From positions 305,697-369,696 of the forward strand of contig NW_017567008.1 in assembly GCF_001661265.1 (NCBI RefSeq): 64,000 nt of DNA. The letters run 5' to 3'. A program made the position numbers and the translations under genes. This DNA comes from Saitoella complicata NRRL Y-17804. Lineage: Eukaryota; Ascomycota; Saitoellomycetes; Saitoellales; Saitoellaceae. Of the stretch, positions 1 to 64,000 are shown in pieces; positions within the stretch are counted from its first letter, which is position 1, and each line of letters begins with the position of its first letter. Below the pieces are notes generated by a model. It did no database searches and was not told the origin of the DNA. It saw only the letters and a program-made list of their open reading frames with translations.

Positions 1-2120
1 CCAACTGGAGAATTTGGGGCTACAGTGTCAGTTCCAACAACCAGGAAACTGTCCGTCGCTTCGTTGAGAAGGGCGATGACGAAAGGAAGAGTGTTGACAC
101 GCCCATGTTCCTTCTCCTGCTCGTTGATCGCTTCGGCCACCCAAAGCGCAAGCTTCGTCAACGCGCCCGGATGACCCAAGATCAAGACATCAGGGCCTTC
201 CCTGACAACAGCCATGCGAAAGGACTGCAGGCGCTTGATCCCACGCTTATCAATGATTGAAGTACCAGTGCGGACAATTGCACGCTGTAAATCCATTGCA
301 GTGGTCAAAGCTTTTCGCAGGGCATCAACACTGGAAGTCACATATGTTAGCTTGATCATCACACACCGACAAGGTTCGTGTGTACATACCTGCTTAGTGC
401 ATCCCAAGCATCCCAAAAGTGCTGAATCCAGCTATCTTCTTGGGCCGCCTCTTCCTCGTCTCGTTTCTCCGTGGGGTTATTCGACGCATTCTCGTTGTGC
501 TTGGGTCCTCCATTTGCCAGTGGATTCTTTACACCTCCCTTTCCAGCTTCGAGAAGGGCACTTAGAGCGTACGCGGCATCACTGGCACTTAAGGTGCACT
601 TATATCCCCATTCTCGGACGAAACTAGGATATTCGACATCATCCAAGCCATACACCGGACTAACTTTCTGCAAAGTATCCTTTAGGGCACGCTTCAGATC
701 AACATCCATGTGCGTGTAGGTCTGCCTACATTGCTGTAGTGAAAATCCCATTTTCGCAAGCATCTTGTGAAAACGTCGGATTCCCGTCTCATCCCAAATT
801 TGCAACCGGGTAGCGAGATACGGTGAATGGAGCATTGCATCATAAAGCGACCAGTGCCGCACCATCATGAACCGGAACTCTTGTTCCGTTCGAATAGATG
901 TATCACTTGCAGACTTTTTCGATCCCAATCGACTTCGCAAACTATGGCTCAGATTAGGAGGGTTCAAGCGTTGTACTTCATCCCTGTAATGAAGGTAGTA
1001 CTGATCGTACTGCTCATCGCTTTTCACACGACCGTGCGTTTGCTGGTACGCCAGAGCGACAATTCCGCACCACAGCATCTCGTTGTCTTCACGTCCAAGA
1101 TCTGACGCCATAGAAAATACTAATGCGGCAGCGCCCTCGCCGAACCACGATCCTCTGCCATAGTATTCATTGACCCTTGTGAGGTTTTTGCGGTACACTC
1201 GCCGCAGCTCTTTCCGGGGATTACCGGTCTTTTTCTGAGGTGTCGCAGGCGCTGATGTTGTCGGAGACGTCTTGCGTCGCTGACGAGGGGGTTCTGCAGA
1301 GTCAGATTCATCGGCTGGATCATCCTCGTCCTGGTCCGAGTCTGCCGAAGGGGATTTTCGCTTGCCATTTGATGACATAGGTTCCTCCTCCTCATCTGCT
1401 CCGTTGTCTCCGCCATTGTCGCGGTCGTCGTCATCTTCGCTGTCCTCCTCATCTTCATCGTCCGTATCGCTCAACTCTCCATTCTCACCAAGCAGGCCTT
1501 CCTTCTCCATATCAAATAAGGCCTGCATGGCCTTCTTCTCACTGCCCAATTCAGCCACTTCTCCATCGTCAAACACTTTGATGTTATCGTGTTCACCAAA
1601 TAAGTTTGCAAGATTGTACGGACGATGAGAGTCAATGACGTACACAACCACATCGGGTCTGACAGGAAAGAGATCGCACAAGTCCATGGTATTACCGAAG
1701 CCCAGCATGAAGATATACCGTAGCTATGTCGCAAATGAGTATGTGGTTGAAGCCAGAGAAGGAAGACCTTACATCAATATTGTTCTCGATTAGCCTTTCC
1801 CGTGCAACGCTTAGATCGTCCCATCCTGTTACCGGATGAATCTCATGGGGGATATAATCTGCTTTGAGCATGCCCTGCGCTACACGTCAGCAAAAAGGCC
1901 CTCAAAAGTACACGTCAAAGCCGTAACACGAGAGCTCGCATGCGTCTCTCATGTCCTGGATACCCTGAGCACCACAAACACGTACCGATAGCATCTTGCA
2001 GGCGCACAACGCGTCCGCATCCAGAGAGACGAACAGCAAGACCGGACATGATCCCGAGATGGAAACCGATTTGATCTTCTGGTACGCGTTGCCAAAGTCC
2101 CCGCGTGTGATGAAGCCCAT
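1..2120 (-). CDS. CDC45: CDC45, replication helicase subunit (3' end cut by window edge)
   Basis: Cdc45 is the subunit of the CMG (Cdc45-MCM-GINS) helicase that is loaded at origins and unwinds DNA at the nuclear replication fork. Four exons can be read: 2120-1986, 1874-1773, 1723-390 and 330 down to base 1, all joined by GT-AG introns that keep frame. The N-terminus has the family hallmark PVLLFVSLDADALCACKML (degenerate DHH-like fold), followed by HEIHPVTGWDDL and YVIDSHRPYNLANLF. A long acidic, Ser/Asp/Glu-rich linker with a basic RKSP/RQRRK patch sits after about residue 150, as is usual for Cdc45. The last visible residues (FVIALLNEATDSFLVVGTD) belong to the conserved C-terminal half, so only the final stretch lies outside the window. 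Start chosen at MGFITRGDFGNAYQK, which aligns with the usual short N-terminus. Confidence 0.93.
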
Positions 2121-2496
2121 GTAAGTTCGCTCCTACCGGGGTATACTGCTCAAGGACTGCTGCTGTGTATGTCGAGACCTGATGGCAGCTATTGCATGAA
2201 GAGACAGAGGTACTGTGGTTGACAAATGAAGAAGGCGAAGGGTGAAATATGCTAATTGAATGCGATGCTGATGCTGAATGACTGTTCCCTGCTCTGTTCT
2301 TGGTATGCTTATATGGGACGTCGCGTGTTTGCTGTGGAGCTGCAAGCTGCGCGACGACGACACGCCTCGCTGCAACTTCATGACCAACTTAATTCGTCGA
2401 CATCGAGTTCAAAGGAATGCAAGGATCGAGGATCGTGAAGACAGTGGAAAATTCATAGCATACAAATTCCGATACCGAGATATATTCGTCTTACTG

Positions 2497-5085
2497 TTAC
2501 ATACGTCCTGCCTGGGCAATTGCTTTGCTCGTCAACTCGACGAACCTGCCCGGCGCATCCTCATCTTGTCTCGCCGTCTCAATCATCGTCAAAATTCTCT
2601 TGATGCCAACACCAACGTGATTCGAGCCCGTAAGACCCTCCAACTCCTGCGTGATACCACGGACCTCAGCCTCAGAGAAGGCATCCGTCGTTTTCAGTAC
2701 ATGGGCAAGCTCCTCCTCCGTGTTCACGGTGGGAACAGGAAGATCAGAGTCGAAACAGGACAGGAGGTCCATCTGCTGAAGGACAGACCTCTCAGTGGTC
2801 GTAGCAAGGATGAGGAGTCGACGTCCCTATATACGCAATTAGCCAGATACTTCACCGTTACGGAATTGAATCTTACCTTCGGCGGCTGCTTCCTTAGCAA
2901 CACCATCAACGCCTGCAGGACAGCGTTTGAGAATCTTGGGCCAATGGGGACCCAATCCAGCAGACGTTCGATGTTATCCACAACTACCACACTCAGCGGG
3001 CTCTTGTACGAGTCGTTGAAGACCTTGTTAATTGCGGCCACCTTTGAAGCTTCGGTGTAACCAATCATACTTTCAGGAGAAATGAGCTTCACGAAAGGAA
3101 ATTCGGAAGCCATGGCGATACTAGCCGCCAACGCTGTCTTTCCGGAGCCAGAAGGACCGTGCATCAACACACTCACAAGTGGCGTGCGCTCTGATTGACG
3201 GACCTGCTGAATGAACAGACGACCCTCCTGAAGGATGTTCTCGATGCCTGAAGAGAAGGAGACAATGCCGTTTTGGATGCAGGTGGCAAGTTCCTCCTCG
3301 GAAACACCGAAAGCCGGCTTGACTTCCTCAAGGGCATGCATGAAATCATCCCTCGTCACCTTCATGTTCTCAATATCCTCAGACACACCCGCCATTGTTC
3401 CCACCTTAACATGGCGGTTGAAAGCAAAGGAAGAGGCACTCTTCACCAAACCACTAATATCAGCACCAGTGAAGTTCTTGGTAAGCGAGGCTAACTCCTC
3501 GATGTCAACGTCAGGTGCCATGATGTGGTTATCACGCATCTTGGCCGTGTGAATTTTCAAAATCTGAACGCGCCCGCTCTCGTCAGGCAATGAGATTTCC
3601 ATATGCACCTCAAGACGACCAGCACGGAGCAACGCCTCGTCAATCATGTCCATTCGGTTGGTCATACCAATGATGAGGATGTTGTTCAACTGATCAACAC
3701 CGTCCATCTTAGCAAGGAGCTGGTTTACCACAGAGTCACCGACACCAGTTCCGTCGTTCTTGCTTCCACGCTGCTTACAGATAGCATCCAATTCATCGAA
3801 GATGATGATGTGAAGACCAGACTCATCGCCCTTCTCCTTCTGCTCCTTCTCAGCATCCGCGAACAGCTTACGGATGTTCTCTTCGGATTGTCCAACAAAC
3901 TTGTTCAAGATCTCAGGTCCGTTCACGATCTTAGGCTCACGCGCGTTGAGCATCTTTCCGATCTGCCGTGCCATCAAAGTCTTACCAGTACCGGGTGGGC
4001 CGTAGAGCAAAAGACCCTTGACGTGCTGGATACCAAGCTTCTCGACCAATCCTGGTGGAAAGATACGCGACGCGAATGCACGACGGAAGATTGCACCGAA
4101 TTCCATGTCGAGACCTCCGATACCCATGTCCTCGAACTTGAAGTCAGGAGCGATAATAGCATTAGCAGCTGGACGCTTCGACGAGGGCTTGAGGCGGACC
4201 GATGAATCGGGAGCCTTGTAGAAATTGATGATCGTCTGAGGCGTGAGAACACCACGAGCGCGCGGGTCGCTATGGACTGCCGCATCTGTAGTAGCCTTTT
4301 CGTTCATGGCGAGATTCACAAGCTGAACAGACTTCACATGACAGCGGAATTGAATGGCTTTGTAGTCAATTACTAGACGCTGGCCGGGAGCAAAGATCTG
4401 CTGTTGGTAGTTCTGTGCAATCCTGTTAGCATACATCCCGTACCCAATCACCCTTACGACATACCCTTGTAAACAATTGTGCCATATCCTCTGGGTCCAG
4501 CATTTGATCAGTACCCTTGTTGGGCCGCATGAAGCTAAGCTCCACATCAAGAGTACCGAGGTATACTGCATCACCACGAGCAAACGGATCGTAAGATGCA
4601 ACAGTGACCTCCTGGTTCAATGACCAAGCCGCCCACTCACGCTGAAGGAAAGAAGCTCCGAGGGTCCCTGGTGCCACAGCAGGAACGGCTCTGAACACAA
4701 GATCATTAGCATGTATGCCATCAGAAGGCAGTTCAGCAACTCACTGTGCAGCCAAAACGTATTGATCGTCAATGATGATATGACCCACGTCCGGTGGGAA
4801 GTCGCTCGGTGATACCGCGATGACGTTCATGATAGCCATCTCATCTGAAGGGATCTTGTTGACGCGGAGAACTCTACTCGAGAAACCTGAACCCTGCTGG
4901 GATCGCTGTGGAGGAGGAGGAACATCCCTGTACTGCTTGGGCGGAGGAGGAACACCTCGAGGAGCTTGCTGCTGCTGCGGAGCACCTCGCCGCGGATCGA
5001 ACAGCCCTGCACGCGGATCCACGGGGGTATATGCGTTGTTGCTGGTGGGGGTAGGCGACGCGAAAGCGTTTCTGAAGCGATCCAT
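2497..5085 (-). CDS. SEC18: SEC18/NSF, AAA+ ATPase that disassembles SNARE complexes
   Basis: Sec18/NSF hexamers use ATP to take apart cis-SNARE complexes after membrane fusion, with alpha-SNAP (Sec17) as adaptor. Four exons (5085-4745, 4690-4465, 4412-2877, 2826-2497) give 810 aa with consistent phases. Order: a Pro/Gln-rich leader, the NSF N-domain (about residues 35-230, SLNQEVTVASYDPF), the D1 AAA domain with Walker A GPPGTGKT near residue 327 and Walker B IIIFDELDAI, then D2 with Walker A GPSGSGKT near residue 606 and the conserved tail block ATTTERSVLQQMDLLSCFD. D2 is otherwise the less conserved module, as in the family. The gene is divergent to the hybrid histidine kinase with 221 bp between start codons, so the two must share promoter space. 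Confidence 0.95.
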
Positions 5086-5306
5086 TGGTATTGTTTTGAT
5101 GTGAGGTTACGGAGGTCGGACAGATGGAAAGCATGTAACCCTAACGTGGCGTGGGTGTGTACAGTAGCGACGCGCACTGTGATGACATCCCGGCGCAGCA
5201 CGCCACACCGTCTGCAACGGACATCGAGTGGAGCGTACGTACGTGTGAGGAGGAGCAGCGACCCCCGGCGGGATTATTCAGCGTGGCCAGGCCAGCAGCA
5301 GCACCG
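5086..5306. promoter_or_regulatory. Shared divergent promoter, SEC18 / hybrid histidine kinase
   Basis: Only 221 bp separate the two ATG codons of oppositely transcribed genes, so both 5' UTRs and core promoters must lie here. No clear TATA box is seen. An open frame without an ATG runs from 5151 into the kinase, which makes the exact 5' boundary of the kinase transcript ambiguous. Confidence 0.5.
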
Positions 5307-8300
5307 ATGCCAGACAAGAAACCACCAGATCTCACCCAGCTCAAGGACGCTGTGAACGCCCACCTCATGAGGGCTCAGACCACGATACGCAAAAAGTCGC
5401 GCCTCTCAGAGACAATGACCGCCGCCGCCGTCTCCCACAACACCACGCCGGACTCCCTGGGCTCCATCTCGTCACTGTCGTCAAACAACTCCACCTCCTA
5501 CCCTTTCCCGTACACAGCTACACCAACACAACAGCCCAAAAGCGAGACGCCAACACCACGAGGTGCTCCTAACGGCTTTCCCGGTCCGACAAACCAACAT
5601 GGTAACCCACTTTTCCCAGCACCAAATATTTACGATCTTACACTACGACTCAACTCGGCCATCGGTATCGAGTTGTTTTGGAAGAGTGTTGTGGATATAC
5701 TGGTGGAAAATTACTGTGCGGAGCGTGTGACGCTGGCCATCCCTAACGATCTGACAGACGTAGAAAACGTACCCTGGGGTCTCAAGGCGACTTACGATGG
5801 AGCAACAGACTTTGCTGCACCAACATCAGGGGGCGGTGCGACGTCGACGTCACCTCCACAAGGTGTACCATCAGAAGCAAATATTATGGATCCCTCGGTG
5901 CCATTTGAGAATGAACCGGATGATGACACTACGCCGACAACAGGAATGCCTGACCAGTCACGACCGCCTCTTCCAAACAGATCGCGTGGACCGTCCGTCA
6001 ATTTACCAACTGGTATGCGTGGAAAAGTACATCGTGCACTGCTTCCTCTGGAAGACGGCGACGAGCCTCTGATCGACAACATTGGTGTCGCACGCGTCAT
6101 CGAGCGTGGACGGCCGGTTGTGCTATCACGAGAGTACAGAGATATTAATACCTTCCTCGAGCGAGGTCAAGGACAGACGACTTCTCCAGCGCATATCGAG
6201 CTCAAGCAGGACCAGTTGAAGCAGAGACAAGAACGCATCGCAAGCAAAGCGGCAGAAAAGGATGCTAACAAAGGTACTCCTCAAAAGCCGCTGCGAAACC
6301 CCATGGAGGAGTATTTCAGCGAAAAGCCGACCTCAGCACGAAAGAATGTCATGGCTTCGCTAAGTAGCCACCTTCACCAGCCGTTCCCTCCGCAGAGAAG
6401 TGCGAGCTATGAAGAGTATGAGCAGGCTATGCTCTCGCCTTGGTCTTCGTCACCTGCGCCATCACCTGCAGTGCACACTGACAGCAATCGCAACCCCTTC
6501 TTCGAAAGCCCCATGGTCGAGGAAGAAGCTTTCTGTCCGTCAGAGTTGAGTCCGGTGTACACTCCCTACGAGCAGGTCTACACCATCGGCATGGAAAGTG
6601 CGCATTCAGTTATTCACGTCCCCCTCATCCACCCAACCTCCGCCAAACCCGTCAGTGGCGCAAGCGGTACCGTCCCGATCGGTATCCTCAGTTTCCTGTC
6701 AAAAGTCATCCCTTACCCTCAGAACCTCGTCGACTCACTCGACAGCTTTGCGCCTTTGATTGCAACGAGTTTGAGTCAGGCTTTGAGCCACTCGAATATC
6801 TTGCACCAGCTTGCTTATGCTCCTCGTCAGCCATCTCAGTCGACGAGTGGTAGTTCGCCGGCGGCATCACGGGCAAGGAGCTATAGTCGAACGGATTCGT
6901 TGGATAGCTCGCCTGCATTGGCCAGCAGCCCGTCGTTCTCGAGTTCGAGCTCGGTTGGTGAGCGTGCGTCGTGGGAGGGAATGGCTGGTATTGCAGCGGG
7001 CATGCTCAGTCCCAATGTCGCCATGTTGGGAACGCCGCTGAGTGCCGGTGAGGTCTCTGGTGACTCGTACTTCTCTAGAGTTCGGAGACCAGTCGCTGTA
7101 CGAGCACCTGCTAGTTCGAGTTCAGTCCTATCTTCAGCTGCGTCCAACGCTGGTGATCTGAATGTTCCCGTGGCAAGCGGAAGCAGCAGAGGCAGTGCGA
7201 GCAGCGATGATCTTCCTACTCCGAAGCTCTCTGACAAGAAAATGGAGGATGTCAAAGAGGATGGGAATGGACAGGAAGAGCAGGAAACGTCACCGGGAAG
7301 GAGGGTGGCGAGTGCTACATCGAGGAGGAGAAAGGCAAGGAGACCAGCGTCGTTGTTGCATTCACATGGTGCAAGCACTTCGGCAACTTTGTCGGGCGGC
7401 TTTGGAAGTGGCAGCGTTCCTGCAGAGAGACCGGTTCACAACGGAGGAAGGCGCTCGATGTCTACCGGTTCTTCATCTTCTGGTCGCGGCGAGATGCCCG
7501 TGCCGAGCGCACGTCTGCTCAAGGTCATCGTGGATTCTATCCCCGTGCATGTCTTTACTGCCAGTCCACAAACTGGCAAAATTACCTGGATAAATGCGCG
7601 GTCTCTTGCATACCGTGGACAAACCGCAGGAGAGGTAATGAAAGACTTCTGGGGCGCATTGCACCCCGATGATCGGGATTCGTATGTCAGTGGATGGAAG
7701 GAGGCGATTGCGAAGGGAGTCGGTCATGCTAGGCAGGTACGAATGAGGCGATTCGATGGTGTCTACCGATGGTTCATGACCCGTGCTGTTCCCCTCCGTG
7801 ACTCGCGAGGTGCGGTTGTTCACTGGTTTGGCACGTCTATGGACATCCACGAGCAAAAGCTGGCCGAGCAGGATGCAGCACGACAAGCGGAGACTGCGGC
7901 GAGTGAAGGAAAGTACCGCAGTTTGGCTGAAGCTAGTCCTCAGATCGTATTCGCTGCTACTCCATCTCAGGGTATCACTTATGCGAACACGCAGTGGTTC
8001 AGGTATACCGGAGGTTCTTTCGAGGCTACGGTTCGATTGGGATTCATCTCATTCGTGCATCCAGACGATCGCCTCAAATGTGCCTTGCCGGCTGGAGTGT
8101 GTCCTACGAAAGATGCGCCTTTCTCTAGTGAGTTACGCTTGAGAAAGCACGACGGCGAATACAGGTGGCACCTCATCAAGTGCGTCTGCGTCGAGGGTTC
8201 CTCGGGCAATGGCGAAGACGACTTGTGGTTCGGGACATGTACCGACATCAACGATCACAAGTTGCTTGAACAGAAACTTAAGGAGACCAACGAGGCTGCG

Positions 8301-10454
8301 CAGAGGGCGATGGAGAGTAAGACGCGTTTCTTGTCGAACATGTCTCATGAGATCCGTACCCCACTGATCGGAATCACTGGTATGGTGGGTTTCTTGATGG
8401 ACTCTCAATTAACGCTCGAGCAGTTGGATTACGCCCATACTATCCAACAGTCGGCCGATGCCCTCTTGAGTGTCATCAATGACATTCTTGATCTCAGCAA
8501 GGTTGAAGCTGGAATGATGAAGCTTACATCGGAATCATTCAATGTTCGAAGCATGGTTGAGGACGCCAACGAGTTGCTCAGTACTATGGCTACTGCAAAG
8601 GGGCTTGAGCTCAATTACGTCGTCGAGGAGAACGTACCTGCTATCATTTCGGGCGATAGGATCAGATTGCGCCAGGTTGTCCTTAACGTCATCGGTAACG
8701 CGATTAAGTTTACCTCCTCTGGTGAGGTCTTCTCCCGTGTGTCGGTCGCAAAGGACGCCGACGTCGGTGCGGACGAGATTCTGTTGAATTTCGAGGTTCA
8801 CGATACTGGACCCGGTTTTGACAAGAAGGACGAGCAGTATATGTTCAAACCCTTCAGTCAGATTGACACGTCCAGCACTCGCAAGCACGGAGGTACTGGA
8901 CTGGGTTTGGTTATTTCACGTCAACTTATTGAGCTTCATGGCGGTAAGATGACATGTTCGTCGGTCAAGGGCGTTGGTTCTACGTTCTTCTTCAGTGCCA
9001 AATTCAAGCTCGCTGAGACTGTTGCTACTGCCGCAAAGAATTCTGCCGAGCCTGACGCTTGGGAGCTTTGTAATACCGATCCACCCGCTACTCGTCCTAT
9101 GGCTTCCCCGGGCAAGGGCAATACGTCTGATAACACGGTGCCTTCCCTTTCTCAGGGATCGTCTGCTTCGTCTGGTTGGTCGTCTGTTTCTTCGAACCCA
9201 GTGTCGGCAGCAATGAAGGACCAGAACAGCGTGCTTGCGGATGCATTTGCTGTTACACCGCCCGCCAAGACTCATCAGCCAATTCGCGATATCGGAGCTA
9301 CGCAGCGCGCACTCCAGATCTCTATGCCGCCGAAGCCCGATCCTTCTTCTATGAAGTTGGCTTTGCCTACCCCGGTGAAGCAGAGGGTTGCCGAGTACGT
9401 GGCTGAGACGACCGGTCAGAACAAGGCTGCAAGGACGTTGAGACCGTCTAATGTACCGAGCACTCCTTCATCTTCGGGCGAGTCGACTGCTACGGTCACA
9501 GACAAACCATCAGGCCCGCCCAAGAGCTCACCTCCTACGCCTCCCATGTACAACATCCTCGTTATCGCGGAGCAGCCTTACGGTCGCATGGCTATCCAAC
9601 ATCACATTCGGATGACTTTGCCAAAGACCATTCCCGCAGCCATCGCGACCTCGAACAGCTTCCGTTCTGCTTATGATATCGTCACCAAGAAGTCACCCAC
9701 GATCTTCAGTCACATCGTGATCTCTCTTCCAGAGCAGTCGGAGGTCAACAAGCTGTTGCAGGCTCTCTCGAAGGCGGCTGCTTATGCGAATACTATGTGT
9801 ATCGTGCTTACCACACCCATTCAACGGTCTTCGATCTTGGATGGATGCGGAGATGCTGCCAAGATCTTGGGTGACCGGTTGCAGTTCATCTTCAAGCCGG
9901 TCAAGCCATCCAAGTTTAGTGTCATCTTTGATCCGCAGAGCGAGCGTAACGAGAGTACCGACATGAAGAGGCAGAGTGCGCAGCAGGTGGTAGCGCATCA
10001 GAAAGAGGTCTTCAAGTCTATGGAAGATGAGGTTGGAGGAAAGGGTCACAAGGTGTTGCTCGTTGAGGACAACCCTGTGAACCAGAAGGTCATGCAGCGG
10101 TTCCTTCTGAAGGTCGGGTTGGAAGTGGAGATCGCTTCCGATGGTGTGGAATGTGTTCAGACGTACTTGAACAAGCCTCACGGCTACTATTCCCTCATTT
10201 TGTGCGATTTGCATATGCCTCGCAAAGATGGGTTCGAAGCAACTCGCGAGATTCGTGACTGGGAACAGACCAATTTGCCTCCGGGCGTAGCACAAGTACC
10301 TATTGTTGCTCTTTCAGCTAACGTCATGTCCGACGTGGCCGAAAGGTGCACTGCATCTGGGTTTACATCCTACGTTTCGAAACCCGTGGACTTCTCTACT
10401 TTGAAGGACACGATTGTACAGTTGTTGAACATCAAGTCGCCTGGAAAGGTTTGA
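5307..10454 (+). CDS. Hybrid histidine kinase (GAF-like, PAS-PAS, HisKA-HATPase, receiver)
   Basis: This is a fungal two-component phosphorelay sensor that should autophosphorylate on His and pass phosphate through its receiver to an Ypd1-type HPt protein. It is an intronless gene of 1715 aa. Visible order: a disordered leader; a GAF-like region (about 115-400, starting FWKSVVDILVENYCAERVTL); a Ser-rich linker; PAS/PAC 1 (about 735-855) and PAS/PAC 2 (about 870-985); HisKA with H-box NMSHEIRTP, phospho-His 1014; HATPase with N-box NVIGNAIKF, G1 DTGPGF, F-box FKPFSQID and G2 GGTGLGLV; a degenerate receiver-like block (about 1414-1540); and a true receiver (about 1583-1705) with phospho-Asp 1634 (LILCDLHMPRKDG) and KP at FTSYVSKPVDF. 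No membrane segments are seen, so it is probably cytosolic. I could not assign it to one of the numbered fungal groups. ATG at 5307 is the first in frame; upstream only a GTG is open. Confidence 0.93.
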   Translation: MPDKKPPDLTQLKDAVNAHLMRAQTTIRKKSRLSETMTAAAVSHNTTPDSLGSISSLSSNNSTSYPFPYTATPTQQPKSETPTPRGAPNGFPGPTNQHGNPLFPAPNIYDLTLRLNSAIGIELFWKSVVDILVENYCAERVTLAIPNDLTDVENVPWGLKATYDGATDFAAPTSGGGATSTSPPQGVPSEANIMDPSVPFENEPDDDTTPTTGMPDQSRPPLPNRSRGPSVNLPTGMRGKVHRALLPLEDGDEPLIDNIGVARVIERGRPVVLSREYRDINTFLERGQGQTTSPAHIELKQDQLKQRQERIASKAAEKDANKGTPQKPLRNPMEEYFSEKPTSARKNVMASLSSHLHQPFPPQRSASYEEYEQAMLSPWSSSPAPSPAVHTDSNRNPFFESPMVEEEAFCPSELSPVYTPYEQVYTIGMESAHSVIHVPLIHPTSAKPVSGASGTVPIGILSFLSKVIPYPQNLVDSLDSFAPLIATSLSQALSHSNILHQLAYAPRQPSQSTSGSSPAASRARSYSRTDSLDSSPALASSPSFSSSSSVGERASWEGMAGIAAGMLSPNVAMLGTPLSAGEVSGDSYFSRVRRPVAVRAPASSSSVLSSAASNAGDLNVPVASGSSRGSASSDDLPTPKLSDKKMEDVKEDGNGQEEQETSPGRRVASATSRRRKARRPASLLHSHGASTSATLSGGFGSGSVPAERPVHNGGRRSMSTGSSSSGRGEMPVPSARLLKVIVDSIPVHVFTASPQTGKITWINARSLAYRGQTAGEVMKDFWGALHPDDRDSYVSGWKEAIAKGVGHARQVRMRRFDGVYRWFMTRAVPLRDSRGAVVHWFGTSMDIHEQKLAEQDAARQAETAASEGKYRSLAEASPQIVFAATPSQGITYANTQWFRYTGGSFEATVRLGFISFVHPDDRLKCALPAGVCPTKDAPFSSELRLRKHDGEYRWHLIKCVCVEGSSGNGEDDLWFGTCTDINDHKLLEQKLKETNEAAQRAMESKTRFLSNMSHEIRTPLIGITGMVGFLMDSQLTLEQLDYAHTIQQSADALLSVINDILDLSKVEAGMMKLTSESFNVRSMVEDANELLSTMATAKGLELNYVVEENVPAIISGDRIRLRQVVLNVIGNAIKFTSSGEVFSRVSVAKDADVGADEILLNFEVHDTGPGFDKKDEQYMFKPFSQIDTSSTRKHGGTGLGLVISRQLIELHGGKMTCSSVKGVGSTFFFSAKFKLAETVATAAKNSAEPDAWELCNTDPPATRPMASPGKGNTSDNTVPSLSQGSSASSGWSSVSSNPVSAAMKDQNSVLADAFAVTPPAKTHQPIRDIGATQRALQISMPPKPDPSSMKLALPTPVKQRVAEYVAETTGQNKAARTLRPSNVPSTPSSSGESTATVTDKPSGPPKSSPPTPPMYNILVIAEQPYGRMAIQHHIRMTLPKTIPAAIATSNSFRSAYDIVTKKSPTIFSHIVISLPEQSEVNKLLQALSKAAAYANTMCIVLTTPIQRSSILDGCGDAAKILGDRLQFIFKPVKPSKFSVIFDPQSERNESTDMKRQSAQQVVAHQKEVFKSMEDEVGGKGHKVLLVEDNPVNQKVMQRFLLKVGLEVEIASDGVECVQTYLNKPHGYYSLILCDLHMPRKDGFEATREIRDWEQTNLPPGVAQVPIVALSANVMSDVAERCTASGFTSYVSKPVDFSTLKDTIVQLLNIKSPGKV

Positions 10455-11167
10455 TTATAGCATCAAGTTCGGCGCAAGATCTTTTCATCTTTGGCATGGC
10501 ATATCATCGCCGCTGTCATTGAAAGTGGTTATTTTGTTGTTTTATCTATTTTGTTTAGCTTTTTGTTATTTGCTTTAGGTTCGGTGTCTGGTATTTATTG
10601 TGGGAATATGTTTTTTGCATTCTTCCAGCGAGAAGATCGGTAATATGGCACGTTAAGAGAGGGGATTGAATTGGATGGCTTGGAAGCTTTGTACGATAGT
10701 CATATAGAATAGCAGATCATGGTAAACGAAGGCATGATCAATGGCGACCCGCGGCCGTCCTGAAGCATATACAGCAGTGCATGTACGTGAACGAGATACC
10801 TCTGAACCTTTATCACTATATTGTCAACAAAGTGCTTGGTTAAGTCATTCTGATTTAATACTGGCGGCCCGACGCGTTCACGTGCATGTCCTGCCACCCC
10901 CGCTAAACCGCTTAATTTTCGGACCGAGCGTCGGAACAATCATCCGCCGAGGGTAAACCTGCTGGACGGTGGCAGCCAGTCAACGTTACCAGCTGCTGCG
11001 AGGAGGACGTTGATGTTCAGTCCTGCTGAGCAATTCTTGCCCGTCTCTGCTCGTCTTCAGTCGCCTTGATCTCGCCTGATCCTTGTGAGTCTCGCGGTTG
11101 GTATCCGCCAGGGTTCTGTCACCCTCTTGACACCGTTCAAACCTTGCGCGAGAGACTACGCACGACC
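10455..11167. other. Intergenic, 3' of kinase and promoter of phosphatase
   Basis: The left part is T-rich (runs of TTTTGTT) and fits a 3' UTR of the kinase. The right part is a plain promoter and 5' UTR. No further gene, RNA or repeat is seen. Confidence 0.5.
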
Positions 11168-12724
11168 ATGCCACATTTGACGTCGACATCGATACCTGGG
11201 CGCTTCCCTATCATCTGCATTGTGAGGCATGCGGAGCGGTTAGATCAGTATGACAGGAATTGGTCAAAGACAGCAGAGAGGCCGTATGACACGCCTCTGA
11301 CGAAGGGAGGCATTGCTCAAGCTGCGGCTACTGGTCGCTTCATTCGCAGTTGGTTGCACGATAAGAAGGAAACTGCGCGTCGCAGGACGGTGCTTGTGGA
11401 GGATGAAGAGGATGAAGACGACGACCGCAATGTTTGGGTGCCCAACGTTGTTATACATACTTCGCCTTTCCTGCGTTGTATGGAGACAGCTACAGCACTC
11501 GCAAACCAGTTATACAGAGCGCCATCACGCTCGGGTATGGTAAACAGAATAAACAGAGATGCCAGTGAAGTGGAGGCTGCGACATATTCTCGTATCCGCA
11601 TTGACGACTATCTAGGAGAATGGCTCAACCCGGTCTACTTCTCAGAACTGAAAGAACCACCGCCAAGCACTCTACTGCCCGTGGAACTATCGCCAAACAT
11701 TGACGCGACGTGGGACAGGGCTTTTTTCAGTGAAGCAGGAACATACCCGGAAGAATGGGAGAGTCTCGAACTGCGTTTGCGTGCAGGACTACGAGAGCTC
11801 TTGCTTTACTACAGTTCACAACCCGACATGCCTGATGCTGTTGTTCTCATCACACATGCTGCACCACACGCCGCTCTGTTGCATTCCTTGAGCGGATACC
11901 CAGTCTTGCAGACACCAGCCATCTCATCCCTGACAATGGCAGTACCAACACCGACGACAAAGGTCGACTTGAAAGGTCTTGGTGCATGGGACTTTAAACT
12001 ACAAGCATCTACGGCTCATCTGAAAGCGGCCAACTTTGCCGGAACAGGCGGAGGGTTTCATCGAACGCAGAGTTTGCATGCGGTTCCGAGTGTGAAACCA
12101 GATGGACCTGGGCTGTGGAGACCTGGTGGTAGCGGTAGCACGACGCCAAGGACATCTATTTCTGCTTCTGTCGGTCGCAGCTTCTTGTCTCACCACAGTG
12201 GAAGACGCGCTGGTTCGCTCTGGGCAAGCACGTCCTCATTGTCGTCCATGGACGGCACTAACCAACCATCCCTTCCACGTCCCAAGTCACCTCCCCGAAC
12301 CAGATCACCACAGCGTCCGCGTTCACCACAGACGGCACGGAAACCCGCCCTGGCATCCATCAAGCAGGAAAAAGAACCACGTACGCCCACCTCTACTACG
12401 CCTGCCCCGATCATCACCGACGGCATCAAAGGAGTACACATCCAAGACATCCTCATTTCACCCACAACCATCGAGCCGCCACCCCTATTCTTCGCATCCC
12501 GTGTCCCCACACCAAACGAAGACCAGCCCAAGAAACCACCAATTAGGAAGAACAGTATGCCACCTGAACTCAGCAAGATCGTCGATGGCGAAGGTGCTGG
12601 GAAAGTCAAGGAGATGTGGCAGCAGTGGGTTGTTGAGCAGCAGTTGGCTGTTGGTGAGGTACCTCGTGAGCAGGGTATCCGAGGAAGGAGATGGACCATG
12701 GCGTCGCCATGCGAGAAGAAATAA
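11168..12724 (+). CDS. Histidine phosphatase superfamily protein, UBASH3/TFC7-like
   Basis: The N-terminal part is a phosphoglycerate-mutase-like (two-histidine) phosphatase domain. It has the catalytic RHAERLDQ motif near residue 20, the TPLTKGG segment, the arginine motif HTSPFLRCMETA, and the second catalytic histidine in VLITHAAPHAAL. This arrangement is that of the UBASH3/Sts and fungal TFC7 (TFIIIC tau55) branch rather than glycolytic mutase. The C-terminal 230 residues are low-complexity, rich in Ser, Pro and Arg (PKSPPRTRSPQRPRSP), and likely disordered. The ATG at 11168 is preferred because the domain begins right after it; an ATG at 11066 in the same frame would add 34 residues of no clear character. 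There is no intron (518 aa). A role in RNA polymerase III transcription or as a protein tyrosine phosphatase cannot be told apart from the sequence. Confidence 0.8.
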   Translation: MPHLTSTSIPGRFPIICIVRHAERLDQYDRNWSKTAERPYDTPLTKGGIAQAAATGRFIRSWLHDKKETARRRTVLVEDEEDEDDDRNVWVPNVVIHTSPFLRCMETATALANQLYRAPSRSGMVNRINRDASEVEAATYSRIRIDDYLGEWLNPVYFSELKEPPPSTLLPVELSPNIDATWDRAFFSEAGTYPEEWESLELRLRAGLRELLLYYSSQPDMPDAVVLITHAAPHAALLHSLSGYPVLQTPAISSLTMAVPTPTTKVDLKGLGAWDFKLQASTAHLKAANFAGTGGGFHRTQSLHAVPSVKPDGPGLWRPGGSGSTTPRTSISASVGRSFLSHHSGRRAGSLWASTSSLSSMDGTNQPSLPRPKSPPRTRSPQRPRSPQTARKPALASIKQEKEPRTPTSTTPAPIITDGIKGVHIQDILISPTTIEPPPLFFASRVPTPNEDQPKKPPIRKNSMPPELSKIVDGEGAGKVKEMWQQWVVEQQLAVGEVPREQGIRGRRWTMASPCEKK

Positions 12725-12927
12725 GGCAGTGAACGGGATTGAGTATTGTCGGTTATTGAAATTCGGACGGTGATACCCTTGCGAGGCCGACGCGTTTTTA
12801 TTTACTATTGGAGTTTCATGGAGTATGTTCTTTCTGGGATTGAATCGGCATCATTAGGAAGCAAAAATTTGGTATTGTATACGATGTGAAGGCCAGCTTC
12901 TCTGTCGTAAAGTCCCTCCTTGTCCGA

Positions 12928-13498
12928 TCAGTACATACCTTTCCATGGATCTTCGAAGAAAGAATCGTTGATGAAGCCTTCCACCACGTGCCTGTCATAT
13001 TCTGTCGGACGTGTCGGTTCTCCCTGGATATGTTCACCTGCACCCTCCTCACCATTGTCCTCACCATGCCCCTCTGTATCCCCTCGGCGGGCATGACGGA
13101 AGCTGTCTTTCCCTCGTTCACGACCACGACCACGACCCTGCCCTCTGCCTCGACCTCTGACCCTGCCCCTCCCTCTTCCACGATCTCGACCGTTCCAGCG
13201 ATTTTCCGACGATGGGTCCTCCTCGTCATGCGTTCTTGCTCGCTGCTTGTCACACTGTAAGCCGCTGTCCCAAAGCAGACTCAAGTTCTCTTACTTTTGA
13301 ATCGCGTTCTTCATCGCCCATGCCCTCTTGACGTCCTTCCTCTGTTGACCCCTCGCCTTGTACCACGTCCGTTTGGGCATCCTCTCGATACGACTGCTTG
13401 CTGCGCGTCATACCACCAAAGTTTGTCGGGAGACCCATGGCTTGCAGCATACGGTCTTCGTTCATGAAGTCATTGTCGTTATTCTGATTGTTTTCCAT
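12928..13498 (-). CDS. Small RG-rich protein, function unknown
   Basis: Predicted 176 aa in two exons (13498-13295 and 13254-12928). Three parts are visible: a short conserved-looking N-terminus (EDRMLQAMGLPTNFGG), a central run of Arg-Gly repeats (about residues 88-115, RGRGRGR type) and a C-terminus ending FINDSFFEDPWKGMY. RG repeats usually bind RNA and are arginine-methylated. The short acidic-aromatic C-terminal motif resembles the S-x-L-E-D-P-W motif at the end of MPLKIP/TTDN1, but that is from memory and not a safe assignment. The intron needed to join the exons is only 40 nt (GTAAGA...TTACAG), short for this window. An alternative 3' splice could extend the C-terminus past 12928 (GTATGT right after DPWK). 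Confidence 0.55.
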
Positions 13499-13673
13499 CT
13501 TGAGTTCAGAATGGGTGTATGAGATGCAGGCGGGGTTGTCACCGTGACTGCATGCTGGACGTACGAAGGCCAAAGCCATAACAAGAGGCCTGACATCATC
13601 AATTATCTTGTAGACAGCCAATTTCTCGAGGATATCAGTTCGTGAGCAGGAAGAAAGCGTTGGAAACGAATCA

Positions 13674-14182
13674 ATGGAATCATCTACAGATGCCTCGTCT
13701 TCTTACGCGGGCTCCGATCACCGCCGAGACAATGAAGAATGCGTCAATGCAGTCGCGGAAATGCTTTCGGAGCAGCTGTCAACGGCATTTGATACTCTTG
13801 CACTGGACAAGGCCATTGCGATACAAGCTCAGACGTACGGGATTCACGAGCACCCCAGCAGACCTGCTTGTACTGACATGAATGCAGTTCTGGACTCGTC
13901 AACGGATGTATGCACGAATTGACGTCTCTACAAGAAGAAAGTCAAAAGAAATTAGCAACTACGAAGGCCAAATTCTCTGAACATGTCAACATTGCACGCC
14001 AGGTTAGAAAGGATCTGGACGCTCTGCAGAAATCTATCAGGTAATGTAGCTTCTACCGAATGTTTGAGAGATGTCGCTGACGCTGTCACAGAGTTCTGCA
14101 AAGGAAAATGAAGAATTCTCATCCGATAGAGTATGCTGCGGCCAAGGACAACCATCCTGACCCCGACGAGGCGTGGGATTAA
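13674..14182 (+). CDS. KXD1: KxDL-motif protein, BORC/BLOC-type subunit
   Basis: KXD1 is a small coiled-coil subunit of the BORC/BLOC-1-related complexes that position lysosomes/vacuoles and endosomes. Three exons (13674-13834, 13888-14040, 14092-14182) join in frame to 134 aa. The diagnostic motif is RKDLDALQKSIR in the middle of a predicted amphipathic helix; the N-terminal helix ECVNAVAEMLSEQLSTAFDTL and the C-terminal KMKNSHPIEYAAAK are as expected for the domain. Both introns are about 50 nt with good GT-AG ends. The reading frame is broken without splicing, so this gene is easy to miss in single-exon calls. Confidence 0.82.
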
Positions 14183-14593
14183 GGTTACTTTCCCACAACG
14201 TAGGCATACCCAGCCAGGTTCCGCAATCTACGCTGCCATGATTCGCTTCACATCCATCAACATACCAGGTACAGCTACACCTGCAGGAGACGACGGATTC
14301 GGCAAAAGGGGACATGTTCGGGATGAACTCGATCGGATATACATGAAGGGCAGACGGACGGATGACATCGGGGCCGATCATGACCGGACAAAGCCCCAGG
14401 GCGTGAACAGGGAGAAAGGAAAATTAACAGAACCTGTCTATGAGATTTTACAAAGCGAATAGCGAACTGCTCCAGCGTATTCATGTATCTTCAGGGTAGG
14501 GTTTGGTCTTGGCTAGGGTTAGATAATGCGGTGATCGTGCCTGTTTTTGCCGCGCGTCTTACAAATCCGGGTTGAGATCCTGTGGGCCGAGAC
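14183..14593. other. Intergenic between KXD1 and hapX
   Basis: This is the 3' flank of KXD1 and the distal hapX promoter. An open frame continues here on the + strand but has no recognisable content. GATA core sites are present at about 14517-14525. Confidence 0.4.
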
Positions 14594-14633
14594 TTATCAG
14601 ATGATCGTTATCATTATCTGAGAATTATCAGAT
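14594..14633. promoter_or_regulatory. Iron-GATA (SreA-type) sites upstream of hapX
   Basis: Two perfect copies of TTATCWGAT (the reverse of ATCWGATAA) lie at 14594-14602 and 14625-14633. Between them is an 8/9 copy at 14614-14622 and another TTATCA at 14608. ATCWGATAA is the established extended site of the fungal iron-sensing GATA repressors (SreA of Aspergillus, SRE of Neurospora). In those fungi the repressor shuts off hapX when iron is plentiful. The sites lie 118-157 bp upstream of the hapX ATG and before an apparent 5' UTR acceptor (CCCTACAG at 14732-14739). The regulatory role is inferred from the motif and known biology. Confidence 0.75.
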
Positions 14634-14750
14634 TCAAGATCTCATCAACCCGAACCTCACCTCCCATCCTCCACCAGCATCCCAGGACGACCCTGGGCAG
14701 TTGTTGAAGAGACCATTTACCTGATACCTCTCCCTACAGCCAGACCTCCC

Positions 14751-16051
14751 ATGCCTGGACAAATGCCCATCGCTATTGCTCCGGCAGCTAGTACGCCGCC
14801 CGTGGCTCCGCTGGCCATGGCTCCCCGTCCCATCCAGGTTTGATCCTCGCGCAACCCTCACCGGAACACACTGACACTCGAGAACAGGGACGCTCTGAGC
14901 AGCCTATAACCCTCGTCACATCTAAGGAATGGGTCATCCCTCCGAGACCAAAGCCTGGTCGCAAGCCTGCTACAGACACGCCACCGACGAAGCGTAAGGC
15001 GCAGAACCGCGATGCTCAAAGAGCCTTTCGCGAGCGCCGTGCTGCCCGGGTTGTGGAACTAGAGGACATTCTTAAGGAAGTGGAGGACAAGAATGCCGAA
15101 AAGGAAGAAGAATACAAGGATACGATCGACCGGATCACGGCGGAGAATAAACAGCTCAAGGGTCACATTGAGGTTCTGAACGCCGAAATTGCCAACCTGC
15201 GGGCTATCTCGGACAAGGTCAGCCCGCCTACACCACCCGCCGAGTCACAGCTCCCATATTCGGTTCCGATCTATGCTGCCGTTCCCCTCCGGAAGCGTCC
15301 TTCGTCCCCGACTTCGGCTCAGCAGACGAAGCGCAACAAGTATATATCATCCGAACCTCTCGAGATCGACTTTACGACTCGTGCGAAGCCTCAGTCTCGC
15401 GTGCTCCCCCCCGCTCAACCTCCTTTTCCTGCGCCTCTTTTCTCTGCGGCTCCCGACCCAATTCTCATCCCCGACTCTTGCGGATTCTGCTCAAATGGAA
15501 CACCCTGCATCTGTGCTGAGGTAGCTGCTCAGCAGCAGAAGGTTTACGTCAAGCAGGAACAAACCCTTTACTCCCTGCCTCCTCTCCAGGAAGCTGTGCC
15601 GTTCCCTCTATTGAAGTCTGCTTCCGCTCGCAGTGGAGGATGCCCGCCTGGTGGATGTGCTCAGTGCAAGGCCGATCCCATGAGTAGTCTCTTCTGCAAG
15701 ACCTTGGCAAAGAGTACCGGTGCTTCTTCTTGCTGTGGCGGAAACGATGCTGGTGGTGGCTGTTGTAAGGGCAAGCAGGAGGAGCGTGAGCGTGACCCTG
15801 TTCTTGCGTACGCCCCTCCTCCGACGCGGATGCCTATGAGGAGTTCTTCGACCACGTATCTTCCTTGTGCCGACGTTTACCAGACCCTCTCCCGCCACAA
15901 GGGTTTCTCCGAGTCTGATCTTGGTGCCGTTACGTCGCTCTTGGCCATGGGCCGCAAGCCCGGCCAGGGCTTCATGGAATTCGACACTCTTGTTGTGCGC
16001 GAGGCACTCAAAGAGCTCGACCGAACCGCTTCTATGAAAGACTTTTATTAA
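14751..16051 (+). CDS. hapX: HapX, iron-responsive bZIP partner of the CCAAT-binding complex
   Basis: HapX joins the CCAAT-binding complex (HapB/C/E) to repress iron-consuming pathways and activate siderophore uptake in iron starvation, and to switch vacuolar iron storage on in excess. Two exons (14751-14837, 14888-16051) give 416 aa. The N-terminal Hap4-like CBC-binding block TSKEWVIPPRPKPGRKPA (about 40-57) is followed directly by a bZIP basic region KRKAQNRDAQRAFRERR and a coiled coil to about 150. Three cysteine-rich stretches follow: CGFCSNGTPCIC (about 227), CPPGGCAQC...FC (about 280) and CC...GGGCC (about 310). The C-terminal block (PCADVYQTLSRHKGF to RTASMKDFY) is also typical. Cys-rich regions are the iron-sulfur sensing parts in this family. 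The basic region has Asp where Ala is usual (NRDAQRAF). SreA-type sites lie just upstream. Confidence 0.93.
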
Positions 16052-16243
16052 AATGGCATTGGGCTACTTATTTGGGATTTACGGGCTTGAGGGACTTTAT
16101 ACTATACCAGAGATAACTTGAAAATGGGGGGTTAACGGGGTGGTCACTTGTCGTTTGTTTCTTTGACTATCATTTATGGCGTTAGAATATATGGGTTTCC
16201 TGAAGATGACGTTTGCTCCGTAAGACCATGAAACGTCCATCTA

Positions 16244-17587
16244 TTAGAACCAAAAGCTGACACTGTACGACGGTGTCAGACTCTTCACAAAGTGCCACGA
16301 TCCCTTCGGTACAAAGAGCATCTCACCCGGCCCCAATATGCCCTCCCGATACTGTGCTTCCGCATACTTGGGATACTTTTCTAAGTCGACTGCACCATCC
16401 ACGTCCACCTGACTAGTATTTGACATGTCAACACAATCTTCCTCCCCTCGCGGATACAAGTTCTCCGTCTCTGATTCAGGAAAATTTTTCCAGTACTTGT
16501 ACCCGGCTACCTGTGCAAAGATGTTGCAGTACGGGTCCTTGTGCAGTGGACTTACCGTACCTTTGGGACCAAACCAAGCATTCACTATCGGCTCTTCTAA
16601 GGCTGTCTCATGATCGGCATAGCAGTAGTCTGGTATCCTGATATCTTCTCGTAATCTTGGTATTTGAGAGAATAGGTCATGTTGTGCCAAATATGCGAGA
16701 GCTGGTGGATCAGGGTTTAATATGTATGTCTCGAGAAACTCCTTGAAAGGCATAACTTTCTGCGTCCAGTCTTTGGACACATAAGAGTCTCCGATTTCGA
16801 CCGGTACGAGGCGTTGGCCATTGGAGGTTACGTTGAGGAGATAATCAAATGATGACCATGACTCCAAATAGACGGCTGGCCAATTCTGCATCGCCTCTGT
16901 GATGATCAGAGGGGTGTTCCGCGTTAGTAGATGCTCTTGGAACTCTCCGATACCCAGCTCGTCGACCCGGTCGAAGTAACGAAGGATTGCTGGTACACTG
17001 CTCTCATCGAGACATTCGAACGAGCTTTCGGCGCTCTGGATTAGACCAGCTGATATCTTGGTAGCAGTAGCCAATACCCTGTCCATGTGCTCGATCAAAC
17101 TCAGCACGTCCCATTTTCTCGACCCACCGCCTGTGGTGATCAAAGTCATGTCCAGTGTATGTATGACCTCGATTGCCAAATCGCAATCAGCGCTCGCAGC
17201 AGCCAAGATTTGTGCAATTGCTTTCAGGAGACTTGCTTCGGTATGTAGGTTAAGCCACTGCTTAGGTGTATGCCCATCAAGCCCTGCCCGGAGGTGTCTA
17301 CCACAACTTCCCGGCCGTTAGCAGAGTAGCGGAAGGTAAGGACCGTACGCGTACCTGGATATGATGTTTCCTATCTTCTTTATATCAGTCGCACTATCGT
17401 GTGGTAGACTTTTGGCAATCTCGGCCAATGCGTAATAGCAATGCCGGAACTCTCGTCCACCGACCTCCTCATGATCTCGGCTTGTGGTACTGCTGCCTAT
17501 GCCTTCTTGAGAAGCATGGAAACGGATAGAAAGTTCATTGAGAAGCTCCCTGCAATAGTCTAGCAGATCACCTGGCCATTCTTGCAT
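16244..17587 (-). CDS. JMJD5/KDM8-like JmjC 2-oxoglutarate dioxygenase
   Basis: The C-terminal half is a JmjC (cupin-like) domain that uses Fe(II) and 2-oxoglutarate to hydroxylate protein residues. Two exons (17587-17355, 17297-16244) give 428 aa. After an alpha-helical N-terminal region (about 1-165) comes the JMJD5-type entry segment NTPLIITEAMQNWPA. The Fe-binding HxD is seen in SPLHKDPYCN, and the distal histidine in PKGSWHFVKSL; the protein ends SVSFWF, as JMJD5-type enzymes do. The substrate in fungi is not known: human JMJD5 is an arginyl hydroxylase and its demethylase claim is disputed. The GC-poor 240 bp to its right is the only spacer to the next gene start region. Confidence 0.87.
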
Positions 17588-17827
17588 GTTTTGAGTGTTT
17601 ACGTGGTGGACGACGCGATGTTACGGTGGTTCGACGTCGGTCAGGCTCAAACGACCGTGCGACAAATCACAAAGTGCGAACAATGGTGGAACCGAACAAA
17701 AAACATGTTACCTATAGGTATTTAGGGTAAATCGATATAAATGAGCAGAAACATGACCACGAGCCTCTCTTCCCAGAACTCGAGCGCACACCCACAATTA
17801 CCACCTCTTCCCCCATACAGAGTACCC

Positions 17828-19826
17828 TTAGTCAACCCTCTTTCCTACAGCTTCCATAAGCTCCTCTCTAAGTAGTCTCAACTCACTTTCCACCCTGCCG
17901 ATTCTCTCTCGCAACTCGCCTATACCTCCATCCTGATATTGAGTCTCATCCTCTGTCTCGTCTTCAGAGGCAGTACCACTCCGGAGAGGTCGAGAACCCC
18001 GCAGACCAATACCAAAACCTATACCTCCCGCACCGCCCCTGAATGGCGTACCTCCATCACCACTGCGAAGAAGTTCCTCAACGGTCATCGTTCTAGCCTT
18101 GCTCAAGCCCGGGCGGTTGGCGCTCCTGTTTGGCAGGCGACGTTCCAGTGACTCCCACATTGCAACCAAGAGCACAAACGCAGAATGTGTAATGAAAAGC
18201 AGCCAAAGCTTCATCCTCCGCAGACTTGGGGAGGAATGTGACAAGAACAGGCGGAACGGCCGCAGAAGAATAATTGTCAAGATGTTGAACGGCGGAAAAA
18301 ACACGACAAGGTGATCCGATATGGTTGATTCGATGCATGTGGCTGCGAAGAGGAACAGGTATTCTTCGCGGGCGTTGTTCATGACCGTGGAGAAGGAGTT
18401 AGAGAGGATGGCAATGAGAATCGTGACCAGTAAGATTTGTGTGACCGTCACGAATATGACCATCAGCGTTGGACCAAAAACAGGGTTGATGTTGTACATT
18501 TCATCAAACCCAACGTAGCTGGATCCGAAGAAGATGCGTATAAGGATCCATGACATGCGCTGTATGCCAAAATTCTCACGGCCCAGAACACAGAAAGTGA
18601 TCACAAATCCGACGTAAATGACAGCAACAAGAATCATGAACTTCAAGAAGTCCCAGGTCAGACGGCGTAGACAGGGCATCAAAATGCCGAAATATGGAAT
18701 GAGACTGAACACCGAGAAGCATCTTGGCACAAGGATGATGGCAGCAAGACCAAGCACATTCCATGCCACCGTTGCTGTTCCCCAATACCCTTCCCCACCG
18801 AGCAACCCGAAAAGTCGCACTCCTGCCCAAGCAAACCAGATAGTGCACAGACCCACATCTGCACCCCACCAAAGATCACCCCACCACAATCCGGCATTGT
18901 CACGCCACGCCTGTACCTCATCCAAGACATAGCCACAGATCCAGATTAACAAGACAAGCTCCTTCCATAGCCATCCAATCTCGGGAGGAGTGGCAGCAAG
19001 AACCCACAGGTACAAAGCTAGGAAGATGACGCGGTTCACTGTCTCGCAGAGTACACGAGACCGGGGTACGCGTAGTCTGGAATACAACTCCTCTAGCGTA
19101 CGACCGTGAATATGAGGCTTATAGAACACCGCCTTCTTGTGTGAGTCGACGTTCATGGTTGTCCAGAACACAACTTCTCCTCTCCAAACGGCGTTCAGGA
19201 CTTCTTGTACACGTGAGCTTGCAAGAAAATGCTTCGCAGGGGCCAATATGGCGAGCTCCAGGGCATTGACACTGTTGGAAGATATGTCACTAGTCGAACG
19301 TATCATACCCGGAGCTAAAAGTGGTGCTCGGTCATCCAAACGTGGTGGAGTAGCAGGAGTAGCTGGTGTGCTATCACGAGGATCAAACTCAGTGGTGAGG
19401 CTATTGATGAGACCAGTAGGCGTATAGTTGCTCAACAAACGGATAGCAAGAAGTTCTGCTGCCCATCCTCTATTCCAGAATTAGAATGGTACTTGTGGAA
19501 TCGTGTGCATACGACTTACCGAGCGCTATCATGATTTCTCTCGCCATTAGCCCGATCATCGAACTCCATTTTACACCATATCAACGCCAGGATGATCCCG
19601 GGATGTTTACTCTTGGTAAGCCATCTAAGTATGGGTCGAATCAATTGACTGGACAATGGCGGCGTCCGAAGCTGTTCCGCTGCTTAGAGACTGTTTGCTA
19701 TGCATGTGAAATGAACCATACCTGATCATATGCATACGAAGAATCAATCGCTTGGCGCAGAGATGCACGCAGCTTCGAGATTACCTCCGTGATAGGTGAG
19801 GAGGATGATATGGGCGTGAGCTGCAT
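17828..19826 (-). CDS. YVC1: YVC1-type TRP-like vacuolar cation channel
   Basis: Yvc1/TRPY channels release Ca2+ from the fungal vacuole in response to stretch, Ca2+ and redox state. Three exons (19826-19722, 19671-19520, 19469-17828) give 632 aa. The N-terminal cytosolic helical region (VISKLRASLRQAIDSSYAYDQ) is followed by at least six membrane segments between about residues 220 and 470. The pore region includes WILIRIFFGSSYVGFDEM, and the TRP-like inner helix is ILLVTILIAILSNSFSTVMNNAREEYLF. The C-terminus is acidic and ends in a short coiled coil (GELRERIGRVESELRLLREEL). I start at the ATG at 19826 (MQLTPISSSS). The frame stays open upstream through a further GT-AG junction, so a longer N-terminus is possible. 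Confidence 0.85.
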
Positions 19827-20403
19827 GAACTGCCGAGAAAGTCAGGTTAGACCATGGGTAATAACAACGTCAGCCGAACGAAACGCACCGGAGGGAATGA
19901 TGTTCGACGATAAACCGGCGGTAGTATGGCGGCCATACAAGCGGATAGAGTAGGCGAAGGGCACCAGACTGTCCTTACACGTCACTCTCAGTGATTGCAA
20001 ACCCTGGTCCGTCAAATGCCGTTTCAAGACTGAGCAGACATAACAGATCAGCGACGTGCTAGTAACGTGGACACGGCCGAGGCAGGGTTCATGCCAGATT
20101 AGGCATAATAGACAACGTTAACAGAAGCTTCTACATGTACAGGCTACGAAACACTTCCCAATTCGTTTCCAAAAGTTATTCAGCTGTCTTCTATGCAAAA
20201 TCTGGGTGTATGTGCAGCCTCAATGCCGTACGCGTGCTGTAGAATGAAGTCAGCCAGCAGCGCAATTGCACCACCACGGTACATCTTTCTTCATACCCTT
20301 CCTCTCATTCCGAATCCTGAAAGGTATGCCGTCATCGCTACTTCTTCCCTTCACTTCTTAAAGATATATGCTCGTGTAGCTCTACCACAACGTTTGCCAC
20401 ACA
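19827..20403. other. Divergent region between YVC1 and RAD6
   Basis: This stretch holds the 5' regions of both genes. On the - strand an open segment at about 20027-19880 (KRHLTDQGLQSLRVTCKD...) could be an upstream YVC1 exon, but I find no convincing ATG or start context for it. Confidence 0.4.
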
Positions 20404-20915
20404 ATGTCGACTACCGCCCGCAGACGTCTGATGCGTGACTTCAAGGTGCGTTCTTGGCAATGCTACTTGCTATAAATAGCGTACTGATTGACCTTTTGCA
20501 GCGCATGCAACAGGACCCTCCCGCCGGTGTTTCCGCATCTCCCGTTGCTGACAATGTCATGACTTGGAACGCCGTCATCATTGGCCCTTCAGAGACCCCC
20601 TTCGAGGACGGTACATTCCGCCTTGTCCTCCAATTCGACGAGCAGTATCCCAATAAGCCGCCTGTGGTTCGTTTCATCAGCAAGATGTTCCACCCGAACG
20701 TGTATGCCAATGGCGAGCTCTGTCTCGACATCTTGCAGAACCGCTGGTCACCAACCTACGATGTGGCTGCGATCCTTACTTCCATTCAATCCCTATTAAA
20801 CGACCCGAATAATGCTTCTCCGGCAAACGCGGAAGCAGCGAGTCTTCACAAGGAGAACCGAAGAGAGTACATGAAGAGGGTGAGGCAGACCGTGGAGCAG
20901 AGCTGGGAATCTTAA
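20404..20915 (+). CDS. RAD6: RAD6/UBC2 ubiquitin-conjugating enzyme E2
   Basis: Rad6 is the E2 that monoubiquitinates histone H2B (with Bre1) and PCNA (with Rad18), and acts in N-end-rule degradation (with Ubr1). A 42-base first exon (20404-20445, [14 protein letters not shown]) is spliced to 20502-20915 to give 151 aa, the length of Rad6 without the yeast acidic tail. The active-site cysteine is in [13 protein letters not shown], preceded by the HPN triad in [10 protein letters not shown]. The C-terminus ends TVEQSWES. Near-identity to other Rad6 proteins makes the assignment safe. Confidence 0.97.
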
Positions 20916-21139
20916 GCACTTAGATCCTGAGATGGATGGAATTGTTGATTCATTTATGGCGCATTGTTATGGTTGGACTGGTTCGGTGTTTTCTCGATAG
21001 GCTGGCCTCTTTTTTTCGTTATTTTGTGTTTTTTGTCGCTGCTTTCTTTCCGATCATCAATGCCTGCCGCGGTTTTTCTCACTTTTGAAGTCTGTGACTG
21101 GATATGTGAAAATATCTCTTATGTTCCTAGGTACTATGA

Positions 21140-22168
21140 CTAGATGAAAGAGTACTCCGGGGCCTCGTGCGATACAGTCCCGCTGCTTCGCACGCTGTGC
21201 CTCCAAGGCCTTGTCGGCGAGTCCACAGTTGCTGCTGCCATCTCCTCCACAAATTCCTTCTCCAGCTTCTCCATGTGCGTCTTCATGACCTCCAACTCAC
21301 CTGCTCGCTGAAGCACTGATTCACGAAAAGCCACTGGAATGACGGAAGCCCGTGTGACCTGGATCTTCGGAACCAGAGGACGAGGCACCAGCTTCCGCCT
21401 GGGCGGCGGTGGTTGCGGTTTCTTGACAGGAGTTTTTGTTTCTTCAGCTTTCCACCAGACTTTCTCATCCGTATCCTTCAGGGTGCGAGACCCGTCTGTA
21501 GTCCTGCTGCTGGTGGAACTGTCGCTTGCAGTGCTCGACACTACCTCCATAAGGTTCCTGACCTCCGGCGTCCGTGGCCGGGTTGGTGTATAATGTTGCA
21601 TGGTTGCTTTCGCCTTCATGACTCTTTCTGGGCCATGGCCTTCGAGCTTGGAATATAATGGCGGAGGAGACGACGAAATACGTGATGTACTTACGGTCAT
21701 CGGGCTAATAGGCGGAGAGGGCAGCAAAGTACTCTGGTGCTTGACTCGTGTGTAGCCTGGTGACACAGGGAAGTTCGTGCTTAGTGGCGACAGCACCGAA
21801 GGTATTCTGAGAGCCTGACTGGCTCTCCATGTTCGCGCAGTTTGCCAGCTTGACCGGTGCGGACTTGTCGGCCCGGGAAAGTTGAAAGCCTCCAGCATGG
21901 GTTTTTCTCCATAAGCTGAGATACTGTGTTGCATTATCCTTCTCTGACGACGACGAACAAGAAGCCAGACGACAAGTGCCGTTCCGAAGACAGCAACCAC
22001 CGCACAAGCGACTACGATGGGCATGAGGACCTGAGGAAGCAAAGTCGTGCCTGTTGACACGATTTCGGCAGATCCGCCATCTGTGATGGAGACCTCTGTA
22101 AGCATGGTATCTGTAGATGAAGCAGAACCAGCAGCAGCAGCAAGCGTCTGAGTGTCTCTGATAGCCAT
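21140..22168 (-). CDS. Single-pass membrane protein, function unknown
   Basis: Intronless, 342 aa from the ATG at 22168. A short Ala/Ser/Thr-rich N-terminus with no evident signal peptide precedes one strong membrane segment (about residues 45-70, VLMPIVVACAVVAVFGTALVVWLLV). This is followed immediately by a basic stop-transfer patch RRRQRRI. The rest is a cytosolic, Ser/Pro-rich, likely disordered tail with a proline-arginine block (KKPQPPPPRRKLVPRPLVPK) and a C-terminal helix (LEVMKTHMEKLEKEFVEEM). The layout recalls fungal SKG6/Axl2-type anchors, but no family motif is recognised. A TATATAG sequence lies about 70 bp upstream of the ATG. Confidence 0.65.
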   Translation of the reverse strand: MAIRDTQTLAAAAGSASSTDTMLTEVSITDGGSAEIVSTGTTLLPQVLMPIVVACAVVAVFGTALVVWLLVRRRQRRIMQHSISAYGEKPMLEAFNFPGPTSPHRSSWQTARTWRASQALRIPSVLSPLSTNFPVSPGYTRVKHQSTLLPSPPISPMTVSTSRISSSPPPLYSKLEGHGPERVMKAKATMQHYTPTRPRTPEVRNLMEVVSSTASDSSTSSRTTDGSRTLKDTDEKVWWKAEETKTPVKKPQPPPPRRKLVPRPLVPKIQVTRASVIPVAFRESVLQRAGELEVMKTHMEKLEKEFVEEMAAATVDSPTRPWRHSVRSSGTVSHEAPEYSFI

Positions 22169-22517
22169 TGCGAGTGCGTATGCCTTTACTGATCTGTCTT
22201 TAAGAAGAGGACCCACGCGCGGGAGAGGGCCTGAAGGCTATATAAGGCCCCCCCCATCCATCGGCAGAAGCAGAGACCTCTGTCACCATGGTATTACGGA
22301 AGGTTTACGACGGTTCCATATTTCTTTGTGGGTCGTGGGTGCGCTTTGAGCGTCCTTTGTCCCTGAACGGCTCCGCGCGTGTAAAACCGAGGTCAATGAA
22401 TGTTCCGCTTTCGGCAATTCTTAAATGCATGGGAGAGTGCAGGGTTATGGCTTATTTGAAGAAGGATAATACGAGCGAGAGACACATTGGATTGCAATGA
22501 TATCAGCCATATCTTTC
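22169..22517. other. Intergenic, promoter of the membrane protein and 3' flank of LCP5
   Basis: This stretch contains a TATATAG-like box (about 22235-22243, - strand) next to an eight-base C tract. Nothing else is recognised. Confidence 0.4.
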
Positions 22518-23540
22518 TCATGAACGGCCACCGCGCCCACTCTTCCTCCCCGCAAGAACCTTTCTCCGCTTCTCAAACCTCTCTCCAGCAGCTGGGCCCT
22601 CTTGATCAGCACCCTCATTTCCTGTCCTCTTCCTCGATCTCTCCACAACGTTATCCTTCGAGCTCTTAACCGTCCGGTCATACACAGACCTATCAAGGAC
22701 TCCCCAGTCTTCACCACCGAAACCGATTTCCTGGGACCGTCCCTTCCTCTTCGACATCTCCTTCTTGCTCATAGCCGGCAGACGAATATAATTCTCTTCT
22801 TCGTAATTCATACGACGGCGGTCCTCATTTCTGTCGCGATCCGACACAGCCATAATGCGACCCTTGTGAGAAGTGATAGTGGAACCAATCGATGGTTCAG
22901 CAACAGGTGCATCCGTAAGCTCTTCCGAGATAAAGTTGCGCATAGTCGCGTTCTGCATGGCCGATGCGCGTTGTCGACGTTCTGCTCGGGTAGGGTCGAG
23001 GGAAGCCGGAAGAGTGGTAGAGGAGATCTTTGGCGGGCGGTAAATACCATCTGAGCGCTCTGCCTCCGCACCGCCTTCCTCGTCCTTCCCAGAAACCAAC
23101 GCTGACGGATTCGGCTTGAACGCCAAAGCACCCGCTGCCGACACGATATCCTTCGCGTCTCCATTCGCAAGTCCTGTCGCCTCCAACCGGTCCGCCGCGC
23201 GAACAACCTTCTGAATCATGTAACTCAATCGCCCCTCCATAGGCTTAACTCCACGCTCGAGAATTACACGCAATTCAATCAACTTGTCGCGGACATCCTG
23301 TCCGAGGCAATCGTCGTCGTCGTTTAATGATTTATTGCGGAGCTTGATGAGAATGAGGAAGACCAGATGGTGAAGGTACGAAAGCAGTGCGTGGTTCTTT
23401 AGCGATAAAAGAGAGATTCCGGAGGAGGTCTCAGGAAACGGAGGCGTGGGGAGAGAGGTGGACGTCGCCTCGAGCGAGGAGTTGAGGTTGCGCAAGAGGC
23501 CCAAGAGAGGCGAAGGGCCGCTGGATTCGTTGTCTGTCAT
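22518..23540 (-). CDS. LCP5: LCP5/neuroguidin, SSU processome factor (Sas10/C1D family)
   Basis: Lcp5 is a nucleolar U3 snoRNP-associated protein needed for 18S rRNA processing. Intronless, 340 aa. The N-terminal Sas10/Utp3/C1D domain is seen as ISLLSLKNHALLSYLHHLVFLI, then LIELRVILERGVKPMEGRLSYMIQKVV. The middle carries the family's PPKISS and the basic C-terminus (KSSKDNVVERSRKRTG...) fits a nucleolar RNA-binding tail. The FGGEDWGVLDRSVYDR segment is also typical. The next gene, mS43, is divergent with about 150 bp between start codons. Confidence 0.87.
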   Translation of the reverse strand: MTDNESSGPSPLLGLLRNLNSSLEATSTSLPTPPFPETSSGISLLSLKNHALLSYLHHLVFLILIKLRNKSLNDDDDCLGQDVRDKLIELRVILERGVKPMEGRLSYMIQKVVRAADRLEATGLANGDAKDIVSAAGALAFKPNPSALVSGKDEEGGAEAERSDGIYRPPKISSTTLPASLDPTRAERRQRASAMQNATMRNFISEELTDAPVAEPSIGSTITSHKGRIMAVSDRDRNEDRRRMNYEEENYIRLPAMSKKEMSKRKGRSQEIGFGGEDWGVLDRSVYDRTVKSSKDNVVERSRKRTGNEGADQEGPAAGERFEKRRKVLAGRKSGRGGRS

Positions 23541-23694
23541 ATTCTGAACTTACTGATCAGGGTTATTTCGAGCCGGTGTACTTGGCCAAAAAAGTTGGAT
23601 ACAAGTGCCGCACGTGATCGCGAAGATCCAGGCACGCGTACGTCGAGCAACGAAACTCACAAAAGTCGAAGTTTCGGTTTATCGTGCACAAGCA

Positions 23695-24561
23695 ATGTCA
23701 TTACGGCCAGCATTCACTTCTTGCCTCAAGGCTGCGGCTCAGGTGAGTCTTGCGCTGCTCAACCGGCATGTGGTACTGACGAAGCGTGTCTACAGCGCCG
23801 TACTATCTTCACCGTCCGTCCGCTCGCTATCGGAGAGGCTGACCCCGAACAGAACGGTATTGGTCCTTTCTTGAACGCCGAATCGTACAACAGAATCTGG
23901 ACCCAGAAGCAGTACGCTGTTTGTGATAAGTTGAACACGCTGACAGCTGGTATGGCGGACGCATGCGCACGATCTCGGGCCAAGTTGTTGACATGACTGT
24001 ATAGGATCTGAGTTAAGCAACCTCCCTCCTCATAGTGTTGCCCTCCAGACGGCGCGCGATCCTGCTCAGGCTGCCGTATTCAATCACGCTTCCTTCCTCG
24101 CCAACAATGACTTCTTCCTTCAAGGTCTTCTTCCCACCCCTCGCGAGGCGGTTGATTCCATGGACAGGAAACTGGTCCAACGGATCGAGAAGGACTTCCG
24201 GTCTGTTGTGAACTTGAAGGAGCTCATGATTTCTACGGGTATTTCAATGTTCGGCTCGGGTTTCGTGTGGTTGGTCGAGGACGACAGGCGTAGGCTCAGG
24301 GTTTTGGCTACGTACAACGCAGGATCTCCCTTCGTCGAGCACGCTGTGACCGATGCCAACTCTCCCCTTACGAGTTTGGACGCACACGCCCGTGCGATGA
24401 GGCCTTTCGCCGTTATGCCGCTTTTGGGTGTGAGCGTTTGGGAGCATGCCTGGGTGCCGCAATATGGCATCAACGGAAAGGAGAAGTACTTGAAGAACTG
24501 GTGGAAGCAGGTCAACTGGCAGAAGGTGAACTCGATCTTGCTCGAGGGCAGTCTTGTTTAA
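23695..24561 (+). CDS. Mitochondrial small-subunit ribosomal protein mS43 (SOD-like fold)
   Basis: This is a mitoribosomal small-subunit protein built on an iron/manganese superoxide dismutase fold (yeast Rsm26/Mrp1 pair). Three exons (23695-23742, 23796-23949, 24005-24561) give 252 aa. An Arg/Ala-rich N-terminus ([23 protein letters not shown]) looks like a mitochondrial presequence. SOD-like blocks are [16 protein letters not shown] and [26 protein letters not shown]. The metal-binding His positions of true Mn-SOD (H..H in the N-terminal helices, DxWEHAYY) are only partly kept (SVWEHAWV lacks the Asp), so it is a structural homologue, not an enzyme. Confidence 0.85.
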
Positions 24562-24821
24562 AAGGGCATAGAGAAGGTGTTATTAACACAAATCGATTTA
24601 AAACGAGTTATAAGTCCAGGGCATTCCGGGGGAAGCTGCGCCCCGAGCCCTGCGCCCCAATAATACGTAGCGAGGCCGCCCCGGCCCAGATACCAAGACC
24701 TCCCTTTAACCTTCATCAATACACCCTACCAACACAAGAACATCCTGTAGCACAGTTTTCGCTAGCTAAACTTTCCCCAACAGTATCCAATCTTCCGGTA
24801 TCCGAGTTCACTTGCGCAACC

Positions 24822-25499
24822 ATGGGAAAGTCACAGAGTAAGCTGTCCAGTGACCAGCTTCAAGAGTTGGTAAAATCGACATATTTCGACAAGCGCGAAC
24901 TTCAGCAGTGGTATAAGGGTTTTGCAAAGGACTGCCCCTCCGGTGTTCTTACTAAGGTCGAGTTCCAAAAGATCTACAAGCAGTTCTTTCCATTTGGAGA
25001 TCCATCAAGCTTCGCAGACTATGTGTTCAACGTGTTTGATGAGAACAAGAATGGCTCGATCGATTTCAAGGAGTTTATCTGCGCATGTATGCTCACCAAC
25101 CTTATGACATCTTTGAGTGTGTTCTGATCCGTCTCTTTAGTATCGGTAACCTCCCGCGGTCAACTCGACGAGAAGCTTGTATGGGCTTTCCAGCTGTATG
25201 ATATCGACAACGACGGCTTCATCTCGTACAAGGAGATGCTCCAGATTGTGCAGGCGATCTACAAGATGGTCGGCTCGATGGTTAAGCTGCCTGAAGACGA
25301 AGATACACCAGAAAAGAGAGTGAACAAGATTTTTGCCCTAATGGACAAGAACTCAGATGGGAAGTTGACTATGGAAGAGTTCCGGGAAGGAAGCAAGAAG
25401 GGTGAGTTCGCACGCTATTGCAGACTGAATGTGTCGTTTACGCATACTTTAGATCCCACAATTGTTCAGGCTCTCAGTCTATACGATGGTTTGGTGTAA
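24822..25499 (+). CDS. NCS1: Neuronal calcium sensor 1 (frequenin)
   Basis: NCS-1/frequenin is a myristoylated EF-hand protein that activates the phosphatidylinositol 4-kinase Pik1 at the Golgi and links Ca2+ to membrane traffic. Three exons (24822-25086, 25141-25401, 25453-25499) give exactly 190 aa, the canonical length. The N-terminus MGKSQSKL is an N-myristoylation signal. EF1 is degenerate (KDCPSG), as always in the family. EF2 ([13 protein letters not shown]), EF3 ([13 protein letters not shown]) and EF4 ([13 protein letters not shown]) have complete Ca2+ ligands. The C-terminus ends ALSLYDGLV. Confidence 0.97.
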
Positions 25500-26008
25500 G
25501 CGATGATGGGAAGGATTCGTTTGGGGGAGAATAGAGAGCCCGAAAGAGGGTATCTCGGATTCTTTACGTCGAGGCACGACGAGAGGTTGGAGAGTCGCAC
25601 GCTTGGATTATCACATGTCAGAGGTTGTCAGTATGAATGACTTGTTGGGAAGCAATAAGAAACCGTCAGGAATGTTTTGATATAGTATTGGAGCTCGTTC
25701 TGCACCTTTCATGTACCTCTCTGGTCCCCAGACTTCGTAAGGTTTGGCGCCCCCTGGCTACACGGTCGGGATAAACAACAGGGATTACACTCTGAGACGC
25801 TCGGCCAACGCGAAGTTTGCGACGTGATACAAGGCGGCACACCCGAAGAAGCCGCTCAAATCGGATCTTGAAGCCGTCGCCGGTCTTCCTTTTTCACCGT
25901 TGGGGCAACCTGCAACTCGAAATCAGGTGCTCACCCTTACTTTCCTTGTCACCCCAACAGTGTAATCACGCATACAGCTCCGACCGACACTTTCAATTAC
26001 CAGCAGAA
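25500..26008. other. Intergenic, NCS1 3' flank and kinesin promoter
   Basis: The frame of kinesin is open without a stop back to about 25817, but this part lacks kinesin character and contains intron-like sequence, so it is taken as 5' UTR. No other element is seen. Confidence 0.4.
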
Positions 26009-28798
26009 ATGTCCGGCCAAACGATCAAGGTCGTTGCGCGTTTCCGTCCCCAAAATGACATTGAATTACGGGAAGGTGGGGGACCAGTGGTGGAGTTCGA
26101 GGGTGAAGATACGGTGAAGCTCAATGCCGCCGAGTATGCTGGTAGTTTCACTTTCGACAGAGTATTCGACATGCAGACAAAGCAGAAAGACATCTTTGAG
26201 TATTCCATTAGGTCAACAGTCGATGACATTCTCAATGGTTACAACGGAACTGTCTTCGCCTATGGTCAAACAGGATCCGGTAAAACATTCACAATGATGG
26301 GTGCCGATATCGACTCAGCCGAAACGAAGGGTGTCATCCCACGTATCACCGAACAGATCTTCACCTCGATCTTGACATCGCCAAGTCATATGGAGTACAC
26401 CGTCAAGGTGTCGTACATGGAGATTTATATGGAGAAGATCAGGGATTTGCTGAATCCACAGAACGACAATCTGCCAATTCACGAGGAAAAGGCCAGAGGT
26501 GTCTATGTCAAGGGCTTGCTCGAAGTGTACGTGTCGTCCGTGGGTGAGGTGTACGAGGTCATGAAGCAGGGAGGTCGTGCAAGAATGGTAGCAGCAACGA
26601 ACATGAACGCCGAATCTTCGCGATCACACTCCATCTTCTTGATCACCGTGACTCAGAAGAACCTGGAAACTGGATCGGCAAAGAGTGGGCAGCTCTTCTT
26701 GGTCGATTTGGCTGGTTCAGAAAAGGTGGGCAAAACCGGTGCAAGTGGACAGACTTTGGAGGAGGCGAAGAAGATCAACAAGTCCTTGTCGGCACTTGGT
26801 ATGGTCATCAATGCACTGACGGACGGAAAGTCGACACACGTACCGTACCGTGATTCCAAGCTCACTCGTATCCTCCAAGAGTCGCTCGGTGGTAACTCAC
26901 GAACAACCCTCATTATCAACTGTTCGCCAGCATCATACAATGACGCCGAAACATTGTCAACACTTCGCTTCGGTATGCGTGCAAAGACTATCAAGAACAA
27001 GGCCAAAATCAATGCGGAACTATCACCTGCCGAGCTTAAGGCCTTGCTTGCGAAGGCGAAGAAGGAGTCCGTCAGCTTCAACGAGTACATCAATGCCTTG
27101 GAGGGCGAGATTACAGTCTGGCGAAGTGGAGACACTGTGCCAAAGGAGAGATGGGTGACAAGAGAGAACAGTTCGCAGTTTCAACCGGCAATCAGCACGC
27201 CGCTCAAGGCGTCCTTCGCGGACAGCCCTACATCCACGCCAAGAGCCAGTACACCCATCGTCGCGCCAGTCTCTCTCGATAAGGACGAGAAGGAAGAGTT
27301 CTTACGACGAGAGAACGAGCTGCAGGATCAACTTTCGGAGAAAGAGTCACTCCTAGCACAACAGGAAGCCGAGCTCAAAGCCGCTCGTGAAGAGCTTGAG
27401 GCTACTCGCTCAAACTCGATGTCCGCGGTGAATTCGAAGAAGGACCTGGAGCTGAGGATTGAGGAGATGAAGATCTCTCTCGAGAAGGTCACTTACGAGA
27501 GCAAGGAAGCCGGTATCACCATCGACAGTCTTCGTGAACAGAACACGGAGTTATCTGCCGAACTCGAGGACGTGAAGCGCTCATTGACTGAGCTCAAGCT
27601 CCGTGGGGCTGATGCTGACGCTGAAGCCGAGAAGGAGAGGAAGAAGTTGGGGAAGATGAAGGAAATGATGTCTTCGTTCGAGCTCAACGGCACTGACGCT
27701 ATGTCAGAGAACATTGACCGTGCCTTGCGGGACGCCATGGAGTTTGCCGAGATGGAAGGCGATGATGCGAAGAGGGACGTGCTCAAGTCAAAGTTGACCG
27801 AAGTGGAGGTGCACTTGAACAGCCTGCAGCAAGTCGCAAGAGATCGTGCGATCGAGGTGCATGCTCTCATTAAGAGGAAGGAGGAGCTCGAGGATCGTCT
27901 GCGAACGCTTCAGGCCTCCCACAGCGAGCTATTGGAGAGCAAGGTTGGTGAGGCTGGATTGAGTGCGGATGAGTTGAGGGCCAAGGTCGAGGAGGCCTAC
28001 GCACGTGAGAAGGTTAGTTCGCAGGAAGATGAACTTCGACGAGTGATGGAGAAGAAGGAAGAGGAGAACAAGGCATTGAAGGAGACCATCGAGGAGTTGC
28101 AGAAGGCTGCTTCCACCGCTCAGGCTCAGCAAAATGGTACCGCTACATCGCCAAGCAGGGCCCAAGCACGCTTGGAGGCCCAACTTGCTGAGTTTGACAT
28201 GATGAAGAAGTCCTTGATGCGAGACTTGCAGAACCGCTGCGAGCGTGTCGTCGAATTGGAGATCTCCCTCGACGAAGCCCGCGAGCAATACAACAACGTC
28301 CTCCGCGCAAGCAACAACCGCGCTCAACAACGCAAAATGGCATTCCTGGAACGCAACCTCGAACAACTCACCAATGTCCAACGCCAACTCGTTGAACAAA
28401 ACTCCTCACTCAAAAAGGAAGTCGCCATCGCCGAACGCAAGCTCATCGCTCGTAACGAGCGGATTCAGTCTTTGGAAGCTTTGTTACAGGACGCACAAGA
28501 TAAACTCACCATCCAGAACCACAAGTTCGAGACGCATCTTAGTGCGGTACGGGAGCGTATCAACGCCTCGAGGGCGGAGAAGTTGAGTGCGAATGGAGCT
28601 GGTGGGTTTCAGTTTGGTGGATCGCGGATTGCGAAGCCGTTGCGTGGAGGAGGGGGTGAGCAGTTGAGTGGTGTCGGGTCCATTATGGGGCCTTCGTCGC
28701 CGGTTAGTCCCACGACTCCCAAGTCTCCGAGTGAGAACAGGAGGTCAAGTGGGTTATTTGACTTTATGAAGACAAAGGCGATGGGCTCGTCGCAGTAA
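26009..28798 (+). CDS. Kinesin-1 heavy chain
   Basis: Conventional kinesin moves toward microtubule plus ends, carrying vesicles, nuclei and dynein in fungal hyphae. Intronless, 929 aa. The motor domain (about 1-330) has the P-loop GQTGSGKT, switch I NAESSRSHSIF, switch II LVDLAGSE, and the family strings HVPYRDSKLTRILQESLGGN and SALGMVINAL. The neck (about 330-380) and two long coiled-coil blocks follow. The tail keeps the autoinhibitory IAK motif (GSRIAKPLRG, near residue 870), and ends in a Ser/Pro-rich stretch. The motor at the N-terminus and the IAK tail place it in kinesin-1 (KHC), not kinesin-3. The ATG at 26009 begins the conserved MSGQTIKVVARFRP. Confidence 0.96.
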   Translation: MSGQTIKVVARFRPQNDIELREGGGPVVEFEGEDTVKLNAAEYAGSFTFDRVFDMQTKQKDIFEYSIRSTVDDILNGYNGTVFAYGQTGSGKTFTMMGADIDSAETKGVIPRITEQIFTSILTSPSHMEYTVKVSYMEIYMEKIRDLLNPQNDNLPIHEEKARGVYVKGLLEVYVSSVGEVYEVMKQGGRARMVAATNMNAESSRSHSIFLITVTQKNLETGSAKSGQLFLVDLAGSEKVGKTGASGQTLEEAKKINKSLSALGMVINALTDGKSTHVPYRDSKLTRILQESLGGNSRTTLIINCSPASYNDAETLSTLRFGMRAKTIKNKAKINAELSPAELKALLAKAKKESVSFNEYINALEGEITVWRSGDTVPKERWVTRENSSQFQPAISTPLKASFADSPTSTPRASTPIVAPVSLDKDEKEEFLRRENELQDQLSEKESLLAQQEAELKAAREELEATRSNSMSAVNSKKDLELRIEEMKISLEKVTYESKEAGITIDSLREQNTELSAELEDVKRSLTELKLRGADADAEAEKERKKLGKMKEMMSSFELNGTDAMSENIDRALRDAMEFAEMEGDDAKRDVLKSKLTEVEVHLNSLQQVARDRAIEVHALIKRKEELEDRLRTLQASHSELLESKVGEAGLSADELRAKVEEAYAREKVSSQEDELRRVMEKKEEENKALKETIEELQKAASTAQAQQNGTATSPSRAQARLEAQLAEFDMMKKSLMRDLQNRCERVVELEISLDEAREQYNNVLRASNNRAQQRKMAFLERNLEQLTNVQRQLVEQNSSLKKEVAIAERKLIARNERIQSLEALLQDAQDKLTIQNHKFETHLSAVRERINASRAEKLSANGAGGFQFGGSRIAKPLRGGGGEQLSGVGSIMGPSSPVSPTTPKSPSENRRSSGLFDFMKTKAMGSSQ

Positions 28799-29026
28799 GT
28801 ATGCTCTGTGAAAGTTAGGTGAAGGGACGGGGTTTGCACGTGGATTCGCTGAAGGGTTTGCAATTGTTTATGGGGCGTCTTGTTCGTAATTACCTTGATA
28901 AGGCGGGCGTATATCTCATTTCCTAGAATTTTTAGCATATAGGTATTCATGACTATCCTATACCATGCATCTTTCTCGGGGTATTCTCAAACGACGAACG
29001 CCAAATGCTCCCTTTTCTTAACATGA

Positions 29027-29766
29027 CTACTCCGCATCAGGATCAAACAAATCCAGCCCAAGATCCTCACCCTCCTCTTCCTCTCCATGCTCATGATGGT
29101 GCTGATCCTCCATATGCACATCATTAACCACCTCCTTAACTTCGGCCGGCGGCTGACTCGCCTCCTCCACCTTCCTCCTCTCCCTCTCCTGAAACTCCTC
29201 GATTGCCCTCTGCCTCGCTAAACTCCCCGCCTCGGGTCCCATTCCCAATACGCCCACTCTGAGCTTCGTCTCGTCTGGCCAGGGGAGTGCTGCGCTTGGG
29301 GCGCCGGTGAATGGCGCGATCTTGGCTGCGTAGCTTAGGAGGGTTTGAGCATCGACTTTAGTGTTGGTGGTGGTGGAGGTGGAGGGGGTAGAGATGGGAG
29401 CGAGGGATGTGGGGAGGTGTTGGAGGGTTTGCCGGGCCGTCGAGAGCGTGCGGAGGGCGGATGAGATTTGGGTTGATAGGGAGCGAGATTGGTGCTGTAA
29501 ACCCAAAATACGGTTATGTTGGGCGGTGTGGAGGTCAGCTGCCTAGATCATCAGCACAAGCGTCCAAAGATACTTGAGAAGCAACTCGAACCTTCGTCAA
29601 GGGCTTCGTTTAGAGCTTTGTCTGCTTCTAGGAGGGCTTCGAAAGCGGAATGGGTTGTTTCAGGGTTGAATTGGCTGACGGTGAAGCTGGACAACAGACT
29701 TGTGACGGCAGCTTCGTACGCTGCCAATGCAACTGGGAGTTTGATCGCTGATTGATCCCCGTTCAT
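29027..29766 (-). CDS. MED4: Mediator subunit 4
   Basis: Med4 is a coiled-coil middle-module subunit of the Mediator complex that bridges activators and RNA polymerase II. Two exons (29766-29592, 29538-29027) give 228 aa. The family hallmark LLSYAAKIAPFTGAPSAALPWPDE is in the middle, after a helical N-terminal half (SRSLSTQISSALRTLSTARQTLQHLP). The C-terminus is His/Glu/Asp-rich and acidic (LGLDLFDPDAE). The acceptor used is TAGGCAG just before CTGACC; the earlier TAG would break the frame. Confidence 0.85.
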
Positions 29767-29855
29767 TCTTCCTTTACAATGGGTGTAGTGTTTGTCAGTT
29801 CACGTGCACGGACGTCGGTACCCTGCAGACCTGGCAGATACGCGCAGGAGCCTAC

Positions 29856-31025
29856 ATGTCGGTTGTTTGCCTCGCCTTTCCCGAGAAAACACAAAGTCTA
29901 CGTTACACCTCCATTCATTTGATCTCCATGCCAATCGCTACAGCTCCACAACGAAAACGAACAGGCATCGCCGCACTCTTTCCCGTTCGGAAACCATCCG
30001 TGCCTGTTGTTAGGAGAGCGGGAAGCTTAAGCGTGCGAGCCAATGACGACGGGGAAGAACGAGATCCAGATGTCTTCAATCGACGACAGAAGCTTCAGTT
30101 GTTGAGGAATCAGTCGAGTAGTCAAGTAGATGAGGACGACCTAGAAATCCTCGAATACGATCTCGCACCCCTCCCCCTTCCCCAGGAAATATCCGACGTC
30201 CTCGCCGGGTTATCGTATCTCCTCACCCACCGCTACCCCCCCTTTGATCCCTCGCGTCTATCCCGAGGAGTAGTGGCGAGCACGCTCAACATGCGACGCT
30301 GCATGCCAGACGTCGTCCCTGTCGCGAGTATCCGGGCACTGTTGAAGGATGGAACGATGGTTGAGAGGGAGGTTAGTCGCTTGGCCGCGGAGGGGCGGGT
30401 TAGGGTGTTGGAGATGAGGGCGCTGGGACAGGGTGAGCTTGGTGTTTGCGAAGCACCATACTATCTCCAACAAGTAAAGACACGCGCGGAGGAGCTGGAG
30501 GAGGAGGCGGCGCGGACGGGGAAGGAGGAGACAATGGCGGCCGTCGACGCACTCCGCGCATTTGCGGAAATTCTGAAAATGAATCCAACCGGATTCCCGA
30601 CCGCGAATTTCCCTGTTAATGGACGGCTAGAGGAAGGACAGCTGAGGCATTTAATCACACAAGGCTTCCTCGCTCTCGCACCACACTCCACCCCCGGCGC
30701 CGGCCACCTCCCCCTCTCCACCTCCACTCCTTACACATTCTCTCACCCCTACCTCGGACTCCTCATTCGTCATTCGCTGCTGGGACGGCAACACATCATT
30801 CGCTCGATAACACGAAATAAAGCCAAGACGAAGGCGGGGGTGGTGTTGGAGAGTATGTTGAAGGAGAAGGTGGGGAAGGAGTGTGGGTTTGGGGTGGGGT
30901 GGGGTGGGTGTTGTGGGAGTGTGTTGGAGGGGGGTGGGTGGAGGTTGTGCGGACGCCTGTCGGGCGGGGGTTTAGGTTGGGAGGGAGGAGGGAGTGATTG
31001 GAATAGAGAACGAGATGTCCATTGA
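29856..31025 (+). CDS. STK19-like winged-helix protein (probable C-terminal frameshift)
   Basis: STK19, long mis-named a kinase, is a winged-helix DNA-binding protein linked to transcription-coupled repair. The segment from about residue 95 (EISDVLAGLSYLLTHRYPPF) through the helices with VVPVASIRALLKDGTMVEREVSRL and LRHLITQGFLAL matches the family. The ORF as written is 389 aa but its last 60 residues are Gly/Trp-rich and unlike the family end. One extra G in the G tract near 30929-30934 would open VEVVRTPVGRGFRLG followed by a stop, which resembles the expected last strand. So the end at 31025 is doubtful and the true C-terminus may be near 30990. ATGs at 29856 and 29928 are both possible starts. 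Confidence 0.7.
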   Translation: MSVVCLAFPEKTQSLRYTSIHLISMPIATAPQRKRTGIAALFPVRKPSVPVVRRAGSLSVRANDDGEERDPDVFNRRQKLQLLRNQSSSQVDEDDLEILEYDLAPLPLPQEISDVLAGLSYLLTHRYPPFDPSRLSRGVVASTLNMRRCMPDVVPVASIRALLKDGTMVEREVSRLAAEGRVRVLEMRALGQGELGVCEAPYYLQQVKTRAEELEEEAARTGKEETMAAVDALRAFAEILKMNPTGFPTANFPVNGRLEEGQLRHLITQGFLALAPHSTPGAGHLPLSTSTPYTFSHPYLGLLIRHSLLGRQHIIRSITRNKAKTKAGVVLESMLKEKVGKECGFGVGWGGCCGSVLEGGGWRLCGRLSGGGLGWEGGGSDWNRERDVH

Positions 31026-31150
31026 AACTCATTTACAGAAACTCAATCACTTGAGATGACGGCATTCCTTATCTCTCCGTTTCGTCGATGCGTCAAGTCG
31101 CGCACCCGTATCCGCGGCGAAAGATAAGCAGAGCCCGTACATATACCCTA

Positions 31151-31166
31151 GACCCCCCCCCCCCCC
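31151..31166 (+). repeat. Poly-C tract
   Basis: A homopolymer run of C sits in a CT-rich stretch about 40 bp upstream of the next start codon. It may be a promoter CT-box or simply a mutable and assembly-prone homopolymer. Confidence 0.6.
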
Positions 31167-31202
31167 TCCCTCTCTCCTCCATCAACAATTACACTTGCAA
31201 GC

Positions 31203-31802
31203 ATGGGCTTTCCACTATCGACATACTCTACAACTGAGACGACGACGAGAGAAGCGGAGAGTGCAAAGCCACCCAATGCAGCGGAGGTGTTGGCCGCAAA
31301 AGTCGAGAGGATCGCGACCACCCTCCTACAATCACAATCTCGAAGACATCACAACCGCACCACCCATACCCACACCGAAGGAACCTCGAGGGGAGCATGT
31401 TGTTTAGAGGGATACAGCGTGGAACGTTTCGCCGAAGATCTCCAACCTGACGATAAATTCGTACAACGCATCTTCGAACTGCTCCTCAAAGAAACCGCAA
31501 TGCGGGCACGTCAATCCAACACCGCCTCCTCCTCTGTCTCAAACTCCGGCTTCTCAACCCCCGCACCAAAACCGGAAGAACCCCTCCCCTCACAGCTGCA
31601 CCAGAGACCGAGAGTCGTCGCCGCACCAACCCAAGCCTGGGCATACGACGTCACGCCCCCCATGGGTTCATATCCCTACGAAAGCGCGGAGTGGGAAGAG
31701 GGCGAGAGTGAGGAGTACGAGTTTACGGAGGATGAGGAGGGTGGGGAGGATGTGGAGGGGGAGATGTGGAGTCCGGTTGAGGTTGGGAGTGGGTGGGTTT
31801 AG
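31203..31802 (+). CDS. Unknown acidic protein
   Basis: Intronless, 199 aa, no family recognised. It has an N-terminal Ser/Thr-rich part with a short helical stretch (AAEVLAAKVERIATTLLQSQ). A mid block (EGYSVERFAEDLQPDDKFVQRIFELLLKETAMR is the most structured-looking part) is followed by a strongly acidic C-terminus (EEGESEEYEFTEDEEGGEDVEG). There is no membrane segment. The CT-rich promoter and usable ATG context support a real gene, but codon bias alone cannot settle it. Confidence 0.5.
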   Translation: MGFPLSTYSTTETTTREAESAKPPNAAEVLAAKVERIATTLLQSQSRRHHNRTTHTHTEGTSRGACCLEGYSVERFAEDLQPDDKFVQRIFELLLKETAMRARQSNTASSSVSNSGFSTPAPKPEEPLPSQLHQRPRVVAAPTQAWAYDVTPPMGSYPYESAEWEEGESEEYEFTEDEEGGEDVEGEMWSPVEVGSGWV

Positions 31803-32305
31803 TCGAGTCAAGTCCGAAGGGGTTGGGTTTGGGGAAGTGGATGGGAGAAAAGGATACCATGCGATCATGCAATCGCATACGACACACTACAGAACATTGC
31901 GCTCTGCTACAATGGCAATTGGCAACTGGCTTCTACGGGACAACGAGGATTTTCGGATTTTTGGAGTTTGATTCATTATATCCAGGGTGAGGTGCTTGAT
32001 AGCATAGTGATGAGACTTTTGGTTTTGCTTTATTCATTTGAGTGTGCTCTTCATGCTCTGCGTCCTGACTGCGCAGTGCTCGAATGGTGCATACACCCCG
32101 GTGGTCTCTATAACCGACATCCTTTGTAGCCCTGTCGCCCGACATAGGCGTGAATTGCTCGCTACGCCGTCTTACATCTGTTCTCATCACATATCGTACA
32201 TCACACGCCCTATTACTGGTTCCGTAACTCTCGAAAAAGTCCGTTCACCACTTCCTCCCAGCCTGTACACACCCATTAGCCCAATCGCCACACCCTCTTC
32301 CCATC
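31803..32305. other. Intergenic
   Basis: Convergent 3' flanks of the acidic protein and NDUFAF8. Several short open frames exist on both strands but none has recognisable content. Confidence 0.4.
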
Positions 32306-32488
32306 TCATATACATACCGCCTTCATAACACACTCCTTAAACGCCAAAAACTCCTTCTCGCACGCATTCTTGTGGATATTCTCATATTGTGCCACCACGC
32401 ATTTCCCGTATACTGCTGATTGCGCCGAGCAGGCGGATATTGAGGAGGCGAGGCGTTGGAGGGGTTTGCCTGGTGCTGAGCGGGTCAT
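32306..32488 (-). CDS. Twin CX9C protein, NDUFAF8-like complex I assembly factor
   Basis: A 60-residue protein with two CX9C motifs: C-SAQSAVYGK-C and C-EKEFLAFKE-C. These form a coiled coil-helix-coiled coil-helix hairpin oxidised by Mia40 in the mitochondrial intermembrane space. The spacing and the AVYGKCV / EFLAFKEC words match NDUFAF8 (C17orf89), which stabilises NDUFAF5 for complex I assembly. The ATG at 32488 (MTRSAPGKPLQRLASS) is preferred: it gives the normal length. An upstream in-frame ATG at 32572 would add a His/Pro-rich run unlike the family. Confidence 0.75.
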   Translation of the reverse strand: MTRSAPGKPLQRLASSISACSAQSAVYGKCVVAQYENIHKNACEKEFLAFKECVMKAVCI

Positions 32489-32653
32489 GATGGAAGAGGG
32501 GGGGGGTGAAGGGTGATGTATGCGTTGGGTGCCGAGAAGGGAATGGTGTGGGAGGGGATGCAGGGGATGCATGTCAACGTTACAGGGTGAAGCTCACTTG
32601 GGCGTATTGTGAAAAAGTCGGTTGATGAGTTCTAAGGTGATTTGGTTGATGGA

Positions 32654-33907
32654 ATGGAGTATGTGGAAGAGGAAGACACTGACACGAAGCTCGCTATCCT
32701 TGCCTCCATTCTGACGGAGACTTCGACTTCGCCGGAAGAGTTACTTGAGTTACTACTCCAGGCTGATGGGAGTGTCGAGAAGGCGGTGGAAAATCATTTG
32801 GACAAATACATCGGTCAGCCAAGCGCTACTGGAAAGCGTAAGCCGCTGGAGAAGCAGAATAGCATAATGGATCACTTTGGCGGACCGCCTTCTCCCAAGC
32901 GGCTGAAAGCCTCGTCCGAGCTGGTCTCGGGGGCTTCGGGCTCATTTGATGGTCCGGATGTTGCGTCCATGCTAAAGTGGACGGAAAGTGCGGAGAGAAA
33001 GAAGCGAGAGTTCGAGAAACCACTGCATGTTTACCTCCCAGAGCATCTCGAATCTCTTGCACCATGCACCCTCCACCTTAACTTCCTTCCACCAGACCTG
33101 GCTAAACGACTTACTCAACGCCTACTTGACGAAAGCAAGACATGGAAAAGCAATCAATTCAGGTTGTTTGACAAAACCGTTAGCTCGCCGCATACGACAT
33201 GTTTCTACGTTGAGGATGGAAAGGATTGGGTGAGTGGGGGGTTTTCGTACAACGGAAAGCCCTTACCAGATGTGCGAATGTTTCCGCCAGAGTTGATGGA
33301 AGCGAAGCCGTACGTTACTTTGTTGGTCAACAAAATCCTCAGCGAGCGTGAGAGAATGCGATACCAAATTCCAGCAGGCGAATGGGAACCCAACGTTGCG
33401 TTCACGAACTTATATGCAGGCGCACACCAAAGCGTCGGTGCACATGCCGACCAGTTGACGTATCTTGGTCCGCATTGTGTTATCGCGAGTTTGTCTCTGG
33501 GGGTTGAGAGGGAGTTTCGGATTCGGAAGACGACGCCTGGGGTTAAGAATGCGGATAGTGCAGCCCGTGCACTCTCAATTCATCTACCGGATAACAGTTT
33601 GTTGATTATGCACCCGCCCATGCAGGAAACTTACAAACACTCCATTCACCCCGCTCGGACATTGACGCCCCATCCAATCATCGGGACCTCGAGGATCAAT
33701 ATCACGTATAGGATGTATCGCAAATCATATGTTCCGCCTGATGGAGGTAAGAAGTGTAGGTGTGGTGTTACGGCTGTGTTGAAGACCGTGATGAAACAGG
33801 AGAAGAATGCGGGGAGGTGGTGTTGGATGTGTGATAATCGGGAGAAGCCGTGTGGGTTCTTTGAGTGGGCGGAGTTTGAGGAGAGTGGTGAGCTGAAGGC
33901 AAGGTAG
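32654..33907 (+). CDS. AlkB-like 2OG-Fe(II) dioxygenase with CUE and GRF domains
   Basis: Predicted nucleic-acid demethylase that removes alkyl groups from DNA or RNA bases by oxidation. Intronless, 417 aa. Order: a CUE-like ubiquitin-binding domain (about 10-60, KLAILASILTETSTSPEELLELLLQADGSVEKAVE), a linker with a PIP-like QNSIMDHFGG, and the AlkB domain. In the latter, Fe ligands are HAD in QSVGAHADQLTY, the distal His in ETYKHSIHP, and the 2OG-binding Arg in SRINITYRMY. The tail is a GRF-type zinc finger with Cys pairs CRCG and CWMCDNREKPCGFFEWAEF. The AlkB type is ALKBH2/3-like (NLYAGAHQSVGAH). The QxxxxxFF-like PIP hint suggests replication-coupled repair but is only an inference. Confidence 0.88.
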   Translation: MEYVEEEDTDTKLAILASILTETSTSPEELLELLLQADGSVEKAVENHLDKYIGQPSATGKRKPLEKQNSIMDHFGGPPSPKRLKASSELVSGASGSFDGPDVASMLKWTESAERKKREFEKPLHVYLPEHLESLAPCTLHLNFLPPDLAKRLTQRLLDESKTWKSNQFRLFDKTVSSPHTTCFYVEDGKDWVSGGFSYNGKPLPDVRMFPPELMEAKPYVTLLVNKILSERERMRYQIPAGEWEPNVAFTNLYAGAHQSVGAHADQLTYLGPHCVIASLSLGVEREFRIRKTTPGVKNADSAARALSIHLPDNSLLIMHPPMQETYKHSIHPARTLTPHPIIGTSRINITYRMYRKSYVPPDGGKKCRCGVTAVLKTVMKQEKNAGRWCWMCDNREKPCGFFEWAEFEESGELKAR

Positions 33908-34180
33908 CTTGGTTGTTTGGGGAAGTTTCATGAGGTGTATGCTAGCGATAATAGTGTATTGATACGTGTAGAAGTAGCGTGAGAATAATGATGTTGTTCA
34001 CTGAAGCATTACACCAAAAACCGAGTCATCCTTCTTTGGTCAAGGGGCCCTGCGAGTCCAATACTGACTGCTGTGACGATACCCAATAGATGGACGGTCT
34101 TCCCACGGGTGGTCGGCTCTTGGCGCCGTATGCGATGACATCACTTCAAAGTGCTACACCAGATCAACCAGCAAACAGCC

Positions 34181-35472
34181 ATGATGGATCAACCAGCCAT
34201 GACGGATCAGAACGAGCAGAAGCAAATGGAGAAGGCCGAGCAGCACGCACAAATCCCCGTCGAGGATCCCGCCACCGCTCCAGACACCCTTACGGACTAC
34301 CACAAAGAAGGCGATCATGCTCGACTTTCCTCCGCCCTCTCCTCCTTGGTATCAAAGTCAGCATCATCCGGAGAGAGCGTGATGATGAACCTTTTAGCCC
34401 CGGCAACGGGCGTCATCAAGAAGTCCGGTTGGCTGGACATGTCGAAGAATGCGTTCAGCGTCATGGGCAATTACGCCGATAGCTGGAATTATGGAAACTA
34501 TGTCATTGTAAGAAAGACGGGGGAGAAGAAGTGGGAGTCGATGCCGCTTTATGCCAGGATTGGGATGCATTTGCTGTATGGCACTCCGTCATGACTCCTC
34601 GTTATGCAACGTCGCTGACGTCGAGGCCACACAGATTTGTCGGTAGAGCCGAACGCACACTACTCGAAGACGGGTACCTCCACACGCTCTTCAAAAAGGA
34701 GTCAGTCCAGTCAGGATTGAACTTCGAGAACCCAGCTTCAGCCGCCAATATCCCCCACTTCGTCTCCGTGTACAAACTTCCTCTCGAGGACCTACTCGAG
34801 CCCGATCTTACCAAATACAAGAACTTCAACGACTTCTTCGCGAGAAGGCTGAAACCAGATGCAAGGATCATTGAGGGAAAGGGTGATGAAACCGTCTTCA
34901 CAAGTCCCGCAGACTGCCGATGCACAGTCTTCCAAACCATTGACCTCGCTACCCAGTACTGGATCAAGGGCAAGAAGTTCACACTCGGCAACCTCATTGA
35001 CGACGACGAACTCGCCAAGAAGTACGTCGGAGGAAACATCGGCCTCTTCCGTCTCGCACCACAAGACTACCACCGCTTCCACTCCCCGGCAGACTGCACG
35101 GTCGGCACCGTCCACGACATCACAGGGACATACTACACCGTCAACCCAATGGCCGTACACGAGGACCTCAATGTCTTCACCGAAAACAAACGGAGCGTCA
35201 TGCAACTCCACCACACACGTTCCTCCATCCCAATCCTCTTCGTTGCGATCGGGGCATTGTTGGTGGGGAGTATCGAGTGGACGGTAAAGGAGGGGGAGAA
35301 GGTTGGGAAGGGGGATGAGCTTGGGTGTTTTAAGTATGGAGGGAGTACGGTTATTGTTGTGTGGCCGGAGGAGTTGGGGGTGGAGTTTGATCAGGATTTG
35401 GTAGAGAACTCGATTTCGAGGATGGAGACGGTTGTTGAGGTTGGGAACAGGGTTGGTACGATGAAGACGTGA
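34181..35472 (+). CDS. Phosphatidylserine decarboxylase
   Basis: Converts phosphatidylserine to phosphatidylethanolamine with a pyruvoyl group made by self-cleavage. Two exons (34181-34575, 34635-35472) give 410 aa. The cleavage motif is GGST in CFKYGGSTVIVVW, where Ser becomes pyruvoyl. Conserved histidines and substrate motifs are seen in RLAPQDYHRFHSPADC and NPMAVHEDLNVFTENKR. The FNDFFARRLKPDAR block is typical. There is no N-terminal membrane segment or mitochondrial presequence, so it is neither the classic Psd1 nor a C2-domain Psd2, but one of the short soluble fungal forms. The donor at GTATGG (34576) rather than the later GTCATG gives the family-like RIGMHLLF. Confidence 0.9.
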
Positions 35473-35731
35473 TCTACGAATCATTGTACGATATTATTTG
35501 GAAAGTGGAAAGTTAGGGCGTTATTTGTTTCTGATACAGTATATTGTCCATGCCGGAATCCAGTCCATCATCTAAGCATAATGTAGATCTCCCACAGAAT
35601 CATCCATCACATCACTGACGAGAAAACGCCTTTTGCTCCAGACGCTAATAAACGACAAACAAACTGGGTATATCTATCGTCTCATTCCTTCATCCCTCAT
35701 TCTCCACGCTCAACGCTCCACATTACGACAC

Positions 35732-36776
35732 TTAAATAAGGGTGTCCAAGAAACGACCAGCAAACTCAACACCGGCGAACGTAGCCGCGTTCGCAGGGAA
35801 AGACCTCAACAATGCCGGTCCGATACCAGGGAAGAAAGCCTTGATACCGCCATTTCTGTAGAGGGTGCTGCAGACCTGGCTCAAGCTCCTCGCCTCACCA
35901 GACTGCAACTGGGACTTGATGGTGTCGATAGGGAACACCAATGTCCACATAGCAATACCAGCACTTCCACCAGCCATGATGATAGCACTCAATGGAGGTG
36001 CCTCAGCGTCTTCTGGGGTCAACTTCTTCTTGAGGATTTCGTAGGTAGCGAAGTATGCCGCGGACCCGGGTCCATCACGCGCGAGCGTAGCAAAGGATCC
36101 ACGGAAAACGGAGCGGAGACCACCCTCCTGGTAGAGCTTCCTCATGACGTCAAATGAACCGTTATACTTCTTCTCAGATCCCGAACCCTGAATTTGGAGG
36201 AGGACCTTGACGCGCTCGAAGGGGGCTGTGAGGATAGTCATGGGTACCGCGGAGAAGAATCCAGCGATTGCCATATCGGTCGTGGAGAGCTGAGCCTTCT
36301 CATCGTATCCGTGGTATTGACGGACTAGTCTCTTTCCAACATCGTATCCCCAGAACGAAACCGCGAAAATCGGGGTAACACCCGCCAATGGCGCACCAAC
36401 ACCCGCATACAAACCCGTCGCACCACTCTTTGCGATGGTCTGCTTGACTACATCGAGAGCGCCCTTATAAACGCCCGGCGCGGCGGTCTGCATTCGTACT
36501 TTGACGAGGTCGAAGGGGTGACCGACGAGGACGGCGCAGATACCGCCGAAACCGCCCGATGCGAAGGATTTTGCATTGGAGATGAAAGATGATTTCGGGG
36601 TGTCGAGGACGGCGGCGGGGTTGGGAATGGATTCGAGAACGGTGTCTGAGAGGGATGTTAGCCAATTGAGTCCGTTGGAGGGATGTATGCTGCGCAATTG
36701 CTCGTTAACCCGGGGTGTATGCTGCGCCCAATTGCAGTTGCGGAGGAGTGAAACACGTACCTACTGCGTCGCTCAT
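35732..36776 (-). CDS. Mitochondrial carnitine/acylcarnitine carrier
   Basis: Inner-membrane carrier that exchanges acylcarnitine for carnitine so that fatty and acetyl units enter mitochondria. A 16-base first exon (36776-36761, MSDAV...) is spliced over a 115-nt intron to 36645-35732, giving 309 aa. Three carrier repeats are present with the signature PxDxxKxR: GHPFDLVKVRMQT, TAPFERVKVLLQIQG, FPIDTIKSQLQSG. The contact-point residues and the GGFGGICAVLVGHPFDLVKVRMQ entry are those of Crc1/AcuH. The long intron contains a direct repeat of TGTATGCTGCGC. Confidence 0.92.
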
Positions 36777-37008
36777 GTTGTCGGTCTTTGTATTGTCTAT
36801 GGTGTTGTTGGTCGTTCACTTGCAAGATGCCTTGTTGGCCTTTTAAGGTTGCGACTGGATTAATGGCGTCTTCCGTCGGAGGACCGGGAGTGGGGATCTT
36901 ACACGTGAAAGGACTGATGCGCTGACGTGGGGGAAAACATGGAGACGAGCTGACCTCCGAGACTTGCAGCAAATACAGATAACATTGGAAGAAAGGGGAA
37001 ACTACGTA

Positions 37009-38469
37009 TTATTGTTGTTTTTTCAATCTAGCGACCGTGATGGTGGATACCTTGGGGAATGCATCATGGAGGTCTTTAGCAACCACCATGATTTTTCGGC
37101 TGGAGTGGATCGTTCCTTTGATGTATCCCTGATCCACAAGGTTCGCTGCCATCGCTTCCACATCCAGTATATCCCATTCTGGTTCGTCATCTGGTGTGCA
37201 GCCAATACTCCGTACTGCGTCTGCGGCTCGCTGCGTCGACAACCGTGTCACCGCTAATAAGTCATCAAACCACACCTGATTTCCCTTTGGAGTTCTATTC
37301 TTGGTAAGGATATGTGTTCGTCGGAATAGTGATCGGAATAGGAGGAGTTGTAGACGGTCTCGGAGGATGAGGTAAACGCCCGACCTCAAGTACCACGCCT
37401 TGTGCATTTCGATCGTGAGAGCATGCAGAGCAAAGTCTCCTTTTCGCTGCGCATGAATCAGCGGCGAAAAGTACTCTGCGAGATTATATCGCCGTAATAA
37501 ATCCTCCCGTGGCAGCATACCGATGACGAGCCCGGCCGCGGTGAGGTATATCAGAATCAGCCGTCGATTGCGGACACTTGCGTCCATGCAATTATTGAAG
37601 GCCCATAGTAGATGTTCCCGTGCTGTCGGGAATTGGTTTCTGCTCAATTCATACCGGCCTTGGTAGTACCGGTACTCCACAATCTGCGAAAGGGGGTAGC
37701 CCTCTATCTTGGTGATTTGGCTTCTGATACTCTCCATTGTTGTCCCCATCAATGTCGTTTTCCGCAGCTGTTACACATCCGTCAGCATGTCTTCTGAGCA
37801 AGGAACCATGCAACACACCCTAAAGTATAATCTGAAGAGGAGATTCGCGACATGGTACGCCGCGCTCCGCTTCGAGGGAACCTGACAAATATGAGGATGC
37901 ATTCTCTGCAAGAGCGTCGCCGCCTTCTCCGTGTTACCCAGCGCACGATTTCCAGTCATTTGGTCAGCCGCTATGCTCAGCTCCGCATACCATCTCGCCA
38001 TTCGCATCACTAGAGTATTAAGGAATCCTGCGTCGTTACCGTAGGCGGCATGAAGTTGGTTCATGAGTTTGGAGTAGTGCTCAAAAACAGACACTTCTGA
38101 TGAGTAATCGCAGTTCTTCATGAATGTGAGGTACCCATAGACGAGGTTTCCGAAAGCTCGGGATCCTCCTTGGTCAAGGTTGTCACAGAGGTCCTCCACG
38201 ACATTGGCGTTTGTCTGTATAGCAGTATGAGCATCCCCCTTCGCGGATGAACAGACTACGAGTTATACCTGGAGTAGTTCTCTTCTTAGGTCAGGATAAC
38301 CAGGCGTATTTGGATCGAAGATGAACAGAGAGCTGATCGATTGCGAGTTCTTTGTGTCGTTCGCGGTCTTGATCAGAGCGAGGTATTGAGCGAGGAGCGG
38401 ACCAGCGCTCATCGAGGTGTATGCTGTCTGCTTCTGTTGGTGGAGTACTCGTGCCCGGGTATACGACAT
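37009..38469 (-). CDS. PCI-domain protein PCID2/THP1, TREX-2 subunit
   Basis: Thp1/PCID2 pairs with Sac3 and Sem1/Dss1 in the TREX-2 complex, which couples transcription to mRNA export at nuclear pores. Three exons (38469-38269, 38214-37819, 37767-37009) give 451 aa. The N-terminal TPR-like helices lead to the PCI winged helix (about 300-430) with the family phrases NLLFRLYFR, LLWAFNNCMDASVRNRRLILIYL and ANLVDQGYIKGTIHSSRKIMVV. The start codon is only 83 bp from that of the divergent TM9 gene. Confidence 0.9.
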
Positions 38470-38552
38470 CACGTGTGTAGGCAGGGCCCCGCCAAACACG
38501 TCACCGCCCACCAGAGAAGCTCACCACCAGCATTCATTCACCGTTCTCCATC
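38470..38552. promoter_or_regulatory. 83-bp divergent promoter, PCID2 / TM9 protein
   Basis: Only 83 bp lie between the two start codons of oppositely transcribed, well-supported genes. Both core promoters and 5' UTRs must overlap here or extend into the neighbouring coding region. A CACGT sequence lies near 38470. Confidence 0.6.
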
Positions 38553-40670
38553 ATGCGATCAGGATCAGTCGTAGGCCTCCTAGCACTCGCCGGAGTAGCC
38601 AATGCGTTCTATATCCCGGGAACACATCCTACGAATTACGATGTTGGCCAGGAAGTCCCTGTCACGGTCAATGTTTTGACCCCGGATACGGAGGGAAATA
38701 GTCAGACATTGAAGAGTTTGATTTCATATGATTGTAGCTCTCGCATCTGCTCAAACTTGACTGTATACTGATCAGTGGGTGTTACAGATTACCACCCTTC
38801 TTTCCACTTCTGCCAACCACAAGGCGGACCAAAGCGAGTATCAGAGTCCCTAGGCTCAATTATCTTCGGTGACCGGATCCAGACATCACCATTCGATGTC
38901 TCGATGCAAACAGATACAGAATGCTACCACCTCTGCACCTCCACCATCCCCGCCTCCGACGCGAAATTCGTGAACGACCGAATTCGGGAAGACTACAAAT
39001 ACAACATCCTCGTCGACGGACTACCAGCCGCGAGGGTAAAGTACGATACGCTAACAGAGACGGAGTATTACTCGAATGGGTTTGAGTTGGGGGAGGTTAT
39101 TGGGGCAGATGAAAATGGTGATGGCGGGGTGCCGCATCTGAATAATCATTATGAGATTATCGTGGAGTACCACCAGATACAGGACAAGTACCGCGTGGTG
39201 GGGGTTATCATTCAACCTGAATCTCGTGCTCACCGCGCAGATCCTTGCGCGAAGACTGGAGAGGCCGTGACACCGATGATTTTGAGCGAGGAGACGGATA
39301 ACCAGGTGGACTACACGTACTCCGTCCGCTGGCAGCATTCCGATACCGTTTGGGCTACACGATGGGATAAGTACCTCCATACCTCCGCTCCCCAGATTCA
39401 TTGGTTCTCACTCATCAACTCTGCCGTGATCGTGGCGATGTTGACCGCGCTCACGGCCGGCACTGTCATCCGCGCCCTCCGCCACGACTTTGCCCGGTAT
39501 AACGCCCTCGACTTCGATTCAGAAGATGCCATGGTCCAAGAAGACTCCGGTTGGAAACTGATCCACGGGGATGTTTTCCGCCCTCCACGTCGCCGCATGA
39601 CACTCTCCGTCCTCCTCGGATCCGGGGCGCAGCTCTTTTTCATGACAGGCGCCACGATATTATTCTGCGCACTCGGTTTCCTGAGTCCGCAGCAGAGAGG
39701 GGGTGTAGGGACGTTCATGGTGATCGTGTGGACGTTGTGTAGTTTCGTGAGTGGGTATGTCAGTGCGAGGACGTATCGGACCCTTGGTGGGGAGGCGTGG
39801 AAGCAGAATTTGGTGTTGACGCCTTTGTTGGTGCCTGGGTTTGTCTTCCTGCGTTACTGAGAATGATTTGAGTGCTGACTAGGGTGACAGTGTTGTTTTT
39901 GGGACGTTTTTCCTGCTGAACCTCTTTTTGGTTGGGGCTGGGTCTTCGGGGGCGGTGCCGTTTGGGACGATGGTGCTTATCGTTGCGTTGTGGTTCTTGA
40001 TTTCGGTGCCGTTGAGTGTTGCTGGGTCGCTGCTTGGGTTTAGGCAGCCTCCCATCGCTGCGCCTATCAAGACGAACCAGGTATACCAAATATTCTTCGT
40101 CTCCTCTTTTAGAAGTTGCTGATCAGTTTGGTATAGATCCCACGCCAAATTCCGGAGCAGGTTACGTATTTGAAGCCGATTCCTTCGATGATGTTGGCGG
40201 GTATTTTGCCGTTTGGTGCGATCTTTGTGGAGTTGTACTTTATTATGAACTCCATTTGGCATCATCAGGCATACTATATGTTTGGATTCTTGTTCTTGTG
40301 CTATGGAATGATGGTGCGTACATTAAGATTTGCTGTGTTTGACATACTAACTCGAGATTGTACGCAGATTGTCACATGTGCTGCGGTAACAGTCTTGATG
40401 TCCTACTTCCAGCTGTGTTCCGAGAACTACCACTGGTGGTGGCGCTCGTTCTTCACTGCTGGCGCGACGGCTTTCTATATCTTCATCAACTCGCTCATCT
40501 ACTGGGCGACCCGACTCTCGTTTGGAGGACACAATGTGACGAGTAGCGTGCTATACCTCGGATACTCGCTCATGATCAGCTTCTTGGCATTCGTGCTGAC
40601 GGGGACGATTGGATTCTTCTCGACATATGCGTTCGTGAGGAAGATCTATGGAGCGATCAAGGTGGATTAA
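38553..40670 (+). CDS. TM9/nonaspanin (EMP70 family) membrane protein
   Basis: Nonaspanins are nine-span Golgi/endosome proteins that help sort membrane cargo, including glycine-rich transmembrane domains, and are linked to adhesion and copper homeostasis in yeast. Five exons (38553-38733, 38788-39838, 39891-40080, 40137-40313, 40368-40670) give 633 aa. A signal peptide (MRSGSVVGLLALAGVANAFYIPG) is followed by the lumenal EMP70 domain (to about 280), where DYYHPSFHFC and SPFDVSMQTDTECYHLC are typical. Nine membrane segments follow. The C-terminus ends AFVRKIYGAIKVD; the KxD retrieval-type end is the standard KIY..KVD signal of the family. Confidence 0.93.
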
Positions 40671-40866
40671 CCTAGGTCCAGCTATATAAAATTCCAAGTT
40701 TTGGTTGTTCTATCTGTTATGTCACGGTGCTTAAACTCCAACCCATGTGCGCCCACATCGTGCAACCCCGGCCGGGCAACCGAGAGGCGAGACATGAAGC
40801 ACATAAACCCTGTCCACCTCCAAGTGGGAAGAGTAGAACGACAATACACGACAATCGGATCAAACA

Positions 40867-42630
40867 ATGAACTTGGAATCCTTGAAGGATCGCTTCGCCG
40901 TTGCTTCGGCGGATGAGCGAAGGCAGTTGTGCGTTATCTCTCACAATTTGCTGCTGATCAATGAACTGACTGGACGGATCGCGATAGACTTAGCATGCTG
41001 GTCGATGCCTCGAGACCGAGTGACCTATGGCACCTGCAATCTGCACTCTCCCGAAAGAAGGGTTCATACTTTGATATCGTGTCTGCTTTGCCGGCGGAGC
41101 TGTTGACGGGTTTGCTGGACTTACTGGAGATTAATGATTTTGGGAGAATGCAGATGGTACGTCGTATTACCTCTCGAGATCGCGGGATATGTGCTCAACG
41201 CTGCTTGACAGGTCTGTAAGAAGTGGCGGGAGCTGCTGACGTCGCCGCTTCATGCTCAATGGGCGCTCAAACGATACTACCCGCATGAATACACGGCGGA
41301 TATCGCGAGAGCGGCATCGATAAATGACGGCCGGTACGCACAGGAGTTCCAAAGAATCGCGGCACGAGGATGGGCAATGCAGACCGGCCACGCGAAGCAA
41401 TTCGGCATCCTATACCCCGAGGGCGTAGATCCGGCGAAGCCGGAGGAGACCTCATACCCGATCTTCACCATCTACAAAGAGGGATGGCTAGTCATGTACT
41501 CACACTACAACTCGGACCCAGCACGACTGATCACAATCCGGAATCTCCAGCACGGACTCGAAGCAGCCAACACAGAACGGAAAACGTTTTTCTATGCACC
41601 GAATCGGGAACAGATGGCGTTGATGTGCGTTGGGGGTGGACATATGGCCGGTGTGAGTTTTCGCAGGTATAGTCATTTGTTTCGAGGGTTGGTCCTCATT
41701 GTTGTGATAGATTGTGTGCTGACGCTGATGTGTGCAGGACGGCTTATGTGTGGAATCTTGTGGATGGGACGTTGGTGAATACGTTCAAGTTGGCGAGTGC
41801 TGCGGTGCACGCGATGGATTGTAATGAAAAGTATCTGGCGGCGGCGTTTGAACATGAGATCGTTATGTGGGATTTGGCAGAGAACAGGCTTGCGTCGTTC
41901 ATGCCGCTTGAGGTAAGTTGGGTTAGGATGTGTGCTTATGGTCCCAGCTGGCTTACAGAACCTCCAGTCTCTCGAGGCAAGAGTAGTAAAGGTCATCGGC
42001 ATGGCCATTGATGGTACCGATCCACGACTCATTTACACCGCTGTTCAAGAAATCCACGACGACAACAGCGAGCATTACCGCCTCGACTGCTTTGATGGCC
42101 TCACTGGTACACTTGCTAAGCGTGGTTACCTACCCGACATGGAAATCACCTTCGCCCAGCTCAACCGCGGCCGAAACAAGCTCTTCTTCACGCAATTCGA
42201 CCAGGACAACTACTGGAACGTCAACCTCGAGACAATGGAGTTCGACATGCGACCCTGCGAACACGTCACAGAGTACGCTGACGAAGAATACGGCCGCCTC
42301 TTCTTCCCTGATCGCCGCCTTCTGTTCCGCTACGTCCAGCCCGAACGAGAAACAGAAGCAGAAGGTCTTTACGTCGAATCCTACGATGACAAGACGGGGC
42401 AAGTGAGGATGTATAATCGGGTCGCGCATGACGAGGGGAAGGATCAGGGAAGACATCATGATATCAATACGAGTCATTTGTTGCAGGGGGATGAGGGGTG
42501 GATTGTGTATTGTCAGTTGAATAGGGCGTTGGTTTGGGGGTTTGAGGAGCCGGGGTATATGTATCCGAGTTCGGATCAGGCGCAGCCTGGGCCGAGATGT
42601 AATGGGACGGAGGCTGTTCCAGCAGATTGA
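40867..42630 (+). CDS. F-box protein with propeller-like C-terminus
   Basis: Probable substrate receptor of an SCF ubiquitin ligase. Five exons (40867-40928, 40988-41156, 41212-41666, 41738-41912, 41959-42630) give 510 aa. The F-box (about 50-95, FDIVSALPAELLTGLLDLL followed by RMQMVCKKWRELLTSPL) is preceded by a short helical extension. The rest contains scattered WD-like strands (VYVWNLVDG-type word TAYVWNLVDGTLVNTF; HEIVMWDLAENRLASF), which suggest a beta-propeller with weak repeats. The target is not predictable from sequence. Without splicing the first exon runs into a different frame. Confidence 0.8.
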
Positions 42631-42822
42631 GATTTAGGGAACGGAGGTCTCTTTAGGCAGAACGGATGATATGGTGAAAGCGCCACTTGCAAGTGCAGAA
42701 TAACAGTAATGTTTATTCCTATTCAATCAACTTTCCTTACTTAACGCCGTTTCCCATTTTGACTGTTTCTCAGTTACATCGGAGCACACATTTTATATCG
42801 TAGCAACATCTTCCCCTCTTCC

Positions 42823-43558
42823 CTAACGGCCAACCAACCTCGCCTCGGTCTTGGCCTGCTCGTTCGCCTGCATCTCCTTGAGCTCCTCCTTGGTCATGTT
42901 GTGAGTAGCGTGAACCTGGTTGAACGGGTTCTCCGGGCTCTTCTGGAACTCCTTGTAGATCATGTCCTTCATCTGCTGCAACCTCAAACCCTTGTGCTCC
43001 TCCTTGAGCTCAGGTAGTCTTCGCTCTTCGTACGCAGCGAATGCAGCCTTGAAACGACGCTCAGGATGTCTGTCGACCTCTCCGTTCTTCTTCGTGCCGA
43101 CCTTCCTGTCCTCGACCAAGGTCATCATGTCTAATGCATCATCAATGTTAGAAGCGGCGAGTGCTGGTGCCTTGTTGGTGGCGGAGATAAAGTCATCGAT
43201 TTTGCCGGCGCGTTTGGCCGCGACCTTATCGGCACCCTTTGGCTTCGGCTTGGAGGGCATGCTGGCCTCTTCCTTCTCGAGCAGAGCCTTTGCTTCGGCC
43301 TTCTTGCGAGCGTCTTCGGCTTTCTTTGCGGCGGCGGCTTCGGCCTTTGCGTTGGGGCCCTTGGAGCCCTTAGACCATTCGGCATCCTCCTTTGCTGAAA
43401 CAACCTTTCGTGTGGCATCAGCCTTAGCATCTGCGGCAGCCTGTGGAAGCGGATCAGTATGCGATGGACGACGAAGACAGATCGAGAAGGTGACGTACAG
43501 CTTTCCTGGCGTTACCGGCAGCCTTCTTGGAGTTTTCTCCTGCTTGCTTCTTGGGCAT
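42823..43558 (-). CDS. CCDC124/LSO2-like ribosome-associated protein
   Basis: CCDC124 (yeast Lso2) binds the intersubunit face of idle 80S ribosomes and helps them restart after starvation. Two exons (43558-43499, 43440-42823) give 225 aa. The N-terminus MPKKQAGENSKKAAGNARKA is the highly basic ribosome-entry helix. A long Ala/Lys/Glu-rich helix follows, and then the conserved C-terminal domain with ASNIDDALDMMTLV, HPERRFKAAFAAYEERRLPELK and GLRLQQMKDMIYKEFQKSPENPFNQ. The pattern matches CCDC124 rather than the shorter yeast Lso2. Confidence 0.9.
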
Positions 43559-43918
43559 TGTTTGATCTGGAGGGTATTGTTTTGCTGGAGGCAAAAAGTT
43601 CGTACTTTGCGAAATCTCGAGACCGCGTTACGTAGCCGCGGTTCAGCCGCCGAGGGCGAGTCAGGCAGGCCCTTAATCAGGTGAAGCACATGGGCCGGTG
43701 AGATAAAACATGTATGAAATGTGGTTGCGATTGAAAATAAGTTATTCTAAAGCCTCATGGGCCTTCCTGGGTATCCTTGTGTAATGCTAACGCCGAAGCA
43801 ACCCTCCAAACTCGCCGTGCAAATGAAGTCGTGAACTCCCCATCGTCTTCTCCCATATGGCAAGGTCTTGACTGTCTAGACGATGCTATCACAATTCCCT
43901 GATGGTGCCTGGTCTACT
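43559..43918. other. Intergenic
   Basis: The CCDC124 promoter and the 3' flank of the UBC-like gene. Nothing else is recognised. Confidence 0.4.
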
Positions 43919-45248
43919 TCACCATCTTGGTGTTCCAGGCCTGCTTGGACTTACTCCCGAAGGATCATCTTCTGCAGTATCAGCGCTGCTTCTTAGGCGC
44001 TCACCAAATCGACGTGGACTGCTCATCCTTGAAGGAGTCGCTGGTCTCTCAGCATCTTTTGGTGCTGAACTGGCCAGTGGATGATCCGACAACAATGACG
44101 CTGCAGACACGGCAGATTCACTGGACACTGTTGCTTTGACCTTAGGCCTCGGACTTCCAAGAGCATCCGCACCTGCTCTGAGGTTCAGATGAGCGAACTC
44201 CTCAGCAAATAACCCATCGTCAAGACCAACGCTCCTACGTAAGGCTTCATGTCGTTCTCTCATTACCTGCGTTATCTTCGGCGTAACCCCATTCTTCTGC
44301 GGACTTCCCTTCATGTATGGTGCCCGCTTCTTGATCATCGCCAACACCATGTCTCTGACATCACTAAACTCTCCTTTCGTCAACTCGTGGAAGCGCAAAG
44401 GGTTATCGGCTTCGAGAGGATCTTGATCAAATGGGTCGAGCGGCGGATGGTAGTATAGCATTGAAGGTGACTTCGAGACAACTGCTGATTGCATTGCAAG
44501 CCTGTCGAACTGTTCTCGCCGCTCACGAAATGCCGACAAGGCTTCCAGATTCCCTAGTCCTTCATCGCGGATGCCCAAGATCCTCTCTAAACCCTCAATA
44601 GTAAATGATGCCTGAATGTACCGCAACGCGTCGATAGCGTAGTCCTTTCGTGCGACCCACCGAGGAAAGCCTGCTTTCAGATAGTATTCGCCTCGGTAGG
44701 ATATTAGAGGGTGGAAAATTTCTGATTGGAACATGACTGTAGGCGGGGTATTGGGGTAGGTTGGTGGAAAGATAAGGTGAAAGCGGAAGACGGCGCCAGC
44801 ATAAGGCTCAGTATGAACGAAAAGAGATGCGTGCCATACTGTGTGCATCGCTCCTTAGTATGCGAAGATGCCGATGATGGGGCTTACGCACCAGAAATAT
44901 TGTTCGGCGAGAAAGCGACATACATCCACTCGATGTAATTCGTCGGAGCTTGCAGATTGGCACTGCACGTCTCAAGTTAGTAATCGGGGAATGATTTTGG
45001 TACTAGGCATGCTGGTGGTACATACTACTCAATCATCAACTCCTGTCGTCTGAAGTACTCGTCCGAGGACGTCGGTGCACCCTTAGAAGGTGTCAGAATC
45101 GGCGAAGCTGTAACTACAGTAAGTACACATTAAAAGGAATAGCAGACGCCTTTACATACCCATACCGTCCCTTCAGCACAGGAGGCACGATGACCCGGTT
45201 ACTTGATCCGGCTCTTACGTTGATGTTTGGTAGTTCGGTAGAGTTCAT
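43919..45248 (-). CDS. AKTIP/FTS-like ubiquitin-conjugating enzyme variant (5' end uncertain)
   Basis: A UBC-fold protein of the AKTIP (Fused toes) type, which in other eukaryotes joins Hook proteins to dynein on early endosomes. Three exons are clear (45107-45026, 44962-44892, 44838-43919). They contain FRRQELMIEYANLQAPTNYIEWMY, then VFRFHLIFPPTYPNTPPTVMFQSEIFHPLI. The place where active E2s have the catalytic Cys reads FHPLISYRGEYYLKAGFPRW: no cysteine, as in AKTIP. A Ser/Pro-rich tail of about 110 residues follows. A start at 45248 (MNSTELPNINVRAG) is likely, joined by a donor at GTAACC or GTAAGA; I could not fix which. Confidence 0.72.
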
Positions 45249-45559
45249 ACAACGCGATGCACCCCAGAAACTGCGCCGGGGGAGCCGCCGTGATGTACGT
45301 CAGGCAGAAAGGTATACAAAGGATGTAATGAAATTCTGTCTGACGTGAAGTTCCTATTTGCTATCCTTGGACTGGTATTACAGCCTGTCTGGGTTGGCTC
45401 GTCCAATATATGCGCCCCAATTCGAGGAGACACCACGTTTAACGCGTGCGGCTCATGTAAAATTACTGCTCCGTAGTCGGGTGTGGTTGCCGTAAACGGA
45501 GAAGTCCTTCTGGAGCGTCGCCCGACTCCTCGATCGGTCTGTTCGGACTCCATGTCGAT
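45249..45559. other. Intergenic between PEX7 and UBC-like gene
   Basis: An open frame on the - strand (45553-45248) shows no recognisable content and is treated as spacer or 5' UTR of the UBC-like gene. Confidence 0.35.
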
Positions 45560-46630
45560 TCATCGTTTCTGTACAGCAGGACCATTGACGTCGAACACGT
45601 ACACGTGTTCGTCCCAACCCGTACTCGCTGCCCATCCTTTACCCCACAGGCTCCAATCCAATCCCATGACAAACTCTCTATGGGCATCCATCTTTCCTAT
45701 CTCGTTTCCGCCAACCTTCTGCATCCCACCCGGCTGATCCGCTTGCCATAATCGTACACTCATATCGTAACCTCCGGATAGGAACATGCCGCCATCATGT
45801 GGGGAGCATGATACTTTCCGTACGGCATATTTGTGTCCAAGGAAGACTTGTAATGGCCGGCCTGGATTTCTGAGGTCCCACGATTTGACCGACTTATCAA
45901 CTGACGCGGTCATCACGACTCCCTGGTGGTATTTGTTCCAGTCCATGCTCAAGATTTCTCCCTGATGTGCCGGTATTGTCATCGCTGCTTGCTGTCCCGT
46001 TCTCGGATCCCATGTCTTTAATGAGCCTTCTCCACTAACACTTGCCAGTATACTCGGATGATGTGGACTCCACGCTGCTTGATATACACAACCCCCATGT
46101 TCGCCTGTCCACAGACTCGTTGTTCGCTGTGGTTCCCATACTTTGATTGTACCGTCCCATGATGTCGAAAGGAAAGTGGATTTCTCGATTAGGTTGTAGT
46201 GGGTTGAGAAGACTTCTCGAGTATGTTCGTGGAAAGTGAGAATTGGGAAGTCACTGAGAGTGATGTCGTACAGCTTCAAGGAGCCGTCACCAGATGAGGT
46301 GAGGATGTGGTTTTCATGCGATTCCGACCATGCAATATCGAACAGACCGTCTTGTGTGTCGAATCTGCAAAGCCGATCAGCCATCGAACTCTCCAACTAC
46401 AGCCGCCCCACTCACGTCTTTTGCGCTCTGATTCCTTGTGGAGTCAAACCAAGTATAAATAACTTGCCATTCCCAACAAGCCCGAAGTTTGCTGAGGTCG
46501 CGACCGCTATCCGATCGTCGAAGAACGGGGAGTATTTGACGGAGTAGCCGTTGTAACCCTGTACCAAGGATCAGTCGGGCTCTCGATGCTCTGTTTGCAT
46601 ACTTGGCACCTCTGTTCTAAACTTCAGCAT
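45560..46630 (-). CDS. PEX7: PEX7, receptor for PTS2 peroxisomal proteins
   Basis: Pex7 is the WD40 receptor that binds N-terminal PTS2 signals and brings cargo to the peroxisomal import pore with a co-receptor. Three exons (46630-46610, 46558-46416, 46364-45560) give 322 aa, about the usual length. The first exon is only seven codons (MLKFRTE), followed by GYNGYSVKYSPFFDDRIAVATSANFG, the diagnostic start of Pex7. Six to seven WD repeats follow (TSWDGTIKVWEP, SVSGEGSLKTWDPRTG, TASVDKSVKSWDLRN, SGGYDMSVRLW, STGWDEHVYVFD). Confidence 0.95.
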
Positions 46631-47114
46631 TGTGTCATCAACGATAGGTGAATGAGGATCGGTTGACAAACCTCCAGCTTCGTCTTCGGTGTTCCCATAC
46701 GGGCTGTACCCCGCACATGCGACGTCCTGCAGCCAACCGGCGGTGCCGATGCTAGGTCCGCCGGTTTTCCGAAGGACTCGTTTAAACGACTGAACTCGAG
46801 TTGTTCAGTGATTTTCATGCCTTGCAAAGTTATTTTGCGTTTTTCTTGTTCCCGCAATTTGGTGGGAGCGTGGGAGCGAATTCGGTGGTCAGCTGTAGAC
46901 GACGATCCCCAACTTGCCGCGTCAACTTCAACCCGAACACCATCTACTCCTTCATTGACCCTTGCTATCTGGCATCCTGGATCTCATCGAAACCGTCTAC
47001 CTCTCCGTTGAGGAGATAGACCATTTTTCGTTTGATCTCGGTTCCACTCCGCTCTTCTCACTTTCTCTCTGGCTACTCTCGCTTGTCCTTGCTTGTGTCC
47101 TTCGTTTACTGAAA
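46631..47114. other. Divergent region between PEX7 and RING-VWA gene
   Basis: Promoters of two divergent genes. The + strand frame of the RING gene is open upstream of its ATG but without any ATG, and reads as an unlikely hydrophobic leader, so it is taken as UTR. Confidence 0.4.
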
Positions 47115-50073
47115 ATGTCACGTCCTTCACCAACTGAGCAGTCGTCTTCACTTCCAACACCAACGAATGGGTCATCCACTCAGTCGAGCACACTTCCGTT
47201 TAGAGTTCAAAGAATCGACACGGACAACAGTTCTGCCAGGCAGGGGTATGATACCGTAGGGTTTTGCTCGATTTGCAAGAATGTTTTGGCCCCGGAAGAA
47301 GCTGTGAAGGATCCAGGATGCAAGCATATGGGTCATCCTTCGTGTCTTGAGTCGGTTTGTGCTTCTTGACAATTAATCTCTGGGATATATGCTGAGTATT
47401 TGCTACGCAAAGGTCACCCACTGCCCCCTCTGCGGCAACGAGAAAAAGAAATCGAAGAGAAATGCACTGAAACGTCTCTCGGACTCTTTCAAACACCATA
47501 AGAAATCATCATCGATCACTTCGGTCAGCCAAGTTGTTCCCAAAACTCATCAGAAATCCTCCTCTGTCTCCTCGATCATCCAGGTTCAGGTGCAAACACC
47601 GCCTCTTCCAATTACTATTCCAATTCAATGGGCACGTCCTATTCTTCCCGTCATATTTCAGGTTTTTGTCGAAATTTTGCCAGAGTTCTCCAGCTGGATC
47701 GACGGAGAGATGCTCCTTCTTGTCACTGTCAGGGCGGACCTCAACCACACCCTTCCTCGCACAACCCCAAACAGTCTCGATATTGTTTTAGCTTGGGACC
47801 TTCGCATCTCGGAGCTCGATCAAGCAGCATTCATTGCTGCCAAAAATACACTCTCGACTGTCCTCTCCTACCTGTACCCCAGCGATAGCGTTGCTCTTCT
47901 CACTTTTGGACCTGCAAATCGTTCAATCACGTCTCTCCCCGCCTCTGCTGCTAACGTTGCTCACATTCGCACCTACATCGAGAGGGCAAGGCCGGTATAT
48001 TCCGGAAACTTGGACGGAGTGACGGACAGCGCCGTTGAAGCTGCTGTGGAGATTTTGGACCGCCACGAACCACGGAAAGATGTCGCACAGCATCTAGTCG
48101 TGATAAGTGCTGGTCTCGAAAAAGGTCATAACGTGAAGGTGGAGGTTCCGCCGCATGTCACGGTTCATGCCGTCAAGGTTGGCAATGAAGCCGATGCGTC
48201 TCCATTGAGAAAATTGTGTACAATTGGTACAGAAAACGGCGCGTACATCCGTGGGAATGTATCGAATATGGACGCCGAGTTGCGGAGAACCGTCGAGGTA
48301 ATGAGAAGCGGCGCCATGGCCGGCATCCTGAAGAATGTTGGCGTGGAACTGAAGGGTAGAGGTGGCATCGCTATCGAGGATGTGCTGGATGTCGAAGGGC
48401 TGCGGATTGCACGAGTGCAGAAAAGTCAGACCGTAGAGATTGGTAGGAATCATCTTCTTGCGATTTCCTAAGTGTCGCTAACGATGGACGATACAGGGAA
48501 CATGCCGCTTTTTGATTGCCGCTGCTTGCTCTTCCGTCTGTTCCTTGAGGACCGTCAACAAGACTCCACCACATCTCAGAGATCTCAATCAGGGCCTTCG
48601 ACAAGTTCAGGTCATTCTGCTGGATTGAAGGTCAAGTACACGGCTCAATTCTCCTCGCCGCATATGACTCCGTCGGTCACACGCCTGGCACCAAACCAAT
48701 ACTGCTTCGAAAGCTCAGTCTCCAGACTAGATTTCGGTACAGCTGCTGTGTCCAACCCAAGGGTGTTACAAGCATACAAATCTGTACACCTTCGTCGCGC
48801 CATTGCGAGCGTCAGAACCGCTTTGAATGCCAAGGTAGACCGTGAGGAAAGGATCATTACCGCGGTGGTCGAGATTGACAGAAGCGTGGCTGAACTATTC
48901 ACACGAGGTCTGCAAAAGGAAGCATTGCAAGAGTTCATGTTGCTGAAGGAGCACCTTACGCTGGCTGTTAACCCTCCTCCACCTCAAAACCCGTCTGCAC
49001 ATCATACCCCTCAGCAGGTTCGCCAGGCGGATATAAAGTCGCATATGCTGGTGCCAGTTCAAAAGAGCCCGAGATCAAAGTCTGCCCCATCGCCGCCGCC
49101 GTCTCGCGGCACGCCCGTGAGGAGTGCGAGCACGAGTCAGGTTGACATGCAACATGTTTTGCCGAGGACTTCAGCCGAAGCTGATCAGCAGCGTGCGAGT
49201 TTACCTCGAACCAGCAGTACGTCTTCGGCAAGTCACCAATCACATCAGTTATCGGCGTATCCGAGGCGTCCCCATGAAATTCAAAGGCCAGGTGTCGCGC
49301 CCAGCGTGAACACAGACATGCACGGCTCTCCTCGCGGTTCGAGTTACTGTTTCCCAGGACCGCAGGTTGACCAGTTGACTACCCGCGCCGATGTTGGCAC
49401 TCTACCGGCTCCAGTGCGTCCTGACTTTACTACTCGTCGCGCAGACTCTGAGCCAGATCCGATGGATATGCCCAGGCTCACCCGGGTCACTCCGGTGTCC
49501 GCACATGCTCGGTCGCACTCCATGTCTCCCCAAAGAATCTCGACTACTCCTGCACAACCATCCCACCTCGGACAGGGCCACCGTCGTGCTGAGTCTTACG
49601 CTCCGCCGCGTGGGAGGTCCCCGGTGTGGGAACAGAGTCAGGGACATATCGTGGCGCCGGCGGATCCGTTGTTGGAGTTCGATGAGCTGTTGCCCAGGTT
49701 AGTCGTGCCCTTGAGTGGGATCAAACCGTTTTCGAAGGCAAGAGGGAGTCGTCTGTCTACGGGCGGTAGTGCCCCTTCAGCACTTCAGCAAGAGCCAATC
49801 ACCACCACCGAAGACCCGTTCTCCGATGACCAAGCTTCCGAGCCTTCTATCCCATCCCATGCGGAGACTTTGCCGTTGGCTGGTGTTACGACGGAGAGTC
49901 CGCGCAGGGAGAAAAAGAAAACGAGGGATGCGGTGGTGAGTCCGCAGAGGCAGATGGAGAATGAGACGGACCCGGCGCTGGCTATTTGGAAGTTGTTGGA
50001 AAGTGACGGGCTGAGGCAGGTTGAGACGCCAGTAGAGCCCACCAGCGAAGGGTGTTGGGAAAGGGCTTTTTGA
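47115..50073 (+). CDS. RING-finger plus VWA-domain protein, predicted E3 ubiquitin ligase
   Basis: Three exons (47115-47354, 47413-48442, 48497-50073) give 948 aa. The RING is split by the first intron: CSICKNVL and CKHMGHPSC lie in exon 1 and CPLCGNEKKK in exon 2, giving a complete cross-brace set of ligands. A VWA domain follows (about 200-380, NSLDIVLAWDLRISELDQ, LVVISAGLEKGHNVKVEVPPH); the usual MIDAS DxSxS reads DLRIS, so metal binding is doubtful. Then comes a Vwaint-like helical region (YKSVHLRRAIASVRTALNAKVDREERII, ELFTRGLQKEALQEFMLLK) and a long Ser/Pro-rich tail. The order RING-VWA-Vwaint is shared with plant WAV3-type E3 ligases. The acceptor CAAAG of intron 1 is not ideal but is the only one that restores the last two RING cysteines in frame. 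Confidence 0.8.
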
Positions 50074-50167
50074 GAACGAGGTAGGTTCTTCTGAGGATAG
50101 CGGGACATTGCATGGATAGGGATGTGGTATCGGGTATATTCTTGTGAAGGTATCAATAAGTATCGTT

Positions 50168-50519
50168 TTATCCACCGTGCAGAGAGCTGATGAGGTGGAT
50201 GACATCTCGGTCCTGTATCACGTATTCGCCCTCGCCTTCGAGCTCCCAATCAGCGTCGTTGATCAGCACCAACATTCCGGGCCGTCTGCTCAACCATTAG
50301 CTTCAGGAAATAGGGAGAAGTTCAGGAGAAAGCATACACTGTATCACCCTGAATGAACAAGTCTCTTCGTTTGTCGGTCATCTTCTCGTCTGCCAGGTAG
50401 AGCAGGAACGACTGCAGAGTCAGATCGGCAGGAATCTCGAGCGTGTGCAGTCGCGTGTTGGCAAACATGAGCTCTGCGCCGCCGGACAGCTCCAGCGTCA
50501 CTGATATTGATCCGGACAT
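50168..50519 (-). CDS. URM1: URM1, ubiquitin-related modifier and sulfur carrier
   Basis: Urm1 carries sulfur as a C-terminal thiocarboxylate for 2-thiolation of wobble U34 in cytosolic tRNAs and can also be attached to proteins. Two exons (50519-50338, 50285-50168) give 99 aa, the yeast length. Motifs: [17 protein letters not shown], the [18 protein letters not shown] strand, and the essential C-terminal Gly-Gly in ISSLHGG. The donor is GTATGC after ACAGT; with it the junction reads GDTVRPGML as in other Urm1 proteins. The neighbour on the other strand is a tRNA methyltransferase with only 166 bp between start codons, so two tRNA-modification genes share one promoter region. Confidence 0.95.
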
Positions 50520-50685
50520 TCTGGGGCGTGGTGTTGTGTCTACGTTACCGAGGCGGTACAATTTCTGGCCGGATTTGTCGTGGCCAGGCACGTGCGGTGG
50601 GGTCCGGGCGAAGATTTGAGGACGTTGGCGGGGCGGCGTTGGGATGTTCGCTACACTCAGATCAACCCTGCGACATCTATCACAA
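50520..50685. promoter_or_regulatory. Shared divergent promoter, URM1 / TRM4
   Basis: 166 bp separate the start codons of two genes that both act in tRNA modification. Sharing suggests co-regulation. An in-frame ATG at 50644 could lengthen TRM4 by 14 residues and shorten this spacer. Confidence 0.5.
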
Positions 50686-53016
50686 ATGGGTCGCGGAGGA
50701 AAAGGAAGAAAGGGAGGCCGGGGTGGAGGTCGTTCCCGCGGTACTGGCTCATATGCCGACATTCCTCAGGAGAACCAGAAGTTGGAAACGTATTACAAGG
50801 ATCAGAAGATTATCCCGGAGGAGGAGTGGGAGACGTTCATGGGTACGATTAAGAGGACGCTTCCTACGACTTTCCGTATCACTGGTTCCCGCTCGCATGC
50901 GATCGATATCCGTAATGCGTTGGAGAGAGACTACATTCCGTTCTTGACAAACATCGAGCACGAGGGACAACTCGTTGAGGCTCCTACGCCTTTGCCCTGG
51001 TACCCCGAACACCTCGCCTGGAACCTCTCTGTCCCCAAACAAGTCATCCGCAAGCACAAGGACTTCAAGCGTTTCCAAAACTTCCTCGTCTACGAAACCG
51101 AGGTCGGAAACATCTCCCGCCAGGAAGCCGTCTCCATGATTCCCCCGCTTTTACTCGACGTTAAGCCCGAGCACATCGTCATCGACATGTGTGCCGCTCC
51201 TGGATCGAAGACGGGTCAGATTATCGAGGCGTTGCACGCTACGCCGGAGGATGCGAATGACGAGCCTGCGCCTAGGGGATTGTGCATCGCGAACGATGCG
51301 GATTACAAGAGAAGTCACATGCTGGTGCACCAGGTCAAGAGGTTGAACTCGCCTTGTATGATGGTTACGAACCAGGACGCTACGCTCTACCCCAACGTTC
51401 TCGTTCACCCCTGGGTCGCCGATCCTTCTGTCGTCTCCGGACCCATGGACGCGAACGAGAAATCCGCGATCTTGAAGTTCGACCGTGTCCTCGCTGATGT
51501 CCCATGTTCCGGTGACGGAACCATCCGCAAGAACCCCACCGTCTGGTCATCCTGGACTCCCGGAAACGCACTCGGCTTGCACCCCACCCAGGTCAAGATC
51601 TTGTTGCGTTCTTTGCAGATGCTCAAGGTTGGTGGACGTATGGTGTACTCTACCTGCTCGCTTAACCCCATCGAGAACGAGGCAGTTGTTGCTGAGGCTT
51701 TGAGGCAGTATGGTGCTTCGGTCAAGTTGGTTGATGTCTCTGAGCGTCTTCCGGAGTTGAAGCGTCGTAATGGAATTAACGACTGGGTCGTCCCTGATGG
51801 CAATGACGGATACTTTGCGTCCCGTGAGGAGGTGTCTAAAGATAAGCACAAGCGCTACCCTCAGTCTCTCTGGCCTCCGTCTGAGGATGAGGTCAAGGAG
51901 TTCAATTTGGACAGGTGTATCAGGATCTACCCCCACTTGCAGGATACCGGAGGTTTCTTCGTCGCTGTGTTGGAGAAGCACGCCAAGTTGGCCAACCACA
52001 GGGAGGGAAAGACTGGATCTACCAAGTGGATGGAGGAGAAGGGTATCACTGCTCAGGAGGCTGCGGCTCAGGGTACGAAGAGGGCTGCCGAGGCTGTCGA
52101 CGAGGAGGCGCCCGAGGCTAAGAAGGCTAAGGTTGATGAGGCTGCTGTTGAGGAGGAGACGCCTGCTGAGGCTGTTATGGCTGATGCTACTGCTATTCCC
52201 AAGGCCGTTCCCGAAGTCGGCGAGGACTCTTCCCGCGGTGAGTTCCGTGCCAGCAAGAAGGACGACGACAAGAAGATCTTTGAGGAGCCATTCAAGTTCT
52301 TGCCGGCCGATCACCCCGAGATCGAGGTTTGCAAGAAGTTCTACAACCTCTCTGAGAAGTTCCCTACGGATGCTTTCATGGTCCGTAATGCCGCTGGTAT
52401 TCCCACGCGTGGTATCTACTTCACCTCTGCCCGCGCAAAGAGCATTTTGTTGCTCAACGCACAGGAACCCCCTCGTATGAGATTCGTGCACGCCGGTATC
52501 AAGATGTTCACAAAACAAGACTCTGGCGCCGCCGCCGACGAAATCGAATGCAAATGGCGCGTCCAATCCGAAGGGTGTCGCGTCGTCGCCCCCTTCATCG
52601 GCGAAGACCGCGTCGTCACAGCACCCATGGCAGCCTTCGAAATCCTCCTTAAAGAAGCCTACCCAAAACTCTCCCAGATCGGCCCCATCCTCCGCGCCCA
52701 ACTCGAACAAAAAACGTTTGGCTGCGTGGTGCTCAAGGTCGATCCACGCGAGAACCCGGCGTTAAATATGAGTATCCCGATTGTGTGTCCGTTGTGGAAG
52801 AGTAAGGCGAGTACGAATTTGATGGTGAGTAAGCAGGATAAGAGTGCGATGTTGTTGAGAATGTATGGAGCCGATGCGCCGATGCCGGCGAATCCGAGTG
52901 GGAGGAAAGAAAAGGAGGAGAAGGGCGATGAGGTTGATAAGCAGATTGAGGAGGAGGTTGATGGGGAGATTGAGGCTGCGCTGGCGGCAGCTGAGAAGGA
53001 GGCGGAGAGTGGATGA
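50686..53016 (+). CDS. TRM4: TRM4/NCL1 tRNA (cytosine-5) methyltransferase, NSUN2 family
   Basis: Trm4/NSUN2 adds m5C at several positions of nuclear tRNAs using S-adenosylmethionine. Intronless, 776 aa. After a Gly/Arg-rich start (MGRGGKGRKGGRGGG) comes the RCMT domain. The SAM motif is VIDMCAAPGSKTGQIIEAL, the release cysteine is in DVPCSGDGTIRKNP, and the nucleophilic cysteine is in YSTCSLNPIENEAVV. The C-terminal part (ESKPFKFLPADHP-like block EEPFKFLPADHPEIE, then FVHAGIKMFTKQD) matches NSUN2, and the Ala/Glu/Lys-rich linker and tail are expected. The bulk of codons are strongly biased, suggesting good expression. Confidence 0.95.
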   Translation: MGRGGKGRKGGRGGGRSRGTGSYADIPQENQKLETYYKDQKIIPEEEWETFMGTIKRTLPTTFRITGSRSHAIDIRNALERDYIPFLTNIEHEGQLVEAPTPLPWYPEHLAWNLSVPKQVIRKHKDFKRFQNFLVYETEVGNISRQEAVSMIPPLLLDVKPEHIVIDMCAAPGSKTGQIIEALHATPEDANDEPAPRGLCIANDADYKRSHMLVHQVKRLNSPCMMVTNQDATLYPNVLVHPWVADPSVVSGPMDANEKSAILKFDRVLADVPCSGDGTIRKNPTVWSSWTPGNALGLHPTQVKILLRSLQMLKVGGRMVYSTCSLNPIENEAVVAEALRQYGASVKLVDVSERLPELKRRNGINDWVVPDGNDGYFASREEVSKDKHKRYPQSLWPPSEDEVKEFNLDRCIRIYPHLQDTGGFFVAVLEKHAKLANHREGKTGSTKWMEEKGITAQEAAAQGTKRAAEAVDEEAPEAKKAKVDEAAVEEETPAEAVMADATAIPKAVPEVGEDSSRGEFRASKKDDDKKIFEEPFKFLPADHPEIEVCKKFYNLSEKFPTDAFMVRNAAGIPTRGIYFTSARAKSILLLNAQEPPRMRFVHAGIKMFTKQDSGAAADEIECKWRVQSEGCRVVAPFIGEDRVVTAPMAAFEILLKEAYPKLSQIGPILRAQLEQKTFGCVVLKVDPRENPALNMSIPIVCPLWKSKASTNLMVSKQDKSAMLLRMYGADAPMPANPSGRKEKEEKGDEVDKQIEEEVDGEIEAALAAAEKEAESG

Positions 53017-53410
53017 TATTCCTTAAGCTTCATACGAATTTGCACATCATAATTGCCCATTCTGTCGAGCTTATCGACTAGCTTCTCTCCATAGCGTATT
53101 TTGTCCGCTTACCCACCCGTGAACCAGTACGTGCTGTGAAACTTCAATCGGGTGCGGCACTGTTCCGTCGAACGCCATTTCAGAAAGAAGTAAGGGTAAG
53201 GTTTCCGACTGGCCCGCTCCCGTGATTGAAATTGCAACTGGTATTCACTCTCACATTCCCGGCCCCGATAAGCGCGCGCCGCTTGGCATGTGAAAGTTCA
53301 ACCAAAACACCACCACCAACACAACCTCGACCCCAGCAACCAGCGCCAGCTTTCACGGGCCGACCATATGCAACCATCCCGGTCTCAACCGGTCGTGATC
53401 AACAACGAGG
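53017..53410. other. Intergenic
   Basis: The 3' flank of TRM4 and the promoter of the next gene, CA/CCA-rich in its right half. Nothing else is recognised. Confidence 0.4.
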
Positions 53411-54672
53411 ATGGACATAGAAATGGACGGGGACCCACCCAATTCGACCATCCCATTGACTACGACCAGTTTCCTTAAGGCGAGGGAATACAGGCATAGA
53501 CGCAGACGGAGTTTGGCTGAGAGTGAATCGAGCTGTAATTCTGGCAACGATTTCAACCAGCAGAAAGAAGGTACAAGTCCGGCGAAGAGCAGGTTGAGGG
53601 AGGATAACGCGATTCAAACGATTGTTCAGGTGAGTTTACCGTTTGATCTATACCGCATTTATTTGACCCATTGACCTATAAGCAGACCCCACCACCAACA
53701 ACAGAACACCCAACCACAAATATGGCCTCAACACTACGCTCACCCTCTGCGCCTCCCATGCCAAACGCGACCCGACTCGGAATGAACAGCACAACGACCA
53801 CGCTTCTGGGATACGTACCCCAGATCCTGCCGACGCCGTGGAGTGTGAAGAGGTGGTTACTCGATACGCCTCCCCCATCAACGTCGGGTGATGGAGGAGA
53901 TAAGGGGTTTGGGCCTATGCAGAGTGCAGCGCCTGTGCCGAGAGCAGGAACGGATACGCCGCCGTTTATGTCCATTGAGAGGGATCATGGACAGGGACGC
54001 GTCGTCGGTGAGGTAGTGAGAGAGACGAGGCCCCCGACGTATGAGACTTCGGTTGGGAGGCGACATGGGACCGAGATCGCTGTACGCATCAAGGAGAAAC
54101 ATATCGACCAAGACAAACAGAAGGATTATGAGAAGAAGCCGGGGTTCGATAGGAAGAGAGCGGCGCAGGGGTTGAGATTACTTTCGAGTGCGGTGGAGGA
54201 AAGTGCGCCAGGCGGTGACCCGGAGCTAAGTCAAGCGTTGTACATCGACGGCGCCGTATACATTCTTCGCGCACTTCCTGACGCTGGGGATGGACTCTCT
54301 GCGCTTGACCGTGAGCGACTTTCCTCAATCCTCGACCCCCACGGACCAAACCCTAAACAACAGAAAGTGGAAGAATCGGCACTGCATACGACGATTGTAT
54401 CGAGTATGTACTTTACTGCCCTCGCCACAAAAACCTACGCTCCCCTCCTCCTAACCCGGATCCGACGTCTTCATCCCTCGGTGGATGATTTATACACGTA
54501 CAGTCTGGAAAAGGTGTGCGAGGTGGAGGAAAGGTGGGGGGTTAGGGAACGGGTTGGGTGGGTTTTGGGTGGGGTTAGGGGGAGTGGGGTTGGACCGCTT
54601 GTGGGGGATGTGGTTGGGGCTGTTGTGGAGGGGGGGAGGGGGGCTGTTGGAGTCTTTACGGGTGATCAATAG
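53411..54672 (+). CDS. Unknown protein, two exons
   Basis: Two exons (53411-53629, 53686-54672) give 401 aa. No family is recognised. The first exon has a basic patch (REYRHRRRRSLAESES) that could be a nuclear signal. The middle is Thr/Pro-rich and includes LGYVPQILPTPWSVKRWLLDTP, the most conserved-looking segment. The C-terminal half is helical (KRAAQGLRLLSSAVEES, QALYIDGAVYILRALPDAGDGLSALDRERLSSIL, SSMYFTALATKTYAPLLLTRIRRL) and ends in a Gly/Val-rich stretch. The intron has clean GTGAGT and AAGCAG ends, which supports a real gene. Confidence 0.6.
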
Positions 54673-54877
54673 TAAGGATAGCTATACGGTTAGAGGGTAG
54701 AGTATTGCTAGGGTTCACTGGATTAAGCTTCGATGCAGGGTTCGAAATGTGACATCACCACTCACCGTGCACGCGCGAGAGACCCGAGCACAAAATGTAA
54801 AAAGTCCGATCCGAACTGTCAAAAATCCCGAAGCTTGCTTGAGGACGTATATGATTAGAACTTGTACTCGACAGACA

Positions 54878-56038
54878 ATGGTACAGACAAAGAGGAGTGC
54901 TACGACTGCAGCTGTGGCCATGGAGGGGGCGAGGAGGAGTACGAGGTCCGCAGCGGCGGGGGCGGGGGCCAAGAAGGTGAAGGTTGAAGATGACGAGGTG
55001 GGAGTTGGGCTGAAGACACCACCGAAGACGCCGAAGCCTAGGGTCAAGAAGGAGAAGGAGAAGGGGGAGGTGGATGATGCAGAAATGGACGCCGCACTCT
55101 CGAAAGCCGCCACCGTCGTTTCATCGAGCACGAAGGGCAAAGAAAAAGCCGGCGTCTTCGATGCGCATACATTAAAGAAACTCGCCGCGCTGGGAACATC
55201 ACCCTTCCCAGACTACCCCTACCCAACACCAGAACAATGCCACCACATCGAGAAAGCGCTCGCGAAATGGCATAGTTACACCCCACGCCGACGAGCGGGG
55301 ACACCGAGCGTACAAGGCGAGAGCGTTGCTGCGAACTGTGGTGCGGTACCGACTGTACTCGACGCACTCGTCCGGACGCTTTTGAGCCAGAACACGAGTA
55401 ACCGGAATTCAAGCGCGGCTGCGAGGGGGCTATATGCCCGCTTCGGACGGAATCAGTGGGATAAGATCGCGGAGGCGGAGGTTAGTGAGGTGAGTGATTC
55501 AATCCGGATGGGTGGGTTGGCGAATATCAAGGGGAAACGGATCAAGGCCGTCCTGGAAGAAGTCAAACGTCGACACGGGACCCACAGTCTCGAACACCTC
55601 CGCTCCCCTGACATCACCAACGAACAAGCCATGCACGAACTGGTCTCCCTCCCCGGTATCGGTCCCAAAACGGCCTCGTGTGTTCTTTTGTTTTGTCTTG
55701 CGCGTGAGTCGTTTGCGGTCGATACACATGTTTTTCGGCTTACGAAGAAGTTGGGGTGGGTTCCATCTAAATCAACGAGGGAACAGGCGTTTGAGCATTT
55801 GGATAAGAGGGTGCCGGAGGAGTGTAAGTTTGGGTTGCATGTTTTGTTGATTCGGCATGGGAGGGAGTGTGGGAATTGTAAGGCGGAGGGGAGGGGAGGT
55901 GGGGGGAAGGGGGGTGAGGGGTGTCCGGTTGTGGATTATTTGAGGGAGGAACGATCAAAGGGTGGTGCGAAGGAGGAAGATGTCGATGAAGAGGTTAAGG
56001 AAGAGGAGGAGATTCATGAGCATGGACTGACGGCGTAG
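54878..56038 (+). CDS. HhH-GPD DNA glycosylase, endonuclease III-like
   Basis: Base-excision-repair glycosylase. Intronless; about 386 aa from the ATG at 54878 (another in-frame ATG at 54851 is possible). A basic Ala/Lys-rich leader is followed by the HhH-GPD core: TLLSQNTSNRNS, the helix-hairpin-helix LPGIGPKTASCVLL containing the lysine nucleophile position of bifunctional enzymes, and the catalytic aspartate in FAVDTHVFRL. The C-terminal iron-sulfur loop is altered: HGRECGNCKAEG...GCPV shows three cysteines in a stretched Gly-rich spacing where endonuclease III has four (CX6CX2CX5C). The tail is very acidic. The start and substrate (oxidised pyrimidines versus other lesions) are not settled. 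Confidence 0.82.
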   Translation: MVQTKRSATTAAVAMEGARRSTRSAAAGAGAKKVKVEDDEVGVGLKTPPKTPKPRVKKEKEKGEVDDAEMDAALSKAATVVSSSTKGKEKAGVFDAHTLKKLAALGTSPFPDYPYPTPEQCHHIEKALAKWHSYTPRRRAGTPSVQGESVAANCGAVPTVLDALVRTLLSQNTSNRNSSAAARGLYARFGRNQWDKIAEAEVSEVSDSIRMGGLANIKGKRIKAVLEEVKRRHGTHSLEHLRSPDITNEQAMHELVSLPGIGPKTASCVLLFCLARESFAVDTHVFRLTKKLGWVPSKSTREQAFEHLDKRVPEECKFGLHVLLIRHGRECGNCKAEGRGGGGKGGEGCPVVDYLREERSKGGAKEEDVDEEVKEEEEIHEHGLTA

Positions 56039-56157
56039 TGTGAAGGCAATCGATAAAGTACAGATCCTGTAGGGTATCTCAACAAACGTCCAGTCTATCA
56101 CCTCCTTTTTCGCTAAGCTATATATGAGTCCTGCTCATCTCTTCCTCGTTCGTCTTT

Positions 56158-57759
56158 TTAGTAATTGTTTCCAGTGGCAGCACCCCAGATGTACGCCGCC
56201 CACGCCCCCACAATCAACAAACACACCAACCCAAAGAATACCCCCGAAATCTTCTTATTACGCTCATATTGCTCACCAGTCGTATTAAACTCCTTCCTCT
56301 CATTAATGATGTGACCGCGGGCAATACGCTGCTTGCGAGTCCACTGGAGAGAACGCATATCGACGGATCGGAAACAGAGAACGACCATGACGAGCACGAC
56401 ACAGCATGCTGCGGCGGAATCGGCCGCGTAGACGATCACGGCACGGTCGTACGAATCGTTATCGGCGTCTTGGAGCGCACCGGTGATCATCGCGATAATA
56501 ATATTCATCGAATTATTAATCGCGATCTTAATCGCGTACGCGGAGCCAAAGACGCCTTGGTAGTGCATCGTTGTCCGAATCCCGTCGATGATGACAGTGG
56601 GCCCGAACGAGTACGCTACACCGTAGATTCCGAACGCGGCGGCGGTTGCTCCGACGGTTTTGCCGAATGCGATAAGGATCATTGCGAGGAAACACCCGAG
56701 GCCGACGACGGCGAAAACGGTGATGCGGTTTCCCAAGATATCGATGAATACGCCCAACAAGGGCACGAGGAAGAATCCGATGTATTGGGTCATGGCCGAG
56801 TACCACCCCGCTTTGATGGAGTCGACGTTGAATCGCTGTTCTGCGAGTTCGGTCGAGTTTTGGGAGAATACGATTGCGGTGGAGGTTTGGAATGCGGTGA
56901 ATAGCATCACCATCCAGAACGTCCACGGCAACTCGAGGACTTTGCGAATCTCGAACTTTTTGTTGGACTCGGTTAGTTTCTCGCCGGTTGCGGGATCATT
57001 TGTGCCGTGGAATTTCTTGTTTGCGTATTTTGTAAAGAACCAGAATACGAGCGTCGCGACATTTGTGAAGATGTTCATGAAGACCGCGGTCCAGTATACC
57101 CATGCGAAATCGCCGGTGTTTTTGGCGATGATATTGGCGGAGGACTTGCCGACGAATGAACCGATCTTGCCGATACCGAGTTCGAAACCGAGGGTTGCGG
57201 CGAAGCCGGCGGAGGGGGGGAACCAGGATGAGAAGATTTTGTATTGCGCGACTTGGGTTGCGATGTCGCCCAAACTCTCGACCACGGTTCCGAAGATCAT
57301 GAACTTGAAGCTACGGCATTGAGCGGCGCCGGCGATGAGGATCGAACCGACGGAGAAGAGGGCGTTACCGTAAAGCATTGCGGATGCTCCTCCGACACGG
57401 TCGGTCCACATACCCGAAAAGAGGATGAGGACCGTGACCATGAAGTCCTGCGAAGAGGTGAGAAGAGCGTATTTAGTGTTGTTGATCTTGAGTTCCTTTT
57501 TGAGGGTAGATTTCATTGCGCCGGTGACGCCTGAGGACCAGTGTCCGCCGAAGCCGATGAGGGAGACGAGGAGGATGGAGATGAGTTTCATGCTGAGGGG
57601 GACTGGAACGGTGGTGCGATCTGAGGCGGTGGATTCCGGGCGGGAGGTTGTGGTAACGTTGATTTCGGCATCCTTTTCTTTCTCACGAGTTGTTGAGGAC
57701 CCGGAGGAGGATGAGTGTGAGGGTCTCGTATGAGTAGGGGTGATCTCCGTGGTTGGCAT
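56158..57759 (-). CDS. MFSD1-like major facilitator transporter, predicted iron-regulated
   Basis: Twelve-span MFS protein, intronless, 533 aa. A Ser/Thr-rich cytosolic N-terminus (about 50 residues) precedes TM1 (SMKLISILLVSLIGFGGHWSS without signal peptide). The loop 2-3 motif reads SGMWTDRVGGASAM, the MFS D-R-x-G type, and the second half keeps GVFIDILGNRITVFA. The phrase STLKKELKINNTKYALLTSSQDF and the NxSMNIIIAMITGALQDADN helix fit the fungal MFSD1-like group, not the siderophore transporters (14 TM) or sugar porters. The substrate is unknown; MFSD1 in animals is a lysosomal dipeptide exporter. The promoter holds five perfect SreA-type sites, so iron control is predicted. Confidence 0.82.
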   Translation of the reverse strand: MPTTEITPTHTRPSHSSSSGSSTTREKEKDAEINVTTTSRPESTASDRTTVPVPLSMKLISILLVSLIGFGGHWSSGVTGAMKSTLKKELKINNTKYALLTSSQDFMVTVLILFSGMWTDRVGGASAMLYGNALFSVGSILIAGAAQCRSFKFMIFGTVVESLGDIATQVAQYKIFSSWFPPSAGFAATLGFELGIGKIGSFVGKSSANIIAKNTGDFAWVYWTAVFMNIFTNVATLVFWFFTKYANKKFHGTNDPATGEKLTESNKKFEIRKVLELPWTFWMVMLFTAFQTSTAIVFSQNSTELAEQRFNVDSIKAGWYSAMTQYIGFFLVPLLGVFIDILGNRITVFAVVGLGCFLAMILIAFGKTVGATAAAFGIYGVAYSFGPTVIIDGIRTTMHYQGVFGSAYAIKIAINNSMNIIIAMITGALQDADNDSYDRAVIVYAADSAAACCVVLVMVVLCFRSVDMRSLQWTRKQRIARGHIINERKEFNTTGEQYERNKKISGVFFGLVCLLIVGAWAAYIWGAATGNNY

Positions 57760-58501
57760 TGTGATTGAAGGAGGAGCCGAGGAGGATGAGGATCAGATAA
57801 GATGGGCGACGCTGGGTTTTATAGTGATAGTGATGAGGGAGAGATCCATTATCAGATTCTTTGATCGGCGCTTGTCGGCGTTCTTCGCGTTGAGGCTAGC
57901 TCTAGCTTTAGCCGAGATTGATCCGGTGGTGTGTGCAGACGTGACGGGGCCCGCTGTTCCGGTAGGGTGAGGTGTCATTAGGCTACCCGCTCTGTCGGGT
58001 GCTGACGGGCGGAAGACGGAGAGGTGAGGAAGGAGTGCTGGGCATTCGCCAATGCGGAGCAATGATCCCACGGCCACCCCAAATGAAAAACTCACACCGG
58101 CTCCTCTCACTCTGAACTTTTATCAGATCATGCACCAAACAGCCGCCTTTCTCTCGCAAAAGTTCAGGGACGCATTATCTGATCTGTCGGCCACATTCCC
58201 GTAGTGTTTGTTTAGCGCCAAGCCCACTCGCTTAAGCGCGCGGAACGGATCTGATAAAAGAGACGAGTTGGGATGCTGAAGCGAGAAACGTGAGAAAGCC
58301 ATGTTCGAAGGTGTGCCAAGAAAAGACATTAGCCGGCGGAGGATGAAGGGAGGTGCGTGTTCGGATACTTTGCTCGCGGGCTTGGCAGGTCAGTTATAGC
58401 TGGCGTGCCCTTAAGCTCACGATGGTCGGTGTTGGGTTCCGTGTCGTGTTCCGGTTGACCGAGGTACGACGTCTAGAAGTGTGGTGGATACGGGAGCTGA
58501 G
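57760..58501. promoter_or_regulatory. Promoter with five SreA-type iron-GATA sites
   Basis: Five perfect ATCWGATAA sites lie upstream of the MFS start: 57792-57800 (ATCAGATAA), 57849-57857, 58120-58128 and 58175-58183 (reverse orientation), and 58249-58257 (ATCTGATAA). In random sequence of this length well under 0.01 such sites are expected. A CCAAT pentamer lies at about 58049-58053, between the sites, which is of interest because HapX works with the CCAAT-binding complex. The nearest gene to the right points the other way with its 3' end, so all sites can only serve the MFS gene. No coding sequence is seen in this stretch. Confidence 0.8.
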
Positions 58502-59068
58502 TCATCTTTTCAAGCTCTGGCAAGACACTGTGCCGGCGGGAGCGATGCGGATTGCGAGAGGGATGTGCAAGTCTCCGGAGTTATCCATGTCCATGGCATT
58601 CGCCGCCTCCTCCATGGTAGCGCCGTTAGCAACGTTTCACACTTTGAATGTTAATGCGGAACCACTGACCTGAGCAATAGCAAACGCCCTCAACCTTGCC
58701 CTCCTCGCCCCCTTCACCGCATACTTCGCCTCCTCCATCCCCCTCTTCTTACTCAAAGCAGCTTCCGTGAAGGCTGCGGACATATACGCACGTCTCTGCT
58801 TGGCCGTAGCAATCTTCAGAACGCGGCGGTCTTGGAGTTCGACCCGTTTGGAGGGGGAATGGCGGGTCATGAAGGTCTCGTTGAACTTGACGGACTATGA
58901 ACGCGATGTTAGCTATTGATCCCAAACATAAGTAGTGGCAACTGTATCACGAACTCGCATCTGCCTGATGAACCGGAGCGGTTAGTCGCCCATGATCATT
59001 TCGCGATCACTGAGGATGTTGACCTGCGCGGACGTCCACTCCTCAATCTCGTCCCAGTCGAGTTTACC
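58502..59068 (-). pseudogene. Degenerate copy of the subtelomeric gene at 59606-60819
   Basis: Two blocks match the intact copy to the right. At 59068-58982 the translation GKLDWDEIEEWTSAQ parallels GNLEWDVIMDWVSAQ, and then hits a stop (TAA) after MGD. At 58896-58677 a second block (FMTRHSP...RRVLKIATAKQRRAYM) parallels FMTTHFP...RRVHKAATTKQRREFM, with an acceptor-like CATAG before it and a GTCAGT donor after it. The first exon found in the intact copy is not detectable upstream, and the frame before the first block is broken. It is therefore taken as a decayed or truncated paralogue, although an alternative splice pattern cannot be excluded. Confidence 0.55.
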
Positions 59069-59605
59069 TTTCGGGCGTCAGGACCGTCATTCTGCGACCA
59101 TGGATTTGTCGAGCAACGAGGACTGCATGATGGATCCGATCGTTGAGATGAAGCGGCAGATAGGCGAAAATGAACAGCACTGGTTCCATGCATGGTGGCT
59201 GCATATCGTGGGAATGCTCAACTTTGTGACGATAACGGCAACTGACAGGCTTTGAAGGTTGGCTGGACGAGAAACACATACAAAAGAGACAGATTCACAT
59301 CACCATTGTCGCTCTGGAGGCACACCATTTATCTTTTTACTACTGACGTGTGATGGAGGTGCCATCGATTTGTGCGCGTGGCCGACCACGAGTTGGTGGC
59401 CGCAAACCTCTACACTCGTCGAGTTCATCAAGCGACGCACGAGTGTCTGCAGTTCACCGGGTAAAGATTTGAGTGAGATCAATGACGGGATCAAGTTCAA
59501 AATTGTTCAACGTTTTCTTTTTCTCTATTTTTAGAGGGTGTCTATGATGCTATCCAATGCTAAGCGGTGCGCCTCGTGAGACCGGCCCGGCCTTCAAGGA
59601 AGCCT
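59069..59605. other. Spacer between the two subtelomeric copies
   Basis: Short open frames on both strands have no recognisable content. I do not see the missing first exon of the left copy here. Confidence 0.4.
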
Positions 59606-60819
59606 TCACGGAATGCCTCTGCGCACAAGGCTGGCGGTGATGACTCCCCCCACAACTGCCGCTGAGATCAATTCCGCACTCCTACGGACGATGTTCCCTT
59701 CAGCAGCCGGTTGAACCCTCTGCGCCGGAGCGTCGGGGTGATATCTGATGCGCCCGGCAGCTGGAGAGTATGCGCCGGGAACAACAATGTCGACCAACTG
59801 TGAGACTTGTTCAGCATCATGCTGCGAAGACACGACTTCCACCACTAGTCGAGGACTCACCTGGGCTTCGGGAGTTGCTTCGCGCATCTCGAGAGACGTA
59901 TGAGCATCCGTGGTCTTGGCCGCCAACTCATCCGCAGCCGTAGCCGTAGCCGCAGCCGCAGTCGCAGCCTGAGCCTGCAACCTCTTCTTCCTCTCTCTCT
60001 TGACAACGTACTTAGAGGGTTTCTTCGTGACCTTCCCCGCTTCTTCGGCAACCCTCTTCGCTAAGACAGTCCCCTTGAATGTCCCCCTCATGAACTCGCG
60101 CCGTTGCTTGGTGGTAGCGGCTTTGTGGACGCGACGATGTTTCATGTGCTCCTGGATGGCTTGCCATTTGATTGGGAAGTGGGTTGTCATGAACCATTCG
60201 TCCCTCATCAGATCCTAGACCAACGATGACGAATTAGCTTTTTTACTGTGTGCTGAACTTGCTATGGTAGAACTTACTCTTTTGCTCTTAGCCAGCGCAG
60301 CCGAATCATAGCCCATCCCACAATCCCTCATCATATTCTCCTGTGCTGAAACCCAATCCATGATAACATCCCACTCCAGATTGCCCTCCTTTATGTCAGT
60401 GAACCATTTGTACCACTGCGAAACAAGGTCGCGAAGATCAGTGACGGGACCAAGGCCATTGGAACCAGAGACGAAAAACTCGCTGAGGGCATATTTGGGC
60501 AAGGCGAGGTTTGGTGGGACGGAGGCGGTGGTGTAGCTAACACCTGTTGTTAGTGAGGATCGAGGAATATTGGGAGTGGTACTCACCGGACCTGTCGGCA
60601 CTGGTCCCAAAGCAACTTCTCCGTCCCGGTTAGTTCCTCCTTGAGAATCGTAGGCTCGGGTTTGTGGCACTCGCTCACTGGCTGAGTTACCTGGACGGTC
60701 TGAGCGTTTTTTTCATCCCCAAAGGTCTTACGATCCTGGAGGTGATCCTCCCTCAAACGCTGGCGCCCACGCTCAAACATTTCCCTCTGTATCTTTCTCG
60801 CAAGGAAAGACTGCATCAT
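59606..60819 (-). CDS. Subtelomeric unknown protein, four exons
   Basis: Four exons (60819-60587, 60536-60278, 60214-59861, 59797-59606) join in frame to 345 aa, which supports a real gene although no family is recognised. The N-terminal part is charged and helical (SFLARKIQREMFERGRQRLRE). The middle has a Trp-rich block (LRDLVSQWYKWFTDIKEGNLEW) and a strongly basic block (RRVHKAATTKQRREFMRG). An Ala/Thr-rich run follows, and the C-terminus has one weakly hydrophobic segment (ELISAAVVGGVITASLV). The last intron (59860-59798) can also be read through without a stop. Its paralogue to the left is degenerate. The location beside the telomere fits a fast-evolving, lineage-specific gene. Confidence 0.6.
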
Positions 60820-61950
60820 AAACCGGGGGCGGATCGAATGAAGGAGCGATGCCTCAAGATGAAGGATGGCAAACCACACACGCAGAGGACGAGTTGCAAA
60901 TTTGCAGATTATATTGTGCTTGAGGCTGGAGTGTTGGTGTTGTCTATCTGTAACGCTCGGTTATGCATGGTGGCTGCGTGGGAAAACAATAGACGTCAGG
61001 TAACTTTTGTGTTGGCGAAGGCAAATATCAAGATACGAAGATGAGAAAAGCACACAGTACGCTTGAAAGCTATACCAACGAGAAGATATTGAGAGGAGAT
61101 GAGACCGGTCTCTCCTCAGTCCTAACGACTCCTCACCTGAGGCCGGCACACCTGCATCTGCCGGGCCGGCAATTAGATTACTTTGATCCCTAACACAAAC
61201 TCAAGCCAGACTCTATGCAATCGACAAATACGCTCAAGAACAGCACAAGGAAAAGGTACAGAACGTCATGAGAGAGTCTCTCAAAATTTTTAAATGTACA
61301 TGGGCAAAAAGAGAACCCCTTGTCATTACATGGCCCCGTGTGATAAGAACCAGAGACTTTCTGAAATGCGTGGGCCCCCTTCCTCCGTCTGTTGAAGACG
61401 CGTTCCATCTCGGTGTGACTCGAACCCAGGCCGTTTCGGACGCTGCATCCGTTGAGCCACCTGTCATGGACAAGATTCTACTTTCAAAGATTGAACATGA
61501 CCCCAAAATTCTGGGCGAAGGGTGATAAATGAACCACGCCAAACACCCAGCGATCCTTTAACGACATTGAAAGACCTTTAGTATGAGTATAAAAGGAGGT
61601 ATGTAAATCAATTACGGTGTTTGACTCTTGAAGTTTGGACAATACCCTGGACTTCGGGCGAAATGGGAGGGATGAGCAGAAGTAAACACACACAATCGTC
61701 TAAAACTCTAATACGAGCTATTGGCAAGGGTTTGAAGTAACCCACTTGGTGGTGGTCAGCGCGATCTGGTTTACGGTTTGCGTACACAGCCTGGGTCGTC
61801 ACGGACGGGTATGCTCCCCATGTAACAACCGTACGGTACCGGTAAGCGACGTGCAGTGAGTAATACATGATAACACGGATCGATTTTATAGCGACAGAAA
61901 ATTAACTTTTCATTCCCCTACATCTCTCTAAATCGTCCAGAATCACACTT
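60820..61950. other. Gene-poor subtelomeric spacer
   Basis: No protein gene is recognised on either strand over 1.1 kb. The only structured element I see is the tRNA-like sequence at 61408-61475. Confidence 0.5.
61408..61475 (-). tRNA. tRNA-like relic (A and B boxes, shortened anticodon arm)
   Basis: On the - strand TGGCTCAACGGA fits the RNA polymerase III A box (11/12) and GGTTCGAGTCA fits the B box (10/11). The distance between them is short and the anticodon arm cannot be folded to normal size. The T stem pairs poorly and the acceptor ends do not match. It is more likely a tRNA pseudogene or the head of a tRNA-derived element than a working tRNA. Confidence 0.35.
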
Positions 61951-63312
61951 TTACGCCTTCACCTCCTCCGCCGCATTCGCCTCCTTCTCAAGCCTCTCAA
62001 CCTCCTTCCTCGCCTTCTCCACGTTCTCCTTGGTGACTCTCTCCTGGTTCTCCTTCCACCAAGTGACCTTCTTCTTCAACTCCTCCACGACACGGGGCTG
62101 GTCTTCGGCGCTCATCGGGGGCTGGATGTTGAGCTTGGAGAGGGAGTTCATGGTGCCGAGATCGATGTTGAACTTTGATGCCGCGGGGGCGGGGGTGCGG
62201 TTGTTACGGGCGGCCTTGCCTTTCTTGGGGGCGAAGAGAACTTCGTCGTCGTCTTTGCGGCGGAGGATGGTGCCTTGGGGTGCGGTGGCCTGGGTGACCT
62301 CACGAGCGGCGAGCTTTCCGGTGGAGTTGGGCTTGAGCGAGGCGGACGAGTCGGAGGTAGCAACGAATGAGGGGTCAAAGTACTTCAACAAGTTCTCCGC
62401 CTGGATGATCTCGACCTCGAAAGCGGGGTGAGAAGCTTCCTCCATATGTGCGGCAGCAGCCTCACGTCTTCGCTCGGCTTGCTCCTTCTCGCGTTCCGCG
62501 CGCTGACGGTCAAAGCGCTTCTGGCGCTCCTCGGCCTCGTAGATCTTGTACGCGTTCTTGTTTGTGTAGAACTCGTCCTGCAATGCTCGCTTCTTGGCGT
62601 ACGCCTCGTCCAAGGTCGTCTTGAGGGCGTTGCGCGTTTCGTAGGTTGCGTTGCGGGATTTGTAGGCTACGTCGGATTCGAGACGGAGTTTGTCCATTTC
62701 GGCGCGGATGGTGTCGTATTGCGCCGAGAGGGCACGAGACTCGGGGTCGTCGAGGGAGGCCCGGATGGAGCGCTGTTCTTCACGGAGAGCATCGATCTCA
62801 GCCTGCTGAGCCTCGAAACCCTCGGCGTTGCGGCGGGCCTTCTTGAGGTTGGAGATCTCGGCCAAGGCCTTTTTCTCCTCGACGAGCTTCATGGAACCGG
62901 ACTCGACAGCGGCCTCCAAGTCGGCGATACGGGCGGTAATCTCTGCTGGGTTGGTAGACGGAGCCTTCTTTTTCGCGGCCTGGAGGTCAGCGATCTTCTT
63001 CTTGATCTGGTCGTCGAGGATGCGGGCACGCTCGTGGATCTTGCCCTTCTCGGACTTGCCGGCGGCTTGCTTGGTCTTGATCTCGTCCAATTGAGCCTTG
63101 AGCTCCTTGTTGCGCTCGCCACCGGCACCATTCTTGCCGAGAGAAGAGATCTGAGCCTGGACGGGCTTCAATTGAGCCTCGATGGCGGCGATTTCCTTCT
63201 CGATCTCGGTACGGGCAGCGATGAAGGCGGCGTCATCAGGCTTGGTGGGGCGGGTGAGGGTGGAAGGGGAAGCAGTGGCCTCTACGGCGGGAGTGGTAGC
63301 CTCGACAGACAT
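61951..63312 (-). CDS. BFR1: BFR1-like polysome-associated coiled-coil protein
   Basis: Bfr1 binds mRNPs and polysomes at the endoplasmic reticulum and was found as a suppressor of brefeldin A sensitivity. Intronless, 453 aa. Nearly the whole protein is a charged coiled coil (EKEIAAIEAQLKPVQAQI, KELKAQLDEIKTKQAAGKSEKGKI). The family-typical middle follows (NLKKARRNAEGFEAQQAEIDAL; RNALKTTLDEAYAKKRALQDEFYTNKNAYKIY), and the C-terminal block has PAFEVEIIQAENLLKYFDPS. The ATG at 63312 (MSVEATTPAVEA) is preferred; the frame is open upstream but without family resemblance. It is the last gene before the telomere, 564 bp from the repeat array. Confidence 0.9.
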   Translation of the reverse strand: MSVEATTPAVEATASPSTLTRPTKPDDAAFIAARTEIEKEIAAIEAQLKPVQAQISSLGKNGAGGERNKELKAQLDEIKTKQAAGKSEKGKIHERARILDDQIKKKIADLQAAKKKAPSTNPAEITARIADLEAAVESGSMKLVEEKKALAEISNLKKARRNAEGFEAQQAEIDALREEQRSIRASLDDPESRALSAQYDTIRAEMDKLRLESDVAYKSRNATYETRNALKTTLDEAYAKKRALQDEFYTNKNAYKIYEAEERQKRFDRQRAEREKEQAERRREAAAAHMEEASHPAFEVEIIQAENLLKYFDPSFVATSDSSASLKPNSTGKLAAREVTQATAPQGTILRRKDDDEVLFAPKKGKAARNNRTPAPAASKFNIDLGTMNSLSKLNIQPPMSAEDQPRVVEELKKKVTWWKENQERVTKENVEKARKEVERLEKEANAAEEVKA

Positions 63313-63875
63313 GGCAGTTGCAATCGTCTTCTTTGTGAATTGGTTGTTCGGGGTCTTCGAGCTTTGAGCGCACCGTCGGTTTGGAGGTTGCCGTAGTGTG
63401 TCAGCGTGAAATCTCAGGCACCGAAGCATCGAGGGGCTTCCGTGCTCAAACCTTAACCGTGGAAGACGAAAGACTTCGAAGGGTGCGCCTGAAAGTTTTT
63501 CCCAAGTTACAGTGAATACTGTGTGCTCCATATGGATTTCAAGATAACTTAACATCTCTCAAACCAAGAAACACTCATCACAAACACGCCTTGACAAATC
63601 GTACATGTCATCAGAACGAGTGCCCCTTACTTCCTACGAGACCCCCAAATTCTACCAAACACGATTATAAAACCTGAATAAAATTATCCAGTATCCCGAA
63701 TAGAGTTATTCGAGTTAGTGGGATATTCTGGGCACAATCTGGATTGTTAAATCGTCTTGAAAGTAGAATTTTTTATACAATTTCCCAACACTACACTGTT
63801 ATACTATTCTACCTCATGACTGCACACTGCACAGACGTGACATTCATTGGTCCCATCTATCACAGGTCATCAATC
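63313..63875. other. Telomere-adjacent AT-rich spacer
   Basis: AT-rich from about 63650, with a local near-palindrome (ATTATCCAGTATCCCGAATAGAGTTATTCGAG). No gene, helicase-like element or variant telomere repeats are seen. Confidence 0.5.
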
Positions 63876-64000
63876 TAGGGTTAGGGTTAGGGTTAGGGTT
63901 AGGGTTAGGGTTAGGGTTAGGGTTAGGGTTAGGGTTAGGGTTAGGGTTAGGGTTAGGGTTAGGGTTAGGGTTAGGGTTAGGGTTAGGGTTAGGGTTAGGG
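63876..64000 (+). repeat. Telomere, (TTAGGG)n
   Basis: About 21 perfect head-to-tail copies of TTAGGG run to the edge of the window. The G-rich strand points outward, as at a right-hand chromosome end. No variant repeats are seen inside the array, and the switch from unique sequence is sharp. Confidence 0.98.

Follow-up and report, generated by a model that had tools for sequence, protein, structure and literature searches.

Five extended GATA sites upstream of a conserved fungal MFS transporter gene suggest direct iron repression by SreA in Saitoella complicata

The MFS gene and the array of sites upstream of it

The window analyzed here, a 64 kb stretch of the Saitoella complicata genome, carries on its minus strand an intronless ORF for a transporter of the major facilitator class (56158..57759; 533 aa plus stop, with the start codon at 57759-57757), referred to below as the MFS gene. 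Its product has one Pfam match, MFS_1 (E 6.3e-23). A plus-strand ORF at 54701-56038, which we take to resemble endonuclease III, converges on the MFS gene from its downstream side, and on the upstream side the next minus-strand ORFs end at 59606. Positions 58700-59080, upstream of the MFS promoter, have weak translated similarity to positions 60000-60400 in the next minus-strand gene, and are perhaps a decayed duplicate.

The MFS gene is preceded by five perfect copies of ATCWGATAA, which span 33-498 bp upstream of its start codon. Counting from the start codon, site 1 (ATCAGATAA) is at 57792..57800 on the plus strand (-41 to -33), site 2 (ATCTGATAA) at 57849..57857 on the minus strand (-98 to -90), site 3 (ATCTGATAA) at 58120..58128 on the minus strand (-369 to -361), site 4 (ATCAGATAA) at 58175..58183 on the minus strand (-424 to -416) and site 5 (ATCTGATAA) at 58249..58257 on the plus strand (-498 to -490). 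A putative TATA box, TATAAAA (57817..57823, minus strand), starts at -64 from the start codon and is therefore bracketed by sites 1 and 2. All five sites were located where the preliminary description of this DNA had placed them, that is, within 466 bp, in both orientations and upstream of the MFS gene. As the next minus-strand ORFs end only at 59606, the array most likely serves the MFS gene alone.

With both strands scanned, the window holds seven copies of ATCWGATAA, the five at 57792-58257 and two more that start at 14594 and 14625, upstream of hapX. The ATC extension is confined to these two promoters, being present in all five WGATAA words of the MFS promoter, in two of the four in the hapX promoter and in none of the 39 elsewhere in the window. 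Within 1 kb upstream of the MFS gene, five of the six HGATAR motifs have the extended form. The base before the motif is a purine at all five sites of the array vs. 121 of the 180 sites genome-wide. Because the sequences flanking the five sites are dissimilar, the array does not consist of copies of a single repeat. The form CSAAT-N12-RWT, which we take to be that of a HapX/CBC site, occurs in the MFS upstream region at -843 only, and there is one CCAAT at -294.

At equal base use about 0.007 copies would be expected in 466 bp, a figure given earlier and arithmetically correct (466 x 2 x 2 / 4^9). One hundred dinucleotide shuffles of the window gave a mean of 0.77 copies and a maximum of three, against seven in the real window, and in 5,000 such shuffles of the 541 bp upstream of the MFS gene the mean was 0.0088 and no shuffle contained more than one copy.

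Distribution of the motif in the genome

The genome of Saitoella complicata (14.12 Mb in 34 contigs, labeled C1, C3 and so on) contains 180 copies of ATCWGATAA (92 and 88 by strand), and a reversed-pattern control occurs 32 times. The dinucleotide expectation derived from the window, 0.77 per 64 kb, predicts about 170 copies in 14.12 Mb. Since the observed total is so close to this value, the motif cannot be called over-abundant in the genome as a whole; most single sites are background, and the signal lies in clustering. When sites separated by gaps of up to 1 kb were grouped, 14 clusters with at least two sites were obtained, six of which have at least three. The array upstream of the MFS gene is the densest cluster of the genome and its sole stretch with five sites in 466 bp.

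One could suppose that the array arose by chance or by neutral accumulation of GATA words, and the closeness of the genome total to its dinucleotide expectation is in keeping with that idea. However, when 180 sites were placed uniformly in 20,000 runs, the maximum in 466 bp was three (reached in 70 runs), and four or five never occurred; the differing flanks of the five sites also speak against accumulation. This null model ignores a possible preference of the sites for intergenic DNA, although a several-fold higher site rate would probably leave the verdict on clustering unchanged. We thus agree with the earlier view that chance is not a fair explanation, and consider its probability negligible.

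Genes beside the other clusters

We examined 13 regions. Twelve of them are the clusters that lie outside the window, and the thirteenth is a looser pair of sites on C23; 24 ORFs chosen from these regions were scanned against Pfam. Among the five other clusters with at least three sites, four adjoin plain iron genes: one lies between a gene for an L-ornithine N5-monooxygenase (sidA type) and an NRPS gene, one between genes for an FTR1 permease and a multicopper oxidase, one upstream of a ferric reductase gene, and one upstream of an MFS gene on C1 whose database twin, a protein of strain NRRL Y-17804 with 100% identity, is named siderochrome-iron transporter (hereafter the C1 SIT). The fifth, with four sites, is upstream of a gene for an ABCB-type full exporter, ABCB1-like, on C5 (C5:41000-50900, around 4577-5332 of that stretch). 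An unnamed plus-strand ORF starts on the other side of the four sites and could share them. Clusters of at least three sites thus mostly mark iron genes in the Saitoella genome. The extended motif does so from sequence alone, and other genes of this organism could be called by it.

Two of the eight two-site clusters have an evident iron gene, one being hapX and the other an acetyltransferase gene with an Acetyltransf_8 domain, a domain that siderophore acyltransferases carry. The remaining six (C1:548464, C4:234310, C14:136190, C25:22480, C27:208170, and C32:115155) are without an evident iron gene, and at the C27 cluster both sites are inside a LepA-type ORF.

The main ORF of hapX is at 14792..16051 on the plus strand and has Pfam matches to Hap4_Hap_bind (E 1.8e-8) and bZIP_1 (E 3.4e-8), and Cys-rich stretches can be read in the protein. 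A short first exon probably starts at the ATG at 14751. Its two sites, ATCTGATAA at 14594..14602 and ATCTGATAA at 14625..14633, both on the minus strand, are 118-157 bp upstream of this probable start, and hapX is 43 kb from the MFS gene. Because hapX belongs to the SreA regulon of Aspergillus fumigatus, as stated in the text of the study of that regulon (PMC2610380), this pair serves as an internal positive control in the window.

Iron genes were also checked for sites in the opposite direction. FTR1 is represented by one gene in the genome, and it has an ATCWGATAA site. For the C1 SIT, whose start codon is confirmed by the database twin, the sites are 131 and 153 bp away from that codon. A genome search with the C1 SIT identified seven loci. 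Each of its three nearest paralogs (35-46% identity), which were found independently of the motif, has a site upstream; counted from the first in-frame Met that is plausible as a predicted start, the distances are about 110 bp (C3:606727), 490 bp (C10:168601) and 620 bp (C1:393530). Three remoter SIT-like loci (20-25% identity; on C15, C16, and C11) have no ATCWGATAA within 1 kb. Sites are near one of the seven genes with a ferric reductase domain. A vacuolar iron importer of the VIT1/CCC1 type, which one would expect in a fungus, gave no match in a family search of the genome, although such a search can miss a gene that is split or divergent.

Probable control by an SreA-type repressor

ATCWGATAA was found de novo in the promoters of SreA-regulated genes of A. 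fumigatus, where it is 5.4-fold over-represented upstream of 49 putative SreA targets, and it also fits the known binding sites of Ustilago and fission yeast (PMC2610380, Schrettl et al., 2008). The literature consulted (PMC2610380, PMC10500206) agrees with the preliminary description in regarding this 9-mer as the extended site of SreA-type repressors. SreA itself is described as having two GATA fingers around a Cys-rich region (PMC10500206), and an ortholog with this arrangement is encoded at C8:68572-69060. No ATCWGATAA is near the sreA gene of Saitoella complicata.

The agreement with A. fumigatus extends from the motif to the genes that carry it. The companions of the MFS gene (sidA, NRPS, hapX, FTR1 with its oxidase, SITs, and ABC transporters) correspond to members of the A. 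fumigatus regulon, in the clusters of which ABC transporters are present (PMC2610380). The difference is that no MFSD1-type MFS gene is named there in the running text of that report, tables and supplements apart. We conclude that the five sites very probably form a functional array for the SreA repressor and that the MFS gene would be under direct control by iron; as judged from promoter sequence, direct iron repression by SreA appears well supported. The MFS gene had been proposed as an unrecognized part of the iron response, and it probably is part of it: among the other promoters with at least three sites, five in number, four belong to plain iron genes.

There are twelve GATA-finger matches in the genome, and the sites might instead be targets of a different GATA factor, such as a nitrogen regulator. 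This we regard as quite improbable, because five of the six HGATAR motifs are extended, the form that marks iron genes here, and the extended form is the SreA form in A. fumigatus (PMC2610380). Under control by SreA, the repressor would bind the five-site array when iron is plentiful, including the two sites that bracket the TATA box, and the MFS gene would be shut. In iron starvation SreA would release the array and the gene would be expressed, together with those for siderophore synthesis, siderophore uptake and reductive iron uptake. Its product, a predicted membrane transporter of a conserved fungal MFS family, would then serve iron acquisition.

Control of the SreA type is well known. What is new, as far as open-licence papers without their supplements are concerned, is that an MFS carrier that is not a SIT tops the site-bearing promoters; a link of this carrier family with iron was not found in that literature, supplements aside. 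Saitoella represents a lineage of Taphrinomycotina.

The MFS protein and its relatives

The MFS protein clusters with Saitoella coloradoensis YB2330_003566 at 99% identity, and it is 52-67% identical to its aligned relatives, which are assigned to numerous Pezizomycotina and a small number of Basidiomycota. Judged by these alignments it is a member of a conserved fungal family. Within the genome the closest other matches have 26% and 23% identity, so that it has no close paralog (whole-genome search, three matches). In an alignment of 74 of the at least 171 relatives listed, the family-specific charged residues D164, E192, K197, D391, R394, and K410 (numbered without the initiator Met) are nearly invariant or invariant.

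Matches of 406 and 444 residues, some labeled "MFS family permease" and about 70-76% identical to a Penicilliopsis member of the family, looked like prokaryotic relatives. A bacterial origin of these short matches was rejected on the basis of their common start points inside the protein and of contig scans: no relative turned up in genome_contigs or viral_contigs when these were scanned from short conserved patterns. The matches are probably exons of fungal genes that were called without introns.

The MFS protein had been described as not of the siderophore type, and the whole-genome searches bear this out. SITs (MirB/Sit1 class) are likewise MFS proteins and have site-bearing promoters in Saitoella; however, the three matches obtained with the MFS gene include no SIT, and the eight matches obtained with the SIT do not include the MFS gene.

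Candidate substrates and direction of transport

Three roles were weighed for the MFS protein. We favor the release of a ligand that chelates iron. Uptake of an iron chelate ranks second and vacuolar export of peptides or amino acids third, with a good part of the probability assigned to none of the three. The last of these roles draws on the similarity to MFSD1, a lysosomal dipeptide uniporter in which 13 residues line the substrate site (PMC11252000; PDB 8r8q). By sequence, MFSD1 is the best solved structure (E 1.1e-8), with 84 of 390 aligned positions identical (21.5%). A further mark of MFSD1 is its complex with the accessory subunit GLMP. An AlphaFold2 model of the MFS protein (pLDDT 82.6) has an MFS core plus one more helix at the C terminus (494-527), which is outside the range aligned to 8r8q and sets the protein apart from MFSD1. 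Foldseek with this model placed 8r8q at the top with FLVCR2 and NorA close behind, and by Z the structure comparison tied SLC19A3, NorA, 8r8q, and VMAT1. Among the hits listed, the modeled fold is that of a generic MFS protein, and the fold search does not discriminate the substrate; fold families outside these lists may match as well. The term "MFSD1-like" used previously fits the best sequence match and the top Foldseek hit; in a functional sense it is not supported, as FLVCR, NorA, VMAT, and SLC19 folds are matched alike and the dipeptide clamp is not kept. For the same reasons the name "Lysosomal dipeptide transporter MFSD1" that UniRef gives to many relatives should not be read as a function.

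Vacuolar export, of iron chelates or amino acids, had been given as an example of what the MFS protein might do; the role weighed here is export of dipeptides or amino acids from the vacuole in iron starvation, in the manner of MFSD1. The text of the A. fumigatus study offers a parallel, in that a putative peptide transporter and a peptidase are among the genes under SreA repression there (PMC2610380). The substrate site does not favor this role, however: only one of the 13 residues is kept in the MFS protein, and at the two positions of the Glu150/Arg181 clamp it has Ile and Lys, respectively. N-terminal dileucine signals direct proteins to the vacuole, and the signal [DE]xxxL[LI] is present in the N-terminal tail of none of the 74 family members. 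With the folds tied and the clamp not kept, export of amino acids or peptides from the vacuole finds no specific support, and we rate this role as unlikely.

Uptake of an iron chelate, or of another nutrient in starvation, for example an organic acid complex, would suit a gene that is regulated like the SITs. A weak NCBIfam match to an L-lactate transporter (36.8 bits vs. a cut-off of 320) and weak sequence matches to monocarboxylate transporter 8 point to small carboxylates. However, these matches are generic and far below the cut-off, and the protein has no kinship with SITs beyond the MFS level. Uptake is accordingly a doubtful option, if somewhat less so than vacuolar export.

The role that we favor, with modest confidence, is that the MFS protein may release a siderophore or other iron-chelating ligand from the cell. 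More specifically, and equally tentatively, it could be a plasma-membrane exporter of desferri-siderophore, or of a breakdown product, and share this task with other, redundant exporters, the site-bearing ABCB protein among them. Consistent with this, the site array is common to the MFS gene, the sidA/NRPS pair and the acetyltransferase gene, and the lack of the N-terminal dileucine signal across the family also fits. The mechanism of siderophore export in fungi was described as not characterized in a 2023 review (PMC10500206), and a 2025 paper states that direct involvement of ABC proteins in siderophore transport is poorly supported (PMC12278577). On the other hand, regulation alone leaves the direction of transport undefined. 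The family would also not be a general exporter, given that no Aspergillus protein is among the best 120 of 527 relatives in a search with the Penicilliopsis relative.

A precedent for redundancy is ImpC (AFUA_3G03670), an SreA-regulated ABC protein of A. fumigatus, the deletion of which lowers extracellular TAFC and FSC and does not impair growth; the authors take this to mean that export may be redundant (PMC5355445). ImpC works like the exporter proposed here, but it is an ABC protein and not an MFS protein. As judged by class, the four-site ABCB gene on C5 is a possible counterpart of it in Saitoella. The full proposal, that a fungal MFS family related to MFSD1 by remote similarity only exports siderophores or their breakdown products under direct SreA control, from the strongest array in the Saitoella genome, is more speculative than export taken by itself. 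For the question of how fungi secrete siderophores, the MFS gene is one concrete candidate for a knock-out.

Two minor observations concern the family and its distant kin. In a tree of 75 rows, made by a quick method and of descriptive use only, four basidiomycete sequences are placed among ascomycete ones with supports below 95, a placement that may reflect transfer between fungi. Another MFS gene, distant in sequence (C18:208701-209236), for which a search of solved structures at E 0.1 gave no match, is 26% identical to the MFS protein over part of its length and has GATCAGATAA just upstream of the match.
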